A DNA stretch of 64,000 bases from Ruegeria halocynthiae (lineage in GTDB: Bacteria; Pseudomonadota; Alphaproteobacteria; Rhodobacterales; Rhodobacteraceae), in NCBI RefSeq assembly GCF_000743705.1, contig NZ_JQEZ01000001.1, positions 488,070 through 552,069 on the forward strand, given 5' to 3'. A program made the translations under genes and the position numbers. How positions within the stretch are numbered: the stretch's first letter is position 1; every line of letters begins with the position of its first letter. The notes beneath the pieces were generated by a model, which was given only the letters and a program-made list of their open reading frames with translations, did no database searches and was not told the DNA's origin. Positions 1 to 64,000 of this stretch are shown here, in pieces.

Positions 1-286
1 ATGCCATGTGATCGGCCCGCAAAACCGTATGAACGGCCTGGGTTCGACCCCGTCTTTCGCCGTACTGCGCGCCATGCCCGATTGGTCCGAGCGGTTCGAG
101 GCATTCTTTGCCCTGAACCCCCATCCCGCGTTCACACAGATTGATGGCCTTACCCTTCCGTTCGACCCAGAACGCCCATCGCCCATTCACCCGGTTGAAA
201 TGACGTTAGACGACTTGGAGGCAATTCTGGCTTTTGTCTCGGCCATCAGCGCCGCCGATCTGGGTGCGCCGCTGCAGTTTCAGTGA
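1..286 (+). CDS. C-terminal fragment of an unidentified protein, truncated by the window edge
   Basis: An open frame enters from the left edge and ends with TGA at 284-286; about 94 codons are visible, with no credible start and ribosome-binding site, so this is the 3' end of a longer gene. The residues are acidic and proline-rich, with no motif I recognise and no membrane segment. Its last 7 bases overlap the 3' end of the convergent polyferredoxin gene. Proteins of unknown function often sit beside alphaproteobacterial formate dehydrogenase loci, so a link is possible but only inferred from position. Confidence 0.55.
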   Translation, partial: CHVIGPQNRMNGLGSTPSFAVLRAMPDWSERFEAFFALNPHPAFTQIDGLTLPFDPERPSPIHPVEMTLDDLEAILAFVSAISAADLGAPLQFQ

Positions 287-2232
287 TCCTTTCGCTGTGA
301 GAAATAGTCGTCAGTTGTCACGACCTTGGGCCTTGGCTTTGACTGAAACGGATTGTCCTGCTGCTGAAACTGCGCGTTCACACGGCAATTATCACACATC
401 TGGATCATCCGGGCTTTGTCCGAGGTCGCAAACATCGGATGTGTACCGGAAAGCTTCTCCATTATGCGTTCGACCGTGGACTTCACACCGAACAAGGCAC
501 CGCATTCGACACAGGCAAAAGGCTCTTCCTCGTTCAACACCTGCTGCGACAGGGCCGCATCGCTCAGATCCAGTTGCGGAACCAGGGTGATGGCATTCTC
601 GGGGCAGATACCCTTGCACAAGCCGCATTGCAGGCAGGCGTCCTGCTGAAAGTTCAACTGCGGTTTATCCGGGTTGTCGACCAGCGCACCAGAGGGGCAC
701 AGCGATACACAGCTGAGGCACAGCGTACAGGCGTCGGTATTCACCGCGACAGCCCCATATGGGGCGTTTTCGGGCAAGGGCAAAGGTGTCTCGGTCTGCG
801 GGTTCAACGCCTGTGCCGACAGGCGCGCGATTTGCCTGCGGTTGCCCAGCGGCAGAACCGGATCGGCCAGCGGCGCGGGTACCTGTTGCGCATAAAGCAG
901 ATCGGCCATCGCATCAGGGTCGGCCTCGTCAATCAATCCAATACCCTCCGGTCCCGCAATCGCCTGCGCAAGGTGCAGTTCGCGGTCCAAAGCGTCGCGT
1001 TCCGTGGTCGGGGCCAGCAGGACATCCACCCGCGCAAACCCATGCGCCAGCGCCGCCAGCATCTCGGCATGGCCAAAGCCCGAAATCACGCTCAGTTCCA
1101 GCGGGATGACATCCGCGGGCAGGCCGCGCCCAAAGCGGGCGGACAGCCGGATCATCTCGACCCCATGGGAATCATGGACCAACAGTCGCGGCGCTTGCCC
1201 CCCGGCCCGCCGATAAGTACGCGCCAGAATATGCATCCGTGACAGCAAGGCCGACACTGGTGGATCTTCGTAGGTGATCGCGGTCGAAGGGCAAACTGCT
1301 GCGCATTCGCCGCAACCCGCGCAGATCATCGGGTCGATGGACACATGCTCTCCGGCCGGGATGATTGCACCCGTGGGACAGATATCCAGGCAATTGCTGC
1401 ACGCGACCTGCTCTGCCCGGGAATGGGCGCAGAGCGTCTCCTCCAGCCGAACATACAGCGGCTTTTCGAACGTGCCGACCAGTTGCACCGCCTCGAACGC
1501 CAGACGTTCGACAGCGACCACATCTTTGGGATCGGCGCGCAAATACCCCTCGCGCTTGGCGGGGGCCTGAACAAACGAAGTGCCGCCTGTCAGGTCCACG
1601 ACAATATCGCAAGCCGATTGCGCACCGTCGCGCGGTTCAGACCATCCAAACGCGCCGCGCCCGCCGGGTTCAAGCTGTTGCAATGCCTTCAACTTCAACG
1701 AAAACCCGCCCAGCGCACCGCTGAGCGATTGAACCTGCCCCCGGATCACGTCAAAGGCCCGCGACAACGGCTCGGCCTCATCCGTGACCAATACCGTTAC
1801 CGCCAGCGCACCGGACAGGCGCCCTGCCAGTTCAAAGGCCACCGCGCCGGGGCCTATAATGAAACAGGTGCCTTCGCTGATGACATCGACACTCGAGGAA
1901 ACGGGCTGCGGCAACAACGCTTCGGCAGTCAGCGCCGCCATCTTCGGCGTCGCGTCCTGCCCCTGTTCGGACCAGCCCGCGCGGTCGCGCAAATCAACAA
2001 ACCCGGGGCTTTCGATATTCAGCTCGTCCGCAAGCGTCCTGAACACATCCTGTTCCTGCCCGCAGGCTATGACAGTGTCGCCGTCCTGCATAAGAGAGGT
2101 CGCAGCATCCAGTTCCCGCGTACACAGCGCAGTGTGAACCCGCGAGCAGGCAGAACCACTGGCGCACGCAATCTTCTCGGCATCCACATCCTGTGTTCCC
2201 GCGCAATCGCATAGTAAAAGTTTCGTGCCCAT
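280..2232 (-). CDS. Polyferredoxin-type 4Fe-4S binding protein of the formate dehydrogenase locus
   Basis: 650 aa with ferredoxin clusters in two zones. The first, near residues 280-320, holds CSNCLDICP and CAGCGECAAVCP. The second, near residues 500-550, holds CTLCLSCVSLCP and CLQCGLCKGICP. Two more Cys pairs (CVECG and CDNC) lie near the C terminus and could bind zinc or another cluster. A GxGxxx stretch around residues 125-150 hints at a nucleotide-binding fold, but this is weak. No signal peptide is visible, so it is likely cytoplasmic. The ATG follows a strong GGAGGGG site. It diverges from DUF3305/DUF3306/TorD and the FDH structural genes, which suggests a role in electron supply or maturation of that enzyme; the exact reaction is unknown. 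Confidence 0.85.
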   Translation of the reverse strand: MGTKLLLCDCAGTQDVDAEKIACASGSACSRVHTALCTRELDAATSLMQDGDTVIACGQEQDVFRTLADELNIESPGFVDLRDRAGWSEQGQDATPKMAALTAEALLPQPVSSSVDVISEGTCFIIGPGAVAFELAGRLSGALAVTVLVTDEAEPLSRAFDVIRGQVQSLSGALGGFSLKLKALQQLEPGGRGAFGWSEPRDGAQSACDIVVDLTGGTSFVQAPAKREGYLRADPKDVVAVERLAFEAVQLVGTFEKPLYVRLEETLCAHSRAEQVACSNCLDICPTGAIIPAGEHVSIDPMICAGCGECAAVCPSTAITYEDPPVSALLSRMHILARTYRRAGGQAPRLLVHDSHGVEMIRLSARFGRGLPADVIPLELSVISGFGHAEMLAALAHGFARVDVLLAPTTERDALDRELHLAQAIAGPEGIGLIDEADPDAMADLLYAQQVPAPLADPVLPLGNRRQIARLSAQALNPQTETPLPLPENAPYGAVAVNTDACTLCLSCVSLCPSGALVDNPDKPQLNFQQDACLQCGLCKGICPENAITLVPQLDLSDAALSQQVLNEEEPFACVECGALFGVKSTVERIMEKLSGTHPMFATSDKARMIQMCDNCRVNAQFQQQDNPFQSKPRPKVVTTDDYFSQRKDH

Positions 2233-2498
2233 ATCCCCTCCCCTGGATATATTGCCTTCCCTTGCAGATTAGGCTGTATCCCGTCGGTGGCAATGCAAAC
2301 TCGGAAATATTGCTTGCCAGAACCTGCGATCCGCAGAGTTCATATCTGCTTTCGACAAGGCGTCAGGCTGATGGTCCGTGGTCATAAACAAATGGTGATT
2401 ACCCCGATTCAATGACAATACAGACTTGGCACGTGGCCCGATTGTGTACCATAGTCGACCTTGGGAAAGGCAGGGGAGAGCCTTTCGGGGAGGAGCCA
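2233..2498. promoter_or_regulatory. Divergent control region of the formate dehydrogenase locus
   Basis: This 266-bp gap separates the polyferredoxin gene from the DUF3305 gene and must carry both promoters. I could not assign convincing -35/-10 boxes. On the right side the transcript can form a hairpin, GAAAGGC (2465-2471), 8-nt loop, GCCTTTC (2480-2486), whose 3' arm directly abuts the GGGGAGGAG ribosome-binding site of the DUF3305 gene. An imperfect dyad (GGCAATGCAA / TTGCTTGCC) lies near 2287-2316. Confidence 0.5.
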
Positions 2499-3053
2499 GT
2501 GGCCAAGGCCGCAAGCCAAATTCAAATGCCAATCGGCGTCGTCGTTCGCAAAACACCCGGTGTCACTCGCTGGGCGAAATGGAACTGGCGCGCCGTCGCA
2601 GTATTGCCTGGTGCCGCTTCGGCGGACTGGCAGGAAATGCGTCGTGAAGGTGAGGCCGTGGAATATCACGCGGCCACCCTGCCCCTGACCCTATGGGCTG
2701 ATGAGACCGAGGCCTATATGGTGAACCTGTCTGACGGGCAGCCTTCGATCTACCTTGTGCTGCGCGACGCGCTGAACGGTGAACGTCCCATGGACGCCTT
2801 GCTTGTTACCGCGTCCCCGTTCGAAGGGCAGGATTATGCGGACACTGGCGAAGAGATTGTCGAGAAAATCCCGATGACCGAAGGGCTGATCGCCTGGGTT
2901 CGGGATTTTGCGATGGAACATCACCGCGAAGAGGTGTTCGTCAAACGCCGCCGGGACAAAAAGCGGACGGATCTGGTTGAAGACGGCAAAGGCGATGCGC
3001 GCATCCGGCAGGATTCGGACGTCTACCGCGCACCGCGAAGGATCGTCCAATGA
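2499..3053 (+). CDS. DUF3305 family protein (formate dehydrogenase accessory)
   Basis: 184 aa from a GTG start at 2499. I prefer this start because GGGGAGGAG lies about 4 nt upstream and the conserved family opening (MPIGVVVRKTPGVTRWAKW) follows within 10 residues; an ATG at 2412 would add 29 unlikely residues, and ATG 2526 is also possible. The protein is soluble and rich in Trp and acidic residues near the N terminus. DUF3305 genes accompany DUF3306 and TorD genes next to FDH operons in alpha- and betaproteobacteria; the biochemical role is not established. It overlaps the next gene by ATGA, indicating translational coupling. Confidence 0.85.
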   Translation: MAKAASQIQMPIGVVVRKTPGVTRWAKWNWRAVAVLPGAASADWQEMRREGEAVEYHAATLPLTLWADETEAYMVNLSDGQPSIYLVLRDALNGERPMDALLVTASPFEGQDYADTGEEIVEKIPMTEGLIAWVRDFAMEHHREEVFVKRRRDKKRTDLVEDGKGDARIRQDSDVYRAPRRIVQ

Positions 3054-3646
3054 CCGCATCCCGCGATTTCTGGTCCCGCCGCAAAGCCGCCGTTCAGGCC
3101 GAGGCCGAAGCTGAAGTTACCGCGACAGAGGAACAGGTCATTGCCGCTCGGCACGCCGAGTTGGAACAGAAAAGCGACGCGGAAATACTGGCTGAGCTTA
3201 ACCTGCCCGACCCCGACCAATTGCAGGCGGGTGATGATGTTTCGGGCTTTATGGCCAAAGCCGTGCCCGACCGCCTGCGTCGTCGCGCGCTGCGCCGCTT
3301 GTGGCGGTTGAATCCGGTATTGGCGAATGTGGACGGGCTGGTTGATTATGGCGAGGATTACACCGACGCCGCCTGCGTAATCGAAAACATCCAGACCGCC
3401 TATCAGGTGGGCAAAGGCATGCTGGCCCATGTCGAGGCGTTGGCTGCGGAAACAGAAGAAAGCGGCGTTGAGATCGAGGCCGCCCCGGAGTCAGAACACG
3501 GACCCGAACCCGCACCGGAAAACACCGAGCCGGATCCCGTGCCGGTCAAAGAACCGGAGCCGATCCTGGTTACAGACACCGCAGACCTTGATGAGGTCGA
3601 GCTGCCCCCGGCCCCACGCCGTATGAAATTCGAGTTTGAAGGATAA
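3050..3646 (+). CDS. DUF3306 family protein (formate dehydrogenase accessory)
   Basis: 198 aa starting at the ATG of an ATGA overlap with the DUF3305 gene. The N-terminal half (MTASRDFWSRRKAAV, then LPDPDQLQAGDDVSGFM near residues 48-65) carries the usual DUF3306 features. The C-terminal third is a low-complexity Glu/Pro tail (roughly residues 130-190) ending in RRMKFEFEG. No signal peptide or membrane segment is seen. Its place between DUF3305 and TorD suggests help in assembling or delivering FDH, but no activity can be read from the sequence. Confidence 0.85.
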   Translation: MTASRDFWSRRKAAVQAEAEAEVTATEEQVIAARHAELEQKSDAEILAELNLPDPDQLQAGDDVSGFMAKAVPDRLRRRALRRLWRLNPVLANVDGLVDYGEDYTDAACVIENIQTAYQVGKGMLAHVEALAAETEESGVEIEAAPESEHGPEPAPENTEPDPVPVKEPEPILVTDTADLDEVELPPAPRRMKFEFEG

Positions 3647-3650
3647 CCCC

Positions 3651-4262
3651 ATGACCGCAAGCAGTGCGCAACATTTGGATGTGTCGACCGAGGATCGCCT
3701 GCGCGCGGATTTCTACAACTTTCTCGGGCTGCTTCTGGCCGCGCCGCCGGATCAGATGCTGCTGGATCAGGTGGCGGGCCTGACAGGCGACGAAACCGAT
3801 CTGGGTCGGGCCATTCAGGCCATGGCACGGGTTGCCAAGGTTACCAAGCCAGCGGCGGCGGAACGCGAATTCAACGCCTTGTTCATCGGTCTGGGGCGTG
3901 GTGAGTTGCTGCCATATGCCAGCTTTTACCTGACCGGTTTCCTGAACGAGAAACCCTTGGCGCAGCTGCGCAACGACATGGCCGCTCGCGGGATCACACG
4001 CGCACAAAACGTGTTCGAACCAGAAGACAACATCGCCTCACTGATGGAGATGATGGCAGGCATGATCGTTGGGCGCTTTGGCACGCCTGCATCGCTGGAA
4101 GATCAACGCGCCTTTTGGAACAAACACATCGGCCCCTGGGCCACGCATTTCTATTCGGATTTGGAAGCCGCTGAAAACTCGGTTCTCTATGCCTCGGTCG
4201 GTTCAGCCGGACGGGTGTTCATGGAGATCGAGCGCGAAGCCTTCCGAATGACGGCAGCGTGA
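3651..4262 (+). CDS. TorD-family molecular chaperone for the formate dehydrogenase catalytic subunit
   Basis: 203 aa, all-helical in character, with a TorD/DmsD-type sequence (RADFYNFLGLLLAAPPDQ near residues 18-36 and EPDN-like EPEDNIASLMEMM near 125-140). Proteins of this family bind the Tat signal peptide of molybdopterin oxidoreductases and hold export until cofactor insertion is complete. ATG 3651 is chosen over ATG 3636 because GAAGG precedes it at good spacing and because the upstream option runs back into the DUF3306 stop. The likely client is the Tat-signal FDH alpha subunit encoded 360 bp downstream. Confidence 0.88.
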   Translation: MTASSAQHLDVSTEDRLRADFYNFLGLLLAAPPDQMLLDQVAGLTGDETDLGRAIQAMARVAKVTKPAAAEREFNALFIGLGRGELLPYASFYLTGFLNEKPLAQLRNDMAARGITRAQNVFEPEDNIASLMEMMAGMIVGRFGTPASLEDQRAFWNKHIGPWATHFYSDLEAAENSVLYASVGSAGRVFMEIEREAFRMTAA

Positions 4263-4323
4263 TCCGCTGCCCCTCGCCAGTGCCCAGCCGGGCACTAAAT
4301 CGCAATTGGGAGAGGAGGATCCC

Positions 4324-4512
4324 ATGAGCAAGTCCAAGGAAGAAGGCGCCACGCGCCGCGATTTCCTTAAACTGGCCGGAACCGCAGCGCCCGCTGCCGT
4401 CGCCGCCGCCAGCCTGAGCGGAACAGCCGAAGCAGCCGAGCTGCCCACGGATGAAACCCGCATTCAGGACACCGCGCATACCCGCGCCTATCTGGACAGC
4501 GCCCGGTTCTAA
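4324..4512 (+). CDS. Formate dehydrogenase region Tat-signal peptide protein
   Basis: 62 aa. Residues 11-40 form a twin-arginine signal (ATRRDFLKLAGTAAP, then an Ala-rich core ending SGTAEAAE), leaving only about 22 mature residues after the predicted cleavage. Small Tat-target proteins of this type are recurrent in FDH operons; their role is not established. The start ATG at 4324 has GAGAGGAGG upstream. The gene lies 106 bp before the FDH alpha gene. It could act as a partner of the exported complex or as a Tat-pathway decoy; both are inference. Confidence 0.82.
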   Translation: MSKSKEEGATRRDFLKLAGTAAPAAVAAASLSGTAEAAELPTDETRIQDTAHTRAYLDSARF

Positions 4513-4618
4513 ACCGGACGTCGTTACCACCCGACTGACGGTTGCGATTGGCCCTGACGTCGGCTTCGAGAAGTACCAAGCCAGCCGTGGCTCACACGGC
4601 GCGCAAGGGAGGAAAGAA

Positions 4619-7513
4619 ATGCTTAGGAAAAAGACCAACGGGGTTGCGAGACGCCCCCAGCGGACAAGTATCCTGTCCCAGGTCGGCGAGAAAACCGTCG
4701 ATCGCCGCGCATTTTTGCGTGGATCGGGCCTGACGATCGGCGGATTGGCCGCGATCAGCGCCACGGGTGGAACCGTGACGCCAGCCAGTGCCCAGACAGC
4801 GGCCAATCAGGCCGTCGAAAATATCAAATCCGTATGCACCCACTGCTCGGTCGGCTGTACCGTCGTCGCCGAAGTACAGAACGGTGTCTGGGTCGGGCAG
4901 GAACCCGGCTGGGACAGCCCGTTCAACCTGGGTGCACATTGCGCCAAGGGGGCCTCGGTTCGCGAGCACGCCCATGGTGAACGCCGCCTGAAATATCCGA
5001 TGAAAAAGGAAGGCGGCGAGTGGAAGCGCATCAGCTGGGAACAGGCGATCGACGAGATCGGCGACGGCATGATGAGCATCCGCGAAGAATCCGGGCCGGA
5101 CAGCGTGTACTGGCTGGGGTCTGCGAAGCACAACAACGAACAGGCCTATCTGTTCCGCAAGTTCGCCGCCTATTGGGGCACGAACAACGTGGACCATCAG
5201 GCCCGTATCTGCCACTCGACCACTGTTGCGGGCGTTGCGAATACATGGGGCTACGGTGCCATGACCAATTCGTACAACGACATGCACAACAGCAAGGCGA
5301 TCTTCATCATCGGCGGCAACCCGGCCGAGGCGCACCCCGTCTCGCTGCTGCATATTCTGCGCGCGAAAGAGCAGAACAATGCCCCGCTGATCGTCTGCGA
5401 CCCGCGTTTCACACGCACCGCGGCCCATGCGGATGAATATGTCCGCTTCCGTCCGGGTACGGACGTGGCGCTGGTCTGGGGTATCCTGTGGCACATCTTC
5501 GACAACGGTTGGGAGGACAAAGAGTTCATCCGCACCCGTGTCTGGGGCATGGACCAGATCCGCGAAGAAGTCGCGCAATGGACCCCGGAAGAGGTCGAAC
5601 GTGTGACCGGCACCCCCGGTTCGCAATTGCGCCGCGTTGCGCGCACCATGGCCAACAACCGTCCCGGCACGGTCGTCTGGTGCATGGGTGGTACACAGCA
5701 CACCAACGGCAACAACAACACCCGCGCCTACTGCGTGTTGCAGCTGGCCCTTGGCAACATGGGCACAAGCGGTGGCGGCACCAACATCTTCCGTGGCCAT
5801 GACAACGTGCAGGGCGCGACGGACCTTGGTGTTCTGTCCCATACCCTGCCCGGCTATTACGGCCTGTCCAACGGCGCATGGGGTCACTGGTCCCGCGTCT
5901 GGGGTGAAGATGTCGACTGGCTGAAAGGGCAGTTCGCCACGATCAAGGACAAGGACGGCAAGGACAAACCGCTGATGAACGAGCGTGGCATCCCTGTCTC
6001 GCGCTGGATCGACGGTGTTCTGGAAGATCCCGAGAACATGGATCAGGACAACAACGTCCGCGCCATGGTTCTGTGGGGACACGCGCCCAACTCGCAAACA
6101 CGCGGGCCGGAAATGAAGACGGCGATGGAAAAGCTGGACATGCTGGTCGTGGTCGACCCGTATCCCACCGTTTCCGCCGTTCTGCATGACCGGACGGATG
6201 GCGTTTACCTGCTGCCGGCCTGTACGCAGTTCGAAACCCGTGGCTCTGTCACGGCATCGAACCGGTCGTTGCAGTGGCGCGACAAGGTGGTCGATCCGCT
6301 GTTCGAAAGCCTGCCGGACGAGGTCATCATGGCCAAATTCGCCAACAAGTTCGGCTGGGCGGATCGCCTCTTCCGCAATATCGAGATGGAAGATGCCGAA
6401 ACCCCCAATGTTGAAAGCATCACGCGTGAGTTCAACGGCGGCCTTTGGACCATTGGCTATACCGGCCAGTCGCCGGAGCGTCTGAAAAGCCATATGGCCA
6501 ACCAGCACACGTTCGACAGAACCACGCTGCAGGCTATTGGCGGTCCGAACGACGGCGAATACTACGGTCTGCCCTGGCCCTGCTGGGGAACGGCTGAGAT
6601 GGGTCATACGGGGACACCCAACCTCTATGACATGTCCAAGCCGGTGGCCGAAGGCGGCCTGACCTTCCGCGCTCGTTTCGGGGTGGAACGCGATGGCGAC
6701 AACCTGCTGGCCGAAGGGGTCTATAGCGTTGGGTCGGAGATTCAGGATGGGTATCCCGAATTCACGATGCAGATGCTGATGGACCTTGGCTGGGACGGCG
6801 ATCTGACCGCTGAAGAGCGGGCAGCTATCGACGCCGTTGCAGGGCCGGAAACCAACTGGAAGACCGACCTGTCGGGCGGTATCCAGCGGGTTGCGATCAA
6901 GCATGGCTGTGCGCCCTTCGGGAACGCCAAAGCCCGTGCGGTCGTCTGGACCTTCCCGGACCCGATCCCGATCCACCGCGAGCCGCTGTATACCAACCGG
7001 CGCGATCTGGTCGAGGATTATCCAACCTACGAGGACCGTCAGGCCTATCGTCTGCCGACCCTTTATGCATCGATCCAAAAGAACGACTTTTCAAAGGATT
7101 ACCCGATAATCCTGACGTCTGGTCGGCTGGTCGAATATGAAGGCGGTGGCGAGGAAAGCCGGTCGAACCCGTGGCTGGCTGAGCTTCAGCAAGACATGTT
7201 CGTCGAGATCAACCCCCGCGACGCCAACAACCTTGGCATCCGCGACGGGGCGCAGGTCTGGGTCGAAGGCCCCGAGGGCGGCAAGGTCAAGGTGATGGCG
7301 ATGCTGACCAACAGGGTCGGTGCCGGTGTGGCGTTTATGCCGTTCCACTTCGGCGGCCATTTCCAGGGTGAGGATCTGCGGCACAAATACCCCGCAGGCG
7401 CTGACCCCTATGTCCTGGGTGAAAGTTCCAACACCGCCCAGACCTATGGCTATGATTCAGTGACCCAGATGCAAGAGAGCAAGTGTACTCTCTGCAAGAT
7501 CTCGGCAGCGTAA
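4619..7513 (+). CDS. fdhA: Formate dehydrogenase alpha subunit, molybdopterin/tungstopterin, Tat-exported
   Basis: 964 aa, the catalytic subunit oxidising formate to CO2. A twin-arginine signal (RRAFLRGSG at 29-37) predicts Tat export. A 4Fe-4S motif follows at Cys73, Cys76, Cys80 and Cys108. The catalytic residue is Cys198 in ARICHS, encoded TGC, where selenoenzymes have selenocysteine, so this is a Cys-type FDH. The rest matches the bis-MGD oxidoreductase fold, with a C-terminal molydopterin-dinucleotide domain from about residue 800. The chain ends in a CTLCKISAA tail with an extra Cys pair. ATG 4619 has a GGGAGGAA site; the open frame extends upstream but without one. Adjacent tungstate uptake genes suggest W in place of, or alongside, Mo. 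Confidence 0.93.
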   Translation: MLRKKTNGVARRPQRTSILSQVGEKTVDRRAFLRGSGLTIGGLAAISATGGTVTPASAQTAANQAVENIKSVCTHCSVGCTVVAEVQNGVWVGQEPGWDSPFNLGAHCAKGASVREHAHGERRLKYPMKKEGGEWKRISWEQAIDEIGDGMMSIREESGPDSVYWLGSAKHNNEQAYLFRKFAAYWGTNNVDHQARICHSTTVAGVANTWGYGAMTNSYNDMHNSKAIFIIGGNPAEAHPVSLLHILRAKEQNNAPLIVCDPRFTRTAAHADEYVRFRPGTDVALVWGILWHIFDNGWEDKEFIRTRVWGMDQIREEVAQWTPEEVERVTGTPGSQLRRVARTMANNRPGTVVWCMGGTQHTNGNNNTRAYCVLQLALGNMGTSGGGTNIFRGHDNVQGATDLGVLSHTLPGYYGLSNGAWGHWSRVWGEDVDWLKGQFATIKDKDGKDKPLMNERGIPVSRWIDGVLEDPENMDQDNNVRAMVLWGHAPNSQTRGPEMKTAMEKLDMLVVVDPYPTVSAVLHDRTDGVYLLPACTQFETRGSVTASNRSLQWRDKVVDPLFESLPDEVIMAKFANKFGWADRLFRNIEMEDAETPNVESITREFNGGLWTIGYTGQSPERLKSHMANQHTFDRTTLQAIGGPNDGEYYGLPWPCWGTAEMGHTGTPNLYDMSKPVAEGGLTFRARFGVERDGDNLLAEGVYSVGSEIQDGYPEFTMQMLMDLGWDGDLTAEERAAIDAVAGPETNWKTDLSGGIQRVAIKHGCAPFGNAKARAVVWTFPDPIPIHREPLYTNRRDLVEDYPTYEDRQAYRLPTLYASIQKNDFSKDYPIILTSGRLVEYEGGGEESRSNPWLAELQQDMFVEINPRDANNLGIRDGAQVWVEGPEGGKVKVMAMLTNRVGAGVAFMPFHFGGHFQGEDLRHKYPAGADPYVLGESSNTAQTYGYDSVTQMQESKCTLCKISAA

Positions 7514-7525
7514 GGAGGACGATAA

Positions 7526-8119
7526 ATGGCTAGAGCAAAGTTTCTCTGCGACGCTGAACGCTGCATCGAGTGCAACGCCTGCGTAACCGCGTGTAAGAAC
7601 GAGCACGAGGTGCCCTGGGGCATCAACCGCCGCAGGGTGGTGACGATCAATGACGGCAACCCGGGCGAACGCTCGATCTCGGTGGCCTGTATGCATTGCT
7701 CGGATGCGCCCTGTATGGCGGTGTGCCCGGTCGACTGCTTCTATCAGAACGAAGAAGGGGTCGTCCTGCACTCCAAGGACCTGTGCATCGGCTGCGGCTA
7801 TTGCTTCTATGCGTGCCCGTTCGGCGCGCCGCAATACCCGCAGGCGGGCAACTTCGGATCACGCGGCAAGATGGACAAATGTACCTTCTGCGCCGGTGGA
7901 CCCGAAGAAACCCATTCGACCGCAGAGTTCGCCAAATACGGTCGCAATCGGATCGCCGAGGGCAAACTGCCCATCTGCGCCGAGATGTGTTCCACCAAGG
8001 CCCTGCTTGCCGGTGACGGCGACGTGGTCTCGGCCATCTACCGCGAACGCGTCGTGGCGCGCGGGTTTGGCTCGGGCGCTTGGGGTTGGGGCACGGCCTA
8101 CGACCAGAAAGACGGCTAG
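7526..8119 (+). CDS. fdh3B: Formate dehydrogenase FDH3 beta subunit, four-cluster ferredoxin
   Basis: 197 aa with four Cys groups typical of the iron-sulfur subunit of membrane FDHs: [16 protein letters not shown] near residue 12, [17 protein letters not shown] near 55-72, [16 protein letters not shown] near 87-102, and CTFCAGG plus a later CAEMC group. It passes electrons from the alpha subunit to the cytochrome b subunit. There is no signal peptide; export as a passenger of the Tat-signal alpha subunit is the usual route for this family. Start ATG 7526 follows AAGGAGG; the gene begins 12 bp after fdhA. Confidence 0.93.
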
Positions 8120-8139
8120 TCCGTCTGCATGAACCACAC

Positions 8140-8165
8140 AGACGACCCGCTTTTGCGGGTCGTCT
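8140..8165 (+). other. Perfect 11-bp hairpin between the beta and gamma FDH genes
   Basis: AGACGACCCGC, loop TTTT, GCGGGTCGTCT: eleven perfect base pairs in the 72-nt gap between fdh3B and the cytochrome b subunit. No U tract follows (GATCTGGGATTTT), so it is not a standard intrinsic terminator. It could stabilise the upstream mRNA 3' end or set the ratio of beta to gamma synthesis. Confidence 0.75.
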
Positions 8166-8191
8166 GATCTGGGATTTTCACCGAGGTTCAG

Positions 8192-9400
8192 ATGTTCCGC
8201 TTACTCATCGCATTTCTGTTCGCTATTGGCGTCGCGCAAGCTGCTGCCGCGCAAACGACCGAGGACGGCGTTGCCGTACCGGAACCAGGTCGCGCCGAAA
8301 CTGGCGGGGCAACGACCCTCGAAGACATTCTTGCCCGTCAACGCGGCGAAAAGGTCGATAACAGCTATCGCTCGGACAACACAGGACAAAGCAACGCCGA
8401 AGGCTTGCTGGGTCAGCTGGGCACGCGTGGCGTAGCCTCGGACAGCGATGTCTACCGCGCGCTGCGCTACGGGTCGGCGGATGTAACCGTGTCGTCCAAG
8501 GGACCCGCGGCCAGTGTTCTGATTCAGGACGGCGGCATGTGGTGGCTGAACTTCCGCACCGGGCCATTGCGGGAATATGGCACCTATATTCTGGGCGGAA
8601 TGCTGGCTGTTCTGCTGCTCTTTTTCCTGATCCGGGGGAAAATCCGGATTGATGGTGAAAAGACGGGGCGAACCGTGACCCGTTTCAACGGCATCGAACG
8701 TTTCGGTCACTGGCTGTTTGCCGGGTCTTTTCTGGTGCTCGGTCTGACTGGCCTGCTGACGCTTTATGGCCGTGACTTCCTGATCCCGATCTTTGGGAAA
8801 GAAGGGTTCGCTGCGATTGCTCAGGGGTGCAAATGGCTGCACAACAATCTGGCATGGGCTTTCATGTTGGGGCTGATCATCGTCACCGTGAACTGGATCG
8901 CACACAATATCCCGAACCGCACAGATCTGAAGTGGCTGGCCGCTGGCGGTGGTCTGTTCACCAAAAACAGCCACCCGCCTGCCAAGAAATTCAACGCGGG
9001 CCAAAAGATCGTCTTCTGGGCCTGCATTCTGTTGGGTGTTTCGATCAGCCTGTCCGGCTTGTCGCTGCTGTTCCCGTTTGAGATGCCGCTCTTTGCCAAG
9101 ACCTTTTCGATCGCCAATGCCACCGGCATCCCGCAGATGCTGGGCCTGAACCTGCCGGTGCAGATGTCCCCACAAGAGGAGATGCAGTACGCGCAGGTCT
9201 GGCACGTCATGATCGCTTATGTCTTCATCGCGATCATTATCGCCCATATCTACCTTGGTTCGGTCGGCATGGAAGGCGCGTTCGATGCCATGGGCACCGG
9301 CGAGGTCGAGGAACAATGGGCGCGCGAGCACCATTCACTGTGGCTGGAAGAGGTGCAGGAAAAAGAGGCTGGCAAAGCAGCGGCCTCGCCTGCTGAATAG
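8192..9400 (+). CDS. Formate dehydrogenase gamma subunit, cytochrome b556 membrane anchor
   Basis: 402 aa. A cleavable signal peptide (MFRLLIAFLFAIGVAQAAAA) is followed by a roughly 100-residue periplasmic segment, then a membrane domain with four to five hydrophobic helices (about residues 130-150, 170-195, 225-245, 275-300, 340-360). Histidines within the helices (RFGHWLFAG, LHNNLAWAF, QVWHVMIAY, AHIYLGSVGMEGAFDAM) match the di-heme binding pattern of FdnI/FdoI-type subunits. It would take electrons from the beta subunit to the quinone pool. The extra N-terminal segment before the b-type domain is typical of longer FDH3-type gamma subunits. The next gene begins directly after its TAG. Confidence 0.9.
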   Translation: MFRLLIAFLFAIGVAQAAAAQTTEDGVAVPEPGRAETGGATTLEDILARQRGEKVDNSYRSDNTGQSNAEGLLGQLGTRGVASDSDVYRALRYGSADVTVSSKGPAASVLIQDGGMWWLNFRTGPLREYGTYILGGMLAVLLLFFLIRGKIRIDGEKTGRTVTRFNGIERFGHWLFAGSFLVLGLTGLLTLYGRDFLIPIFGKEGFAAIAQGCKWLHNNLAWAFMLGLIIVTVNWIAHNIPNRTDLKWLAAGGGLFTKNSHPPAKKFNAGQKIVFWACILLGVSISLSGLSLLFPFEMPLFAKTFSIANATGIPQMLGLNLPVQMSPQEEMQYAQVWHVMIAYVFIAIIIAHIYLGSVGMEGAFDAMGTGEVEEQWAREHHSLWLEEVQEKEAGKAAASPAE

Positions 9401-10663
9401 ATGCGGCGGCTGGCGTTGGCGTTGGCTATGCTGCCTCTGCCTGCGTGGGCAGAGTTCTATACGCTGAAAGGTCATGGCGGGCCGATCATGGGCATTGCCA
9501 CCGCGCCCGATGGGCGCATTGCAACGGCAAGCTTCGACAATTCTGTGGGGCTGTGGACCGAACAGACGCCGCAATGGCTGGAAGGCCACGAGGCCGCCGT
9601 GAACTCGGTCGCTTTCAACGGCACTGCAATCTATTCCGCCGGGGATGATTTTACATTGCGCCGCTGGCCGGGTGGCGAAATTGTCGGACAACACAAAGGC
9701 AAGATCGTCGGCCTGGCGGCATCCAAAACCCATGTGGCCACTGCCAGTTGGGATGGAACTATTGGCCTGTGGCCGGTTGACGGAACGGCCCCCATGACAC
9801 TGGGCCCTACCGGCAGCGGCGTGAATTCAGTGGTGTTTTCACCGGATGGCACACAGCTTTATTCCGCGGGAATGGACGGGTCGCTGCGTATTTGGGATGT
9901 GTCCAGCGGACAGGAAACAAGCAGATTGATCGAACACGGGTTCGGTATCAACGAACTGATACTGAACGCGCAGGACAACTGGATCGCCTATGGCGCTGTG
10001 GATGGTGTCACGCGTATTCTTGATCTCACCACCGGATCAGAGCGCGATTTCACTCTGGGTCGCCGCCCCATCCTGGCTTTGGCCATCAGCCCGGACCGCA
10101 ATCTTTTGGCCGTTGGCGATGGTGAGGGTTACATCATGGTCATCGACACAGTCGACTGGCGTATCGCACAGGATTTTCGCGCAACCTTGCGCGGCCCGGT
10201 CTGGGCCTTGGCATTTTCGCCGGATGGGGAAAACCTTCACGCCGGCGGCATGGACGAGGCCATGTATAGCTGGCCGGTTTCCGCGCTGGACGAACAGGAA
10301 CAGATGGCCGCAACCCAACCCGGTTTTCTGAAAAATCCCGCCGAGATGAGCAATGGAGAGCGCCAGTTCACCCGCAAATGCTCAATCTGTCACAGCCTGA
10401 CGCCGGATGGCGAAAGACGCGCTGGCCCCACACTGCACGGTATCTTCGGACGACCAGCGGGCACCTTGCCGGGGTATTTCTACTCGGACACGTTGCAAGA
10501 CTCTGATATCATTTGGAATGACAAAACGATTAATGCCCTTTTCGACGAAGGGCCAGACCACTACATTCCGGGCTCTAAGATGCCGATGCAACGGATCACG
10601 CAGGCCAGCGACCGGGACGACCTGATTGCCTTTCTGCGCCGCGCAACGGCACCGGAAAACTGA
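9401..10663 (+). CDS. WD40 beta-propeller fused to a C-terminal cytochrome c domain
   Basis: 420 aa. An N-terminal signal peptide (MRRLALALAMLPLPAWA) is followed by about seven WD40-like blades (roughly residues 20-300, for example LKGHGGPIMGIATAPDG and ASWDGTIGLWPVDG) and then a class I c-type cytochrome domain. CSICH at residues 327-331 is the heme attachment motif, and a Met ligand is likely in KMPMQ near residue 390. It should be periplasmic. The ATG touches the stop of the FDH gamma gene (TAGATG), so translation is coupled. It may accept electrons from the FDH complex or help its assembly; neither is established. Confidence 0.88.
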   Translation: MRRLALALAMLPLPAWAEFYTLKGHGGPIMGIATAPDGRIATASFDNSVGLWTEQTPQWLEGHEAAVNSVAFNGTAIYSAGDDFTLRRWPGGEIVGQHKGKIVGLAASKTHVATASWDGTIGLWPVDGTAPMTLGPTGSGVNSVVFSPDGTQLYSAGMDGSLRIWDVSSGQETSRLIEHGFGINELILNAQDNWIAYGAVDGVTRILDLTTGSERDFTLGRRPILALAISPDRNLLAVGDGEGYIMVIDTVDWRIAQDFRATLRGPVWALAFSPDGENLHAGGMDEAMYSWPVSALDEQEQMAATQPGFLKNPAEMSNGERQFTRKCSICHSLTPDGERRAGPTLHGIFGRPAGTLPGYFYSDTLQDSDIIWNDKTINALFDEGPDHYIPGSKMPMQRITQASDRDDLIAFLRRATAPEN

Positions 10664-10676
10664 ACCGGAGGAAAAC

Positions 10677-10802
10677 ATGAAAGCCTTTCTTGCCGCTGTC
10701 GCCGCGATGGTCGTGATCACCGTTGCCGCGCCCTATACTCTTGGTCAGATCGGGTTCAGCGCCGCTGATGCGGGAACCGGGTCGGCCGTGCGTCTCGACT
10801 GA
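10677..10802 (+). CDS. 41-aa putative secreted or membrane peptide
   Basis: ATG at 10677 is preceded by CCGGAGG at good spacing and the frame ends in TGA at 10800-10802, right against the ATG of the next gene. The product starts MKAFLAAVAAMVVITVAAPY, a hydrophobic signal or single membrane helix, followed by about 20 small and polar residues. Strong ribosome-binding site and tight packing between two genes argue that it is translated. The function is unknown; a small subunit of the FDH complex is one possibility. Confidence 0.68.
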   Translation: MKAFLAAVAAMVVITVAAPYTLGQIGFSAADAGTGSAVRLD

Positions 10803-11675
10803 ATGTCCGAATTCCTGACCACCAAGGAACTGGCCGATCTGCTGCGTATTGGCGAACGGAAGGCTTATGATCTGGCCTCGTCCGGCCAGGTGCCCTGCGT
10901 GCGCGCCATGGGCAAGCTGCTGTTTCCACGCGCCGAGATCATCGCCTGGCTCAATGCGTCGCGGACCGGGCCGCAAGTGGCCGAACCGCCCCTGCCGCCA
11001 ATCGTGGCAGGCAGCCACGACCCGCTACTGGATTGGGCGCTGCGCGAAAGCGGGTCGGGTCTGGCGACTTATTATGACGGATCGTTCGACGGGATGATCC
11101 GCCTGAAGGAGCGCAGCGCGCAGGCCGCTGCGCTGCACATCCATGAAGAACAGGGGTTCAACACCCAAACCCTGCGCGCCAATTTGGGCGAGGCACCTGT
11201 GGTCCTTTTTGAGATTGCGCAACGGCAGCGCGGGCTTCTGCTGGCACCCGGCGTCACGGACATCACAGGGTTTGCCGATCTGAAAGGGCGCCGGGTGATC
11301 CTGCGGCAAATCAGTGCCGCCAGCCAGCGGCTGTTCGACACACAGCTTGAGGCCCACGGCCTGACGCGCAACGATCTGGACACCCTGCCCGTTTGCGCCC
11401 GTACCGAAGAAGAACTGGCCATCGCCCTGCACGACAACAAGGCCGAGGCCGGGTTTGGATTGGGCGCCTTGGCGGGGCTTTATGATCTGGGCTTTGCGCC
11501 GACGCATTCCGAACGGCTGGATCTGGCGATCTGGCGACGCGCGTATTTCGACGACCCGATGCTCAGACTTCTCAGCTTTTTGCAATCAGACCGGTTCAGC
11601 GCGCGCGCGGCCGAATTCGGCGGCTATGACTTGTCCGGTCTGGGCACGATCCACCACAACGGGTCCAGCGGCTGA
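10803..11675 (+). CDS. HTH regulator with periplasmic-binding-protein-like sensor domain
   Basis: 290 aa. Residues 1-55 form an excisionase/MerR-like helix-turn-helix (LTTKELADLLRIGERKAYDLASSGQVP, then an Arg-containing wing and a WLNAS helix). Residues about 65-285 resemble a type 2 periplasmic-binding-protein domain of the molybdate/tungstate-binding kind, used here as a cytoplasmic sensor (no signal peptide). Domain order and its place between the FDH operon and the convergent tupBCA genes suggest an oxyanion-responsive one-component regulator. The ATG follows the previous stop with no gap. Ligand and targets are inferred. Confidence 0.85.
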   Translation: MSEFLTTKELADLLRIGERKAYDLASSGQVPCVRAMGKLLFPRAEIIAWLNASRTGPQVAEPPLPPIVAGSHDPLLDWALRESGSGLATYYDGSFDGMIRLKERSAQAAALHIHEEQGFNTQTLRANLGEAPVVLFEIAQRQRGLLLAPGVTDITGFADLKGRRVILRQISAASQRLFDTQLEAHGLTRNDLDTLPVCARTEEELAIALHDNKAEAGFGLGALAGLYDLGFAPTHSERLDLAIWRRAYFDDPMLRLLSFLQSDRFSARAAEFGGYDLSGLGTIHHNGSSG

Positions 11676-11681
11676 GGTACC

Positions 11682-12497
11682 TCAATCCGCATTGGGAAAG
11701 AACAGCTGCTGACCGTCCAGCTTGTAAGACGCAATCGCCGATTGGCCATCCGGGCCGATCAGCCAGTCGATGAACCTCTGCCCAGCTGCTGCCCGCGCGC
11801 GCGGGTGCTTTTCGGGGTTCACAAGAATAACGCCATACTGATTGAACAGGCGGGGATCGCCTTGGACCAGAACCTCAAGGTTGCCTTGGTTCCCAAACGA
11901 TTGCCACGTGGCCCGGTCCGTCAGCGTATAAGCGTCCATCCCGCTGGCCACATTCAGCGTCGCCCCCATGCCCGAACCTGTCTCGCGGTACCATGTGCCC
12001 GACGCTGCGGTCGGGTCGGTGTCCACCGTATCCCACAAGCGCATTTCCGCCTTATGGGTACCGCTGTCATCCCCGCGCGAGGCAAAGGTGGCCTCGGCAC
12101 CGGCCACCGCCGCCAGCGCCGCCACGATATCTGTACCGCCTCTCACCTTGGCCGGATCGGACTTTGGCCCGACCAGCACGAAATCGTTGTACATCACGTC
12201 AAACCGCTCAACACCCCAGCCCTCGGTGACGAATTGTTCCTCGGCCTGTTTGGCGTGGACCAGCAGAACGTCGCCATCGCCGTTGATCGCGTTCCGGATG
12301 GCCTGCCCGGTGCCGACGGCGACCACACGCACGTCGATGCCGGTTTCGGCCTCAAACCCCGGCAGGATGTAATCCAGCAAGCCCGAATTCTGGGTCGATG
12401 TCGTTGATTGCACCACGATAAACGGCGCTTCGGCACTGGCAGGTGCCGCTGTCAGGCCAAGAGTCACAACGGCTGCCCGAAGGAAATTCCGGATCAT
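11682..12497 (-). CDS. tupA: Tungstate ABC transporter substrate-binding protein
   Basis: 271 aa with a signal peptide (cleavage near SAEA, residue 23) and the TupA signature right after it: VQSTTSTQNSGLLDYILPGF, in which the Ser/Thr cluster forms the oxyanion pocket. Later VVAVGTGQAI, SRGDDSGTHKAEM and YTLTDRATW are typical of the tungstate branch of this family. It would bind tungstate in the periplasm and deliver it to TupB. It is the last gene of a tupB-tupC-tupA operon, 19 bp after tupC. Tungstate rather than molybdate is supported by the family signature, though some members bind both. Confidence 0.92.
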   Translation of the reverse strand: MIRNFLRAAVVTLGLTAAPASAEAPFIVVQSTTSTQNSGLLDYILPGFEAETGIDVRVVAVGTGQAIRNAINGDGDVLLVHAKQAEEQFVTEGWGVERFDVMYNDFVLVGPKSDPAKVRGGTDIVAALAAVAGAEATFASRGDDSGTHKAEMRLWDTVDTDPTAASGTWYRETGSGMGATLNVASGMDAYTLTDRATWQSFGNQGNLEVLVQGDPRLFNQYGVILVNPEKHPRARAAAGQRFIDWLIGPDGQSAIASYKLDGQQLFFPNAD

Positions 12498-12516
12498 TCA
12501 GATCTCCTGTTATTGA

Positions 12517-13251
12517 TTATGTGACCAGCCCACCTGCCAGATACCGGCGGGCGGCATCGCTTTCGGGGGCATCCAATACCTGTTTGGCCGCCCCATGTTC
12601 AACCACATGACCGCCCTGCATCATCACGATATCTGCCGCCAGCCGCCGCGCCTGACCGATGTCATGTGTGACCATGACGATGCGCACACCACGGGTCGAG
12701 GCGCGCAGGATCATCCGCTCGATCATCTGTGTGGCACTGGGGTCCAATGCGCTGGTGGGTTCGTCCAGAAACAGCGTCTCGGGTTCCAGCGCAAGGGCGC
12801 GCAGGATGGCAAGCCGCTGTGCCTCGCCCCCGGACAGTGACCGCGCCGATTGACGGGTTTTTCCATCCAACCCGCCTTCGGCCAGTAGTTCCTCGATACG
12901 GATCTTGCGTGTGGCCCGGGGCAAACCCTGTCGTTTCAGCACAAAGTCCAGATTGGCCGCAACCGACCGCCGCAGCAAAACGGGCTGCTGAAACACCATG
13001 GCCTGCCGCGCCTTGTGTTCGGCGTTCAGGATCGCACCGTCCTGCCTGACCTGCCCCTGATCCGGCACGATCAAACCGTGCAGGCACCGCAGCAGCAGGC
13101 TTTTGCCCGCCCCGTTCGGCCCAAGGATCAACGTCGGACCAGGCCCATCAAGCGAAAGCCGCGACACATCCAGCAACGCCTTGCCCTTGCGGGTGATCCC
13201 CACCCCATCCACCGAAAGGCAACCTGCCCTATCCGGGACCAGATCACGCAT
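12517..13251 (-). CDS. tupC: Tungstate ABC transporter ATP-binding protein
   Basis: 244 aa ABC ATPase. Walker A is GPNGAGKS near residues 43-50, the signature motif LSGGEAQRLAI near 143-153, Walker B LFLDEPTSALDP near 163-175, and the switch His lies in VTHDIG near 199. It energises tungstate uptake by TupB. Its start overlaps the end of tupB by 8 bp. The protein is shorter than molybdate ModC and lacks the C-terminal TOBE (oxyanion-sensing) domain, which fits TupC. Confidence 0.92.
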   Translation of the reverse strand: MRDLVPDRAGCLSVDGVGITRKGKALLDVSRLSLDGPGPTLILGPNGAGKSLLLRCLHGLIVPDQGQVRQDGAILNAEHKARQAMVFQQPVLLRRSVAANLDFVLKRQGLPRATRKIRIEELLAEGGLDGKTRQSARSLSGGEAQRLAILRALALEPETLFLDEPTSALDPSATQMIERMILRASTRGVRIVMVTHDIGQARRLAADIVMMQGGHVVEHGAAKQVLDAPESDAARRYLAGGLVT

Positions 13252-13957
13252 GGCGCAACCCCTCCCTCTCGGCCCGCAGGCTGAGCGTGCTGACCATCGC
13301 GTTCACGGCCACGGCAATCCCGATCAGAATTGCCCCCAGGGCCAAGGCCAGCGCCAGATTACCTTTGGATGTCTCAAGCGCGATGGTCGTGGTCATCACC
13401 CGTGTAACGTGGTTGATATTGCCGCCGACGATGATCACCGCGCCCACCTCGGCAATGGCCCGGCCAAACCCGGCCAGCAAAGCCGTGACCAGCGCCAGCC
13501 GCGCGTCCCACAACAGCACCGGCACCGACGCCAGACGCGACACGCCCAGCGACCGCAGTTGTTCCGAATACTCCTCGGCCAGCATTTCGATCACTTGCCG
13601 GGTCAGCGCCGCCACGATGGGCGTGACCAACACCACCTGCGCAATGATCATCGCGGTCGGCGTATACAGCAACTCAAGAACACCCAGCGGCCCCGAGCGC
13701 GACAACATCAGATAGACCAGCAACCCGACAACAACCGGCGGAAACCCCATCAGGGCGTTCATCAGCACAATCAACATGCGCCGCCCCGGAAAGCGGGCAA
13801 CCGCCAGCGCGGCCCCTACGGGCATCCCGATCACCGCAGAAATCAGGACGGCAAAGATGGAAACTTTCAGGGACAACAGAACAATCGCCCAAAGCTCTGC
13901 ATCCCCATTCAGGATCAGAGCAATTGCCGAACTGAATTCTGATGCAAAACCTTGCAT
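13244..13957 (-). CDS. tupB: Tungstate ABC transporter permease
   Basis: 237 aa from ATG 13957. The protein has five to six membrane helices and an ABC permease cytoplasmic loop with EEYSEQLRSLGVSRLA followed by a GRAIAEVGAVIIVGGN segment, a pattern shared with TupB and WtpB/ModB. I chose ATG 13957 over ATG 13978 because a weak ACGGAAAA site precedes it and the upstream option has none. The gene is the first of tupB-tupC-tupA on the minus strand. A palindrome (CATTTC-GTAT-GAAATG, 13976-13991) lies 19 bp upstream and may be an operator. Confidence 0.9.
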   Translation of the reverse strand: MQGFASEFSSAIALILNGDAELWAIVLLSLKVSIFAVLISAVIGMPVGAALAVARFPGRRMLIVLMNALMGFPPVVVGLLVYLMLSRSGPLGVLELLYTPTAMIIAQVVLVTPIVAALTRQVIEMLAEEYSEQLRSLGVSRLASVPVLLWDARLALVTALLAGFGRAIAEVGAVIIVGGNINHVTRVMTTTIALETSKGNLALALALGAILIGIAVAVNAMVSTLSLRAEREGLRHA

Positions 13958-13975
13958 AATTTTCCGTGTGGCTGG

Positions 13976-13991
13976 CATTTCGTATGAAATG
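13976..13991. promoter_or_regulatory. Candidate operator upstream of tupBCA
   Basis: CATTTCGTATGAAATG: two perfect 6-bp inverted arms around GTAT. It sits 19 bp upstream of the chosen tupB start and inside the longer open frame. The adjacent HTH/binding-protein-fold regulator (10803-11675) is an obvious candidate binder, but this is inference from proximity. No matching copy was noticed in the FDH control region. Confidence 0.45.
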
Positions 13992-14054
13992 CGTTGATAT
14001 GCACCGGAATACTAATGCTTTTGCCCTTCAAGTACAGACACGTTTCCGACATGC

Positions 14055-14090
14055 CCAAACAGAAACGCGGCCCCGATTGGGACCGCGCGT
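14055..14090 (-). terminator. Intrinsic terminator of the pyrimidine-locus ABC operon
   Basis: Read on the minus strand: CGCGGTCCC, short loop, GGGGCCGCG, with one G-U pair, followed by TTTCTGTTT. It lies about 20 bp after the stop of the substrate-binding protein gene (14111). Confidence 0.75.
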
Positions 14091-14110
14091 TGTCAGGTAA
14101 GACACAGGGT

Positions 14111-15100
14111 TCAGTTCAGGGCCGCATCCGTGATCTGATGGGTCCAGGCACCATCGGGCTGCTTGGTAATCACCGGATCAGAACCGCCCGCCAGCAAAGT
14201 GCCTACGGTGCGTTCAAAATCCGCGGGGTCCAGCGCGCCGTTGGAACCGGATGTCAACTTGGCGATTTCACCCATCATGCGTTTCTGATGCTCTTCGGTC
14301 TGGGCACCGGTCGCGTCATTCTCAAGCACGATTTCGGCCGCCTCATCCGGATGTTCTTCGGCGTATTTCCATCCCTTCATCGAGGCGCGGACAAACCGCT
14401 CCATCTTGTCGGTAAATGCCGCGTCGCTGAGGTTTTCCTCAAGCACATACAGACCATCTTCCAGCGTGGCGACGCCCTGATCTTCGTATTTGAATGTCAC
14501 CAGCTCATCCGGGTTTACGCCCGCATCAATGACCTGCCAGTATTCGTTGTAGGTCATGGTGCTGATGCAATCAGCCTGACGCTGCAGCAAGGGGTCGACG
14601 TTGAAACCCTGTTTCAGAACTTCGACACCGCTTTCGCCTTTGCCACCCGTGTCGATGCCCAATTGGCTCATCCAGCTCATGAACGGGAACTCATTCCCAA
14701 AGAACCAAACGCCCAAAGTGCGATTCTTGAGGTCCTCGGGCGAGGAAATCCCCGCGTCCTTCCAACAGGTCAGCATCATGCCAGAGCTTTTGAATGGCTG
14801 GGCAATATTCACCAGCGGCAGCCCCTTTTCGCGTGCAGCCAGCGCGGCGGGCATCCATTCCACGGTCACATCGGCACCGCCGCCTGCGATCACCTGGGTC
14901 GGCGCAATATCCGGGCCACCGGGCAGGATGGTGACATCCAGCCCCTCTTCCTCGTAAAACCCTTTGTCCTTGGCGACGTAATAGCCTGCGAACTGCGCCT
15001 GCGTCACCCATTTCAATTGCAATGTCACCTCATCCGCCGCCAGTGCAGCGCTGGCTGCCAGGCTAAAGGCGGTAACCGCCCCGCTGAGTAGCTTTTTCAT
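14111..15100 (-). CDS. NMT1/THI5-like ABC transporter substrate-binding protein
   Basis: 329 aa with a signal peptide (MKKLLSGAVTAFSLAASAALA) and an NMT1/THI5-type binding domain: LKWVTQAQFAGYYVAKDKGFY near the N terminus, GGPDIAPTQVIAGGGADV and VTWMPAAL-like VEWMPAALAA. Family members bind thiamine precursors, pyrimidines, riboflavin or sulfonates. Here it is the last gene of a transcript carrying pyrimidine-catabolic genes, so a pyrimidine base or derivative is the likely ligand. ATG 15100 is chosen because AGGAG lies 8 nt upstream; ATG 15106 in the same frame is nearly as good. Confidence 0.88.
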   Translation of the reverse strand: MKKLLSGAVTAFSLAASAALAADEVTLQLKWVTQAQFAGYYVAKDKGFYEEEGLDVTILPGGPDIAPTQVIAGGGADVTVEWMPAALAAREKGLPLVNIAQPFKSSGMMLTCWKDAGISSPEDLKNRTLGVWFFGNEFPFMSWMSQLGIDTGGKGESGVEVLKQGFNVDPLLQRQADCISTMTYNEYWQVIDAGVNPDELVTFKYEDQGVATLEDGLYVLEENLSDAAFTDKMERFVRASMKGWKYAEEHPDEAAEIVLENDATGAQTEEHQKRMMGEIAKLTSGSNGALDPADFERTVGTLLAGGSDPVITKQPDGAWTHQITDAALN

Positions 15101-15159
15101 CTTCATATCTCCTAGTTGCTGTTGATGCCCCGTTTTCGGGGTCTGTTGAATTTCTGTCG

Positions 15160-16005
15160 TTATCCGCGTTGCGACGGGTGCCAAAAGGTCACCGCTTTTT
15201 CGACCATCGCCACAAGGCCATAAAAGGCCGTTCCGGCCAGCGCCGCCACAACGATTTCAGCCCAGACCATATCCAGCGACAATTGCCCCACGCTGGTCGA
15301 TATCCGAAAGCCCATACCCAATGTGGGCGAGCCAAAGAACTCGGCCACGATAGCGCCGATCAGAGCCAGTGTAGTGGAAATCTTCAGGCCATTGAAAATG
15401 AAAGGCATTGCGGCAGGCAGACGCAGTTTCAGGAAGCTTTGCCAATAAGAGGCCGCGTAGGTTTCCATCAAATCCCGTTGCATGGCTGTCGCCTCGCGCA
15501 GACCGGCCACAGTATTCACCAGCATGGGAAAGAATACCATCACCACGACTACCGCCGCCTTCGAATGCCAGTCGAACCCGAACCACATCACCAGAATGGG
15601 CGCAGTGCCCACAATCGGCAAGGCGGCCACAAAGTTGCCGACCGGCAGCAACCCAAGGCGCAGAAACTCCCATCGGTCCACGGCGATCGCCGTCAAAAAT
15701 GCCGCGCCGCATCCGATGATGTATCCGCTGAACGCGCCTTTGATGATGGTCTGAACAAAGTCTGCCCAAAGAACAGACAGGCTGTCGGCAAAACGCACGG
15801 CGATCAACGAAGGGGCTGGCAGAATGACCAATGAAACCTCTAACCCCCGCACCACAAGTTCCCAGATGCCGATGATTGTCAGACCAAAAATCAGCGGCGC
15901 GAGAAATCGCACCATGCGGGTATCCGCGTAGGGTCCGCTGGCCAGGCGGCCGTTCACCCACCAACCAAGCAGCCACAGGAGGAATGCAAACAACACCAGT
16001 ATCAT
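15160..16005 (-). CDS. ABC transporter permease (NMT1-type system, second permease)
   Basis: 281 aa with six predicted membrane helices and the cytoplasmic loop of this permease family, ETYAASYWQSFLKLRLPAAMP near residues 185-205, which contacts the ATPase. Its start overlaps the stop of the upstream permease by ATGA. It is followed by the substrate-binding protein gene after a 59-bp gap. Two distinct permeases with one ATPase imply a heterodimeric channel. The system probably imports the substrate of the neighbouring pyrimidine pathway. Confidence 0.9.
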   Translation of the reverse strand: MILVLFAFLLWLLGWWVNGRLASGPYADTRMVRFLAPLIFGLTIIGIWELVVRGLEVSLVILPAPSLIAVRFADSLSVLWADFVQTIIKGAFSGYIIGCGAAFLTAIAVDRWEFLRLGLLPVGNFVAALPIVGTAPILVMWFGFDWHSKAAVVVVMVFFPMLVNTVAGLREATAMQRDLMETYAASYWQSFLKLRLPAAMPFIFNGLKISTTLALIGAIVAEFFGSPTLGMGFRISTSVGQLSLDMVWAEIVVAALAGTAFYGLVAMVEKAVTFWHPSQRG

Positions 16006-16934
16006 TGCGCTACCCCCATCCGTTTCAGAACTTTCCTCTCAACCAGTCCCAACAGCCCCACAAGGCTGGCCGCCAGAAGGGCCGCTGCAAACAGGGCCGA
16101 CCAAATCTGTACCGTCTGCCCATAATAGCTGCCCGCCAACAACCGCGCGCCCAAACCAGCAACAGCCCCCGTCGGCAGTTCCCCGACAATCGCGCCGACC
16201 AGTGAGGCCGCGATACCGATCTTCAGCGATGTGAACAGGTATGGCAGCGACGCAGGCAAGCGCAGTTTCCAGAACCCCTGCGCGCGGCTTGCATTGTACG
16301 TGCGCAAAAGATCCAACTGCATCGCATCAGGGCTGCGCAGGCCCTTGACCATGCCAACGACCACCGGAAAGAAACTCAGATAGGCCGAGATCACAGCCTT
16401 GGGAATAATCCCCTGAATCCCAACCGAATACAGCACCACGATGATCATCGGGGCCAGCGCGATGATCGGGATTGTCTGACTGACGATGGCCCAAGGCATC
16501 ACCGACAGGTCCATGACCCGGCTATGCACGATGCCCACAGCCAGCACGATGCCCAGCCCGGTGCCAATCGCAAACCCCAACATCGTCGCGCTTAGCGTAA
16601 CCCAGGCGTGATAGACCAGCGACCGTTTCGAGGTGATCTTTTTCTGAACCGTGGTTTCCCACATCTCGACCGCGACCTGATGCGGGGCGGGTAAGCGGGG
16701 CCGATCCTGATCCCACGTGGCCGGAATGGCGAAACTATTCGTCAGTACCAGTCCAAATTCCGACAAGTCGCGCCGATCCTTGGCCGAAGGCGGCTGCACC
16801 ACGGCCCCTGCCCGCTCCTGTTCAGTCAACACGCCCTTGATGTTCATCGGGATGCAGGCCGCGTACCAGAACGCGACGATGATCGCGAGAACCGTCAGAA
16901 CGGCCCAGAAGGCTTTGAACGCACCGTTACTCAT
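16002..16934 (-). CDS. ABC transporter permease (NMT1-type system, first permease)
   Basis: 310 aa. An N-terminal membrane helix is followed by a roughly 70-residue exported loop and then a five-helix permease core with RTYNASRAQGFWKLRLPASLP near residues 218-238, matching the coupling loop of its partner permease. The start at ATG 16934 is chosen because it overlaps the ATPase stop (ATGAGTAA), a coupled arrangement seen throughout this operon; an in-frame start at 16967 would bury more of the ATPase gene. It pairs with the 15160-16005 permease. Confidence 0.88.
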   Translation of the reverse strand: MSNGAFKAFWAVLTVLAIIVAFWYAACIPMNIKGVLTEQERAGAVVQPPSAKDRRDLSEFGLVLTNSFAIPATWDQDRPRLPAPHQVAVEMWETTVQKKITSKRSLVYHAWVTLSATMLGFAIGTGLGIVLAVGIVHSRVMDLSVMPWAIVSQTIPIIALAPMIIVVLYSVGIQGIIPKAVISAYLSFFPVVVGMVKGLRSPDAMQLDLLRTYNASRAQGFWKLRLPASLPYLFTSLKIGIAASLVGAIVGELPTGAVAGLGARLLAGSYYGQTVQIWSALFAAALLAASLVGLLGLVERKVLKRMGVAQ

Positions 16935-17718
16935 CCGCATGACCCGCCCGCAACCCCTCGCGTACACGATGGGCGACTTCGATGAACTCCTGCGAGTCGC
17001 GGATGTCCAATGGCCGCTCTTTTGGCAGAGGGCTGTCGATCACATCTGTTATCCGCCCCGGGCGCGGGCTCATCACCACGATCTTGGTGGACAGATACAC
17101 CGCCTCGGGGATCGAGTGGGTTACAAAACCGATGGTCTTTTCCGTGCGCGCCCACAGCGCCAATAGCTGCTCGTTCAGGTGATCGCGCACAATCTCGTCC
17201 AGCGCTCCGAATGGTTCGTCCATCAGCAGAATGTCGGCGTCAAACGCCAGCGCCCGCGCAATACTGGCGCGCTGCTGCATCCCGCCGGACAATTGCCAGG
17301 GAAACTTGCCACCGAACCCTTCAAGGTCGACCAGTTCCAGAACATTCCTGACCCGTTCGTCCTGTTCCGCCGCCGAATAGCCCATGATCTCAAGCGGCAG
17401 CTTGATATTCTTGGCAATAGTCCGCCAGGGATACAGACCTGCGGCCTGAAACACATAGCCATAAGCCCGGTTGCGCCGTGCCTCATCCGGGGTCATGCCG
17501 TTAACGGTCAGCGTTCCCCCGGTCGGCGCCTCAAGCGCTGCAACGCAGCGCAAAAAGGTGGTCTTGCCACAGCCCGAGGGGCCGATAAAGCTTACGAATT
17601 CACCCTTGTCGACCGTCAGGTTCACATCCTTGAGCGCGTGGATCGGTCCGTCATTGGTCTGGAAGGTAAGGTCGAGAGCCTTGGCCTCTATGACTGTCGT
17701 AGTGCCTTGGGTCGTCAT
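16927..17718 (-). CDS. ABC transporter ATP-binding protein (NMT1-type system)
   Basis: 263 aa ABC ATPase of the nitrate/sulfonate/pyrimidine-type group. Walker A GPSGCGKTT lies near residues 42-50, signature LSGGMQQRASIARAL near 142-156, Walker B DILLMDEPFGALD near 163-175, and VTHSIPEA with the switch His near 197. It drives the two permeases encoded directly downstream. Its ATG overlaps the TGA of the small membrane protein gene (ATGA), so all four genes read as one coupled unit. Confidence 0.93.
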   Translation of the reverse strand: MTTQGTTTVIEAKALDLTFQTNDGPIHALKDVNLTVDKGEFVSFIGPSGCGKTTFLRCVAALEAPTGGTLTVNGMTPDEARRNRAYGYVFQAAGLYPWRTIAKNIKLPLEIMGYSAAEQDERVRNVLELVDLEGFGGKFPWQLSGGMQQRASIARALAFDADILLMDEPFGALDEIVRDHLNEQLLALWARTEKTIGFVTHSIPEAVYLSTKIVVMSPRPGRITDVIDSPLPKERPLDIRDSQEFIEVAHRVREGLRAGHADE

Positions 17719-18188
17719 TGAGTATCTCGTTTGTAGAGGACTAGAAGAGCTGACAGTACTGCTGCAGGAGCGCCGAAAATCAGGGGCCAGAACTGAGCCG
17801 CTGAAAAAAACTCAAAGAAGCTTCTTTCCGGTGATAAGATGCGAAGCCCTACAGGTATGCCTATTGAACTCTGGATGCTCACAACAAGCGCTGCGGTGGA
17901 AACAGATAGCATCGGCAATATCTTGGAGGGCAGTAACTTTCCGACCATCCAGCGATAAACAAAGAACCCCGGAACCAGCGAGAATAGCATTACCGGAACC
18001 CAAATTGGGCTCCCCCAAAAAAAGAGAAATGCTATCCCAAAAAGAATATTGACGATGGCCTCGCCCGAGAGATTAGGGACAATTGCCGAGAACATCATTA
18101 GCAGCAAGGTGAACAATATGGTCACCGCTGCAAACCCCGCGTAGCGCGCAAACGACGGTCGCCCGATTTTCCAGACCTCCTGCCCCAT
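17715..18188 (-). CDS. Small four-helix membrane protein of unknown function
   Basis: 157 aa with four hydrophobic segments (about residues 18-38, 45-72, 88-105, 128-150) and no recognised domain. It starts at the ATG of a TGATG overlap with the dihydropyrimidinase stop and ends in an ATGA overlap with the ABC ATPase start, so it is locked inside the operon. The DNA is visibly richer in A and T than its neighbours, which suggests separate acquisition or low codon optimisation. It may be an accessory part of the transporter or a separate permease component; no homologue is recognised. Confidence 0.8.
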   Translation of the reverse strand: MGQEVWKIGRPSFARYAGFAAVTILFTLLLMMFSAIVPNLSGEAIVNILFGIAFLFFWGSPIWVPVMLFSLVPGFFVYRWMVGKLLPSKILPMLSVSTAALVVSIQSSIGIPVGLRILSPERSFFEFFSAAQFWPLIFGAPAAVLSALLVLYKRDTQ

Positions 18189-19642
18189 CAAACCCCCGTC
18201 GCCGGAATTCCCGTGCGTTTGATCGGCCGCGGCGCGGTCAGTTCTTTCCAGGTGCTCAACGCCGTGTTCACATGACCATTGGCCTGGCGTGCGACAAAGT
18301 CACCGTGGCCCTCCTGCGTGCGAATTTCACCGTCATGCACCGCCAGTTGCCCCCGTGTCATAGTAAAGCGCGGCAGGCCTTTGACCTCTTTGCCCTCGAA
18401 CACGTTGTAATCGATTGAAGATTGCTGCGTATCGGCGCTGATCGTCTTGGATTTCTCCGGATCCCAAACAACGATATCCGCATCCGCCCCAACAAGAATC
18501 GCACCTTTTTTCGGATAGCAATTCAATATCTTGGCGATGTTTGTTGACGTCACCGCAACAAATTCATTCGGCGTCAGACGCCCCGTGTTCACACCATGGG
18601 TCCAAAGCATTGGCATCCGATCTTCCAATCCGCCGGTGCCGTTGGGAATCTTGGTAAAGTCACCAACACCGTTGCGTTTTTGCTCGGTCGTAAAGGCGCA
18701 ATGGTCCGTCGCCACAACACTCAACGTGCCAGAATGCAGACCATTCCATAGGCTATCCTGATGCTGCTTGTTCCGAAATGGGGGGCTCATAACCCGCCGT
18801 GCCGCGTGGTCCCAATCCTGGTTGAAATACTCGCTCTCATCCAACGTCAGATGCTGGATCAGGGGTTCCCCCCACACCCGCTTGCCCTGCATTTTGGCGC
18901 GCCGGATGGCTTCATGCGCCTCTTCGCAGGACGTATGCACCACATAAAGCGGCACGCCCGCCATGTCGGCAATCATGATCGCACGGTTGGTGGCCTCGCC
19001 CTCAACCTGCGGCGGCCGAGAATAGGCATGCGCCTCGGGGCCCGTGTTGCCCTCGGCCAGCAGCTTGGCGCTCAGTTCAGCCACAACATCGCCATTCTCG
19101 GCATGTACCATGGCGATACCGCCCAACTCTGCCAGGCGTTTGAATGACGAATACAGTTCATCGTCATTCACCATCAACGCACCCTTATAAGCCATGAAAT
19201 GCTTGAACGTGTTGATGCCGCGTGTCTCGATCACCGTTTTGATGTCATCAAACACCTGCTCACCCCACCAGGTCACGGCCATGTGGAACGAATAATCGCA
19301 ATTCGCACGGGTCGACTTGTTGTCCCACCGCTTCAACGCATCCAGCAGGCTTTCGCCCGGGTTCGGCAGGGCAAAATCCACCACCATCGTGGTACCGCCG
19401 GCCAACGCTGCCCGCGTTCCACTTTCGAAATCATCGCTGGAATAGGTCCCCATGAACGGCATCTCAAGATGCGTATGGGGATCAATCCCGCCTGGCATCA
19501 CATAGCACCCCGTCGCATCCAACTCCTTGTCACCCTTCAAATCCAAGCCGATCTCGGTGATGACGCCACCCTCGACCATCACATCCGCCTTATAGGAAAG
19601 ATCGGCGGTTACGACGGTCCCGTTCTTGATCACAGTGTTCAT
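18188..19642 (-). CDS. hydA: Dihydropyrimidinase (D-hydantoinase)
   Basis: 484 aa amidohydrolase that opens dihydrouracil or dihydrothymine to the N-carbamoyl-beta-amino acid. The metal-binding HTH lies in GGIDPHTHLEMPF near residue 58, the carboxylated Lys in FKHFMAYKGA near 150, and further metal His residues in MVHAENGD and YVVHTSCEEAHEA. The DHCAFT stretch near 316 supplies the metal Asp. Length and motifs fit the dihydropyrimidinase branch. It lies between the ureidopropionase-type gene upstream and the transporter genes downstream, giving step two of the reductive pathway. Confidence 0.92.
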   Translation of the reverse strand: MNTVIKNGTVVTADLSYKADVMVEGGVITEIGLDLKGDKELDATGCYVMPGGIDPHTHLEMPFMGTYSSDDFESGTRAALAGGTTMVVDFALPNPGESLLDALKRWDNKSTRANCDYSFHMAVTWWGEQVFDDIKTVIETRGINTFKHFMAYKGALMVNDDELYSSFKRLAELGGIAMVHAENGDVVAELSAKLLAEGNTGPEAHAYSRPPQVEGEATNRAIMIADMAGVPLYVVHTSCEEAHEAIRRAKMQGKRVWGEPLIQHLTLDESEYFNQDWDHAARRVMSPPFRNKQHQDSLWNGLHSGTLSVVATDHCAFTTEQKRNGVGDFTKIPNGTGGLEDRMPMLWTHGVNTGRLTPNEFVAVTSTNIAKILNCYPKKGAILVGADADIVVWDPEKSKTISADTQQSSIDYNVFEGKEVKGLPRFTMTRGQLAVHDGEIRTQEGHGDFVARQANGHVNTALSTWKELTAPRPIKRTGIPATGV

Positions 19643-19680
19643 TTTAATCTCCCTGATGCGGTCTGCGCCGCTTGCTTCAT

Positions 19681-19735
19681 CTGGCCAAAAATATCCCGGG
19701 GGAGTCGCCCGGCGGGCGACGGGGGCAGCGCCCCC
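19681..19735. repeat. Rhodobacteraceae-type intergenic palindromic repeat
   Basis: Two adjacent hairpins: GTCGCCCG-G-CGGGCGAC (19704-19720) and GGGGGC-AGC-GCCCCC (19721-19735), next to the AAAAATATCCCGGGGGA box on the left. It fills most of the 93-bp gap between the dihydropyrimidinase and carbamoylase genes and touches the stop of the latter. From memory, elements of this layout are common at gene ends in roseobacter genomes. Read on the minus strand it ends in ATATTTTT, so it may attenuate transcription. Confidence 0.6.
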
Positions 19736-20986
19736 CTATTCCACAATCTGTGCCGTCTCGACGACCGCGTGGAACAGAACATCGGCCCCGGCTGCCGCCC
19801 AGTCCTTGCTGATCTCCTCGGCCTCATTGTGGCTTAACCCATCCACACAGGGGCACATCACCATCGCGGTTGGCGCCACCCGGTTGATCCAGCACGCGTC
19901 ATGCCCTGCGCCAGAAATGATGTCGGTGTGCGAAAGCCCCAACCGTTCGGCGGCACTCCGTACCGCAGCCACGCAATCCTCGTCGAACGTCACCGGATCA
20001 AACCCACCAACTTTCTCGAATTCGATCTGAAGACCCATGTCTTCGACGATATCCTCGGCCGCGACCCTCAGACGGTTCTCCATGTCTGTTATGACGGCCA
20101 GATCGGGTGACCGAAGATCGACCGTAAACACCACCTTGCCGGGGATCACATTGCGAGAGTTGGGAAAGACCTCGATATGCCCCGCCGCGCCCACTGCATG
20201 GGGTGCATGCGACCATGCGATCTCATCGACCTTTTCAAGAACCCGCGCCATCGCCAGACCCGCATTCTTGCGCATCGGCATCGGGGTCGAGCCGGTATGC
20301 GCATCCTTGCCGGTGATGGTGACCTGGGTCCAACTCAAACCCTGCCCATGGGTCACGACGCCGATATCCTTACCTTCAGCCTCAAGGATCGGACCCTGCT
20401 CAATGTGAAGTTCAAAAAAGGCATGCATCTTGCGTGTGCCAACGTCCTCATCACCGCGCCAGCCGATACGTTCAAGCTCCTCACCGAACTTCTTCCCTTC
20501 GGCATCCTCTCGGTCATAGGCCCAATCCTGCGTATGCATCCCAGCAAACACGCCCGAGGACAGCATCGCCGGAGCATATCGCGTGCCCTCTTCGTTGGTC
20601 CAATTGGTCGCGATAATCGGGTGCTTGGTCCTGATGCCCAGATCGTTGAGCGTGCGAATGATCTCCAACCCGCCCAATACGCCCAGCACCCCGTCATATT
20701 TTCCGCCTGTGGGCTGCGTATCCAGATGCGAACCAACATAGACCGGCAACGCATCGGGGTCGGTGCCTTCGCGGCGGGCAAACATATTGCCCATCTGGTC
20801 CAACCCCATGGAACAACCTGCATCCTCGCACCATTCCTGGAACAACGCGCGGCCCTCGGCATCCTCATCCGTCAGCGTCTGTCGGTTGTTGCCACCAGCA
20901 ATACCCGGGCCTATCTTGGCCATCTCCATCAGGCTGTCCCACAGCCTGTCGCCATTGATCCTGAGGTTCTGCGCCGGAGCTGCCAT
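19736..20986 (-). CDS. Zn-dependent N-carbamoyl amino acid hydrolase (beta-ureidopropionase type)
   Basis: 416 aa of the M20/HyuC amidohydrolase group. Metal ligands are visible in YVGSHLDTQPTGGKYDG near residues 82-97, ATNWTNEEGTRYAP near 125-140, and FELHIEQGP near 190. The dimerisation lid (residues about 210-330) carries TGKDAHTGSTPMPMRKNA. It would hydrolyse N-carbamoyl-beta-alanine or -beta-aminoisobutyrate, the last step of reductive pyrimidine breakdown. It starts just below the RutR operator, and the dihydropyrimidinase gene follows, so it probably heads the minus-strand transcript. Confidence 0.9.
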   Translation of the reverse strand: MAAPAQNLRINGDRLWDSLMEMAKIGPGIAGGNNRQTLTDEDAEGRALFQEWCEDAGCSMGLDQMGNMFARREGTDPDALPVYVGSHLDTQPTGGKYDGVLGVLGGLEIIRTLNDLGIRTKHPIIATNWTNEEGTRYAPAMLSSGVFAGMHTQDWAYDREDAEGKKFGEELERIGWRGDEDVGTRKMHAFFELHIEQGPILEAEGKDIGVVTHGQGLSWTQVTITGKDAHTGSTPMPMRKNAGLAMARVLEKVDEIAWSHAPHAVGAAGHIEVFPNSRNVIPGKVVFTVDLRSPDLAVITDMENRLRVAAEDIVEDMGLQIEFEKVGGFDPVTFDEDCVAAVRSAAERLGLSHTDIISGAGHDACWINRVAPTAMVMCPCVDGLSHNEAEEISKDWAAAGADVLFHAVVETAQIVE

Positions 20987-21034
20987 TCTAAATTCCCTGT
21001 TGCTTGCGATTTGGCTCGCTTTTGGTGTGTTGAT

Positions 21035-21052
21035 TTGACCATCTGGTCAAAC
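21035..21052. promoter_or_regulatory. rutR box: RutR-type operator
   Basis: TTTGACCATCTGGTCAAA, two perfect 8-bp arms around TC. It matches the RutR consensus TTGACCA-NN-TGGTCAA. It lies 49 bp upstream of the carbamoylase gene start and 105 bp upstream of the divergent TetR-family gene, so it could control both. Confidence 0.85.
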
Positions 21053-21156
21053 TCACGCTATCACGGGTTCGAAATCAGTCAAGAAATTGCATGGAGCCGT
21101 CACTTAATTCGGTATCTTTAGCCCCTGCACGATGAAAAAAGAGACACGCAGTAAAC

Positions 21157-21765
21157 ATGCCCAAGGATCGCGCTCCGACCCGAATTCAGAAAAAGAACCG
21201 CGCCGCGATTCTTGAAGCCGCTCTGAACGTGTTTTCTGCACATGGATTTCGTGGTGCGACCGTGGACCAGATCGCGACCGAGGCCGGGCTGAGCAAACCC
21301 AACTTGCTGTATTACTTCCCGTCGAAAGAGGCGATCCACACCGCCCTGCTGTCGGGCCTGTTGGAAACATGGCTTGCCCCATTGCACGATCTCGACGCGA
21401 CCGGTGACCCGATGGAGGAAATTCTTTCTTACATCCGCCGCAAACTGCAGATGAGCCGCGAATTTCCACGTGAAAGCCGACTGTTCGCTAACGAACTCGT
21501 ACAGGGCGCACCCCGCATTCACTCGGCCCTGTCACATGACCTGAAGGTTCTGGTGGACGAGAAAACAGCGATCCTGACCGATTGGATGGATCAGGGTAAA
21601 ATCGCGAAACTGCACCCCTATCATCTGATTTTCTCGATCTGGGCGCTGACGCAACATTACGCCGACTTCGATATTCAGGTCCGGGTGATTTTGGGCGACG
21701 AAGATCCCTATGAAGGTGCTGAACCGTTTGTCGACACGCTCTATCGCAAACTGCTGAGACCTTAA
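21157..21765 (+). CDS. rutR: TetR-family regulator of pyrimidine use (RutR-like)
   Basis: 202 aa. The N-terminal helix-turn-helix (ILEAALNVFSAHGFRGATVDQIATEAGLSKPNLLYYF region, about residues 16-50) and the RutR-type ligand domain (residues about 70-200) with WALTQHYADF near 165 are clear. E. coli RutR binds uracil or thymine and releases DNA. A near-perfect RutR site lies upstream and the divergent genes encode pyrimidine breakdown. Start ATG 21157 has only a weak ribosome-binding site. Autoregulation is likely from the operator position. Confidence 0.88.
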   Translation: MPKDRAPTRIQKKNRAAILEAALNVFSAHGFRGATVDQIATEAGLSKPNLLYYFPSKEAIHTALLSGLLETWLAPLHDLDATGDPMEEILSYIRRKLQMSREFPRESRLFANELVQGAPRIHSALSHDLKVLVDEKTAILTDWMDQGKIAKLHPYHLIFSIWALTQHYADFDIQVRVILGDEDPYEGAEPFVDTLYRKLLRP

Positions 21766-21799
21766 GGGCAAATTAACTCTGATTGGTCAGGCTAACGAC

Positions 21800-22024
21800 A
21801 TGCTGCCGACCCGACACACACCAGACCCCTGGATTGCCCAATTGTTTTCAACCCAATCCGCCAAACGTGGAGCAGTGGTGCGCAGGTCAGTTGCCTGGGT
21901 TGAACGCGAGGTGGGTCATGCCCGGTTCCAAAACGAAGTCAAGCAGCGCGGATATCATTTGATCCGCACTGCCAACCAGTACATCGTTATTTGCCACAAC
22001 GGCCCCATCGACATTCTGTTCTAA
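21800..22024 (+). CDS. Small conserved protein of unknown function
   Basis: 74 aa, basic and soluble (RTANQYIVICHNGPIDILF at the C terminus, PTRHTPDPWIAQLF at the N terminus). Similar short proteins are annotated variably in roseobacters, sometimes under an anthranilate-isomerase label that I do not trust, because the length is far below that enzyme. It follows the RutR gene by 34 bp on the same strand and ends just before a strong palindrome at 22052-22070. No catalytic motif can be seen. Confidence 0.6.
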   Translation: MLPTRHTPDPWIAQLFSTQSAKRGAVVRRSVAWVEREVGHARFQNEVKQRGYHLIRTANQYIVICHNGPIDILF

Positions 22025-22051
22025 GAAAATTCGCCGAGTTTTCTCGCCCAG

Positions 22052-22070
22052 GATTTTTCGTCGAAAAATC
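22052..22070. terminator. Palindrome between convergent genes, possible bidirectional terminator
   Basis: GATTTTTCGTCGAAAAATC, two perfect 9-bp arms around a single T. It lies between the ends of the convergent 74-aa gene (22024) and preA (22075). The A/T-rich arms give a U tract in both directions, but the one-base loop would have to open up. A shorter AGAAAA...TTTTCT hairpin precedes it at about 22024-22044. Confidence 0.5.
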
Positions 22071-22074
22071 TTAC

Positions 22075-23379
22075 CTACTCAGCCGCCTTTGACATGGGGT
22101 TATTCGGGTGTGTCGTCCAGTTGGCATATTCTGGCTGCACCTCTTGACCAGTGCGCGGATCAACCTCACCCGCCGCCATCGGCACCATCGAGATACATCC
22201 GTCCACTGGGCAGACATCCACGCACAGGTTGCAGGCGACGCATTCGTCGTCCATGACCTCGAACACCCGATCCGCAGACATCGAGATTGCCTGATGGCTG
22301 GTGTCTTCGCACGCAGCATAGCAGCGACCGCACTTGATACACTGGTCCTGATCAATCTTAGCCTTGGCCACATAGTTCAGGTTCAGATACTTCCAGTCCG
22401 TCACGTTCGGCACCGCAAGGCCGACAACCTGCGACACGTCCGTATATCCCTTTTCGTCCATCCATTTGGACAGGCCCGCAGTCAGTTCATCAATGATCTT
22501 GAACCCATAGGTCATCGCGGCTGTGCAGACCTGAACGGTACCACATCCCAGCGCCATGAACTCGGCCGCATCGCGCCATGTGGTCACGCCACCAATACCC
22601 GAGATCGGCAGGCCATGTGTGGCCTCGGCACGCGCGATTTCGGACACCATCGAAAGGGCAATCGGCTTCACCGCCGGACCGCAATACCCCCCATGGCTAC
22701 CCTTGCCATCAATCGAGGGTTCGGGGCTAAGTGTGTCCAGATTGACGCTGGTGATCGAGTTAATGGTATTGATCAGCGACACCGCGTCTGCGCCACCATT
22801 TTTCGCCGCTTCGGCGGGTTTGCGAACATCTGTGATATTCGGCGTCAGCTTTACAATGACTGGCCGGTCATAGTATTTCTTGCACCAGCGGGTGACCATT
22901 TCGATATATTCCGGAACCTGCCCGACGGCCGAACCCATCCCCCGTTCGCTCATCCCGTGGGGGCAGCCAAAGTTCAGCTCGATTCCATCTGCCCCGGTCT
23001 CCTCAACGCGTGGCAGGATGGCCTTCCAAGCCTCTTCTTCGCACGGCACCATGATCGAGGCGATCAGCGCACGATCCGGGTAGTCGGCCTTGACCCGCGC
23101 CATCTCTTCAAGGTTCACCTCCAATGGCCGGTCGGTGATCAATTCGATATTGTTCAGACCCAGCAAGCGCCGATCTGCGCCATAAATCGCACCGTATCGA
23201 GGCCCGTTTACATTCACGACCGGGGGGCCCTCGGACCCCAGCGTTTTCCAGACCACGCCACCCCATCCGGCCTCAAAGGCACGGCGGACATTGTATTCCT
23301 TATCTGTCGGCGGCGCCGAAGCCAACCAGTAGGGATTTGGGCTTTCGATTCCCAGAAAGTTTGTCTTTAAATCAGCCAT
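22075..23379 (-). CDS. preA: NAD-dependent dihydropyrimidine dehydrogenase, catalytic subunit
   Basis: 434 aa. An FMN-binding TIM barrel of the dihydroorotate-dehydrogenase type covers residues about 5-320 (SPNPYWLASAPPT near the N terminus, ELNFGCPHGMSERGMGSAVG near 140, VKLTPNI near 185, ISGIGGVTTW near 258). Two 4Fe-4S sets follow: CIKCGRCYAACED near 343 and CVACNLCVDVCPVDGC near 375. It reduces uracil or thymine with electrons from PreT, step one of the pathway. It is 45 bp downstream of preT on the same strand. The catalytic Cys region CP in NFGCPHG is present. Confidence 0.92.
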   Translation of the reverse strand: MADLKTNFLGIESPNPYWLASAPPTDKEYNVRRAFEAGWGGVVWKTLGSEGPPVVNVNGPRYGAIYGADRRLLGLNNIELITDRPLEVNLEEMARVKADYPDRALIASIMVPCEEEAWKAILPRVEETGADGIELNFGCPHGMSERGMGSAVGQVPEYIEMVTRWCKKYYDRPVIVKLTPNITDVRKPAEAAKNGGADAVSLINTINSITSVNLDTLSPEPSIDGKGSHGGYCGPAVKPIALSMVSEIARAEATHGLPISGIGGVTTWRDAAEFMALGCGTVQVCTAAMTYGFKIIDELTAGLSKWMDEKGYTDVSQVVGLAVPNVTDWKYLNLNYVAKAKIDQDQCIKCGRCYAACEDTSHQAISMSADRVFEVMDDECVACNLCVDVCPVDGCISMVPMAAGEVDPRTGQEVQPEYANWTTHPNNPMSKAAE

Positions 23380-23424
23380 TTTCCGGCCTCCCTGATGCAG
23401 TGAAGCATCTTTATCTTACGTGTT

Positions 23425-24759
23425 TCACGCGGTCAGTTTCGCGTGGATATCCATCGCGGCGTCGCGCCCTTCGGCCACGGCTGTGACGGTCAGGTCATCA
23501 CCACCGGTGGCGCAGTCCCCCCCGGCCCAGATTCCGGTCATCGAAGTGCGCCCCGCATCGTCGACAGCGATCTTGCTTCCGTCCAGCGCCAATCCTTCTG
23601 GTGCGCCTTCCAACGTTTGACCGATCGCTTTTAAAACCTGATCAGCCGCAATACGGATCACCTCTCCGGTTCCGGTCAGCTTACCATCGTGACTGGCAGT
23701 ATACTCCAATTCGATCTCTGCCGCTGCGCCGTCGCCATGCACCATGACCGGCTGCACATTGGTCATGATCTTTACGCCATGCGATGCGGCCAGATCCTGT
23801 TCGTACCGGCTGGCCCCCATCGCATCCCGACCACGACGATAGGCAATGGTCACATGCTCGGCCCCAAGCAGCTTGGATTTCACCGCGGCGTCCACGGCGG
23901 TCATGCCACCGCCGATGACGACCACGTTCCGCCCAACAGGCAGATGTGCCAAATCATCCGCCTGACGCACGTCAGAGATGAAATCGACAGCATGACGCAC
24001 CCCATCCAGATCGGCCCCTTGCGTGCGCAGGGCGTTCACCCCGGCCAGCCCTATGGACAGGAAGACGGCGTCATACGCCTCGACCAGACCGTCCAGTGAG
24101 ATGCTTTCCCCCAGAACCGAGCCTGTTTCGATGGTGATCCCACCGATTTTCAGCAGCCAGTCGACTTCGACCTGAGCAAAGTCATTGGTCGATTTATAGG
24201 CGGCGATGCCGTATTCGTTCAGCCCGCCAGGTTTGGGTTTGCTTTCGTGGATCACAACGTCATGCCCCAGCATCGCCAGCCGGTGCGCACAGGCCAGACC
24301 CGCAGGCCCTGCCCCGATCACAGCGACGGTTTTGCCCGTCGGTGCGGCCCGCTCAAACGGGTGATCCCCGGCGGTCATCACACTGTCGGTTGCATAACGC
24401 TGCAGGCGGCCAATCTCGACCGGGGCACCCTCGGCGGTTTCGCGCACGCAGGCCTCTTCGCACAATGTCTCGGTCGGGCAAACGCGGGCGCACATGCCGC
24501 CCAGAATGTTCTGGGTCAGAATGGTCTCACCCGCCGCTTCCGGCTGCCCGGCCTGAATCTGGCGCATGAACAGCGGAATATCGATGTCCGTCGGACAGGC
24601 CGTCACACATGGCGCGTCATAGCAAAAATAGCACCGGTCCGCGGCCACGGCGGCCTCATGCCCAGCCAAGGGTGGATGCAGATCGGTAAAATTCGATGTC
24701 AGTTCATCGCTGGAAAGCCGCCCGGAGACAATGCCGGGGACCATCTGGCCCTGTGCCAT
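23425..24759 (-). CDS. preT: NAD-dependent dihydropyrimidine dehydrogenase, flavin/iron-sulfur subunit
   Basis: 444 aa, related to the glutamate synthase small subunit. The N terminus carries Cys groups for 4Fe-4S clusters (CYFCYDAPCVTACP near residue 41 and GGMCARVCPTETLCEEAC near 80). FAD and NAD(P)H binding motifs follow: VAVIGAGPAGLACAH near 138 and VVVIGGGMTAVDAA near 275. It transfers electrons from NAD(P)H to PreA. The start at ATG 24759 is preferred over 24807 because AGGGAG precedes it by about 8 nt. The upstream spacer holds a long inverted repeat (24789-24847) that could regulate preT-preA. Confidence 0.9.
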   Translation of the reverse strand: MAQGQMVPGIVSGRLSSDELTSNFTDLHPPLAGHEAAVAADRCYFCYDAPCVTACPTDIDIPLFMRQIQAGQPEAAGETILTQNILGGMCARVCPTETLCEEACVRETAEGAPVEIGRLQRYATDSVMTAGDHPFERAAPTGKTVAVIGAGPAGLACAHRLAMLGHDVVIHESKPKPGGLNEYGIAAYKSTNDFAQVEVDWLLKIGGITIETGSVLGESISLDGLVEAYDAVFLSIGLAGVNALRTQGADLDGVRHAVDFISDVRQADDLAHLPVGRNVVVIGGGMTAVDAAVKSKLLGAEHVTIAYRRGRDAMGASRYEQDLAASHGVKIMTNVQPVMVHGDGAAAEIELEYTASHDGKLTGTGEVIRIAADQVLKAIGQTLEGAPEGLALDGSKIAVDDAGRTSMTGIWAGGDCATGGDDLTVTAVAEGRDAAMDIHAKLTA

Positions 24760-24788
24760 CGCTCTACTCCCTGTAGATATGTTCGTTA

Positions 24789-24847
24789 TGACCTCAGCTT
24801 GCCACAATCTGATTTTTTATCAATTGGTAAAATTTATAATGAGGTCA
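24789..24847. promoter_or_regulatory. Dyad upstream of preT
   Basis: TGACCTCA (24789-24796) and TGAGGTCA (24840-24847) are perfect 8-bp inverted arms 43 bp apart. Between them, TTATCAATTGGTAA (24817-24830) is an imperfect palindrome with one mismatch per arm. The whole interval is AT-rich against a GC-rich background. It lies 30 bp upstream of the chosen preT start. The regulator is unknown; the sequence does not match the RutR consensus well. Confidence 0.5.
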
Positions 24848-24856
24848 AAAAATCTA

Positions 24857-24882
24857 AAAACCGGGCCAGATAGCCCGGTTTT
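24857..24882 (-). terminator. Intrinsic terminator after the cupin gene
   Basis: AAAACCGGGC, loop CAGATA, GCCCGGTTTT: ten perfect base pairs. Read on the minus strand it is followed by a T-rich run (TTTTTAGATTTTTT). It lies about 40 bp after the stop of the cupin gene (24919) and insulates it from preT. Confidence 0.88.
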
Positions 24883-24918
24883 CCATCATAATCGTCCGTT
24901 TTTAGGTGTGAAATAAGA

Positions 24919-25551
24919 TCAGAGCATCTGAGACAGGTGCCCAATTTTCACCCAGATCCGCGCGCCCGATGCACCAGCGGTGGCGCTTGACTGTGATCCG
25001 GGCGGCAATCTGAGCCAATCCCAAGGGGAAAATTCCTCACCGGATTCCTGTAGCCCGCCTTCGATCACAAACAGCTCCAGACCCTGCGCGGCGTCCAAAT
25101 CCAACACCTCTCCGGGTGCCAAACTTATCACGCGCACCTCTTCTTGCGCATCCTTGAACAATTGAACGTTGCCCGCCCCGTTGATCGAACGGCGCACCTC
25201 GATTCTGTCGTCGGGATCAAACTGGTGCAGTTTGACCAGAATGGTCGCCCCCTCTTTGGCCGAGGGTGTATGTGATGAGGTTGGCGGGTTTCGCACATAG
25301 CTGCCGACAGGAAAATCGCCGGTTTCATCCTGAAACACACCGTCCAGAACCAGGTACTCTTCGCCTCCGTCATGGGTATGCGCGGCGAATGCACTGCCGG
25401 GGGCAAAGCGGACAATGGTGGTGGCGCGGGCCACTTCCTCGCCGATGCGATCCAGCATTTTGCGTTCAACACCGGCCGCTGGCGACGCGACCCACTCATT
25501 CTGATCGAAATGGACCGCAACACGCTGGGTGAAATCTGCGTTGACCCTCAT
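24919..25551 (-). CDS. Two-domain cupin protein (ChrR-like)
   Basis: 210 aa. The first cupin domain (residues about 15-110) contains metal-type His and Glu: RFAPGSAFAAHTHDGGEEYLVL, then SYVRNPPTSSHTPSAKEG. The second (about 125-205) has weaker conservation (APGEVLDLDAAQGLELFVIEGG). This resembles the anti-sigma ChrR cupin domain but lacks its N-terminal zinc anti-sigma part, and no ECF sigma gene is adjacent. ATG 25551 has a CAGGAG site; the longer frame from 25608 does not. Role unknown; metal-dependent sensing or a small-molecule isomerase are options. Confidence 0.85.
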   Translation of the reverse strand: MRVNADFTQRVAVHFDQNEWVASPAAGVERKMLDRIGEEVARATTIVRFAPGSAFAAHTHDGGEEYLVLDGVFQDETGDFPVGSYVRNPPTSSHTPSAKEGATILVKLHQFDPDDRIEVRRSINGAGNVQLFKDAQEEVRVISLAPGEVLDLDAAQGLELFVIEGGLQESGEEFSPWDWLRLPPGSQSSATAGASGARIWVKIGHLSQML

Positions 25552-25722
25552 GGGATTCTCCTGTTTCAGCATCTGAACATTAGATGGGCGCGAAATCTTC
25601 GTTTTCAAATTTCACGCTTTTGAAAAACCGTCACATCTGGTTATTACGACTACCGCTGCGTACTGTAAGCGCAAAGCAACCGAGCAGCGCCGGACAACGG
25701 CCACGAACCCGAAAGTCACCCG

Positions 25723-26718
25723 ATGCAGGCCACACCCGCCAAGTTCAACATCGTCATCATCGGACAAAACAACCGCCTTCAGTATGAGGCCCTGCTGTTC
25801 GCGGCGTCGCTTCGGCACAGCTCTGCCAACTTTTCGGGCCGCCTGTTTGTGGCGGTGCCACAAGCCGGGCCGCGCTGGTCACAGGACCCCAGCATCCGGG
25901 ATGAGGACGTCCTGAAGGCCCTGCAGCAGTTGGACGTGGAAATACTGCCGTTTGAAAACCGCGTCTTCGGCGAAAGCTATCCTTACGGCAACAAGATCGA
26001 GGCACTGCTGGCATTGCCCGAAGGCGAACCCTTTGTGTTTTTCGACAGCGACACTTTGATCACGGGCGACCTGACAAATGTGCCCTTCGATTTTGACCGT
26101 CCCGGCGCATCGCAAAAGGTCGAAGGCACGTGGCCAAAGCCCACACTTTACGGCCCCGGCTTTGATGGCATCTGGAGCGCGCTTTACAATCAGTTCGGGC
26201 TGGATTTCGACAGCTCGCTGGATACCAATCAGCCGTTCGACTACTGGCGGCGGTATCTTTATTTTAACGCTGGATATTTCTTCTACAAATGCCCACGACA
26301 ATTCGGTGAGCGGTTTCTGGACTATGCCCGCACCATCAAGGAAGCGGAAATCCTGGAGTTGGCCGGCCAGAACCTGAACCCCTGGTTGGATCAGGCTGCG
26401 CTGCCGCTGGTCATACATTCCTTTGGTGGGGGGCGGGATGTCCTGCCATCGGGATTGCTGGACGGCTCGGTCAGTTGCCACTATCGCTTGTTCCCGCTGC
26501 TTTACGCCCGCGAAAGCGATCATGTGATCGAAGTGCTGGAAACTGTGGCCATGCCGAACCGGGTCAAGAAGGTGCTCAAGGCGTATGACCCGATCAAAAA
26601 GCTGGTGATCCAGCGCAAGGGCCATAAAATCCGCGATATGTTTGACCGTGACAACCTGCCCCAGCGCGAGCAGGCTCTGCGCAACAAGATCAAAAGCAAG
26701 GGCCTGTGGATGCGCTGA
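25723..26718 (+). CDS. Putative glycosyltransferase with DxD motif
   Basis: 331 aa, soluble. After an N-terminal beta-strand (FNIVIIGQNNRLQYEALLFAASL) the sequence runs into NKIEALLALPEGEPFVFFDSDTLITG, where DSD near residues 108-110 is the metal-binding DxD of GT-A glycosyltransferases, resembling the GT8 pattern. The C-terminal part is basic and ends in a likely helical segment. No sugar-biosynthesis genes are adjacent: a cupin gene lies behind on the other strand and a sulfhydrylase ahead. Donor and acceptor are unknown. Start ATG 25723 has no clear Shine-Dalgarno. Confidence 0.7.
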   Translation: MQATPAKFNIVIIGQNNRLQYEALLFAASLRHSSANFSGRLFVAVPQAGPRWSQDPSIRDEDVLKALQQLDVEILPFENRVFGESYPYGNKIEALLALPEGEPFVFFDSDTLITGDLTNVPFDFDRPGASQKVEGTWPKPTLYGPGFDGIWSALYNQFGLDFDSSLDTNQPFDYWRRYLYFNAGYFFYKCPRQFGERFLDYARTIKEAEILELAGQNLNPWLDQAALPLVIHSFGGGRDVLPSGLLDGSVSCHYRLFPLLYARESDHVIEVLETVAMPNRVKKVLKAYDPIKKLVIQRKGHKIRDMFDRDNLPQREQALRNKIKSKGLWMR

Positions 26719-26790
26719 CAGGATTGTTGTGTGAACGCGCTCAATCGCCTAGAGATTCAGCAACACACATTCCAACAGGAGATTTAAACG

Positions 26791-28083
26791 ATGTCAGACG
26801 GCCCCACCTACGGTTTTGACACGCTGCAAATTCACGCGGGCGCACGGCCCGATCCGGCCACGGGTGCCCGTCAGACACCTATTTATCAAACAACGGCTTA
26901 CGTGTTCCGCGACGCAGATCACGCGGCAGCCCTGTTCAATCTGCAAGAGGTCGGGTTCATCTATTCGCGCCTGACCAACCCGACCGTGGCCGTCCTGCAG
27001 GAACGGGTTGCAACGCTGGAAGGTGGCGTTGGCGCGGTGTGCTGTTCCTCAGGTCATGCGGCGCAGATCATGGCGCTGTTCCCGCTGATGGGACCCGGGT
27101 GCAATGTGATCGCGTCGACCCGCCTGTATGGCGGCACGGTCACCCAGTTCAGCCAGACCATCAAACGGTTCGGCTGGTCGGCCAAATTTGTCGATACCGA
27201 TGATCTGGACGCCGTGAAAGACGCCATCGACGAAAACACCCGCGCGGTGTTCTGTGAATCCATCGCCAACCCAGGCGGCTATGTCACCGACATCCGCGCG
27301 CTGGCGGATGTGGCGGATGCGGCGGGCATTCCGCTGATTGTCGACAACACCTCGGCCACGCCATACCTGTGCCGCCCGATCGAACAGGGCGCGACGCTGG
27401 TGGTGCATTCCACCACCAAATACCTGACCGGCAACGGCACTGTCACCGGCGGCTGCATCGTGGATTCGGGCAAATTCGACTGGTCGGCAAATGACAAGTT
27501 CCCCTCGCTCAGCGAACCGGAACAAGCCTATCACGGGCTCAAGTTTCACGAGACCTTTGGCCCGCTTGCCTTTACCTTCCACGGCATCGCCATTGGCCTG
27601 CGCGATCTGGGTATGACGATGAACCCACAGGCCGCGCATTATACGCTGATGGGGATCGAGACCCTGTCCCTGCGGATGGAGCGTCACGTTGAAAACGCGC
27701 AGAAGGTCGCCGCCTGGTTGGAAGCTGACGACCGTGTGGATTACGTGACCTATGCGGGCCTGCCGTCTTCACCCTATCACGACCGGGTCAAGGCGCATTA
27801 CAAGAAAGGCGCTGGCGCGCTGTTCACCTTTGCGGTCAAGGGCGGTTATGACGCCTGCGTCAAACTGGTGAATTCGCTTGAGATTTTCAGCCATGTTGCC
27901 AACCTGGGCGACGCGCGGTCGCTGATCATCCATTCGGCCTCGACCACGCACCGTCAGCTGACACCGGAACAGCAAGAGGCCGCAGGTGCCGGGCCAGGAG
28001 TGGTCCGCGTGTCCATCGGCATCGAAGACGCCAACGACCTGATCGCCGATCTGGATCAGGCGCTGTCCAAAGCCACGGCCTGA
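26791..28083 (+). CDS. metY: O-acetylhomoserine aminocarboxypropyltransferase (sulfhydrylase)
   Basis: 430 aa PLP enzyme of the Cys/Met metabolism family. It makes homocysteine from O-acetylhomoserine and sulfide. The PLP Lys lies in VVHSTTKYLTGNGTVTGG near residue 210, the cofactor-binding Tyr in YSRLTNPTVAVLQERVATLEGG near 55-75, and the conserved S(S/A)TTH near the C terminus (SASTTHRQLTPEQQ) binds the substrate carboxylate. Length fits MetY rather than cystathionine gamma-synthase (about 380-400). CAACAGGAG precedes ATG 26791. A GNAT gene follows 3 bp later. Confidence 0.93.
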   Translation: MSDGPTYGFDTLQIHAGARPDPATGARQTPIYQTTAYVFRDADHAAALFNLQEVGFIYSRLTNPTVAVLQERVATLEGGVGAVCCSSGHAAQIMALFPLMGPGCNVIASTRLYGGTVTQFSQTIKRFGWSAKFVDTDDLDAVKDAIDENTRAVFCESIANPGGYVTDIRALADVADAAGIPLIVDNTSATPYLCRPIEQGATLVVHSTTKYLTGNGTVTGGCIVDSGKFDWSANDKFPSLSEPEQAYHGLKFHETFGPLAFTFHGIAIGLRDLGMTMNPQAAHYTLMGIETLSLRMERHVENAQKVAAWLEADDRVDYVTYAGLPSSPYHDRVKAHYKKGAGALFTFAVKGGYDACVKLVNSLEIFSHVANLGDARSLIIHSASTTHRQLTPEQQEAAGAGPGVVRVSIGIEDANDLIADLDQALSKATA

Positions 28084-28086
28084 CCG

Positions 28087-28845
28087 ATGAGCGGGCACGA
28101 CACAAATGATCTGGGTCAACCCATCGGCCTGCCGGTGTCAGGCGAGTTCCCTCGCCCGACGCCGCCCTATACCCCGATGGAAGGCCACTATTGTTCAGTC
28201 GTGCCATTGGATGTGAACCGTCACACGCCCGGATTGTACCGGGCGTTTGCCACCGACACAGACGGTCGCAACTGGACCTATCTACCCCATGGGCCGTTCG
28301 ACAACGAACAGGGTTTTGACACGTGGGTCCGCGCGACCTGCATGGACGCCGACCCGATGTTTCACACCGTGCTGACCGGTGACGAAACGCCGGTTGGCAT
28401 GGCCTCGTTCTTGCGGATCGAACCTGCGGCGGGTGTCATCGAGGTGGGGCATATCCATTTCTCGCCCCTGTTGCAGCGCAAACCGCAATCGACCGAGGTC
28501 ATGTACCTGATGATGCGCCGCGTTTTCGATGAGCTGGGTTATCGCCGGTACGAATGGAAATGCGATGCGCTGAATGCACCGTCCCGCCGGACGGCCGAGC
28601 GGCTGGGCTTTACCTTCGAAGGCATTTTCCGGCAGGCGACCCACTATAAGGGCCGCAACCGGGATACCGCGTGGTATTCGATCCTCGACAGCGAATGGCC
28701 GCGCATCCGTTCCGCGTTCGAGGCCTGGCTTTCGCCAGATAACTTTGACCAGACGGGCCAGCAACGACAACCGTTGATGGCCCGCAGTCAGGAACAAGGG
28801 TCACTCGGCAATACCGAATTCCATCGACACGTTGACCGAGATTGA
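28087..28845 (+). CDS. GNAT-family N-acetyltransferase
   Basis: 252 aa with an acetyltransferase fold of the RimJ/RimL type: FNNEQGFDTWVRA-like opening, VGHIHFSPLLQRKPQSTEVMYLMMRRVFDEL near residues 118-150, and RRTAERLGFTFEGIFRQATHYKGRNRD near 162-190, where the acyl-CoA loop and substrate site fall. It starts 3 bp after metY, so it is likely co-transcribed. The end overlaps the convergent SIMPL gene by 45 bp. The amine acceptor cannot be named. Confidence 0.85.
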   Translation: MSGHDTNDLGQPIGLPVSGEFPRPTPPYTPMEGHYCSVVPLDVNRHTPGLYRAFATDTDGRNWTYLPHGPFDNEQGFDTWVRATCMDADPMFHTVLTGDETPVGMASFLRIEPAAGVIEVGHIHFSPLLQRKPQSTEVMYLMMRRVFDELGYRRYEWKCDALNAPSRRTAERLGFTFEGIFRQATHYKGRNRDTAWYSILDSEWPRIRSAFEAWLSPDNFDQTGQQRQPLMARSQEQGSLGNTEFHRHVDRD

Positions 28846-29496
28846 AACCTCGCCCCCCGCAACCGGTACGCTGCCGGCCTCTGACAGGTTCATTGCGCGC
28901 AACTGTGGGGCTGGGCGGATGCCGCCAAGCTGCTCGCTGATCTGCTGAACAGGGCCCAGCGTTACGTTTGCCGCCTGTGCCAGCTGTTGCGCCTTTGCGG
29001 TGGCTTCGGCCACGGCATTGGCACGCGCCTGCGCCTGCAACGGCGCCGGGTCCTGCACCCCAAAGCTAAGCCCGCCGAAATCATTGGCACCGTCCTGGAT
29101 GACGGCATCCATGATCGTGCCCAGCTGCGTCAGGTCGCGCACACGAACCTGCACGTTGTTCGAGGCGACAAAGCCCGAAATCTCGGGGCGGTCACCGTTG
29201 GGATTATTGCGGCTGGACCATACCGGAGACAGCGACAAATCGCGGGTTTGAACGTCGCGGGCTTTGACCCCCATTTCGTCCAACCGCTTCAGAATCTGCG
29301 CCACCGCGTCGGATGTCGCCTGCATCGCATTTGATGCCTGCGGATCTTCGTTGGTCACGCCCAGCGTGATGGTTGCCATATCGGGCGTGGCTTGCACGGT
29401 GCCGGCCGCATCAACCGTGATGCGACGTTCTTCCGCATAGGCCATACCTGCGGCGGTGATGGCCAGCATCGCGGCCAGAAAAGCGATTTTCTTCAA
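28801..29496 (-). CDS. SIMPL-domain (DUF541) periplasmic protein
   Basis: 231 aa with a signal peptide (MKKIAFLAAMLAITAAGMAYAEE) and a DUF541 domain (ITVDAAGTVQATPDMATITLGVTN, then GFVASNNVQVRVRDLTQLGTIMDAVIQDGAN). The family includes E. coli YggE, linked to oxidative-stress tolerance, and other outer-membrane-linked proteins. It stands alone on the minus strand, convergent with the GNAT gene and divergent from the 645-aa gene. The terminal residues read FGIAE, typical of the family. Mechanism unknown. Confidence 0.88.
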   Translation of the reverse strand: MKKIAFLAAMLAITAAGMAYAEERRITVDAAGTVQATPDMATITLGVTNEDPQASNAMQATSDAVAQILKRLDEMGVKARDVQTRDLSLSPVWSSRNNPNGDRPEISGFVASNNVQVRVRDLTQLGTIMDAVIQDGANDFGGLSFGVQDPAPLQAQARANAVAEATAKAQQLAQAANVTLGPVQQISEQLGGIRPAPQLRAMNLSEAGSVPVAGGEVSISVNVSMEFGIAE

Positions 29497-29660
29497 GGTC
29501 TTCCCTCCGACTTCTTCATCCCCAACATGGGATGGCGGGGGTCACCCGAACAAGGGGAACCTCCGGCTTTTTCTTTCCCTCGGCGGGATCCTGCTTTAAT
29601 ATCAGCCTGCGGACGAGATGTCGTTTGCATTGATGCTGACAATTATGGTTCTTCCGGATT

Positions 29661-31598
29661 ATGAAACCTGCCTTTGCGCTGTCTTTTTCTACTACCGGAA
29701 TTTCTCTGCACCACCATTCGGATGATGACTGGTTCCGTGTGGGCGAGGTCGATCTGGCCGCGTCGGACCTGAGCGATCAGTTGCGGGACCTGCGGGACAA
29801 GGGCTTTGCCCTTGAAAACGATCTGAGTTGCAAGGTCATGATCCCCTTGGATCAGGTACGGTTTCTGTCGGTCACAGCCGATGGCCCGCCCACGGATGAA
29901 GCCGACCAAAATGTGCGGGTCGCACTGGCCGATTCCACGCCCTATTCGGTCCAAGACCTGGTGTTCGCCACTTCCACAGCCGGTTCGACCACCTATGCTG
30001 CGGCAGTTACCAGGCAGACGCTGGACGAAGCCCGCGATTTTGCGATCGAGCACGGGTTTATCCCGGTTCAGTTCAGCACCGAACCCGACCCTCAGGACTT
30101 CCCCACAGACGTACTGTTTTCTGCACCGCCGCAGGACCGGCCTGCCGCGGACACCCTGCCCCCGGCAAGCGATACAACGGTGTCTGAGGATGCCACAAAC
30201 GCGACGCCCGACGCGCCCACGGTTCATCCCGTTGCCGATGAAACGGCCCCGCCAGAGTTTCGCTCGGCCCCGGTCATGGGCTCCAATGTAACCCCAAAGG
30301 CGACCCCCGAACCACTGACAAAGCGCTATGCCGTACCAGCCGCTGCCGCTGCGGCTGTTTTTGGTGCCGCACTGGGGTTGTGGGCTTTGACCGGGTCGGA
30401 CAGCAGCGAAACGTCCGACACCGAACTGGCACAGATCGAAAGCCCCCCATCAACGTCCGAAGCGTCAGCAAACGGCACCCCGGCTGAACCAGAGACAACA
30501 TCGTCGCAGTCGGCTGAGGTGGCACCTGGTGCCACAGAATCCGACCCAATCGTGCCCGATCCGACCAGTGAAACCCCGCCGGATGTATCCGCCACCGATG
30601 CGGCGATCCTTGAGGCGCTGAAAGTGGCACCGACGCAGGTTGATGAGGTTGCCCGCGACGCGCAAACGCAACTTACCCTAACGCAAACCGGTCAGATCAT
30701 CACAACGCCCGAACCGCTGATTTCGCCGCCATTGTCGCAACCAGTTGAGCTGTATCTGGCGTCGGTCGACAACTCTAACCTTTCGCGCGATGCCATTGCC
30801 CTGCCCCCGGTGCAAAGCCTTGAAACCGATGAGCCATTCGATCAGGTCGCATTGCCCAGCATCGCCGGGACGCGCTTTGATCTTGATGAACGCGGTTTGG
30901 TTATCCCCACACCCGAAGGCGCGCTGAACCCGGACGGTATCATCGTCTTTCTGGGACGTCCGTCGAAAGTTCCGCCAGAAGTTCCGGTCCGGTTCGAGCA
31001 GGAGCCAATTCAGGAAGACACAAACAATCGGCTGGCTGAAAAGCGCCCTAAACTCCGCCCCGGCGATCTGATTGAACGCTTTGAGCGCCAACAACTGGGC
31101 GGGCGCACACGCGGTGAACTGGCCGTTTTGCGCCCCAAACTGCGCCCCAAATCCTTGCAGGAACAGCCACAGGTCGATGAAACCCCGACTGCGTTGGCTG
31201 TTGTGCGCGTACCCCGCCCCAGAATTCGCCCGGCGGGTCTGGTGCGAACCTCGGGGACGAAGACCGCCAATCTGGGCTCGACCGCCGCAATTGCTCCGCA
31301 AGGTGCTGAGGCCGGGACTTTCAAACCGAAAGCCGTTGCGCCCAAGATACCATCCTCAGCTTCGGTTGCGCGGCGGGCAACGATCGACAATGCCCTTAAT
31401 CTGCGTAAACTTAACCTGATCGGCGTATATGGCACCCCAGCCAACCGGCGGGCTCTGGTGCGCTTGCCCAGCGGGCGGTACAAAAAGCTGAAAATCGGGG
31501 ACAGGATTGATGGCGGCAAGGTCATCGCAATCAGCGATAGCGAACTGCGTTACCAAAAGAAAGGCCGAAACCTGACGCTGAAAATGCCGCGCAGCTAA
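29661..31598 (+). CDS. Large one-TM protein with PilP/GspC-like C-terminal domain
   Basis: 645 aa. The N-terminal ~150 residues (FALSFSTTGISLHHHSDDDWFRVGEVDL, then MIPLDQVRFLSVTADG) resemble the cytoplasmic actin-like region of GspL/PilM-type assembly proteins. A single membrane helix lies near residues 216-236 (VPAAAAAAVFGAALGLWAL). Next comes a long Pro/Glu/Thr-rich, low-complexity region to about residue 565. The last ~75 residues (RRATIDNALNLRKLNLIGVYG, then RLPSGRYKKLKIGDRIDGGKVIAI) look like a PilP/GspC beta domain. No signal peptide. It stands alone between convergent neighbours. Role unknown; a secretion- or pilus-like platform protein is the best guess. Confidence 0.75.
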   Translation: MKPAFALSFSTTGISLHHHSDDDWFRVGEVDLAASDLSDQLRDLRDKGFALENDLSCKVMIPLDQVRFLSVTADGPPTDEADQNVRVALADSTPYSVQDLVFATSTAGSTTYAAAVTRQTLDEARDFAIEHGFIPVQFSTEPDPQDFPTDVLFSAPPQDRPAADTLPPASDTTVSEDATNATPDAPTVHPVADETAPPEFRSAPVMGSNVTPKATPEPLTKRYAVPAAAAAAVFGAALGLWALTGSDSSETSDTELAQIESPPSTSEASANGTPAEPETTSSQSAEVAPGATESDPIVPDPTSETPPDVSATDAAILEALKVAPTQVDEVARDAQTQLTLTQTGQIITTPEPLISPPLSQPVELYLASVDNSNLSRDAIALPPVQSLETDEPFDQVALPSIAGTRFDLDERGLVIPTPEGALNPDGIIVFLGRPSKVPPEVPVRFEQEPIQEDTNNRLAEKRPKLRPGDLIERFERQQLGGRTRGELAVLRPKLRPKSLQEQPQVDETPTALAVVRVPRPRIRPAGLVRTSGTKTANLGSTAAIAPQGAEAGTFKPKAVAPKIPSSASVARRATIDNALNLRKLNLIGVYGTPANRRALVRLPSGRYKKLKIGDRIDGGKVIAISDSELRYQKKGRNLTLKMPRS

Positions 31599-31617
31599 AG
31601 GGTTTTCACCGTTGTGA

Positions 31618-31640
31618 CCGAGGGGACCCCTGCCCCTCGG
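31618..31640. terminator. Hairpin between convergent genes
   Basis: CCGAGGGG, loop ACCCCTG, CCCCTCGG: eight perfect base pairs between the 645-aa gene (ends 31598) and hppD (ends 31670, opposite strand). No clean U run follows on either side, so termination strength is uncertain. Confidence 0.5.
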
Positions 31641-31669
31641 AATTTCACCTTACACTTCAATACACGCAT

Positions 31670-32767
31670 TCAAGCCGCTGATATTTCACCACTTTCAATC
31701 TGTTCACGTTCGATGGATTCAAAGAGCGCCTGAAAATTCCCCTCGCCGAACCCATCATCCCCTTTGCGCTGGATGAACTCGAAAAAGATCGGCCCGACCA
31801 CCGCTTTTGAGAAGATTTGCAGCAGAATTCTGGTCTCGCCACCGTCAAGAACGCCCTCACCATCAATCAGAATGCCGTGCTTCATCATCTGATCCAGCGG
31901 CTCTGCGTGATCGGCAACGCGATCCTTGGACAAGTTATAGTAAGCTTCATTCGGGCCGGGCATAAACTTCAGACCCTTTTCAGCAATTGCATCGGTCGAG
32001 GCATAGATATCCTCGCTTCCGACCGCGATGTGCTGAATCCCCTCGCCTTTGTATTTCTTTAGGTAAGAGACGATCTGCCCGGTTTCCCCACGGTCTTCGT
32101 TGATTGGAATACGGATACGCCCACACGGCGATGTCAGGGCGCGGCTGTACAGGCCGGTAAACTTGCCCTGAATGTCAAAGAACCGAATTTCGCGAAAGTT
32201 GAACAGGTCTTCGTAAAACCGGAACCACTTGTCCATATTGCCTTTGTAGACATTGTGCGTCAGGTGATCGAGGTAATAGAACCCATCCCCGCCCGGTTTG
32301 GACTGTTTGATCCATTTGAACTCGGTATTGTATGGCGACGTGTCGTAATATTGATCAATGAAATAGATCAGCGACCCGCCGATCCCCTTGATTGCCGGAA
32401 CGTCCAGTGTTTTGTCCGCGGCCTCGTAAGGCTCGGCACCTTGGGCAATCGCGTGCTCATATGCTTTTTGCGCATCGACAACACGCCAGCCCATCGCAGG
32501 TGCGCAGGGTCCGTGTTCTTCGACGAACCGCGCCGCAAAGCTGTTGGGGTCAGCGTTGAGAATATAGGTCACATCACCCTGCTGCCACAGTTCGACGGCA
32601 GGTTCGTTTTTATGGTGGCCAACCAGTTCATACCCCATCCTTGCGAACAGATCGCGCAATTCCTGCGGATCGGGATGCGCGAATTCGACGAATTCGAACC
32701 CATCGGTTCCGGCGGGGTTTTCTTTGCTGATGACAGATTTCGGGGCGTTGTGCGGGAAGGGTCCCAT
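31670..32767 (-). CDS. hppD: 4-hydroxyphenylpyruvate dioxygenase
   Basis: 365 aa. It converts 4-hydroxyphenylpyruvate to homogentisate in tyrosine breakdown, using Fe(II). The iron ligands fall in LDHLTHNVYKG near residue 168, GIQHIAVGSEDIY near 250, and PIFFEFIQRKGDDGFGEGNF near 335, the usual His-His-Glu facial triad of the vicinal oxygen chelate fold. ATG 32767 is chosen because GGAG precedes it by 8 nt; the open frame reaches 32950 but that stretch runs into the regulator's control region. The divergent Lrp-type gene is its likely regulator. Confidence 0.93.
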   Translation of the reverse strand: MGPFPHNAPKSVISKENPAGTDGFEFVEFAHPDPQELRDLFARMGYELVGHHKNEPAVELWQQGDVTYILNADPNSFAARFVEEHGPCAPAMGWRVVDAQKAYEHAIAQGAEPYEAADKTLDVPAIKGIGGSLIYFIDQYYDTSPYNTEFKWIKQSKPGGDGFYYLDHLTHNVYKGNMDKWFRFYEDLFNFREIRFFDIQGKFTGLYSRALTSPCGRIRIPINEDRGETGQIVSYLKKYKGEGIQHIAVGSEDIYASTDAIAEKGLKFMPGPNEAYYNLSKDRVADHAEPLDQMMKHGILIDGEGVLDGGETRILLQIFSKAVVGPIFFEFIQRKGDDGFGEGNFQALFESIEREQIESGEISAA

Positions 32768-32834
32768 GGCGCGTCTCCGTATAAACAGGAATTTCTTTGC
32801 TGATTCCAAAATATGCCTTAAGCAACGCTGTTTC

Positions 32835-32916
32835 TGCGCATTGTTTTCGTGTAACTTCCCCTCATATGCGCAAACAACGCATGTATTTAAATTTTTTCGG
32901 AGAATTTGCGCATATG
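32835..32916. promoter_or_regulatory. Lrp-type operator between hppD and the Lrp gene
   Basis: CATATGCGCAAA (32863-32874) and TTTGCGCATATG (32905-32916) form a perfect 12-bp inverted repeat with a 30-bp spacer. Each arm holds the palindrome TGCGCA, and a third TGCGCA lies at 32835-32840. The right arm contains the ATG of the Lrp gene (32914). The AT-rich spacer is typical for DNA bending by Lrp-family octamers. Confidence 0.72.
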
Positions 32917-33369
32917 CTGGATTCCACTGACACACAGCTGCTGTCCGCATTGCAGAAAAACGCCCACCTAACCGCGCATCAGTTGGGGGAAATGTTGAAC
33001 CTGTCGCCCAGCCAGGCAGGCCGCCGCCGTCAACGGCTTGAGGCCGAAGGCTATATTACCGGCTATGCCGCACGGTTGGACCCTTTGAAACTTGGGCTGC
33101 AGGTTCAGGGCTTTATCCAGGTGCATCTTGGCACCCATGGGCCGGAACAATCCAAAAGCTTTTCCCGTATGGTGGACAGTCGCCCCGAAATCACCAGCGC
33201 CTGGACGATGACCGGAGAGGCAGATTACCTGCTGCGGGTCTATTGCGACGATCTATCCGCCCTCAATCGCTTGCTTCATCAGGTGATACTGCCGCATCCT
33301 GCGGTGGCACGGGTTCAAAGCCAGATTGTGATGGATCAGCTTAAACGCGACGCGCCGCTGCCGACCTGA
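32914..33369 (+). CDS. Lrp/AsnC-family transcriptional regulator
   Basis: 151 aa. Residues 1-60 carry the winged helix (TDTQLLSALQKNAHLTAHQLGEMLNLSPSQAGRRRQRLEAEGYI region), and residues about 70-145 the RAM ligand-binding domain (VQGFIQVHLGTHG, then MTGEADYLLRVYCDDLSALNRLLH). ATG 32914 is the family start; GGAG lies 11 nt upstream. It diverges from hppD and an inverted repeat covers its start codon, so it probably represses itself and controls hppD in response to an aromatic amino acid or intermediate. The Kef-type gene follows 19 bp later. Confidence 0.88.
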   Translation: MLDSTDTQLLSALQKNAHLTAHQLGEMLNLSPSQAGRRRQRLEAEGYITGYAARLDPLKLGLQVQGFIQVHLGTHGPEQSKSFSRMVDSRPEITSAWTMTGEADYLLRVYCDDLSALNRLLHQVILPHPAVARVQSQIVMDQLKRDAPLPT

Positions 33370-33388
33370 ACCAACCGAAAGGACCAAC

Positions 33389-35269
33389 ATGGACGATTTC
33401 CTTTACCAGGCCTCGATCTATCTGGCTGCTGCCGTGATCGCGGTGCCCTTGTCGGCGCGTCTGGGTTTGGGATCTGTTCTGGGGTATCTGGCCGCCGGTA
33501 TCGTCATCGGCCCGATCTTAGGTCTGGTCGGGGCCGAAACCGAAAGCCTGCAACATGTGGCCGAATTCGGCGTGGTCATGATGCTGTTCCTGATCGGGCT
33601 CGAACTTGAACCGCGTGCTTTGTGGGATATGCGGGACAGGCTTTTGGGGCTGGGCGGGCTACAGGTCGCATTGTCGACGGCGGTGATCGCAGGTGTCGCC
33701 ATGTATGCGAACCACGCGTGGTCCATCGCCCTGGCCGTTGGTTTGACCCTGTCCCTGTCTTCCACCGCGATTGTGCTGCAAACCCTTTCGGAAAAAGGCT
33801 TGATGCGGACCAACGGCGGTCGGGCCACCTTTTCCGTGCTGTTGACGCAGGATATCGCGGTTATTCCAATTCTGGCCCTTCTGCCGCTGCTGGCGCTGCC
33901 TGCGACGCCGCACATCGAAAGCGATGGATCGATCGAGCGCGCGGCGCTGGATCTGCATGATGCCGGTCACCACAGCCTGTCTCTGGTCGAAGGTCTGCCC
34001 GGTTGGGCCGTCACGCTGGTCACCTTTGGCGCGATTGCATTCGTCATTTTTGCGGGCATCTATCTGACCCGCCCCCTGTTCCGTTTCATCCACGCAACCC
34101 GCCTGCGCGAGATGTATACGGCGCTGGCCCTGATGATCGTCGTAGGGATTTCCTTTCTGATGACCTTGGTGGGCCTGTCCCCCGCTCTGGGAGCTTTTCT
34201 GGCGGGTGTCGTACTGGCCAGCTCGGAATTCCGGCATGAGATGGAAAGCGATCTTGAGCCGTTCAAAGGCCTGTTTCTTGGCCTGTTCTTCATAACCGTT
34301 GGTGCCGGGATCGACGTCGCGTATTTCTTCGATGACCCGTTCGACCTGATCGGATTGGCCCTGCTGGTCATATTGGCGAAAGGGGTCATTCTGTTTGTGG
34401 TCGGACGTGCGTTTAATCTGCGCGGGCGCGATCACTGGCTGTTTACCCTCGGGCTGGCGCAGGCGGGGGAGTTCGGTTTTGTTCTGCTGGCCTTTTCAAC
34501 GCAGCAGAACGTCATCCCGCCGGATCTGTCGCAAAAGCTGTTGATGATCATCGCGCTGACGATGCTGATCACACCGCTTTTGTTCATTATCTACGACCAG
34601 CTGTCGCGCCGGATCGGCGATGGCACCCCACCGCCCGAACCGGATGAGATCGACGAAAAAGGCCCGGTCATCATCGCCGGTATCGGTCGTTTTGGTCAGA
34701 TCGTAAACCGCCTTGTGCGCGCCAGCGGGTTCAAGACCGTCGTTCTGGATCATGACATCGAAACCGTTCAATTGATGCGCCGCTTTGGCGTCAAGGGGTT
34801 TCTGGGCGACCCGACCCGGCCCGAATTGCTGCGCGCGGCGGGTCTTGAGAAAGCCTCGGTTTTGGTGGCGGCGATGGATGACCCCAAACATGTGACACGT
34901 CTGGTCAGCTATGCGCGACGTCAGCGTCCGGATCTGCACATCGTCGCCCGGGCCCATGACCGGACCCACGTGTACCAGCTGTATCAGGCGGGTGCGAACG
35001 ACATCGTACGCGAGATGTTCGACAGCTCACTCAGGGCGGGTCGCTATGTTCTCGAAAACATCGGGCTCAGCGAATATGAGGCGGCCCAAGCCGAGCAGAC
35101 ATTCTATCACCATGACAGATCATCCGTTCGCGAATTGGCCGAACTTTGGATTCCCGGAATGCCCACGGCGGAAAACAAGAAATATATCGAACGTGCCCGG
35201 AAGCTTGAAAAGGACTTGGAAACAGAGCTTTTGGAACTGGCCGAGAAACACGCCAAGAAATCTGCGTAA
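33389..35269 (+). CDS. Monovalent cation:proton antiporter-2 (CPA2, Kef-type) with TrkA-N domain
   Basis: 626 aa. About 12 membrane helices occupy residues 5-395, with the antiporter signature GVVMMLFLIGLELEP near 57-70 and SLSSTAIVLQTLSEKG near 128-143. A Rossmann-type TrkA-N (RCK) domain follows at about 415-530 (GPVIIAGIGRFGQIVNRL, then VLDHDIETVQ), which binds nucleotide and gates transport. The last ~80 residues are helical and end in a Lys-rich tail. Length and layout resemble KefB/KefC, which exchange K+ for H+. The gene follows the Lrp regulator by 19 bp; they may share a transcript. Confidence 0.9.
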   Translation: MDDFLYQASIYLAAAVIAVPLSARLGLGSVLGYLAAGIVIGPILGLVGAETESLQHVAEFGVVMMLFLIGLELEPRALWDMRDRLLGLGGLQVALSTAVIAGVAMYANHAWSIALAVGLTLSLSSTAIVLQTLSEKGLMRTNGGRATFSVLLTQDIAVIPILALLPLLALPATPHIESDGSIERAALDLHDAGHHSLSLVEGLPGWAVTLVTFGAIAFVIFAGIYLTRPLFRFIHATRLREMYTALALMIVVGISFLMTLVGLSPALGAFLAGVVLASSEFRHEMESDLEPFKGLFLGLFFITVGAGIDVAYFFDDPFDLIGLALLVILAKGVILFVVGRAFNLRGRDHWLFTLGLAQAGEFGFVLLAFSTQQNVIPPDLSQKLLMIIALTMLITPLLFIIYDQLSRRIGDGTPPPEPDEIDEKGPVIIAGIGRFGQIVNRLVRASGFKTVVLDHDIETVQLMRRFGVKGFLGDPTRPELLRAAGLEKASVLVAAMDDPKHVTRLVSYARRQRPDLHIVARAHDRTHVYQLYQAGANDIVREMFDSSLRAGRYVLENIGLSEYEAAQAEQTFYHHDRSSVRELAELWIPGMPTAENKKYIERARKLEKDLETELLELAEKHAKKSA

Positions 35270-35337
35270 GGCACAGGGATCGGTTACGAGGTTCTGGTGC
35301 GGTGCGCGTTGGAACACCGCATCAGTTTCGGTGGGAA

Positions 35338-35372
35338 GGGGGTGCCAGAACACCCCCACCCGTGCCGTTTTT
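35338..35372 (+). terminator. Possible terminator after the Kef-type gene
   Basis: GGGGGTG, 6-nt loop, CACCCCC, then ACCCGTGCCG and a TTTTTA run. The U run begins about 10 nt after the stem, so it is an imperfect intrinsic terminator between the antiporter gene and the convergent cobT. Confidence 0.4.
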
Positions 35373-35386
35373 ATTCGCAAGGTGGA

Positions 35387-36400
35387 TTACCCGTCTGAAA
35401 CCCCGGCCTCGGCAAATGTCGCCATGCCTGAATGGCACGCCACGGCGCTGTTGAGGATATTGATGGCCAGCGCCCCGCCCGAGCCTTCGCCCAGGCGCAG
35501 GCCAAGGTTCAGCAATGGCTCTTTGCCCAGTTTGGACAGTAACGCCGCATGGGCGCCTTCGGCACTTTGATGGCCTGCGACAGCGTGATCCAAAGCAGTG
35601 CTGGTCACATCCGCCAAACAGGCCGCCGCAGCCGAGCAGATGAAACCGTCCAGAATAACCGGAATGCGCAGAATGCGCGCGGCGGCGATGGCTCCGGCCA
35701 TGGCGGCGATCTCTCGCCCGCCGAGACGGCGCAGGATTTCCAACCCATCGCCCGAACCTGAATGCAAAGCGACACCTTCGCTCACAACGCGGGTTTTGTT
35801 GGCCAGCCCCGCATCGTCCACCCCGGTTCCGCGCCCGGTCCAATCCGCCGCCTCCCCGCCGAACAACGCGCAGGATATCGCAGCGGCAGGCGTCGTGTTC
35901 CCAATGCCCATTTCGCCGACCACCAACAGATCGGACTGCGGATCAACCGCGTCCCACCCGGTGCGCAGGGCCTGCAGCAGATCATCCTCGGACATGGCCG
36001 GACCGGTGGTGAAGTCTACCGTGGGCCGATCCAGGTCCAGCGCGTGCACATCCATCTTCGCGCCCGCAGCCTTTGCCAGTTGATTGACCGCCGCGCCGCC
36101 GTGTTCAAAGTTCATGACCATTTGCACCGTCACTTCGGGCGGAAAGGCCGATACACCCTGCGCCGTGACACCATGATTGCCCGCGAACACGATGACCTGT
36201 GGTGCCGTGATCTGCGGCCGGGCGTCGCCGCGCCAGCCAGCGTACCAGATGGCGATATCCTCAAGCCGGCCAAGCGCCCCCGGGGGTTTGGTCAGTTGCC
36301 CATTTCGATCCGTCGCGTCCCGCAGGGCGTTCTCGTCCGGACCCGGCGCCTGACTCAGGGCATCGCGGAGTGTATTCAGATCATTAAGTTCGGGCAGCAT
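35387..36400 (-). CDS. cobT: Nicotinate-nucleotide--dimethylbenzimidazole phosphoribosyltransferase
   Basis: 337 aa. CobT activates the lower ligand of cobalamin by making alpha-ribazole phosphate. Typical segments are [20 protein letters not shown] near residues 35-55, [17 protein letters not shown] near 70-87, [15 protein letters not shown] near 160-175, and [11 protein letters not shown] plus GHQSAEGAH in the C-terminal third; the catalytic Glu lies in [13 protein letters not shown] near 313. ATG 36400 is chosen because the length fits the family and GAGG lies upstream. It diverges from cobS with a gap of about 80 bp, too short for a cobalamin riboswitch. Confidence 0.93.
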
Positions 36401-36479
36401 CCAAAGCCTCGTTGCATCAGAGTGGTCCTGTGTGTTTAACCGAAGCGTCCAAACCAACAAGACCCCGAAAGGCGCAGGA

Positions 36480-37244
36480 GTGCATAAAAACGACACCAAA
36501 CTCTTTTCGCGGTGGGATATTCCGCTTGCAATCGTTTTGCTGACGCGTCTGCCGGTCCCGCGTTTGCCCGAAAAGGTGTTTGCGCGGCAAGCTGATGCGG
36601 TCTGGGCGTTTCCTGTGGTCGGGCTGGTGATTGGGGCGCTGGCCTGCGCTGTGGGCTGGGCGGCGGTGGCCCTTCACCTGCCCGCGACGGCCTGTGCAAT
36701 CGGTCTGATCGCAGTGATGATCCTGACCACCGGCGCCATGCACGAGGACGGTCTTGCCGATACGATCGACGGTTTCTGGGGCGGTTTCACACCCGAACGC
36801 AGGCTTGAGATCATGAAGGACAGCCATATCGGCGCTTATGGTGTTCTGGGCCTGATCCTGTCGCAGTTTTTGCGCATCGCAATCGTTGCAACCCTGCTGT
36901 CAGCGGGTGCATTCACGGCAATCCTTGCAGCCTGCATCCTGTCGCGCGCCTTCATGCCGGTTCTGATGGTTGCCCTTCCCAACGCCCGAAACAGCGGGCT
37001 GAGCCATTCTGTCGGGGGGCCAAAGGTCGGAACCGCCGCAATCGGGCTTGGGGTGGCCGTTACCTGCGCTGCATTTCTGATGGGATCGGCCGCCATCATC
37101 CCCACATTGGTTGCCGCACTGACCGTTGCCGCATTTGCGCAGCTGGCAAAAACCAAGATCAACGGCCAGACGGGCGACGTTCTGGGGGCAACGCAACAAT
37201 TGGTCGAGCTTTCATTTCTGACTGCCGCCGCCGCGGCGCTTTAG
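36480..37244 (+). CDS. cobS: Adenosylcobinamide-GDP ribazoletransferase (cobalamin synthase)
   Basis: 254 aa integral membrane enzyme that joins adenosylcobinamide-GDP and alpha-ribazole, next to cobT as expected. Motifs include [11 protein letters not shown] near residue 19, [17 protein letters not shown] near 87-103 (the metal-binding Asp-rich region), and [14 protein letters not shown] near 107-121. Six or more hydrophobic helices follow. The start is uncertain: GTG 36480 gives the usual VHKNDxxLF opening, whereas GTG 36432 would add 16 residues. Its stop overlaps the convergent ion channel gene by 4 bp. Confidence 0.9.
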
Positions 37245-38002
37245 GCCACACCGCCGGTTTCGATCCTCAGAACCTCACCGCAGTGTTTGCAGTGCACGGC
37301 ATCGGGGTCATGGCGGTACAGGCCGCAATTGGGGCATTTGTGGCGTACTTTTTGCGGCATGAATACCGCCTGCGCCAGACGAACAAACAAGGCCACGCCG
37401 ACAACCATGATAAAGACCGAAAACAGCTTGCCCCCGGGGGTCGGTAAAGTGATGTCACCAAACCCGGTCGTGGTCAGCGTGGCCATGGTAAAATACAGCG
37501 CGTCTATATAGGCCGTCTGGCTGTTTTCCGGCATGAAAAAGACCAAAACGGCCGTGGATGTTACGAATACGAATACCAACAGGTTGATCGCCGCGATGAC
37601 CGCGTCTTCGTGGGTTCGAAAAAAGTGGCTGTCCCGGCGCAGGTCCCGCAGAAGGTGATAGGAATGGATCAGCCGCAGGGCGCGCAAAATCCGCAAGAAT
37701 GCCAGATTTCCGGTCAAGAATGGATCAAGCAGCAAAGAGAATATCACCACGATATCGGCCAGCGTGTAGATCTGGCGCAGCAGCTTCCAGCGGTCCTTCG
37801 CAATCCACAGCCGCGCCGAGAAATCCAGCAGGATCAGAAACCCGACGCACATGCTGGCAATCGTCATACCCGTGCCATGAGAGCTGTTGGCCGTCATGAC
37901 AAAAAACACGATCGTTGCCGCATCAAACAGGATCAGCCCATAACGAAACCGGACCGAGATCGGGTCGTGCCCGATATAAAGGAACTTTACCGTTTGCTTC
38001 AT
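37241..38002 (-). CDS. Voltage-gated-type potassium channel with C-terminal zinc ribbon
   Basis: 253 aa. Residues about 20-150 contain a Kv-like sensor with Arg-rich S4 (LRILRALRLIHSYHLLRDLRR), and residues about 165-215 hold the pore: FTMATLTTTGFGDITLPTPGG, where TTTGFGD is a K+ selectivity filter variant (GFG rather than GYG). The C-terminal ~30 residues carry two Cys pairs (CPNCGLYRHDPDAVHCKHCG), a zinc ribbon with a likely regulatory or assembly role. ATG 38002 is preferred over ATG 38059, which lacks a ribosome site. It is convergent with cobS. Confidence 0.88.
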   Translation of the reverse strand: MKQTVKFLYIGHDPISVRFRYGLILFDAATIVFFVMTANSSHGTGMTIASMCVGFLILLDFSARLWIAKDRWKLLRQIYTLADIVVIFSLLLDPFLTGNLAFLRILRALRLIHSYHLLRDLRRDSHFFRTHEDAVIAAINLLVFVFVTSTAVLVFFMPENSQTAYIDALYFTMATLTTTGFGDITLPTPGGKLFSVFIMVVGVALFVRLAQAVFMPQKVRHKCPNCGLYRHDPDAVHCKHCGEVLRIETGGVA

Positions 38003-38075
38003 GCTGGCCCTGTATCCGCTTTTGTACAAAAGAAAATTAGCCGCAAACAGCCCGCCCACTCAAGCGACCACCCAC

Positions 38076-38106
38076 GAAAAAGACCGCCCCCTTGCAGGAG
38101 CGGCCC
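38076..38106 (-). terminator. Intrinsic terminator after carD
   Basis: Read on the minus strand: GGGGCCGCTCC, loop TGCAA, GGGGGCGGTC, then TTTTTCG. It lies 20 bp after the carD stop. Confidence 0.82.
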
Positions 38107-38126
38107 CAAAAAACAGTCAGAAGCGA

Positions 38127-38648
38127 TCAGGCGGCGGCGGCAGCAGCGCGCGAGGTCAGAACCTCATCCACCTGTTTGGCAGCCGAAATCTCGCCAGCCC
38201 CGGAAACTGCGGCAACCTCGCGGGTCAGGCGTTCAAGCGCGGCTTCGTACAGCTGACGCTCGGAATAGCTCTGCTCGCGCTGATCGTCGGTGCGGTGCAG
38301 GTCGCGAACCACTTCGGCGATCGAGATCAGGTCGCCCGAGTTGATTTTCTGTTCATATTCCTGCGCCCGGCGCGACCACATGGCGCGTTTCACCTTGGCC
38401 TTACCCTTCAGGGTTTTCATCGCCTGGCTGATGACATCCGGCGAGCTGAGAGACCGCAGGCCGGATTCGGTGACCTTGTTGGTCGGCACCCGCAGGGTCA
38501 TCTTATCCTTCTCAAATGAGATGACGAACAGCTCGAGCGAATATCCCGCGACTTCCTGTTCTTCGATCGAAACGATCTGACCCACGCCATGCGCGGGGTA
38601 AACAACATAGTCATTCGGGCGGAACTCAAGCTTTTTCGACTTAGACAT
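38127..38648 (-). CDS. carD: CarD-family transcriptional regulator
   Basis: 173 aa. Residues 8-65 form the RNA-polymerase-interaction (Tudor-like) domain (FRPNDYVVYPAHGVGQIVSIEEQEVAG), and residues 75-165 the helical DNA-binding domain (RAMWSRRAQEYEQKINSGDLISIAEVVRDLHR). CarD binds the beta subunit and stabilises open complexes at housekeeping promoters, including those for rRNA. The Ala-rich tail (SRAAAAAA) is common in roseobacters. ATG 38648 lacks a strong Shine-Dalgarno. A 282-bp upstream gap separates it from fdxA. Confidence 0.92.
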   Translation of the reverse strand: MSKSKKLEFRPNDYVVYPAHGVGQIVSIEEQEVAGYSLELFVISFEKDKMTLRVPTNKVTESGLRSLSSPDVISQAMKTLKGKAKVKRAMWSRRAQEYEQKINSGDLISIAEVVRDLHRTDDQREQSYSERQLYEAALERLTREVAAVSGAGEISAAKQVDEVLTSRAAAAAA

Positions 38649-38930
38649 ACAGGTTCATCCTTGGTTATTGCGCGAGACACAGACGACAAAACACCCAAGC
38701 CGGAGCCACATTCGGCCCCGTCGAGCGGTTGGTTTGTCAAAAAATCAGAACTCCAAAGTAGTCATACTTACGGAGTACATCCCCATCTCATTCATCATTC
38801 AGCTTACGAGTATACCACAAAATTGCGACACTCGAAAGGCTACCGCAGGGTGTGCGGAATAAAATGGTTTCACCTCTGATAGTTAAGGCAAAAACCTGCT
38901 TTGAATTCGACGCGTTGGCCCGCGAATCGC
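38649..38930. other. 282-bp gap between carD and fdxA
   Basis: AT-rich stretch holding the carD promoter and the region downstream of fdxA. I see no gene, hairpin with U tract, or clear operator in it. Short open frames here have no ribosome site. Confidence 0.6.
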
Positions 38931-39269
38931 CTAGCCGCCCTCGCCGGGAGCCTCAGAGAAATACTTCTCCATCTTGCCTTCTTCACCGTCGCGTTCCTCG
39001 GCCTCGGGCAGAGGATCTTTTTTGGTGACAATCACAGGCCACTGCTCCGAGAACTTGCGGTTGAATTCGACCCATTGATCCATGCCCGGTTCCGTATCCG
39101 GACGGATCGCATCCGCAGGGCATTCGGGTTCACACACACCACAATCAATGCACTCATCAGGATGGATGACCAGAGTGTTCTCACCTTCATAGAAACAATC
39201 GACCGGGCATACCTCGACACAGTCGGTGTATTTGCAGGCGATACAGTTCTCGGTCACAACATAGGTCAT
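38931..39269 (-). CDS. fdxA: 7Fe ferredoxin (FdxA type)
   Basis: 112 aa. [51 protein letters not shown] gives one 3Fe-4S and one 4Fe-4S binding set, as in FdxA ferredoxins. A C-terminal helix-rich acidic tail ([18 protein letters not shown]) completes the protein, making it longer than clostridial ferredoxins. Soluble electron carrier; its partners are unknown here. It lies downstream of the S4 protein gene on the same strand with a 66-bp gap. Confidence 0.95.
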
Positions 39270-39335
39270 AGTGGGATTCCCGTTTGCGGTTTGGGCGTGT
39301 AGCTAATTCAGTATCGCCGTTTCTTCAAGGGATGA

Positions 39336-39701
39336 TCACCTGTCAGGTGTGCGAGAAAGATCAAGCGCACGTCGATCTTTCTTGGATGGGCGACCTTTTC
39401 CCTCAAACCCCGGATTTCGTGGCGCTGTGTCCTGTTTTTCCGTCAGGTCTGAATACAATGTTTGCGCCTCAGTGGCTGGACCGCGTCTTTCGCCAAGTTT
39501 TTCAACGCGAACGACCCGGACCTGACGCCCCTGAGTAAATGTAAGAACGTCGCCCGGTCCCACGGCCTGCGCCGGTTTCAGGACCTTGTTGCCGTTCACA
39601 CGCACATGGCCGCCGCTGACCTGTTTGGCGGACAGGCTGCGGGTCTTGAAGAACCGCGCCTGCCATAGCCATTTGTCGATCCGCAGCTTGGCCTCGGCCA
39701 T
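39336..39701 (-). CDS. S4-domain RNA-binding protein (Hsp15-like)
   Basis: 121 aa. MAEAKLRIDKWLWQARFFKTRSLSAKQVSGGHVRVNGNKV is a classic S4 domain, as in E. coli Hsp15, which binds 50S subunits stalled with nascent peptide. The second half is basic and ends in KKDRRALDLSRTPDR, also seen in homologues. The start lies 7 bp after the stop of the upstream helicase gene, so they are probably co-transcribed. Confidence 0.9.
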   Translation of the reverse strand: MAEAKLRIDKWLWQARFFKTRSLSAKQVSGGHVRVNGNKVLKPAQAVGPGDVLTFTQGRQVRVVRVEKLGERRGPATEAQTLYSDLTEKQDTAPRNPGFEGKGRPSKKDRRALDLSRTPDR

Positions 39702-39707
39702 TGGCGG

Positions 39708-42509
39708 TCAGTTACCGTCTTTCAAACCCATCAGCGCTGCTGCGAACGGGTTGTCCGGATCGATAGCCTTTTCCTTTTTCGGAGGCCGGGACGAGAAGGT
39801 CTTGGCGCCTTGTGGTTTGCCGGGCTTCTTGCCCGCTGGCTTGCCGCGACCGCCCTGAGGCTTGCCGCGCGGTTTACCCTTGCCCTGCCCTTGTTCGCGA
39901 CGCGGGCCGCGATTGGCCTGGCGCTGACGCCCCCAGGTGAAGGTATAGAACACTTCGACCTCTGGCTCATCAGAAGCAGAGGCCTCGGCTGCCGCCTCGG
40001 TGCTTTCGGTGGCCTCGGCTGACGCCTCGGCGGGGGTGGCGGTTTCTTCGGGTGCCGCTTCCGAAGCCGGAGGTTCTTCGGCTGCAGGCTGCTCTGCCGC
40101 CTCGGTCGAAGGGGTCTCAGCCGGTGCGGCTTTGACCTTTTCGCGCTCACCACGCTCGGCCTTGTAGCCCAGCCCCTGCATCAGGTCGGCGAATTGTTCC
40201 AGCGTCATTCCGGTGATCGACAGCATGTCGGGCTTGGCTTCGAACCCGCCACGACTGTCTTCGGCGCGCAACATGTCAGCCAGACGTTCCAGCATGTCGA
40301 TACGGATCGAGCGTTCCCCCGCATCGCGGTAGCCGCACATGGTATCGTAGCCCTCGGGCGCGTCTTTGGCGACCGGTACGGTGACCAGTCCCGGAGGCGG
40401 AGCGTCGGGGAATTCCTGTAGTCCGTTAGCCAGTGCCCACAGAACCAGACGCAGACGCGTCGGTGCGGGTTTCAGCAGCAGCGGCATGAAGATGGTGAAC
40501 TGACCAAACCGGATGCCATGCTTACGCAGGGCACCACGGGCATCCTGATCCAGATCCTTGACGTCCTGCGCGACCTGCGCACGCGGCAGCAGGCCCATAG
40601 CCTCGACCATACGGAAGGCAAATCCCTTGGCCAGACCGGACAGTTCTTCATCACGCGACAGGTTCAGCAGCGGCTCGAACAGAGCGGCAACCTTGCGGTC
40701 GATGAAATGCTGCAGACGGCGCTGAACTTTCTGTTCAACATCGGGGCCTGCGGCCTCATCCACAAAAACCTCGACCATTGGCTTGAGAGGGTCTGCCCCG
40801 GCAACCAGTTTACCAACAGCATATTCACCCCACATCAGGCCACCCTGATCGGTAAAATCAATCTCGGTATCGGGCGCATTATAGAAGCGGTCGGCGCGCA
40901 GATGGAATTGCGGCGCGAGTGCTTGCAAGGACGCCGATTTCAAAGCTTTCGCCTCGGTCCCCTGCGCGTTTTTGTCCGGGGTAAACCGGAACCCTTCCAA
41001 ACGACCGACGAATTCGCCTTCGACGGTCACTTCACCCTTGTCATTTACTTCGGCCAAAAGGGCCTCCTTCTGTTTGAGCCGGCGCAACAAAACAGATGTA
41101 CGCCGGTCCACAAATCTTTGCGTCAAACGCGCATGCAACGCATCCGATACTCTGTCTTCTACAGCGCGGGTTTCGGCGCGCCAATGTGATTCGTCACGCA
41201 CCCAGCCTTTTCGCTGCGCAACATATGTCCAGGTCCGAATATATGCCAACCTTTTGGAGAGCGCATCAATATCCCCGTCCGTCCGGTCAATCTGGCGGAT
41301 TTGCCGCGCCAAGAAATCATCGGGGATCGCCTTGCGTTCGTGCAAGTGACCATAGATCACCTCTAGCAGGCTGGCGTGTTCGGCATGGCTGATGCCGCGA
41401 AAATCGGGAATTCGACACACATCCCACAGCAAACGGATCGACGGGCCATCGCTGGCGCGGGCTGCGACCTCAGCCACCTGCGACAGCGATTTCAGCGCAT
41501 TCAGATCATCGGCGGGCCGCGCTTTGATCAGATGTTCGTCCTCGGGGCTGACCTCAAGCGCATCAATCAGCGCGTCGATTGAGCCAAATCGCAAAGCAGC
41601 ATTTCGCCAGTTCAGCTTTTTCATCGGCGTGAAACGGCTGTCCATGATCGCCTGCGCCATACCTTCGTCCAGCGGCGGTGCCTCACCCGTCACGCCAAAG
41701 GTGCCGTCAGACATGCCCCGCCCGGCACGGCCGGCAATCTGCGCCAGTTCATTGGGGGCCAGCGGACGCATCCGGCGACCGTCGAATTTGGACAGAGAGG
41801 AAAACGCCACATGGTTCACGTCCAAATTCAAACCCATACCGATGGCGTCGGTGGCGACCAGATAATCAACCTCGCCATTCTGATAGAGATCGACCTGCGC
41901 GTTTCGCGTACGCGGGCTGAGCGCGCCCATGACCACAGCAGCACCACCCTTTTGGCGGCGCAACAACTCGGCGATGGCATAAACATTTTCGACCGAGAAC
42001 CCGACGATGGCACTGCGCGCGGGCATCCGGCTGATCTTTTTTGATCCGGAATACACCAACTGCGACATCCGTTCACGGCGGATAAACTGCGCCTGAGGCA
42101 CCAGCGCCGCGATTGCGCTGCGCACGGTGTCAGAGCCCAGAAAAAGCGTCTCATTGGTGCCGCGCGACCGCAACAGGCGATCCGTGAAAACGTGACCGCG
42201 TTCGGGATCGGCGCATAGCTGAATTTCATCAATGGCCACGAAATCCGCGCCCATGCCTTCGGGCATCGCCTCGACCGTGCAGACCCAATATTGGGTGCGC
42301 GGCGGCACGATCCGTTCCTCACCCGTGACCAGCGCTACAACGGATGGCCCCCGGATCGCGACGATCTTGTCATAGACCTCGCGCGCAAGCAGGCGCAGCG
42401 GCAGGCCGATGACACCAGTCCGGTATCCCAGCATCCGCTCGATTGCGTAATGGGTTTTACCTGTGTTTGTCGGGCCTAGAACGGCCACGATTCGGGATGA
42501 CCCGTTCAC
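39708..42509 (-). CDS. SUV3-like ATP-dependent RNA helicase
   Basis: 933 aa. Motif I GPTNTGKTHYAIERML near residues 12-27, DEIQLC (motif II variant of DExH) near 93, and the C-terminal helicase segment (VATDAIGMGLNLDVNHVAFSSLSKFDG near 220-245, QIAGRAGRG near 258) place it with Suv3-type RNA helicases. The region from about residue 770 to the end is low complexity, first Ala/Glu/Pro-rich then Gly/Lys/Arg-rich (PGKPQGAKTF), likely disordered and RNA-binding. Suv3 acts in RNA decay in mitochondria. Here it heads a helicase-S4-fdxA series. Confidence 0.9.
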   Translation of the reverse strand: MNGSSRIVAVLGPTNTGKTHYAIERMLGYRTGVIGLPLRLLAREVYDKIVAIRGPSVVALVTGEERIVPPRTQYWVCTVEAMPEGMGADFVAIDEIQLCADPERGHVFTDRLLRSRGTNETLFLGSDTVRSAIAALVPQAQFIRRERMSQLVYSGSKKISRMPARSAIVGFSVENVYAIAELLRRQKGGAAVVMGALSPRTRNAQVDLYQNGEVDYLVATDAIGMGLNLDVNHVAFSSLSKFDGRRMRPLAPNELAQIAGRAGRGMSDGTFGVTGEAPPLDEGMAQAIMDSRFTPMKKLNWRNAALRFGSIDALIDALEVSPEDEHLIKARPADDLNALKSLSQVAEVAARASDGPSIRLLWDVCRIPDFRGISHAEHASLLEVIYGHLHERKAIPDDFLARQIRQIDRTDGDIDALSKRLAYIRTWTYVAQRKGWVRDESHWRAETRAVEDRVSDALHARLTQRFVDRRTSVLLRRLKQKEALLAEVNDKGEVTVEGEFVGRLEGFRFTPDKNAQGTEAKALKSASLQALAPQFHLRADRFYNAPDTEIDFTDQGGLMWGEYAVGKLVAGADPLKPMVEVFVDEAAGPDVEQKVQRRLQHFIDRKVAALFEPLLNLSRDEELSGLAKGFAFRMVEAMGLLPRAQVAQDVKDLDQDARGALRKHGIRFGQFTIFMPLLLKPAPTRLRLVLWALANGLQEFPDAPPPGLVTVPVAKDAPEGYDTMCGYRDAGERSIRIDMLERLADMLRAEDSRGGFEAKPDMLSITGMTLEQFADLMQGLGYKAERGEREKVKAAPAETPSTEAAEQPAAEEPPASEAAPEETATPAEASAEATESTEAAAEASASDEPEVEVFYTFTWGRQRQANRGPRREQGQGKGKPRGKPQGGRGKPAGKKPGKPQGAKTFSSRPPKKEKAIDPDNPFAAALMGLKDGN

Positions 42510-42530
42510 CTTTGCCCCCTGCCCCGGACT

Positions 42531-43100
42531 TTACAGCGCTGCGCCTTCAATCTGAGGCTTCAGTCGATTCACGGCATTGGTTACTTCGTCATGATGAGGA
42601 TGTATAGCCAACGCGCGCGAATAGGCACCGTACGCTTTGTCAGGCTGGCCCACGATCTCGAATATCAGGCCAAGACCATAAATAGCCTCATAGTTGTTCG
42701 GGTTCAGCGTCAATGCGTGTTCCAGATCGGCGGCGGCCATCCCGAACCTCTCCATCCCAAAAAAGACCGAAGCCCGGACATGCCACCCTTCGGCGAACGC
42801 AGGCGCATGATCTGTCAGGGCTGTCAGATGTTCGACAGCAGCCACCGTGTCACCGTCATCCAGTGCTTCGCGGCCGCGTTCCAAAAGCAAATCAGCCGAG
42901 GCTGAGCCTGAAAGCGACCAAAGCGCTTTGAGCTGGCGATCAATGCCAATCGCTTGATCCGGGGTTGATTGCACGAGTTGCCGCAATAGCTCTGCCTCGT
43001 CCCGCGTGTCCGCCTGTTGGGCGAAACCACTGGTGGAATACGTGACTAGCAGCAGCGTTGCCGCAACGATACCTTTGAGATTGTAGCTTGCAATGGCCAT
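42531..43100 (-). CDS. Secreted TPR-repeat protein
   Basis: 189 aa with a signal peptide (MAIASYNLKGIVAATLLLVTYSTSGFA, cleavage about residue 28) and two to three tetratricopeptide repeats in residues 70-175 (AEGWHVRASVFFGMERFGMAAADLEHAL, then NYEAIYGLGLIFEIVGQPDKAYGAYSRAL). TPRs mediate protein contacts, so it may be a periplasmic scaffold. ATG 43100 gives the clean signal peptide; ATG 43139 would put 13 residues ahead of it. The helicase gene follows 21 bp downstream. No partner can be named. Confidence 0.85.
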   Translation of the reverse strand: MAIASYNLKGIVAATLLLVTYSTSGFAQQADTRDEAELLRQLVQSTPDQAIGIDRQLKALWSLSGSASADLLLERGREALDDGDTVAAVEHLTALTDHAPAFAEGWHVRASVFFGMERFGMAAADLEHALTLNPNNYEAIYGLGLIFEIVGQPDKAYGAYSRALAIHPHHDEVTNAVNRLKPQIEGAAL

Positions 43101-43170
43101 AACAGTGTTCAGTGTAGCGTAGCGCCAAGGGAAGTCCATTCCCTGCGCTCAAAACTAAGTGAGGAATACC

Positions 43171-43461
43171 ATGAGCGACACCCTGGAAAAAGCCGCAGCA
43201 GCGCTGAGTGATAAACTGTCGGGCGGCAATTTTGACGCGTCGGCCAAATTTGCGATCGCAGAACTTGGCTCGATCGTTCTGGACGCAAACGGCGCACGCG
43301 TCAGCGATGACGACGCCGACGTCACAATGAGCTCGGACGCAGACACGTTCGAACAAATCCTGAGCGGCGACCTGAACCCAACCGGTGCATTCATGTCCGG
43401 CAAGCTGACCATTGATGGCGACATGGGCGTTGCCATGAAGCTTGCGTCGGCTCTGGCCTGA
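43171..43461 (+). CDS. SCP2 sterol-carrier-family protein
   Basis: 96 aa, all of it an SCP2 lipid-binding fold (LEKAAAALSDKLSGGNFDASAKFAIAELGSIVLDANGARVSDDDADVTM; then GDLNPTGAFMSGKLTIDGDMGVAMKLASAL). Such proteins bind acyl chains or lipids. ATG 43171 has GAGG upstream; ATG 43159 is an alternative. Its TGA overlaps the ATG of the following lysophospholipase-like hydrolase (TGATG), so the two are translationally coupled and may act together on lipids. Confidence 0.9.
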   Translation: MSDTLEKAAAALSDKLSGGNFDASAKFAIAELGSIVLDANGARVSDDDADVTMSSDADTFEQILSGDLNPTGAFMSGKLTIDGDMGVAMKLASALA

Positions 43462-44438
43462 TGGCGTTGCTGCCGGCCCCTTTGTTTGAAGACATGGCCG
43501 GCGGTCCCGCCGGTGGTAAGGCCCATTGGCTGAACACGGCGGACAATACACGTATTCGGGCGGCCCATTGGTTGCCCGAAGGCGATGCGTGCGGCACGGT
43601 GATGATGTATCCCGGCCGCACGGAATATATCGAAAAATACGGCGACGCAGCGGCGGAATTCGTTAACCGGGGATTTGCCTTTCTATCCATTGACTGGCGG
43701 GGTCAGGGATTGGCTGATCGCCTGCTGGATGATCCACGTATTGGGCATGTTGATCAGTTCACCGATTACCAAAAAGATGTGCGGGCGACGCTGGATCTGG
43801 CAGCTGAACTACAGTTGCCTAAGCCTTGGTATGTCATTGGTCATTCAATGGGCGGTGCAATCGGACTGCGGGCGGTTCTGGAAAACGACTGTTTTTCAGC
43901 CTGTGCCTTCACCGGGCCGATGTGGGGCATCTACTTTAACCCGATCATGAAACCACTCAGCCGGCTGACGGCCTATTGGGGCCCAAGGGTTGGCCTTGGG
44001 GAAAAGACACCTCCGACGACAACGCTTGAAAGCTATGTGCTGTCGGAACCTTTCGAAGGCAACTCGCTGACCCGTGATCTGGCGATGTACAAGATGATGC
44101 AGGATCAATTGCTTGCACATCCTGAGCTGGCGCTGGGCGCGCCGTCGACGATCTGGTTGCGCGAGGCGCTGGATGAATGCGCCTGGCTGATGGAACAACC
44201 AGCGCCGACAACTCCGGGTTTGACGTTTCTGGGCAGCCACGAACAGATCGTGGACCGCAAAGCCATTCGTGCCCGCGTGGCGAATTGGCCGAACGGCACC
44301 CTGATCGAAGTTCCAGAAGGCGAACACGAGGTCTTGATGGAACCCGCGGACGTACGCGGACCCGTTTTCGATCAACTGGCGGCGCTTTTTATGGCGACGC
44401 AATCCGACCCAAAGCCCGAGCCCGCGCTGTCAAGCTGA
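43461..44438 (+). CDS. Alpha/beta hydrolase (lysophospholipase-type)
   Basis: 325 aa. The nucleophile motif GHSMGG lies near residue 133, with IDWRGQGLADRL near 75 as the oxyanion-side sequence. A catalytic His is likely in PEGEHEVLM near 292. The serine aminopeptidase/monoacylglycerol-lipase group (hydrolase 4) fits. The start overlaps the SCP2 stop, so a lipid substrate is likely. It ends 82 bp before the pepF gene. Substrate unproven. Confidence 0.88.
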   Translation: MALLPAPLFEDMAGGPAGGKAHWLNTADNTRIRAAHWLPEGDACGTVMMYPGRTEYIEKYGDAAAEFVNRGFAFLSIDWRGQGLADRLLDDPRIGHVDQFTDYQKDVRATLDLAAELQLPKPWYVIGHSMGGAIGLRAVLENDCFSACAFTGPMWGIYFNPIMKPLSRLTAYWGPRVGLGEKTPPTTTLESYVLSEPFEGNSLTRDLAMYKMMQDQLLAHPELALGAPSTIWLREALDECAWLMEQPAPTTPGLTFLGSHEQIVDRKAIRARVANWPNGTLIEVPEGEHEVLMEPADVRGPVFDQLAALFMATQSDPKPEPALSS

Positions 44439-44520
44439 TGCGATATGCGCGCAAAGGCGGCTTGTGATCCAGACCGCCCGCGCCTAAATGTTTGCCAAAG
44501 CAGATATTCCGAGGTGAACC

Positions 44521-46341
44521 ATGCGCGACCTTCCCTTTCCCGTCCGTGACGCAAACGCAGCCGGAGGAACCGGCAATCTCGGCAACCTGCCGGAATGGGA
44601 CCTGAGCGACCTTTACAGTTCGGAAGACGCGCCCGAGTTGGACCGTGATCTAACCTGGCTTGAGGGGGAATGCGCATCCTTTGCCGCAGATTACGAAGGC
44701 AAACTGGCCGATCTGGACGCTGCGGGCCTGCTGGCCTGCGTTTTGCGCAACGAAAAGATCAACTCGGTCGCGGGGCGCGTCATGTCCTTTGCCGGTCTGC
44801 GTTATTACCAGCTGACCACAGATGCCGACCGGGCCAAATTCCTGTCGGACATGCAGGAAAAGATCACCATCTTCACCACTCCGCTGGTGTTCTTCACGCT
44901 TGAGATCAACCGCATCGACGATGACGTGCTCAAGGCGCATTTCGATGCAAGTACCGATCTGGCACGCTATGAACCGGTTTTCCGCCGTATCCGCGCGATG
45001 AAGCCTTACCAGCTGTCGGATGAGCTGGAAAAATTCCTGCACGATCTGGGCGTTGTCGGCGACGCATGGGAACGCCTGTTCGACGAGACCATCGCCGGGC
45101 TGACCTTTACCGTTGATGGCGAAGAGCTGAACATCGAAGGCACCCTGAGCTTTTTGACCGAGCAGGACCGCAGCAAACGCGAGGCTGCCGCGCGCGAACT
45201 GGCCCGGGTGTTTCAAGACAACGTCAAAACCTTTGCTCGTGTGCACAACACACAGGCCAAGGAAAAGGAAATCGTCGACCGCTGGCGCAACATGCCGACT
45301 GCGCAAACGGGACGCCACCTTTCGAACGACGTGGAACCCGAAGTGGTTGAGGCCCTGCGTGAGGCGGTCGTGGCCGCCTATCCCAAACTGAGCCACCGGT
45401 ATTACGAGCTAAAGCGCAAGTGGCTGGGGTTGGACGTCATGCAGGTCTGGGACCGCAACGCGCCCCTGCCGATGGAAGACTCGCGCATCGTCGACTGGGC
45501 CGAGGCGGAAAAGACCGTGATGGATGCCTATAACGCCTTTGATCCGCGTATGGGGGAAATCGCGACGCCATTCTTCACCAAAGGCTGGATTGATGCGGCG
45601 GTAAAGCCCGGCAAAGCACCGGGTGCATTTGCGCATCCCACGGTGACCGATGTGCACCCCTATGTGATGCTCAACTATCTGGGCAAACCGCGCGATGTGA
45701 TGACACTGGCGCATGAACTGGGCCACGGCGTCCATCAGGTTCTGGCCGCCGATCAGGGCGAAATGCTGTCATCCACCCCGCTGACGCTGGCCGAAACCGC
45801 CTCTGTCTTTGGCGAGATGCTGACCTTCCGCAAAATGCTGGATCAGGCAGAAACGCCGGAACAGCGCAAAGTGCTGCTGGCGGGCAAGGTCGAGGACATG
45901 ATCAACACGGTCGTCCGCCAGATCGCCTTTTACGATTTCGAATGCAAACTGCACGCGGCCCGTCGCGAGGGTGAACTGACCCCCGACGACATCAATGCCC
46001 TTTGGATGAGCGTTCAGGCCGAAAGCCTTGGCCCGGCGTTTGAATACATGGATGGGTATGAGACATTCTGGGCCTATATCCCGCATTTCGTCCACTCGCC
46101 CTTCTACGTCTATGCCTATGCGTTTGGTGATGGCTTGGTGAACGCGCTCTATTCCGTATACGAAAGCGGATCTGAGGGGTTCGAGGACAAGTATTTCGAC
46201 ATGTTGCGCGCCGGTGGGTCCAAACACCACAAGGAACTGCTGGCCCCCTTTGGGCTGGATGCCAGCGATCCAAAGTTCTGGGACAAGGGCCTGTCGATGA
46301 TCTCGGGCTTCATTGATGAACTGGAAGCGATGGAAGGCTGA
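44521..46341 (+). CDS. pepF: M3-family oligoendopeptidase F
   Basis: 606 aa zinc peptidase. The HExxH motif is HELGH at residues 398-402 (LAHELGHGVHQ), and the third ligand Glu is in SVFGEMLTFRKML downstream. The N-terminal half is the helical M3 scaffold (LPEWDLSDLYSSEDAPELDRDL). It degrades short peptides in the cytoplasm. AGGTGAACC precedes ATG 44521. Its stop abuts the stop of the convergent DMT exporter gene with no gap. Confidence 0.92.
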   Translation: MRDLPFPVRDANAAGGTGNLGNLPEWDLSDLYSSEDAPELDRDLTWLEGECASFAADYEGKLADLDAAGLLACVLRNEKINSVAGRVMSFAGLRYYQLTTDADRAKFLSDMQEKITIFTTPLVFFTLEINRIDDDVLKAHFDASTDLARYEPVFRRIRAMKPYQLSDELEKFLHDLGVVGDAWERLFDETIAGLTFTVDGEELNIEGTLSFLTEQDRSKREAAARELARVFQDNVKTFARVHNTQAKEKEIVDRWRNMPTAQTGRHLSNDVEPEVVEALREAVVAAYPKLSHRYYELKRKWLGLDVMQVWDRNAPLPMEDSRIVDWAEAEKTVMDAYNAFDPRMGEIATPFFTKGWIDAAVKPGKAPGAFAHPTVTDVHPYVMLNYLGKPRDVMTLAHELGHGVHQVLAADQGEMLSSTPLTLAETASVFGEMLTFRKMLDQAETPEQRKVLLAGKVEDMINTVVRQIAFYDFECKLHAARREGELTPDDINALWMSVQAESLGPAFEYMDGYETFWAYIPHFVHSPFYVYAYAFGDGLVNALYSVYESGSEGFEDKYFDMLRAGGSKHHKELLAPFGLDASDPKFWDKGLSMISGFIDELEAMEG

Positions 46342-47229
46342 TCACTTCTGGCTTTTGGTTGTCAGGAACACGGCAGCCACGATCAACACCGCACCAAGGG
46401 CCGCGACCGGAGTGATCGTGGCCCCCAAAAACAGCGCTGAGTTGATGAACGTGAACACGACGGAGGCGGCGAACATCAAGGTCGCCGTCAGCGTCGACAC
46501 CCGCGCTGCGGCCTCGTACCACAAGTAATAGGCCAGCGCGGTTGGCAACACGCCCAGCAGGATCAGGAAAACCACATCGTTGGCCGTGGGCACTTGCAGG
46601 GTAAACGCGGCCATAGGAAGCAACAGCACGCCCGAACACAGGAAGATTCCAAACAAAAAGTTCAGGCGCTCAGCGGTCGATTCCGAATTGCGCATCGCCC
46701 GGCTGCTGGAGATCAAGAACACCGCCCAGCTGAGGCCCGCCCCGATTTCCAACAGATCGCCAAACAGGGGTTCTCCGCCCCCTTGGAAATCTCGGTAAAC
46801 GGTTAAGAACACGCCTGTAATCGCCAGTGCAGTCGCCAGAAAATCCGTGCGTGTGACAGGCGTATCGGCAAAGAAATACAGGAAGATCAGCACAAAGAAG
46901 GGCGCGGTGTTTTCAAGCACCATGGCGTTGGCCGCGCCGGTATGTTCCAGCCCAATGTGGAACAGGATATAGTTGATCACCGTCGACAGAACAGCCAGCC
47001 GAAAGTTCCAATCCCCCAGCCGGATCGACATAGCAACCCGCATCACTCGCAACAGGCCATAGATGGCAAGCGCCGCGATGAACAGGCGCGTCACCGCGAT
47101 CTGCAGCCCGCCCAGATCGCTGGTCAGATACCTGACAATGACGCTGTGCGTGCCCCACAGGAATGCCGCCAGAAACCCAAGAAACAAGCCATTCTGTAAC
47201 AAGGGCCGTTTCGTTGGGGCGTCCGGCAT
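46342..47229 (-). CDS. EamA/DMT-family membrane transporter
   Basis: 295 aa with ten hydrophobic helices in two EamA repeats (LFLGFLAAFLWGTHSVIVRYL near residue 14; GAGLSWAVFLISSSRAM near 163). This family exports amino acids or metabolites; the substrate cannot be told from sequence. The gene is preceded on its strand by the DksA-like gene (13 bp gap), and its stop is convergent with pepF, so it likely ends an operon of oxidoreductase, zinc finger and exporter. Confidence 0.9.
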   Translation of the reverse strand: MPDAPTKRPLLQNGLFLGFLAAFLWGTHSVIVRYLTSDLGGLQIAVTRLFIAALAIYGLLRVMRVAMSIRLGDWNFRLAVLSTVINYILFHIGLEHTGAANAMVLENTAPFFVLIFLYFFADTPVTRTDFLATALAITGVFLTVYRDFQGGGEPLFGDLLEIGAGLSWAVFLISSSRAMRNSESTAERLNFLFGIFLCSGVLLLPMAAFTLQVPTANDVVFLILLGVLPTALAYYLWYEAAARVSTLTATLMFAASVVFTFINSALFLGATITPVAALGAVLIVAAVFLTTKSQK

Positions 47230-47242
47230 ACCTTGGCCCCGC

Positions 47243-47512
47243 TTACTTCAACTGACTGTCTTTGGAGCCACGCCGATTTATTCCGGCGCGGGACTTAGTG
47301 GCCCCGTCGCGTTCCTGTTGACACTCAAGACACAGTTTGACGCCCGGAACGGCCACCCGGCGCTTTTCCGGTATCGGCTCCTCACACTCGGCACAATGGG
47401 TCAGGCTTTGACCTACGGGCCGCTTTTGCGCCTGCATCCGGGCCAGCTCGTCCGAGATGGACGCCTCAATCTGTTCACTCACCGCGCCGTCACGCGCCCA
47501 GCCGCCTGCCAT
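47243..47512 (-). CDS. DksA/TraR-type zinc-finger protein
   Basis: 89 aa with a C4 zinc finger (HCAECEEPIPEKRRVAVPGVKLCLECQ near residues 39-65) and an N-terminal acidic helix. This is the short form of DksA/TraR proteins, lacking the long coiled coil, and may act at the RNA polymerase secondary channel. ATG 47512 is the only plausible start. It is followed by the EamA exporter gene. Confidence 0.88.
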   Translation of the reverse strand: MAGGWARDGAVSEQIEASISDELARMQAQKRPVGQSLTHCAECEEPIPEKRRVAVPGVKLCLECQQERDGATKSRAGINRRGSKDSQLK

Positions 47513-47570
47513 TGGCCTTCTCCTGATCAGGTGCCTGCCAGATTAGCCGAGCCGGACAACGGCTGGCAAG

Positions 47571-48545
47571 TCAGAGAGAAACGGCACCGTTCAGAACCCG
47601 GTCGATCATATCCTGCGTCCCGCGCGAGAATTCCAGCGGACACGGATACGCGGCCCCCTCGCGAACAGACCTGCAAAAGGCCTCGACCTGCAGCTTATAG
47701 TGATCATCGCCGGGAAAGCGCGTGACCTGTTCCTCAAGCCCCGGACGATGCAGTTCTACCCGCGCCTCACCAAAGACCCGCGCGTTGAATGGCGCAGTCA
47801 GGCGAATGACCCCGCCTTCGCCGTGAAACACCATTTCTTGATGCGGATGCATCCGGATCGAGACATAGCTGGAGTAGGTGAAATCCGGGAATTGCGCGCG
47901 GATTTCCGTAAAGGTGTCGATCCCGTCCTCCCACCGGATCGCCGCATCAACCGAAACCGGTTCTTGCCCGGTCGCAAAGCGCGCGCCGCCGATCACATAG
48001 ACGCCGATGTCGCGCAGGCCACCCCCGCCAGTTTCCGCGCGATTGCGGATGTTGGTCGTGTCGGTGCGGTTGTCAAAACTGAACGCCCCGGTCACATGCG
48101 CCAATTTCCCGATAGCCCCATCCGCGATCAGCTTGCGCGTCAACTGCCACTGCGGGTGATGCACAATCATGTACGCCTCGGCCGCCAGCAACCCGGTCTC
48201 ATCACGTTTTTGAATCAAAGGCGCAAACTCGGACGCGGTCATCGCCATGGGCTTTTCACACAGCACATGTTTTCCGGCATCCAGCGCCCTAAGGCTCCAT
48301 TCAACGTGCAGGTGATTGGGTAACGGAATATATACAGCCTCGATCTGCGGGTCGGCCAGCAGCGCTTCGTAACTGTCATAAACGGTCAGATCGGGGCAGA
48401 ATGCCTGAAATGGTTCCGCCTTGGCTGCACTTGACGTGGCCAATCCGGCCAGACGGGCCCCTTCAGCGGCGTGAATTGCGGGGGCCATGAACTGTCGGGC
48501 AAATTTGGCGGCCCCCAAAACGCCCCACTGAACCGGTTTGTGCAT
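47571..48545 (-). CDS. Gfo/Idh/MocA-family oxidoreductase
   Basis: 324 aa NAD(P)-dependent dehydrogenase. The Rossmann start is QWGVLGAAKFARQFMAPA near residues 6-22, and the hallmark CEKPMAMTASEFAPL motif with the nicotinamide-binding EKP lies near 92-106. The substrate His in AYMIVHHPQWQLTRKL near 126 and the C-terminal alpha/beta domain follow. Sugars or inositols are typical substrates. ATG 48545 with GGAGG 5 nt upstream is preferred; ATG 48548 is adjacent and equal in phase. Confidence 0.87.
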   Translation of the reverse strand: MHKPVQWGVLGAAKFARQFMAPAIHAAEGARLAGLATSSAAKAEPFQAFCPDLTVYDSYEALLADPQIEAVYIPLPNHLHVEWSLRALDAGKHVLCEKPMAMTASEFAPLIQKRDETGLLAAEAYMIVHHPQWQLTRKLIADGAIGKLAHVTGAFSFDNRTDTTNIRNRAETGGGGLRDIGVYVIGGARFATGQEPVSVDAAIRWEDGIDTFTEIRAQFPDFTYSSYVSIRMHPHQEMVFHGEGGVIRLTAPFNARVFGEARVELHRPGLEEQVTRFPGDDHYKLQVEAFCRSVREGAAYPCPLEFSRGTQDMIDRVLNGAVSL

Positions 48546-48660
48546 CATGTCCTCCCACAGGCAGCACCGCGCGTCGAACCAGAATTCCAGTTGCAATGGT
48601 TCGTCACCAGATTCTCTGTATCAATCAGCCGACACAAAGTCAGGTTTTTCAGCGCCCAAA

Positions 48661-48686
48661 GAAAAAGCCCGCCAGAACTGGCGGGC
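48661..48686 (-). terminator. Intrinsic terminator of rpoH
   Basis: GCCCGCCAG, loop AA, CTGGCGGGC: nine base pairs (48667-48686), with a T run (TTTTTC) on the minus-strand 3' side. It lies 24 bp after the rpoH stop. Confidence 0.88.
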
Positions 48687-48709
48687 CTGATCGGTTGATC
48701 CGGGCGGCC

Positions 48710-49606
48710 CTACATGGCGCCCAGCATCCCCTTTTCACGCGCAAGTTCGCGCATCTTTTTCTGCAGCTTTTCAAAGGCGCGCACTTCGATCTGACGAATG
48801 CGTTCGCGGCTGACGTTGTACTGCGTGCTCAGCTCTTCCAGCGTGACAGGCTGGTCCATCAGGCGACGCTGGGTCAGGATGTCTTTTTCCCGATCGTTCA
48901 GCACATCCAGCGCAGCAGACAACAGCTCGCGCCGCGCGTCCAATTCATCGCGCGCCTCATAGTCGCCGGCCTGATCTGCGTCTTCATCCTCAAGCCAGTC
49001 CTGCCATTGCATGGTGCCTTCGCCTTCGGAGCCGACCGTTGCGTTCAGCGAGGCATCACCACCGGACATCCGGCGGTTCATGCTGATCACTTCGGCTTCG
49101 GTCACACCCAGATCATTGGCGATCTGTGCAACGTTTTCAGGGCGCAGGTCGCCTTCTTCCAGCGCACCAATACGCGCCTTGGCTTTGCGCAGGTTGAAAA
49201 ACAGCTTTTTCTGTGCCGACGTCGTGCCCAATTTGACCATCGACCACGACCGCAGAACGTATTCCTGAATCGAGGCGCGAATCCACCACATGGCATAGGT
49301 TGCCAGCCGGAACCCTTTTTCCGGGTCAAACTTTTTGACAGCCTGCATCAGGCCAACATTCGCCTCAGAGATCACCTCGGCCTGCGGCAGACCATAGCCG
49401 CGATAGCCCATGGCGATCTTGGCCGCCAGCCGCAGATGCGACGTGACCATTTTATGCGCTGATTTAGTATCCTGCTCTTCCACCCAACGCTTGGCGAGCA
49501 TGTACTCTTCTTCTGGCTCAAGCAGGGGAAACTTGCGAATTTCCTGCATATAGCGGTTCAGTCCGCCTTCCGGCGTCGGCGCGGGGAGATTTGCGTAATT
49601 TGCCAT
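48710..49606 (-). CDS. rpoH: RNA polymerase heat-shock sigma factor RpoH (sigma-32)
   Basis: 298 aa. Region 2 carries NRYMQEIRKFPLLEPEEEYMLAKRW and GFRLATYAMWWIRASIQEYVL. The RpoH box is QKKLFFNLRK near residue 132. Region 4 with the helix-turn-helix is at the C terminus (VTLEELSTQYNVSRERIRQIEVRAFEKL). The start has GGAGGGA upstream. Roseobacters often carry more than one RpoH. A sigma-32-like promoter lies 43-71 bp upstream, pointing to self-activation during heat or oxidative stress. Confidence 0.95.
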   Translation of the reverse strand: MANYANLPAPTPEGGLNRYMQEIRKFPLLEPEEEYMLAKRWVEEQDTKSAHKMVTSHLRLAAKIAMGYRGYGLPQAEVISEANVGLMQAVKKFDPEKGFRLATYAMWWIRASIQEYVLRSWSMVKLGTTSAQKKLFFNLRKAKARIGALEEGDLRPENVAQIANDLGVTEAEVISMNRRMSGGDASLNATVGSEGEGTMQWQDWLEDEDADQAGDYEARDELDARRELLSAALDVLNDREKDILTQRRLMDQPVTLEELSTQYNVSRERIRQIEVRAFEKLQKKMRELAREKGMLGAM

Positions 49607-49648
49607 GTTTCATGTCCCTCCGACAAATGTTTAAGTCGTTAACATAGG

Positions 49649-49677
49649 ATATGGGCGTCCATATCACCTCGTTCAAG
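49649..49677 (-). promoter_or_regulatory. Sigma-32-like promoter for rpoH
   Basis: Read on the minus strand: CTTGAAC (49677-49671), 15-bp spacer, CCCATAT (49655-49649). This matches the sigma-32 consensus CTTGAA - 13 to 15 bp - CCCATNT closely. It lies 43-71 bp upstream of the rpoH start. Flanking GTTAAC hexamers lie at 49638-49643 and 49685-49690. Confidence 0.65.
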
Positions 49678-49752
49678 AGGTACTGTTAACAGTCTGGAAT
49701 TAACGATTGATAAAGGAAAGCTAAGAACGCGTTACTCACGTGACTTTGCACA

Positions 49753-50787
49753 TTATGTCAGCGGCGCAGCCAAGTGTTCAATCAAATTTTCCATATCATT
49801 GGGCAATTCGGCCTCGAACCTCAAATTTTCGCCGGTTACAGGGTGTTCGAACCCTAAAACGGCGGCATGAAGCGCCTGACGCGGGAAACTGCGCACAGCT
49901 TCGGCAGTGGCCGCGCTGAACGCCTTGGCGGCCAGTTTGCGTTTGCCGCCATACACCGGATCGCCGACCAACCCGTGGCCCGCATGGGCCAAATGGACGC
50001 GAATCTGGTGCGTTCGGCCTGTTTCCAGCCAGCATTCGATCAAGGCCAGCACGCCCGGCTTGCCAAAGCTCTCGACCACGCGGGCCCGCGTGACGGCATG
50101 GCGCCCGCCATGAAACAACACCGCTTGCCTTTGCCGATCAGTCTTGTGACGTGCCAGTTGGGTGGTCAGCCGCATGATATTGCCCGCCTCAAAGCTGACC
50201 CCTTTGACCCCGCGCAAACGGGGGTCATTTGCATCCGGCACACCGTAACAAATCGCGCGGTAATAACGCTCGACACTGTGGGCCTCGAACTGAGCGGCCA
50301 GCCCGTGATGCGCGGCATCTGATTTGGCGACGACCAGCAAGCCGCTGGTTTCCTTGTCGATCCGATGCACGATTCCGGGGCGTTTGACACCACCGACGCC
50401 AGACAGATCCGCACCACAGTGGTGCAGCAATGCATTCACAAGCGTTCCATTGGGCGACCCCGGCGCGGGGTGAACCACCATGCCCGCCGGTTTGTTGACC
50501 ACAATCAGGTCCGCGTCTTCGTATACGACGTCCAAAGGGATATCTTCGGGGCCGATATGGCTGTCCTCGGCCTCAGCAACGATGATCGTCACACGCGCGC
50601 CTTCGGCGACCTTGGCCTTGGGGTCATGCGCCACGGCCCCGTCGATCTGGATCGCACCCTCATCTATCAACCGGGTCAAACGTGTACGCGACAGGTTTTC
50701 CCCGGCTGGCACATCCCGCGAAAGCGCCTTATCAAGACGTGGCGGCGGATCGGCCGCGATCTGAAATTCAATCTGACGGGTGCCCAT
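49753..50787 (-). CDS. RluA-family 23S rRNA pseudouridine synthase (RluD-type)
   Basis: 344 aa. An N-terminal S4 domain (LDKALSRDVPAGENLSRTRLTRLIDEGAI) is followed by the pseudouridine synthase core with the catalytic Asp in GIVHRIDKETSGLLVVAKSDAAH near residues 139-160. The C-terminal motif (LETGRTHQIRVHLAHAGHGLVGDPVYGG) is also typical. RluD modifies helix 69. ATG 50787 has GGAAGGGA upstream; longer in-frame extensions lack one. The start codon shares CATG with the divergent neighbour. Confidence 0.92.
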   Translation of the reverse strand: MGTRQIEFQIAADPPPRLDKALSRDVPAGENLSRTRLTRLIDEGAIQIDGAVAHDPKAKVAEGARVTIIVAEAEDSHIGPEDIPLDVVYEDADLIVVNKPAGMVVHPAPGSPNGTLVNALLHHCGADLSGVGGVKRPGIVHRIDKETSGLLVVAKSDAAHHGLAAQFEAHSVERYYRAICYGVPDANDPRLRGVKGVSFEAGNIMRLTTQLARHKTDRQRQAVLFHGGRHAVTRARVVESFGKPGVLALIECWLETGRTHQIRVHLAHAGHGLVGDPVYGGKRKLAAKAFSAATAEAVRSFPRQALHAAVLGFEHPVTGENLRFEAELPNDMENLIEHLAAPLT

Positions 50788-51088
50788 GACTGTCCCTTCC
50801 GAACCCCAAGAACCGCTGGAGACCCCGCAACTTCGCCTGTTGCGCAGAATGGTCATGTTGTTGACCGCGGTGATGATTGGCGGGGTTCTAGTTACATTCG
50901 CACTGATTGTCATCCGACTATCGGACAGAACCCCCACCCTGCCCGATCAGGTCGAACTGCCCGACGGTGCAAAAGCGCAGGCCGTGACCATCGGGAACAA
51001 CTGGTACGCGGTGGTCACCGATGACAATCGCATCCTGATTTTTGACAAGACCACCGGCCGCCAGCGTCAGGAAATCACCGTCGAGTAG
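50786..51088 (+). CDS. DUF6476-like small membrane protein
   Basis: 100 aa with one membrane helix (MVMLLTAVMIGGVLVTFALIVIRL, near residues 22-45), a short cytoplasmic N terminus and a periplasmic tail rich in polar residues (YAVVTDDNRILIFDKTTGRQRQEITVE). It resembles a Rhodobacterales family found beside RluD-type genes, tentatively DUF6476. ATG 50786 overlaps the ATG of the pseudouridine synthase gene on the other strand, so the two promoters lie within each other's coding region. Function unknown. Confidence 0.75.
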   Translation: MTVPSEPQEPLETPQLRLLRRMVMLLTAVMIGGVLVTFALIVIRLSDRTPTLPDQVELPDGAKAQAVTIGNNWYAVVTDDNRILIFDKTTGRQRQEITVE

Positions 51089-51092
51089 GGCA

Positions 51093-52076
51093 TTAACCCT
51101 CAAGCGCCATGCGAAACACGACCTCTGACGCCTTTCGCAGCGCTTCGTATTCTTCGGGCGTATCCCTGCGAAACATCTGATCCTCGGCGCTGAGACGCGC
51201 CGGGCTGAACAATTCCTTCCGATCGGAAAAGAACTCTTGACGGAACTCAACATCCTGCTTGGCAAGGAAATCATCCAGCCACGCGCGTTCTTGCGGCTCC
51301 AACACATCGTGCCGCCGAACCATGACCGGATCGTCGATAACGCGCCGGCGCAGCTGACGGCTTTGCTTGCGCCCCATCGCGCGGGATACAACGCCAAACG
51401 CCTCGCTTGCGGCGCGGGACTGGGATTGGTTCGATGGCTGATCAGGCGGGCTGCCCTCTGGCAGGTTAACACCAATCCGCGACATGAAATCATCGACCAC
51501 ATGTCCACGGACCATTTCGGCGCGCTCATACATCAGCGGAACGACGGTTACACCAGGGAAAGCCGCCCGGATTTTCATCATTTTTGCTGAGAAACTATAG
51601 ATTTCGGGATTGGCCTTTATTCTGTCCAACAGATCGCAAATATACGTGGACCCGCCTAGGGCAAGCCGCCCGTTTTTGGCCCGCTGCTTGTAGTCGGCCT
51701 CGAAAAAGTCAGAATACCGCCGACAATAGAAAGTGATCCGCAGATCACGTGAGGGGATTTCGGTAAAAATCTGCGCCAGTTTTTGCAGATCACAGCCATA
51801 GAACATCTCGGACGAGACCAGACAGGTTTGATCGCTGTGTGCCTGATACTCGCGAAACATGGGTTCGCGGAACGGATCATCCGCCGACTTGGCTTGATTC
51901 AGGTGAAACGCAATAATGTTGTGGCTGATCGCAAGGCGCGTTGGCCGTTCCGGCCTGCTGCGCCCGGTTTCCATGTACCGCAAGCCGACCTCTGCCAACG
52001 CAGCAGTGTTTTTACGCACATATCCCTGAAGGGCGGTCGAGCCGGTTTTGGGCATTCCTAAATGCAACCAAAGCAT
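51093..52076 (-). CDS. Sulfotransferase-like P-loop protein
   Basis: 327 aa. The N terminus MLWLHLGMPKTGSTALQGYV has the PKTGSTALQ motif that binds the 5'-phosphosulfate of PAPS in sulfotransferases. The rest is Arg/Glu-rich with a predicted alpha/beta fold; a second substrate-binding His or Arg could not be fixed. ATG 52076 has GGAGAGGA upstream, while the open frame begins with TTG at 52079. It is the first gene of the minus-strand glycan cluster read from the left, so a sugar or lipid hydroxyl is a likely acceptor. Confidence 0.75.
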   Translation of the reverse strand: MLWLHLGMPKTGSTALQGYVRKNTAALAEVGLRYMETGRSRPERPTRLAISHNIIAFHLNQAKSADDPFREPMFREYQAHSDQTCLVSSEMFYGCDLQKLAQIFTEIPSRDLRITFYCRRYSDFFEADYKQRAKNGRLALGGSTYICDLLDRIKANPEIYSFSAKMMKIRAAFPGVTVVPLMYERAEMVRGHVVDDFMSRIGVNLPEGSPPDQPSNQSQSRAASEAFGVVSRAMGRKQSRQLRRRVIDDPVMVRRHDVLEPQERAWLDDFLAKQDVEFRQEFFSDRKELFSPARLSAEDQMFRRDTPEEYEALRKASEVVFRMALEG

Positions 52077-52107
52077 CAATCCTCTCCGTACTCAGCGTAT
52101 TTTCGTT

Positions 52108-53106
52108 TCATTCCTGAGTCTTGACAGATGTCTCTGCCGTCATTTGCTGCATGAGGTCCTGCATCTCGGGCTGTTCGCGCAGTTGCGAAATCTGCTGTCG
52201 GTGAAGGTCGCATGACATGTGATGCAATCGGGCGGTTTCCGGATCCGACAGCAGATCATAGTAATGGCCGCGTTTGCGATCCAGGATCACGTCGATGGAA
52301 CTGTCTGCGTCGGCATTCTGGTTCATCATATCCCAGTATTCCATACCCAGGCTTTCCCCCAGATGGTGGGCCCGCCCCCGCATTTTCTTGACCAGATAAC
52401 TTTCGCAGGATTTCAAAGCGTAATGATTGACCTGCACCAGATCATAGCCAACGGAATCCCGTGCCGAACGCCAGCTTCTGGAATAATAGCGATCCGGCAT
52501 CAATTCACCCGATCCATTGTACCAGTGGCATTCTTCCATGGTTTCGACTGTGGGGCGCTTAGGTCTGTGAACACCTAGTCCAGCCCAGATCTCGGGCTGG
52601 AACATGGTTTTGAATCCCCACGCCTGAGGAGGCCGAATTGTCCGCTCGCGGGCGGCGCGTCGAAATTGATCCGACAGAAACCGATCCTCATACCGCTCAA
52701 TCCCCGCATTTCCGAACAGGCGCCACGTCATTGATATCGTCTTTGCGTCCGGGATGGCCTCGGTCAGGGCGCGCAAGGTGTTATCGCCGGTTTTGACGTT
52801 GATGTGTTCATCAGCGTCAATGACAACAACCCAATCCTGAGGCCGGGCAACACCCATCTTGATGAATGAGTTATACGCACGCCTTTGCGGGCTGGTCTGA
52901 CGGCGCGAATTGTTGTCAACGTGGGTCACGATCCCCCTGTCATCCAACCGCTGAAGCAACGCATCCGTGCCATCGGTGCAGTCGTTGGTCATCACGACGA
53001 TCTGGTCGACGCCAATTGCCAGGTTGTGCGCGATCCACTCAAGAACAAAGGGGCCTTCGTTCTTCATAGGGGTTACGCTGATATAGCGGGGGTCCTGTTC
53101 GGTCAT
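52108..53106 (-). CDS. Family 2-type glycosyltransferase (PF13704-like)
   Basis: 332 aa. ISVTPMKNEGPFVLEWIAHNLAIGVDQIVVMTNDCTDG marks the nucleotide-sugar binding start and DADEHIN near residue 95 the DxD. C-terminal WRLFGNAGIERYEDRFLSDQFRRA and VNHYALKSCESYLVKKMRGRAHH complete the family pattern. ATG 53106 is chosen because AGGG lies 9 nt upstream and the fold begins right after; a TTG at 53223 would add 39 basic residues. It shares close sequence layout with the gene at 56179-57162, suggesting duplication within this cluster. Confidence 0.82.
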   Translation of the reverse strand: MTEQDPRYISVTPMKNEGPFVLEWIAHNLAIGVDQIVVMTNDCTDGTDALLQRLDDRGIVTHVDNNSRRQTSPQRRAYNSFIKMGVARPQDWVVVIDADEHINVKTGDNTLRALTEAIPDAKTISMTWRLFGNAGIERYEDRFLSDQFRRAARERTIRPPQAWGFKTMFQPEIWAGLGVHRPKRPTVETMEECHWYNGSGELMPDRYYSRSWRSARDSVGYDLVQVNHYALKSCESYLVKKMRGRAHHLGESLGMEYWDMMNQNADADSSIDVILDRKRGHYYDLLSDPETARLHHMSCDLHRQQISQLREQPEMQDLMQQMTAETSVKTQE

Positions 53107-53219
53107 GACTGGCTGCCCTGTTGATCTATTTCTGGCCCGATAAAGCCGGACCTTTCGTTGCCGTTTTGCGGACAAACTACGTGGTTTTGATCGCGCCACC
53201 AAGCGTAAATCCAAAACAT

Positions 53220-55235
53220 TCAACCACCTGCGCGTTTAAGTTGATTTGAAAACCGCTTTAGCTTTGGACAAAGATCCCTGGCTTGCCGAAGATACTTGCG
53301 GGCCTCTTTCTTGTCGCCGCGTTTCAATAGTATCCGCCCCGCTTCGCCTTGAATAATCGCGGTGTTTTCATCTATATCCGCCGCCTGGATAATTTGGTTC
53401 TGCCCCTGCTCGACCGCACCGTTTCTTTCCAGGAACTGACCCATTGCAAACACCAGAAATGGATTTCCCGGATCACATGCCAGCGCGTCCGCCATGACCA
53501 GCCTGCCCTTGGAAATATCGGCTTCTTTTTCGTGAAGCTCGGCAAGCCGCTTCAAATAGACTGGATTGTCAGGCAGCAGCTTCACCGCCTTCCGGGCTAT
53601 GTCAATCGCATGGTGGGCCGGCTTTTCGCCCAGGTGCATCTGCAGCAAAGATTCCGCGCTTTGAAAACCCGGGCTGTCCGGTGACAGCCGCGCTTCCTCG
53701 GGAAACTGAGTTGAATTGCGCAAACCTTCTATCAACATAGTCAGCCGTGATGAGTTTGCTGTCAGCCGGCGCGCTCTTTGATCGACCGCCAATTGAGACC
53801 AATCCAACAAAACCAAGTCGAAATTGCACGGCAATCGACCTAATACCCGTCGCTGAGAAACATGGGCGTTGTAGTTGAACCATGGGCGCCTGACGGACCG
53901 CTGTATGGCCCAGTCCAAAGGAGGCATCGCCCGAAACGCAATCTGCTCTCGGTACAACATCCTCGACCCAAAAATTATGACGTCCGGACGTAGGGGTTTT
54001 GCCCAGAAAGCCCGGCTAAACGTCTGGGTCGCCTTCCATCGCTTTTTTAGGATCCCAAAAGTCGCAGCCAACAAAGCCGTCGCCACCGAGTGATCTTCGG
54101 GCCAAAGGTTCGGATCAGCCAACGCTTGTTCGGACAGTTCAAGCGCCTCGGGCCACCGTTTGAGATAAAAACAGTTGAGCGCCTGCAACAACGGCAAGAA
54201 TGCATTATCAGACCCGGCCTCTAATAGAGGTGCCGCCAATTCCACTGCTTCTTCAACGCGATCACCCGCGCCCCAGGCGTGCAGATAGAAGGAGGCTTTT
54301 ACAAATATGTGGGTCGCCTCGGACAGGTTCAAAAACTCCTGAGGGCCTCGCCGAAGCCGTGCGATCGTTCGCTCCTGTGATTGCTTGATTTCATCCTCGG
54401 ACAGGACATCGCGAAAGACTTTGCGATTTTGTCCAGAAATCCGCGCGGCAGCCATCGAAAACGCAGAAATATAGGGCGCGATCACCTGATCCGCACGTGA
54501 CATCGTATATAGCTCAAGAAAATCGCGCTGTGCCCGAGGTAGGCCAGATACATCCGCGATATCCGACATCTGCATCAACTGCGGAAACCGCTTTTGAAAA
54601 CGGCTGACCAGTTCGGGCTGGTCTGAGAACATTATGGCAGCTGTCCCGGTGTGTTTCTCAAGATGCGTTTCATACAGCTCTTCGGGTTCAATCTTGGCAG
54701 GCCAGGTTGAGTGCTTCCACGGCAGCCCGTTCAAAATATCCCCCCGCCGTATGTGATAGGCCGACACGCCCTGCCCCGAAAGCTTTGCGTCCGCCTTCTC
54801 CATGACGGCCCGAATTTCATCCGTAAATCCGATCCGGTGAATGAAATCGCGATACCTTGGGCGGATCGATTCGATATCCTCCCAGGGAAAGGCCAGAACC
54901 TCGAACCCTTCCTCGACCAGAACCGAACGGCCAGATTTGAGATGCGCAATCAGCCGGTCTGGGGATTTATCGCTCTGAAATGACCAGATCGGCAGGGCGT
55001 CCTTTTGAAGCTTGTCAAACGCCTTGGTGCTTAGAAAGTGCCTGTCCATCCAGGCTTTCTGAAACAGCTCCTTTGGATGATCCAATTCGGGCGCATCCGC
55101 GCCTTGCGGGAACCAGTTCACCCGGTAATCAGTGTCGAAGTCCTCGGCAAGGCGGATACATGTCAGCATCATCAGCAGCCGCGCGCCCATACGGTCCTTG
55201 CGCTGGCCGATAAACACCCCTTTCGTAGGTGTCAT
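53220..55235 (-). CDS. Fucosyltransferase-like N-terminal domain fused to TPR-rich C-terminal domain
   Basis: 671 aa. Residues about 1-290 hold a fucosyltransferase-like fold: AYHIRRGDILNGLPW near residues 158-172 matches the HxRRGD donor-binding motif of GT11/GT23-type enzymes. From about residue 300 the chain is a set of TPR-like helical repeats (LYKLRWPEALELSEQALAD; KLLPDNPVYLKRLAELHEKEADISKGRLVMADAL; GRILLKRGDKKEARKYLRQARDL). ATG 55235 has GGAG at 7 nt; its TGA-ATG overlap with the upstream gene shows coupling. No membrane segment. Sugar donor unknown. Confidence 0.72.
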   Translation of the reverse strand: MTPTKGVFIGQRKDRMGARLLMMLTCIRLAEDFDTDYRVNWFPQGADAPELDHPKELFQKAWMDRHFLSTKAFDKLQKDALPIWSFQSDKSPDRLIAHLKSGRSVLVEEGFEVLAFPWEDIESIRPRYRDFIHRIGFTDEIRAVMEKADAKLSGQGVSAYHIRRGDILNGLPWKHSTWPAKIEPEELYETHLEKHTGTAAIMFSDQPELVSRFQKRFPQLMQMSDIADVSGLPRAQRDFLELYTMSRADQVIAPYISAFSMAAARISGQNRKVFRDVLSEDEIKQSQERTIARLRRGPQEFLNLSEATHIFVKASFYLHAWGAGDRVEEAVELAAPLLEAGSDNAFLPLLQALNCFYLKRWPEALELSEQALADPNLWPEDHSVATALLAATFGILKKRWKATQTFSRAFWAKPLRPDVIIFGSRMLYREQIAFRAMPPLDWAIQRSVRRPWFNYNAHVSQRRVLGRLPCNFDLVLLDWSQLAVDQRARRLTANSSRLTMLIEGLRNSTQFPEEARLSPDSPGFQSAESLLQMHLGEKPAHHAIDIARKAVKLLPDNPVYLKRLAELHEKEADISKGRLVMADALACDPGNPFLVFAMGQFLERNGAVEQGQNQIIQAADIDENTAIIQGEAGRILLKRGDKKEARKYLRQARDLCPKLKRFSNQLKRAGG

Positions 55236-56173
55236 GAGTTTTCTCCGGCCTCTTGTATTGCGGCACGTCGAAGCATTCGGAATCTTTGGCGTGCGTGACG
55301 CACCATCTTTGTGTGGCGTTCACTTGCAAGGGCATCAATGCCGCGCATGACCATCGGCAACCTGCGCCGCGCCCGCATCATCCGATAAAAGTCAATCGGC
55401 TCAAGCGATCCATCCATGGCCCCCAGCATAACCGGCTTCAGGATATCCAGCTTTCGCAACATCGGTGCTGCAAAATGGTTGGAAAACCATGTCTTGAGTA
55501 AAAATACGTTTTCACCTTGCAGCCGCGTGACCTGACGACGATCCAGATCAAAGAAAGGGTCATAAAAAACATAGGCTTTTCCAGCCTTTTCAACCGTCTG
55601 CGCCGCGTCCCCCAATGGCAGGTCCCAATCCTGAACCCGCCCGAAACGGTACCGGGTTTCCCAGGGCACCAGACGTTCATCCAAGGAGGTTTGCGGATTG
55701 AACGCGATGACATTTGCGCCCGGCACAAGTTCGGAAAAGGTCAACGCTCCGAAACCACCCATCGAGGCACCTGCGAAGACAACCTGATCGAATTTCTCAA
55801 AAAATCCTTCAGCGGCCCGATCCTGAAAATACGTGATGATTTCGGGGTCGCGGTACCAGGCCTTGGTGCGTGCAAACACACCCAGATGCGACCAGCCCTC
55901 ATCACGGAAAAACTTCCACCCCCAGGGCTCTCGCGCAAAGGACAGGTCATTCGCATTGGCGATATTGTCAAAACTAACAACCAACTGCGAGGCTGAGCGT
56001 TGGTGAAACAAAATAGAATGGCGTTCCAGCTTTTGCAGAAACCCGGCCCCGTCCCCCCCGGGATACAGTTCGACAAACCAAGGCGGGGCTGGATCGGTCA
56101 GTATTCTTTCATACCCGGTCTTGCGATCAGGGTGTTCGGGTTTCAACTGCTCTTTTGAAAGATCGTCTGCCAT
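55232..56173 (-). CDS. Alpha/beta-hydrolase-like protein with GASMGG elbow
   Basis: 313 aa. QVVFAGASMGGFGALTFSEL near residue 140 is a nucleophile-elbow motif (GxSxGG). The protein is otherwise not similar to any named family I recognise. A His suited to the triad may be in WFSNHFAAP near 240, and an Asp near FYDPFFDLD, but this is a guess. ATG 56173 is preferred over 56221 because the latter overlaps the upstream gene. It is coupled to the fucosyltransferase-like gene and may be an acyltransferase or esterase for glycan modification. Confidence 0.7.
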   Translation of the reverse strand: MADDLSKEQLKPEHPDRKTGYERILTDPAPPWFVELYPGGDGAGFLQKLERHSILFHQRSASQLVVSFDNIANANDLSFAREPWGWKFFRDEGWSHLGVFARTKAWYRDPEIITYFQDRAAEGFFEKFDQVVFAGASMGGFGALTFSELVPGANVIAFNPQTSLDERLVPWETRYRFGRVQDWDLPLGDAAQTVEKAGKAYVFYDPFFDLDRRQVTRLQGENVFLLKTWFSNHFAAPMLRKLDILKPVMLGAMDGSLEPIDFYRMMRARRRLPMVMRGIDALASERHTKMVRHARQRFRMLRRAAIQEAGENS

Positions 56174-56178
56174 GGTTA

Positions 56179-57162
56179 TCAAATAAGATTGTCCGCCAGC
56201 CACACCCGAAAGTCCACCCATTCCGGGCGCATTTTGATCTCGGCAATCTTGGCCCTGTGCCAGTCACATGCCCGCGTATGAAGCGGACCCAGTTCACTAT
56301 CCGCCTTCAGTTCCTCCAACATCGGCGCGGCACGCCGGGCCGCGGGCAGGATGGACTGATCGGTCTCTTTGTTGGCATTCATATCCTGCCAATAAGATTG
56401 CCCCTGGTCCACCCGGATATGGTTGGTGCGCCCTCGGTCCCGTTTGACCAGAAACCCATCCATCGACCTGACCGAATAATGGTGCAGCCGCCCAAAGGAA
56501 TGATCGAACCCTCGCCAGGCCCGCCAGCCAACTTTTTCTGTGGGAAACAGATTTCCACTGGCATCGGACCAGGCGATTTCACCTTCTTTCCCTTCTTCCA
56601 CTCCCTTTGGGCGATGCGGCCCAAAGCGGGTGAATTTACCATTGTTCCGAAACAGCGTCTTCAGCCCGAATGCACGGCTTGAGTGATAGGGAAACTCCTG
56701 ATCGGCCATCGAGAACGCCTCGGTCACGGGTTTGTCTTCAAAACTGATGTTCCCCGCACTTCCGAACAGCTTCCACGCAAACGATATCGCATCCACAGGC
56801 TGACCTGCGCGATCCTCGACCGCGTCGATCAAAGCGGCAAACCTATTGTCGCCGCAACGGATGTTCCAGAATTCATCGACATCCAGACAAAGCAGCCAAT
56901 CCGCTTCTTTGACCTTGGGCTGACGCCGCGCGCGCCGCAACATTTGATGCTGCGGATTGCCACCTTCTTTCACTTCGTTGGGAACATGCGTGGCGATTCC
57001 CAACTCTTGCAGCCTGCGGGCAATATCATCAGTCCCGTCGTCGCAATCGTTGGTAAAAATCACAAAGTGGTCGACGCCCAAAGACTTATGGAACGCGACC
57101 CACTCCAGCATATAGGGGCCTTCATTCTTCATCGTCGTGAAAACGGTAATGGCCTGAGACAT
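56179..57162 (-). CDS. Family 2-type glycosyltransferase (PF13704-like), first gene of the cluster
   Basis: 327 aa. ITVFTTMKNEGPYMLEWVAFHKSLGVDHFVIFTNDCDDGTDD is the same opening as in the gene at 52108-53106, and LLCLDVDEFWNIRCGDNRFAAL near residue 90 gives the DxD. KLFGSAGN and RDRGRTNHIRVDQGQSYWQDMN recur in both. ATG 57162 has GGAAGG at 6 nt. It likely begins the transcript of this minus-strand cluster. Donor sugar unknown. Confidence 0.85.
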   Translation of the reverse strand: MSQAITVFTTMKNEGPYMLEWVAFHKSLGVDHFVIFTNDCDDGTDDIARRLQELGIATHVPNEVKEGGNPQHQMLRRARRQPKVKEADWLLCLDVDEFWNIRCGDNRFAALIDAVEDRAGQPVDAISFAWKLFGSAGNISFEDKPVTEAFSMADQEFPYHSSRAFGLKTLFRNNGKFTRFGPHRPKGVEEGKEGEIAWSDASGNLFPTEKVGWRAWRGFDHSFGRLHHYSVRSMDGFLVKRDRGRTNHIRVDQGQSYWQDMNANKETDQSILPAARRAAPMLEELKADSELGPLHTRACDWHRAKIAEIKMRPEWVDFRVWLADNLI

Positions 57163-57311
57163 TTATACCTTCCCGAATTGCGTTGATCCTTGTCATACAC
57201 AACCCCGCAAGCACGGGCGAGACCGGAAATGGAAGTATCAGCAATCCAAGACAAATTGGTGCAACTCTACATCCGAGGAGGCAATCGGAATCCGTCAGAG
57301 TTTTCAAGATT

Positions 57312-57398
57312 TGGTGCGGTCGAGAAGACTCGAACTTCCACGGGTGTTACCCCACAGCGACCTCAACGCTGCGCGTCTACCAATTCCGCCACGACCGC
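57312..57398 (-). tRNA. tRNA-Leu (GAG)
   Basis: Read on the minus strand: 7-bp acceptor GCGGTCG/CGACCGC, then TGGCGGAATTGGTAGACGCG for the D arm, anticodon stem CAGCG/CGCTG with loop TTGAGGT giving anticodon GAG at 57362-57364, a long variable arm of the class II type, T arm GTTCGAGTC, discriminator A and encoded CCA (57314-57312). The length (87 nt with CCA) and the variable arm fit tRNA-Leu. Confidence 0.97.
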
Positions 57399-57422
57399 AC
57401 TGCCAGTGACTTGGTAGAGCGG

Positions 57423-57451
57423 CGTATAGACGTAGAAGATCAAGATGTGAA
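57423..57451 (-). promoter_or_regulatory. Candidate promoter of tRNA-Leu
   Basis: Read on the minus strand: TTCACA (57451-57446), 17-bp spacer, TATACG (57428-57423). The -10 lies 25 bp upstream of the tRNA 5' end. Confidence 0.4.
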
Positions 57452-57541
57452 GAGGCAAAAAACACGCTCGTTTGATTTCCCTTTAAGCATTCATATCTAT
57501 AGCACGACAGTATTTCCGCAGACCCTGCCAGGAGCCAAGAT

Positions 57542-58201
57542 ATGACATCACCCGATCCCCGCCCCACCGTTCAGGTCGACATCGTATCAGATGTGGTTTG
57601 TCCGTGGTGCATCGTCGGCTTTCGACAGCTTGATCAGGCCCTGCAGCAGCACGATGTGTTGGCGCGCCTCAGATGGCATCCGTTCGAATTGAATCCTGAC
57701 ATGCCGCCCGAAGGTCAAAACCTGCGCGAACATATCATGCAGAAATACGGCTCGAGCGCTGAACAAAGCCAACAGGCGCGTGATCGGCTGACACAGATCG
57801 GCACCGAATTGGGATTCGCCTTCAATTTTGATGAAAACAGCAGAATGGTGAACACCTTTGCGGCACACCAGTTGCTGGATTGGGCCGAATCCCAAGGTCG
57901 TCAGCACCCGTTGAAGATGGCCCTGTTCGGGACTTATTTCACCGACCAACAGGACGTATCCGATATCGACGTCTTGCTGGATGCGGCACAGGCTGCGGGA
58001 TTGGATCGCACGGCAGCACAGGCCGCGCTTGCATTGGGTGCCCACGCCGGACCCGTACGAGAAAAACAACAGTTCTGGTCCGGTCGCGGTATTTCCGGCG
58101 TGCCTTCGATGGTGTTTGGCGGCAAATACTTGCTGACCGGCGCCCAGGGCATCGACACTTATGCCGAAGTTCTTCAGCGCTGTCTGGCCGAGGCCGCGTG
58201 A
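57542..58201 (+). CDS. DsbA-family oxidoreductase (FrnE-like)
   Basis: 219 aa thioredoxin-fold protein with a CPWC active site near residue 20 (SDVVCPWCIVGFRQ). There is no signal peptide, and the layout (GVPSMVFGGKYLLTGAQG near the C terminus) fits cytoplasmic FrnE-like disulfide isomerases. GGAG lies close before ATG 57542. It is downstream of, and divergent from, the tRNA. lipB follows 39 bp later on the same strand. Confidence 0.92.
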   Translation: MTSPDPRPTVQVDIVSDVVCPWCIVGFRQLDQALQQHDVLARLRWHPFELNPDMPPEGQNLREHIMQKYGSSAEQSQQARDRLTQIGTELGFAFNFDENSRMVNTFAAHQLLDWAESQGRQHPLKMALFGTYFTDQQDVSDIDVLLDAAQAAGLDRTAAQAALALGAHAGPVREKQQFWSGRGISGVPSMVFGGKYLLTGAQGIDTYAEVLQRCLAEAA

Positions 58202-58240
58202 CCCCTTCCCCTTACCCCGCCCTCACGTTAAGAAATCGCC

Positions 58241-58897
58241 ATGGAATGGAAGATCACTGACGGGCTGACCGATTATGACGACGCCGTCGCCTTTATGGAG
58301 GCGCGCGTCGCAGCGATTGCTGCGGGTGAGGCCGAGGAATGCGTTTGGTTGCTGGAACACCCGCCGCTTTACACCGCAGGCACGTCCGCCCGGCCCGAGG
58401 ATCTGACCGACCCGAACCGCTTTCCGGTGTATGAGGCAAAGCGCGGCGGCGAATACACCTATCACGGCCCCGGCCAGCGCGTTGCTTATGTCATGCTTGA
58501 TCTGAACAAACGCGGCAAAGACGTGCGCCGGTTTGTCCAACAGCTTGAGGCATGGGTGATCGCGGCATTGGCCGAGTTCAACGTAGACGGAGAAATCCGG
58601 GACGGCCGCGTCGGCGTCTGGGTGCGCAGGGATGACAAACCCCTAACGCTGTCTGGCCAACCCGCAGAGGACAAAGTTGCCGCAATTGGCCTGCGGCTGC
58701 GCAAATGGGTCAGCTTCCACGGTATTTCGATCAATGTTGAACCGGATCTTGACCATTTCACAGGCATCGTCCCGTGCGGCATCACCGAATATGGGGTGAC
58801 TTCGTTGGTTGATTTAGGCTTGCCTGTGACGATGACGGATGTTGACACAGCCCTGCAAAAGACGTTTTCACAAGTATTCGAGCAGATTGACGCGTAA
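58241..58897 (+). CDS. lipB: Octanoyl-[acyl-carrier-protein]--protein octanoyltransferase
   Basis: 218 aa. LipB moves octanoate from acyl-ACP to lipoyl-domain lysines. The substrate-tunnel motif [21 protein letters not shown] lies near residues 68-88, the catalytic Lys near 145 in [18 protein letters not shown], and catalytic Cys179 in [11 protein letters not shown]. Length is normal for the family. No strong ribosome site is seen before ATG 58241. It is separated from the next gene by the 302-bp TTAAC-rich interval. Confidence 0.93.
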
Positions 58898-59199
58898 ACC
58901 CGGTCCGGTTCGCAATTTCGAATCGCTCATCCAGTGGCACGCTATTAACAATCCCTGCCCGCAAAACCCTTTGTTTCCCTTAACCACAACAATCAACCGC
59001 TTAACCGGGCATATCACTAAGCTAAATCGCGAAAATACACTCAGATGGATACAAAACGCTGATGACCGCGTAGTGTTAACTAACCGTTCTAGAGTGAGTG
59101 GTGTGTTAACCGGTGATTGCGGGCTTGCCCCTGAGAATCGGACAAGTGTTTGTTTACGAGTCTGCCGTTCCGACCCCAAATCGGAACGGCAATTTCTTT
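58898..59199. other. 302-bp gene-free interval with TTAAC motifs and a plus-strand terminator
   Basis: No convincing open frame. The plus strand contains TTAAC five times, at 58945, 58980 (as TTAACC), 59001 (TTAACC), 59076 and 59106 (TTAACC), two of them within GTGTTAAC copies 30 bp apart. TTAAC is a core of the CtrA half-site (TTAACCAT), although none of these copies matches that longer form fully. The interval ends in a strong terminator hairpin (59164-59198) reading on the plus strand, 266 bp after the lipB stop. It may hold a small RNA. Confidence 0.6.
59164..59198 (+). terminator. Intrinsic terminator, plus strand
   Basis: GCCGTTCCGA, loop CCCCAAA, TCGGAACGGC: ten perfect base pairs, followed by AATTTCTTTTT. 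It points rightward and sits 266 bp after the lipB stop, and just after the stop of the opposite-strand CDF gene. It would end either a long lipB transcript or an unannotated small RNA. Confidence 0.88.
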
Positions 59200-60141
59200 T
59201 TAAACCGTGCTATCATTGTGCCCAAACCGGGATGGCGTATCACATAGGTGCCCTACCTGTTCAAGCTCTAGCGTCACATGCCCGATACCGAATTCTGAGC
59301 GGAGGGATTCTTTGACCCCAAGCGCCACGGTGTCCGCCCGACCCCAAGCCGTTGTTTCGATCACCAGATGCGCCGTCAGTGCAGGCTCACGCTCTTGCAT
59401 GCTCCAAAGGTGGATATGGTGAACCCCCGCAACACCATCAGTTTCTTCAATCCTGGTCGCGACGTCCTCGGGGTTCAGATCCGGCGGCGCACCCAGCATC
59501 AGAACACGGATCGTGTCCCCGATCTCGGATTTGACGTGCCACAGGATGTAGACCGAAATCAGGATCGTGACGGCAGGGTCAACCCAGGTCCAGCCGAACA
59601 CGATCACAGCGGTACCCGCAATGATCACGGCAACCGAACCCAATGCGTCAGCTACGTTATGAATAAAAGCCGCACGGATGTTCATGCTTTCTTTTGCCAT
59701 CGAATAGGTCAGCGCAGCGGTAATGAGGTCAACAATCAAAGCAAGCGTGGCGATCCAGACAACCATCCAGCCATTAATGGGCTCTGGCTCAAAGAACCGC
59801 ATGACACCCTCGTAAAACAGGTAAACCGACAAAACGATCAACGTGGTGTAATTGACCAGCGCCGCGACCACTTCGGCGCGGCCATAGCCAAAGCTCATGC
59901 GTGGGTCGGCGGGGCGTCGGGCGATCTTGCGGGCAAAAAAGGCGATGATCAGGGCAACGGCATCCGAGAAGTTGTGCAACGCATCCGCGATCAACGCCAG
60001 TGAGCCGGACAAGATACCGCCGATAACCTGTGCCAGCGTCAGCAGCATGTTCACAGCAATCGCGCCAGCCACGCGTTTGTCGCCCGCATCGGGGTCTATA
60101 TGGTGGTGGCCATGCCCGCCGTGATCGTGGTGATGTCCCAT
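59200..60141 (-). CDS. Cation diffusion facilitator, zinc-type (ZitB-like)
   Basis: 313 aa with a His-rich N terminus (MGHHHDHGGHGHHHIDPDAGD), six membrane helices, and the zinc-site residues in SLALIADALHNFSDAVALIIAF near 48-68 and IRAAFIHNVADALGSVAVIIAG near 150-171. The C-terminal cytoplasmic domain (residues about 215-310) is typical of CDF dimers. It exports Zn or another divalent metal. It diverges from a MerR-family gene with the operator between them. Confidence 0.92.
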   Translation of the reverse strand: MGHHHDHGGHGHHHIDPDAGDKRVAGAIAVNMLLTLAQVIGGILSGSLALIADALHNFSDAVALIIAFFARKIARRPADPRMSFGYGRAEVVAALVNYTTLIVLSVYLFYEGVMRFFEPEPINGWMVVWIATLALIVDLITAALTYSMAKESMNIRAAFIHNVADALGSVAVIIAGTAVIVFGWTWVDPAVTILISVYILWHVKSEIGDTIRVLMLGAPPDLNPEDVATRIEETDGVAGVHHIHLWSMQEREPALTAHLVIETTAWGRADTVALGVKESLRSEFGIGHVTLELEQVGHLCDTPSRFGHNDSTV

Positions 60142-60175
60142 TGCGCCCTATCGTCCTTGTTTTGGCTGTGCGCAC

Positions 60176-60206
60176 GACGTAACACCTCTAGTAACTAGAG
60201 GTTCAA
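60176..60206 (-). promoter_or_regulatory. MerR-type operator and promoter of the CDF gene
   Basis: ACCTCTAGTAACTAGAGGT (60184-60202) is a perfect 9-bp palindrome around A. On the minus strand, TTGAAC (60206-60201), a 19-bp spacer containing most of the palindrome, and TACGTC (60181-60176) form a promoter with the long spacer that MerR regulators activate. Confidence 0.8.
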
Positions 60207-60221
60207 GGGGGCAAACCAAAA

Positions 60222-60647
60222 ATGTACTCAATCGGAGAGTTATCCCGCCGAACCGGCACCAAAGTTCCCACAATCCGGTTCTACGAAGACAAGGGCCTGC
60301 TGCCGAAACCGCAGCGAACCGAGGGAAACCAGCGCAGGTATGACGACGTCGCCCTGAAACGATTGCGGTTCATTCGCCATGGCCGAGACCTTGGATTACC
60401 ACTCAGCGACGTCGAAGCCTTGTTGTCGTTGGAAGGTGCCCAGGGACCCGATCTGAACCGCGCGCATGACATTGCCGAGCGCCAACTGGTTGATCTGCGA
60501 GAGCGGATCACTCAGCTGCGCAAGCTTGAGGCCGAGCTGACCCGCATCACTGCTGCCTGCGATGGTAAGCACGACCATGTTTGCGCTGTGCTGCACGCAT
60601 TTAGCGACCACAGCGCATGTCTGGGGCCGCACAACGCAATTAAATAA
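60222..60647 (+). CDS. MerR-family metal-responsive regulator
   Basis: 141 aa. Residues 1-70 form the winged helix (YSIGELSRRTGTKVPTIRFYEDKGLLPKPQR). A dimerisation helix follows, then a Cys/His-rich end (ACDGKHDHVCAVLHAFSDHSACLGPH) similar in spacing to the metal-binding loop of ZntR-type proteins. With the adjacent CDF exporter and the palindromic 19-bp-spacer promoter, zinc or a related divalent metal is the likely inducer. The start follows GGGGGCAAACC with no strong Shine-Dalgarno. Confidence 0.9.
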   Translation: MYSIGELSRRTGTKVPTIRFYEDKGLLPKPQRTEGNQRRYDDVALKRLRFIRHGRDLGLPLSDVEALLSLEGAQGPDLNRAHDIAERQLVDLRERITQLRKLEAELTRITAACDGKHDHVCAVLHAFSDHSACLGPHNAIK

Positions 60648-60650
60648 CGA

Positions 60651-61070
60651 TCAGGCCAGCGCCGCTTTGATCTTTTCTGCATGTTCGGCAATCAGTTCGA
60701 AATCACCCATGGTGCCGGGTGCACGCACGGCGACACCATCGTGACGCGGCAGAATGTGAAAGTGCAGGTGAAAAACCTCCTGCCCGCCCGCGGCCTCGTT
60801 GAACTGCTGCACTGTGACCCCATCGGCGTCAAAGGCCGTAACCACCGCTTTCGCCAACTTCTGAGCCGTTCCAATCACAGCGGTTAGCTGCTGGGGCGAG
60901 GCGTCCAACAGATTTCTACACGGCGTTTTGGGGATCACCAACAAGTGCCCGTCCGCGCGCGGCATAATATCCATGAAGGCCAGCGTTTCGTCATCCTCAT
61001 ACACCCGGGTCGACGGGATTTCCCCGCGCAGGATTTTGGCAAAGATGTTGTCGGGGTCATAGGCAGTCAT
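60651..61070 (-). CDS. HIT-family hydrolase
   Basis: 139 aa. The histidine triad is FHLHFHILPRH near residues 96-106. The upstream segment (DNIFAKILRGEIPSTRVYEDDETLAFMDI) is typical of Hint-type nucleoside phosphoramidases. ATG 61070 has GGAG at 7 nt; the open frame to 61130 has none. Its stop is 4 bp from the MerR gene stop on the opposite strand (convergent). Soluble and cytoplasmic. Confidence 0.92.
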   Translation of the reverse strand: MTAYDPDNIFAKILRGEIPSTRVYEDDETLAFMDIMPRADGHLLVIPKTPCRNLLDASPQQLTAVIGTAQKLAKAVVTAFDADGVTVQQFNEAAGGQEVFHLHFHILPRHDGVAVRAPGTMGDFELIAEHAEKIKAALA

Positions 61071-61242
61071 GTCAGTTCTCCGGTATTCGGTGCTGACCCC
61101 AGTTCTGCGGCGCACCTTGTTGAGGGTCAAGCCGTGAAATCATCAGTTTGCGCGCCCCTTGAAATCCAGTGGCCAATACCCAGATCACGGGCGTTACCGG
61201 TCGAAATTTCGCGGGTTACCCTCCTGCCCGCGACAATTAATC

Positions 61243-61256
61243 TTGATCCAGATCAA
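61243..61256. promoter_or_regulatory. FNR-type (FnrL) binding site upstream of ctaD
   Basis: TTGATCCAGATCAA fits the FNR-family consensus TTGAT-N4-ATCAA exactly. It lies about 111 bp upstream of the ctaD start in the 290-bp gap between the HIT gene and ctaD. An oxygen-dependent effect on oxidase transcription is likely; whether activation or repression is not shown. Confidence 0.7.
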
Positions 61257-61360
61257 ACTCGACCATTGAAGGTGCCCTCTGTGCAATCTAAAACCAGCAG
61301 GAATCCCGCGCGTTGGAGAGGTCCGACTGCGCGGCGCAGTTGCAACAGGAGGCACCTATA

Positions 61361-63034
61361 ATGGCAGACGCAGCCATTCATGGTCACGACCATGAAGACG
61401 AGCGCAGCTTTTTCCAGCGCTGGTTCATGTCGACCAATCACAAGGACATCGGGATACTTTACCTGGTCGTCTCGGCACTTGCCGGTCTGATTTCGGTTCT
61501 GATGACCGTTGTCATGCGGATCGAATTGATGGAGCCAGGGGTGCAGCACATGTGCCTGGAAGGGTTCCGTCTGTTCGGCAGCGGCGCCGAGCTTTGCACC
61601 CCGAACGGACACCTGTGGAACGTCATGATCACCTACCACGGTGTTCTGATGATGTTCTTCGTCGTCATCCCCGCCCTGTTCGGCGGATTTGGCAACTATT
61701 TCATGCCGTTGCAGATCGGCGCGCCGGATATGGCGTTCCCGCGGATGAACAACCTGTCCTTCTGGCTGTACGTCGCCGGTACCTCGCTGGGTGTGGCTTC
61801 GCTGCTATCCCCGGGCGGGAATGACCAGCTTGGATCAGGCGTGGGCTGGGTTCTGTACCCGCCGCTGTCCACGACCGAGGGCGGCATGTCCATGGATCTT
61901 GCGATCTTTGCCGTGCACGTATCGGGCGCCTCCTCGATCCTGGGCGCAATCAACATGATCACCACCTTCCTGAACATGCGTGCCCCGGGCATGACCCTGT
62001 TCAAGGTGCCGCTGTTCAGCTGGTCGATCTTCGTCACCTCGTGGCTGATTCTTCTGTCCTTGCCGGTTTTGGCGGGTGCGATCACCATGTTGCTGATGGA
62101 CCGCAACTTTGGCTTCACCTTCTTTGACCCGGCCGGTGGCGGCGATCCGATCCTGTATCAGCACATCCTGTGGTTCTTCGGTCACCCCGAAGTGTACATT
62201 GTGATCCTGCCCGGTTTCGGCATCATCAGCCACGTCATCGCGACCTTCTCGCGCAAGCCGATCTTCGGTTACCTGCCGATGGTCTGGGCGATTATTGCGA
62301 TTGGTGTTTTGGGCTTTGTCGTGTGGGCGCACCACATGTACACCGTTGGCCTGTCGCTGCGTCAGCAGGCATATTTCATGCTGGCTACGATGGTCATCGC
62401 AGTGCCCACAGGGGTTAAGGTCTTTTCGTGGATCGCGACCATGTGGGGCGGCTCGATCGAGTTCAAGACGCCGATGTTGTTTGCCTTCGGCTTCCTGTTC
62501 CTGTTCACCGTTGGCGGTGTGACCGGTGTGGTTCTGTCGCAGGCCGGTATCGACCGCGCCTATCACGACACCTACTATGTTGTGGCTCACTTCCACTATG
62601 TGATGAGCTTGGGTGCTGTCTTTGCCATCTTTGCCGGTATGTACTTCTACTTCGGCAAGATGACGGGCCGCCACTACTCCGAGTTCTGGGGCAAGGTTCA
62701 TTTCTGGCTGTTCTTCATCGGCGCCAACCTGACCTTCTTCCCGCAGCACTTCCTGGGCCGTCAGGGTATGCCGCGCCGCTATATCGACTACCCCGAAGCT
62801 TTCGCCCAGTGGAACTATGTTTCGTCGATCGGCGCGTTCGTCTCTTTCGCCTCGTTCCTGCTGTTCTTCGGTATCGTGTTCTACGCCCTGTTCCGTGGTC
62901 CGAAAGTGACCGAGAACAACTATTGGAACGAATACGCGGATACGCTGGAATGGACCCTGCCCTCGCCGCCGCCTGAACACACGTTCGAGCAGCTGCCAAA
63001 GCAGGAAGACTGGGACAAAGGCCACGCCCACTGA
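61361..63034 (+). CDS. ctaD: Cytochrome c oxidase subunit I (aa3 type)
   Basis: 557 aa with about 12 helices. Key motifs are [15 protein letters not shown] near the start, [27 protein letters not shown] near 103-128, [21 protein letters not shown] near 268-289 (His284-type CuB region with the Glu-Val-Tyr proton-channel element), and [16 protein letters not shown] near 326. Heme a/a3 His lies in [12 protein letters not shown] near 410. ATG 61361 has AGGAGG at 8 nt. It ends in a strong intrinsic terminator. Confidence 0.96.
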
Positions 63035-63053
63035 TCCCGCCAAACCCAAAGAA

Positions 63054-63080
63054 AACCCCGCCCAATCGGCGGGGTTTTTT
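63054..63080 (+). terminator. Intrinsic terminator of ctaD
   Basis: AACCCCGCC, 5-nt loop, GGCGGGGTT followed by TTTTT. It lies 20 bp after the ctaD stop. Confidence 0.92.
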
Positions 63081-63175
63081 CGTTGCAGGACAGGCTTTCG
63101 GTCAAAAAGTCGCCAGAGCCGCCAAAATCGGCTATCCTGTCACAGGCTACACATCCGGCAACCCGGGGGTTTCAC

Positions 63176-63775
63176 ATGCCTGAAATTGATTTTTGGTATT
63201 CCATTGGCAGCACTTACAGTTTCCTGACCGTCATGCGATTGGACGACTGGTGCGATGAACACGGCGTTGCGGTCACGTGGCGACCGTTCAACGTACGCAG
63301 TGTGATGTCGGACCAACAGAACATTCCATTCGCAGGCAAACCAGAGAAATCCGCGTATATGTGGCGGGACATCGAGAGACGCGCAGCCAAATATCACATT
63401 CACGCCCGATTGCCCGCGCCCTACCCGATCTCGGACATAGCGCTGGCCAATCAGGTCGCTTTGCTGGGCATGGGTGAAGGCTGGGGCAAGAACTTCACCC
63501 TGGCGCTCTATCGTATCTGGTTCGAGGAAAATGTCGAAGCCGGCAGCGAGACCGCCATCACCGAAGCGCTGCACAGATGCCAGCAAGACCCACGTCTGGT
63601 ACTGGCCCGGGCCCGCAGCCCGGACACAATAGCCGCGCTTGAGATCGAAACCGAACAGGCCGCAAAACTGGGGGTGTTCGGAGCGCCCAGCCTTGTCGTG
63701 CGCGGCGAGGTTTTCTGGGGGGACGACCGGCTGGATGACGCACTGTCATGGGTACGCGTCGGCCACGTGGCGTAA
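63176..63775 (+). CDS. DsbA-fold protein (2-hydroxychromene-2-carboxylate isomerase-like)
   Basis: 199 aa. The opening EIDFWYSIGSTYSFLTVMRLDDW has Ser in place of Cys at the active-site position, a hallmark of the HCCA isomerase/DsbA-like kappa GST group. The C-terminal GVFGAPSLVVRGEVFWGDDRLDDAL is typical as well. ATG 63176 lies after GGGGG; the upstream frame lacks a site. Possibly glutathione-linked isomerase; the substrate is unknown. Confidence 0.88.
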   Translation: MPEIDFWYSIGSTYSFLTVMRLDDWCDEHGVAVTWRPFNVRSVMSDQQNIPFAGKPEKSAYMWRDIERRAAKYHIHARLPAPYPISDIALANQVALLGMGEGWGKNFTLALYRIWFEENVEAGSETAITEALHRCQQDPRLVLARARSPDTIAALEIETEQAAKLGVFGAPSLVVRGEVFWGDDRLDDALSWVRVGHVA

Positions 63776-63821
63776 TCACCCCCCCCTTCGACACGCGACA
63801 GCATTGCGCTAGTTTTCAGCC

Positions 63822-64000
63822 ATGCCTTACAGATGGAATCAAACCTCGGACACTGAACAAGAGCTGCGCCTGTGGCCACACAACTCGTTGCCGCCACGTG
63901 GGGCGATAATCGTGATCCTGTCGGTGTTCCTGTTCGGTCTGATCCCGCTGCTGGCGATGTTGGGCTCGGTCATTCTGTGGGGGCTGCTGCCCTTCCTTCT
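63822..64000 (+). CDS. DUF2244 family membrane protein, truncated by the window edge
   Basis: The first 59 codons are visible. A Trp/Arg-rich start (YRWNQTSDTEQELRLWPHNSLPPRG) precedes a hydrophobic double helix (IIVILSVFLFGLIPLLAML, then VILWGLLPF). This matches DUF2244, an integral membrane family often found near cytochrome oxidase genes in alphaproteobacteria. The end lies outside the window. Confidence 0.85.
   Translation, partial: MPYRWNQTSDTEQELRLWPHNSLPPRGAIIVILSVFLFGLIPLLAMLGSVILWGLLPFL

Follow-up and report, generated by a model that had tools for sequence, protein, structure and literature searches.

The closest described systems are the assembly platforms of type II secretion systems (T2SS) and type IV pili (T4P). 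GspL is described to anchor the traffic ATPase, and PilP/GspC to join the inner- and outer-membrane parts via the N0 domain of the secretin (PMC4471445). Secretin N0 is reported to be bound by the HR folds of GspC, PilP, and GspB, and OutB to tether secretin, inner membrane, and peptidoglycan (PMC9239104). Some GspB versions are described to carry an added cytoplasmic domain or to be fused to a cytoplasmic ATPase part (GspAB); GspB/GspAB versions were reported from gamma- and betaproteobacteria and work with a T2SS secretin (PMC9239104).

The gene analyzed here lies in a window of 64,000 nucleotides of Ruegeria halocynthiae (the window is the whole stretch of DNA that was analyzed). It encodes a protein of 645 amino acids, for which a sequence-only reading had claimed that roles kept on separate proteins in these systems are joined in one chain, and this was right for the anatomy. 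With modest confidence, the protein is read as an orphan trans-envelope tether, which would be built from assembly-platform folds and would dock a putative non-secretin partner. The features of the locus were the following:

29661..31598, + strand: whole gene, 645 amino acids (translation; match in 37/37 genus genomes, host included)
29661..30113, + strand: N-terminal GspL/PilM-like half-actin domain, predicted cytoplasmic, residues 1-151 (AlphaFold, Foldseek, VIA)
30333..30389, + strand: single predicted transmembrane helix, residues 225-243 (hydropathy; N terminus probably inside by the positive-inside rule)
30393..30740, + strand: acidic Pro-rich linker, predicted periplasmic, residues 245-360 (composition; low conservation)
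30741..31010, + strand: conserved extended segment, residues 361-450, with FDLDERGLVIPTPEGALNPDGIIVFLGRP as core (conservation; locally confident at 410-439)
31044..31061, + strand: RPxxRP motif 1, residues 462-467 (both R and both P conserved in at least 54 of the 56 sequences)
31131..31148, + strand: RPxxRP motif 2, residues 491-496 (both R and both P conserved in at least 55 of the 56 sequences)
31215..31232, + strand: RPxxRP motif 3, residues 519-524 (P520, R523, P524 in 56/56; R519 below 90%)
31356..31595, + strand: C-terminal HR/PilP-like beta domain, residues 566-645 (AlphaFold, VIA, Pfam PilP)
28801..29496, - strand: SIMPL (DUF541) periplasmic protein, encoded divergently and no more than a candidate partner (PF04402, E 1e-51)

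The open reading frame at 29661-31598 (+ strand) starts with ATG, has no internal stops, and is translated to 645 residues. In the 36 other genomes of the genus, a one-piece match over residues 1-644 or 1-645 with 54-65% identity was found in 22 and a two-piece match in 14 (the split was counted by eye), and, thus, the gene is real. The same search gave no match in 24 genomes from other families, and none of nine pattern matches on viral contigs encodes a relative. Relatives presumably carry the annotation 'translation initiation factor 2'; the window protein itself had no Pfam or NCBIfam match over the cut-off. Alignments were built from 71/74 and 73/75 non-redundant rows, drawn from 80 loci. 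In an alignment of 56 sequences the conserved blocks were residues 1-150, the membrane helix, residues 361-525 with the three RPxxRP motifs, and residues 556-645, the last being the strongest.

The N-terminal domain was modeled with AlphaFold (residues 1-160, 72 sequences), and the model had a pLDDT of 89 and a pTM of 0.82. In a Foldseek search against the PDB the first 15 rows (E 8e-9 to 2.4e-5) consisted of cyto-EpsL/GspL (5 rows), followed by PilM chains or the type IVa pilus machine model, and the best match was 1yf5 (E 8e-9). VIA-align yielded Z 12.3 for GspL 4pht_Y (rmsd 3.4 over 148 residues), Z 12.0 for PilM 5eou_B (rmsd 2.9 over 150 residues), and values down to 7.5 for other PilM rows. 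The actin-like N terminus of the sequence-only reading therefore has GspL and PilM as its nearest solved structures. FtsA, which appears in Foldseek from E 6.6e-5 and reaches Z 8.6, and Hsp70, which reaches Z 8.1, were rejected as nearest folds, as both scored lower than the best GspL/PilM rows; one PilM row (Z 7.5) scored below the best of either.

At the sequence level, no T2SSL match up to E 10 was obtained for the window protein with Pfam, and a PDB sequence search with profile A2 revealed 28 seemingly unrelated chains (best E 0.034) and no relative. When 72 single members were scanned, PilM_2 was matched in 5 (best E 0.073) and T2SSL in 3 (best E 0.042). These matches prove little alone, because unrelated Pfam families, e.g., DUF7158 (0.0028) and DUF3107 (0.01), match single N-domain members at similar or better E values. 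All 72 rows have S, T, L, or I at position 8 of the domain, and one of the 72 has an acidic residue at position 10; we take these positions, for which the motif was placed by eye, to be the phosphate loop of ATP-binding actin folds. The acidic residue of the first phosphate loop seems to be absent, and this makes it more likely that the domain is a binding module than an ATPase. ATP binding was probably lost.

The region between the N- and the C-terminal domain was scanned for hydropathy. A single clear peak was found at residues 225-243 (KD 1.87, next 1.11), with KR ahead of it and acidic residues after it, in agreement with the claim of one membrane helix near residue 225. The same was true for 18 further loci: in each a single peak dominated (KD 1.69-3.03), the second-highest did not exceed 1.46, and K/R was found shortly ahead of the helix in 17 of the 18. 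The long Pro/Glu-rich linker that had been proposed to follow was also recovered: residues 245-310 contain 15% Pro, 14 D/E, and zero K/R. Residues 451-530 have a net charge of +8. The conserved segment at 361-450 has few, short strands in the model and no compact fold. Its invariant Gly/Pro pattern, GLVxPTPEGxLxPDG..V..GRP (30741-31010), may be a binding motif. The three RPxxRP motifs (31044-31232) are spaced by 28-29 residues and are nearly invariant except for R519; no other open frame of at least 120 residues in the window contains two such motifs. A DprA_WH match at residues 301-335 was below the cut-off, lies in the weakly conserved linker, and was discarded. No PilN match was found in the whole 645-aa protein, of which residues 350-565 were modeled with mixed confidence and residues 161-349 lie outside the models.

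The C-terminal part was modeled from residues 350-645 with 74 sequences (pTM 0.31). Residues 570-645 form a helix and six strands, with a pLDDT of 85-95 in blocks of 10; outside of this region the pLDDT was 81-85 at 410-439, 84-93 at 460-489, and 43-77 elsewhere. Foldseek placed PilP first (E 1e-4, 2.5e-3), followed by GspC HR (E 4e-3), with a single row below 0.001. In the VIA comparison GspC HR 3oss_C reached Z 10.5 with an rmsd of 1.1 Å over 59 residues, PilP Z 9.7 and 9.2, a Dot/Icm chain 7.8, and GspB 4wfw 6.6. KOW-type folds, the first unrelated row, had Z values up to 4.8 and were rejected. The PilP/GspC-like end claimed by the sequence-only reading is therefore closest to solved structures of GspC HR, PilP, GspB, and the Dot/Icm chain. 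The fold prediction that the same reading had proposed as a check was run on both ends of the protein and matched GspL/PilM and GspC/PilP folds.

Sequence matches of the C-terminal domain were weaker. Pfam PilP was found in 73 of 74 single members, but these matches were weak (best E 0.0013), and the window protein scored 12.1 bits against a cut-off of 25.6. With NCBIfam pilP_fam it reached 19.9 bits (E 0.0012, cut-off 34.65), no T2SSC match was obtained with Pfam, and the PDB sequence search with profile A3 (linker and HR domain) gave zero matches up to E 5. Profile-profile comparison with the GspL-like and GspC-like proteins of the host yielded probabilities of 0.2 and 0.8%, which are not significant (control, profile A2 versus GspD: 0.1%). 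As the sequence matches of the window protein are below the curated cut-offs, the likeness is one of fold and not of sequence. In the models, this fold likeness is strong at both ends, to GspL/PilM at the N terminus and to GspC HR/PilP at the C terminus.

A further HR-like sequence was seen on another contig of the host (C5, L032:9297-9545), where an ORF of 82 aa is similar to the HR domain (hhalign E 3e-13). Its Pfam matches to PilP, T2SSC, and ribosomal L2 were all below the cut-off. It has no evident signal peptide or membrane helix, is apparently cytoplasmic, and is flanked by purF (by eye) and by a gene for a short-chain dehydrogenase. A second HR-like match of this kind was present in 37/37 genus genomes, four of which were inspected. 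As an HR-like domain is also encoded alone without a signal peptide, the site of action of such domains may not be the periplasm in every case, which is a point against the tether reading.

The protein resembles GspL (EpsL, PulL) in that a cytoplasmic actin-like domain (Z 12.3) is followed by one transmembrane helix. In contrast to GspL, the N-domain has about 150 aa instead of the 224-238 of solved GspL chains, no match to the periplasmic ferredoxin-like (PilN-like) domain was obtained with the whole protein, the helix is followed by a long linker and then the HR domain, and the gene lies outside of a gsp cluster (GspE, GspF, GspD), with conserved tracked neighbors. GspC proteins have a short cytoplasmic part. 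Their HR domain and PilP resemble the C-terminal beta domain (Z 10.5, rmsd 1.1 Å), which is also preceded by a long disordered arm, but here the HR domain is on the same chain as the GspL-like domain and is kept also in genomes in which a secretin is undetectable. GspB/OutB share the single helix and the periplasmic HR domain (GspB 4wfw, Z 6.6), whereas the cytoplasmic parts of GspB/GspAB are an AAA+ ATPase or DUF3391 and not actin-like. BfpC/PilM chains share the actin-like cytoplasmic domain (PMC4471445), with PilM rows of Z 7.5 to 12.0. They are not known to carry an HR domain and belong to pilus gene sets. A single chain with GspL/PilM and GspC/PilP folds was not found to be described in the literature searched, which consisted mostly of titles and abstract openings.

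The distribution of the gene was analyzed with the N-domain profile. It matched 233 of the 248 genomes of the host family (205 of the 215 near-complete ones) and 4/289 genomes of the class, host included, and all four belong to the host family; 265 of the non-matching genomes of the class enter this result as a count only. In the genomes sampled the 645-aa protein is core to the host family and restricted to it. It may figure among the 29 Rhodobacterales-specific proteins listed by Gupta and Mok 2007 (PMC2241609).

A secretin match (PF00263) was present in 219/248 host-family genomes. Of the 29 genomes without a match, 20 were listed as such and 9 were obtained by elimination (by eye). The N-domain was kept in 24/29 secretin-less versus 209/219 secretin-bearing genomes, i.e., it was somewhat rarer without a secretin (Fisher p 0.02); for near-complete genomes the numbers were 19/21 and 186/194, and the difference was not significant (p 0.25). 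A secretin is not a constant companion of the N-domain in the host family; the host itself has secretins.

The 19 near-complete secretin-less genomes with an N-domain were all matched by the A3 profile, and in 18 the match reached the HR domain; in genome G090 the analyzed stretch ends with an open frame and the HR part is outside the view. N-domain, helix, and HR domain were found in one ORF in 13 of the 19 loci. Five of the remaining loci have one end outside the analyzed stretch, and in G286 the HR match is in a short frame. GspD-N0 was detected in none of the 19 genomes, with the host as positive control. The T2SSE traffic ATPase was above the cut-off in 2, below the cut-off in 3, and not found in 14. 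STN (PF07660) was matched in 1 of the 19, which decides nothing, because this model gives no match in the host either, despite its GspD N0. The architecture is thus retained where a secretin, and mostly also a traffic ATPase, is undetectable, with the proviso that PF00263 would miss divergent secretins or ones in assembly gaps, and that some of the 19 assemblies consist of hundreds of contigs. In the near-complete genome G109 (L155, 6097-9000), N-domain and helix are in a different frame than linker and HR domain, which is either a real split or a sequence error.

The sequence-only reading had suggested a survey for pilus or secretion genes elsewhere in the genome. Contig C10 of the host (L169, 3753-12059; 21-kb contig) carries a compact T2SS-like cluster, which contains GspE, a PilN-domain protein, a T2SSC-like protein, GspD with N0, GspF, and three N-methylated pilin-like proteins. 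The T2SSC-like protein scored 24.2 bits and thus did not reach the cut-off of 27. The PilN-domain protein was taken as GspL. Three T2SSE ATPases are encoded in the host genome. The presence of separate GspL-like and GspC-like genes in this cluster suggests that the 645-aa protein does not replace them. The cluster may be sporadic, as the only other genome of the same genus in the secretin sample had a single match to a secretin.

Five genes near the 645-aa gene were scanned, i.e., SIMPL, HPPD, GNAT, a KefB-like gene, and one without a match. As the sequence-only reading had noted, a secretion gene is not adjacent: none was present among the five, and the other ORFs of the window, inspected by eye, gave the same picture. 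Neither gspA nor gspS was among the five scanned genes. At 18188-24807 the window contains an apparent set for reductive pyrimidine breakdown (hydantoinase, amidase, dihydropyrimidine dehydrogenase parts; by eye).

SIMPL was divergent and adjacent in 78 of 80 loci, and the two misses begin less than 1 kb from a contig end. In 23 distant genera, the loci of which were hand-picked from matches listed with coordinates and are not random, the conserved neighbors of the 645-aa gene were SIMPL (19), cobT (19), metY (18), and KefB (18). Among the first 30 SIMPL matches listed, 23 had N-domain coordinates, and all 23 were adjacent (by eye). SIMPL was found in 189/248 host-family genomes, 182/233 with and 7/15 without the N-domain (split by eye), leaving 51 of the 233 N-domain-positive genomes without a SIMPL match (by eye). 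It is, thus, a linked, not an obligatory neighbor. The SIMPL protein is a relative of PDB 4hvz, a '26 kDa periplasmic immunogenic protein', which we take to be BP26. BP26 is described to self-assemble to a barrel-like particle (PMC12915080).

How do these results bear on the function of the protein? It could be an accessory subunit of a Tad pilus or a T2SS, in which the secretin would be held by the HR domain and the traffic ATPase by the N-domain, like in GspC and GspL. Both folds are described to play such roles in T2SS/T4P (PMC4471445), and since HR folds bind secretin N0 (PMC9239104), a secretin role is conceivable in the many species that have one; a secretin is present in 219/248 host-family genomes, and the N-domain is somewhat more common with it (p 0.02, all genomes). 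We nevertheless consider this unlikely, because the N-domain is kept in 19/21 near-complete secretin-less genomes, 17 of these 19 have no T2SSE above the cut-off and none has GspD-N0, and the T2SS of the host, which lies on a different contig, comes with GspL-like and GspC-like genes of its own. With a family-core gene, a separate T2SS in the host, and persistence without a detectable secretin, membership in T2SS/T4P is not supported, and the 645-aa protein probably does not belong to any known secretin machine as a subunit. That a known machine was not found alongside in many of the 19 secretin-less genomes would also fit a functionless relic of a lost T2SS. However, most positions of the HR domain and the RPxxRP motifs hardly vary in the alignment of 56 sequences, and the gene has been retained throughout the host family, which makes a relic highly improbable.

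The neighborhood offers SIMPL as the sole candidate partner, and many genomes lack it. In a two-gene complex of inner membrane and periplasm the HR domain would dock on a SIMPL (BP26-type) oligomer. The adjacent, divergent position in 78/80 loci, the place beside the gene in 19/23 distant genera, the adjacency of 23/23 among the SIMPL matches listed with N-domain coordinates, and the barrel-like particle of BP26, to which 4hvz presumably corresponds, are in line with such a complex. In contrast, 51/233 N-domain-positive genomes have no SIMPL, 7/15 N-domain-negative ones do have it, and metY, KefB, and cobT are about equally syntenic (18, 18, and 19 of 23), so SIMPL docking as such is unlikely. 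A cytoplasmic part, a single helix, an acidic-then-basic Pro-rich linker, and a small C-terminal binding domain form a layout that recalls TonB, and by analogy the linker of a TonB/TolA-like transducer or signaling protein might pass force or signal between the membranes. This is improbable, as ExbB/ExbD are absent among the five scanned neighbors, the C-domain finds its best matches in HR domains, and the large conserved N-domain is unlike TonB.

The simplest reading, given both folds in one chain and their retention without a secretin, is a tether between cytoplasmic and periplasmic or outer-membrane partners. As such a tether, the protein would be bitopic in the inner membrane and would connect the cytoplasm with the outer part of the envelope, using the folds of a type IV filament platform but untied from the secretin machine. 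The shortened GspL/PilM-like N-domain would recruit a putative cytoplasmic partner, and the helix at 225-243 would anchor the protein in the inner membrane. The linker of about 320 residues, acidic and then basic with three RPxxRP motifs, has sufficient length to span the periplasm and may touch the peptidoglycan on its way. At its end, the HR/PilP-like domain might then dock on a putative non-secretin partner in the periplasm or outer membrane. Tentatively, and somewhat less firmly, the protein may be a family-wide, secretin-independent trans-envelope connector with GspL/PilM and GspC/PilP folds on one chain, the HR domain of which would dock on a ring of a new kind in the periplasm or outer membrane, perhaps the SIMPL/BP26-type oligomer encoded next to it.

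If this connector exists, HR domains are used outside of type IV filament machines. The conservation of both folds where neither a secretin nor a traffic ATPase is detectable suggests another envelope function, and the gene is a specific, testable candidate for membrane coupling in one large bacterial family.
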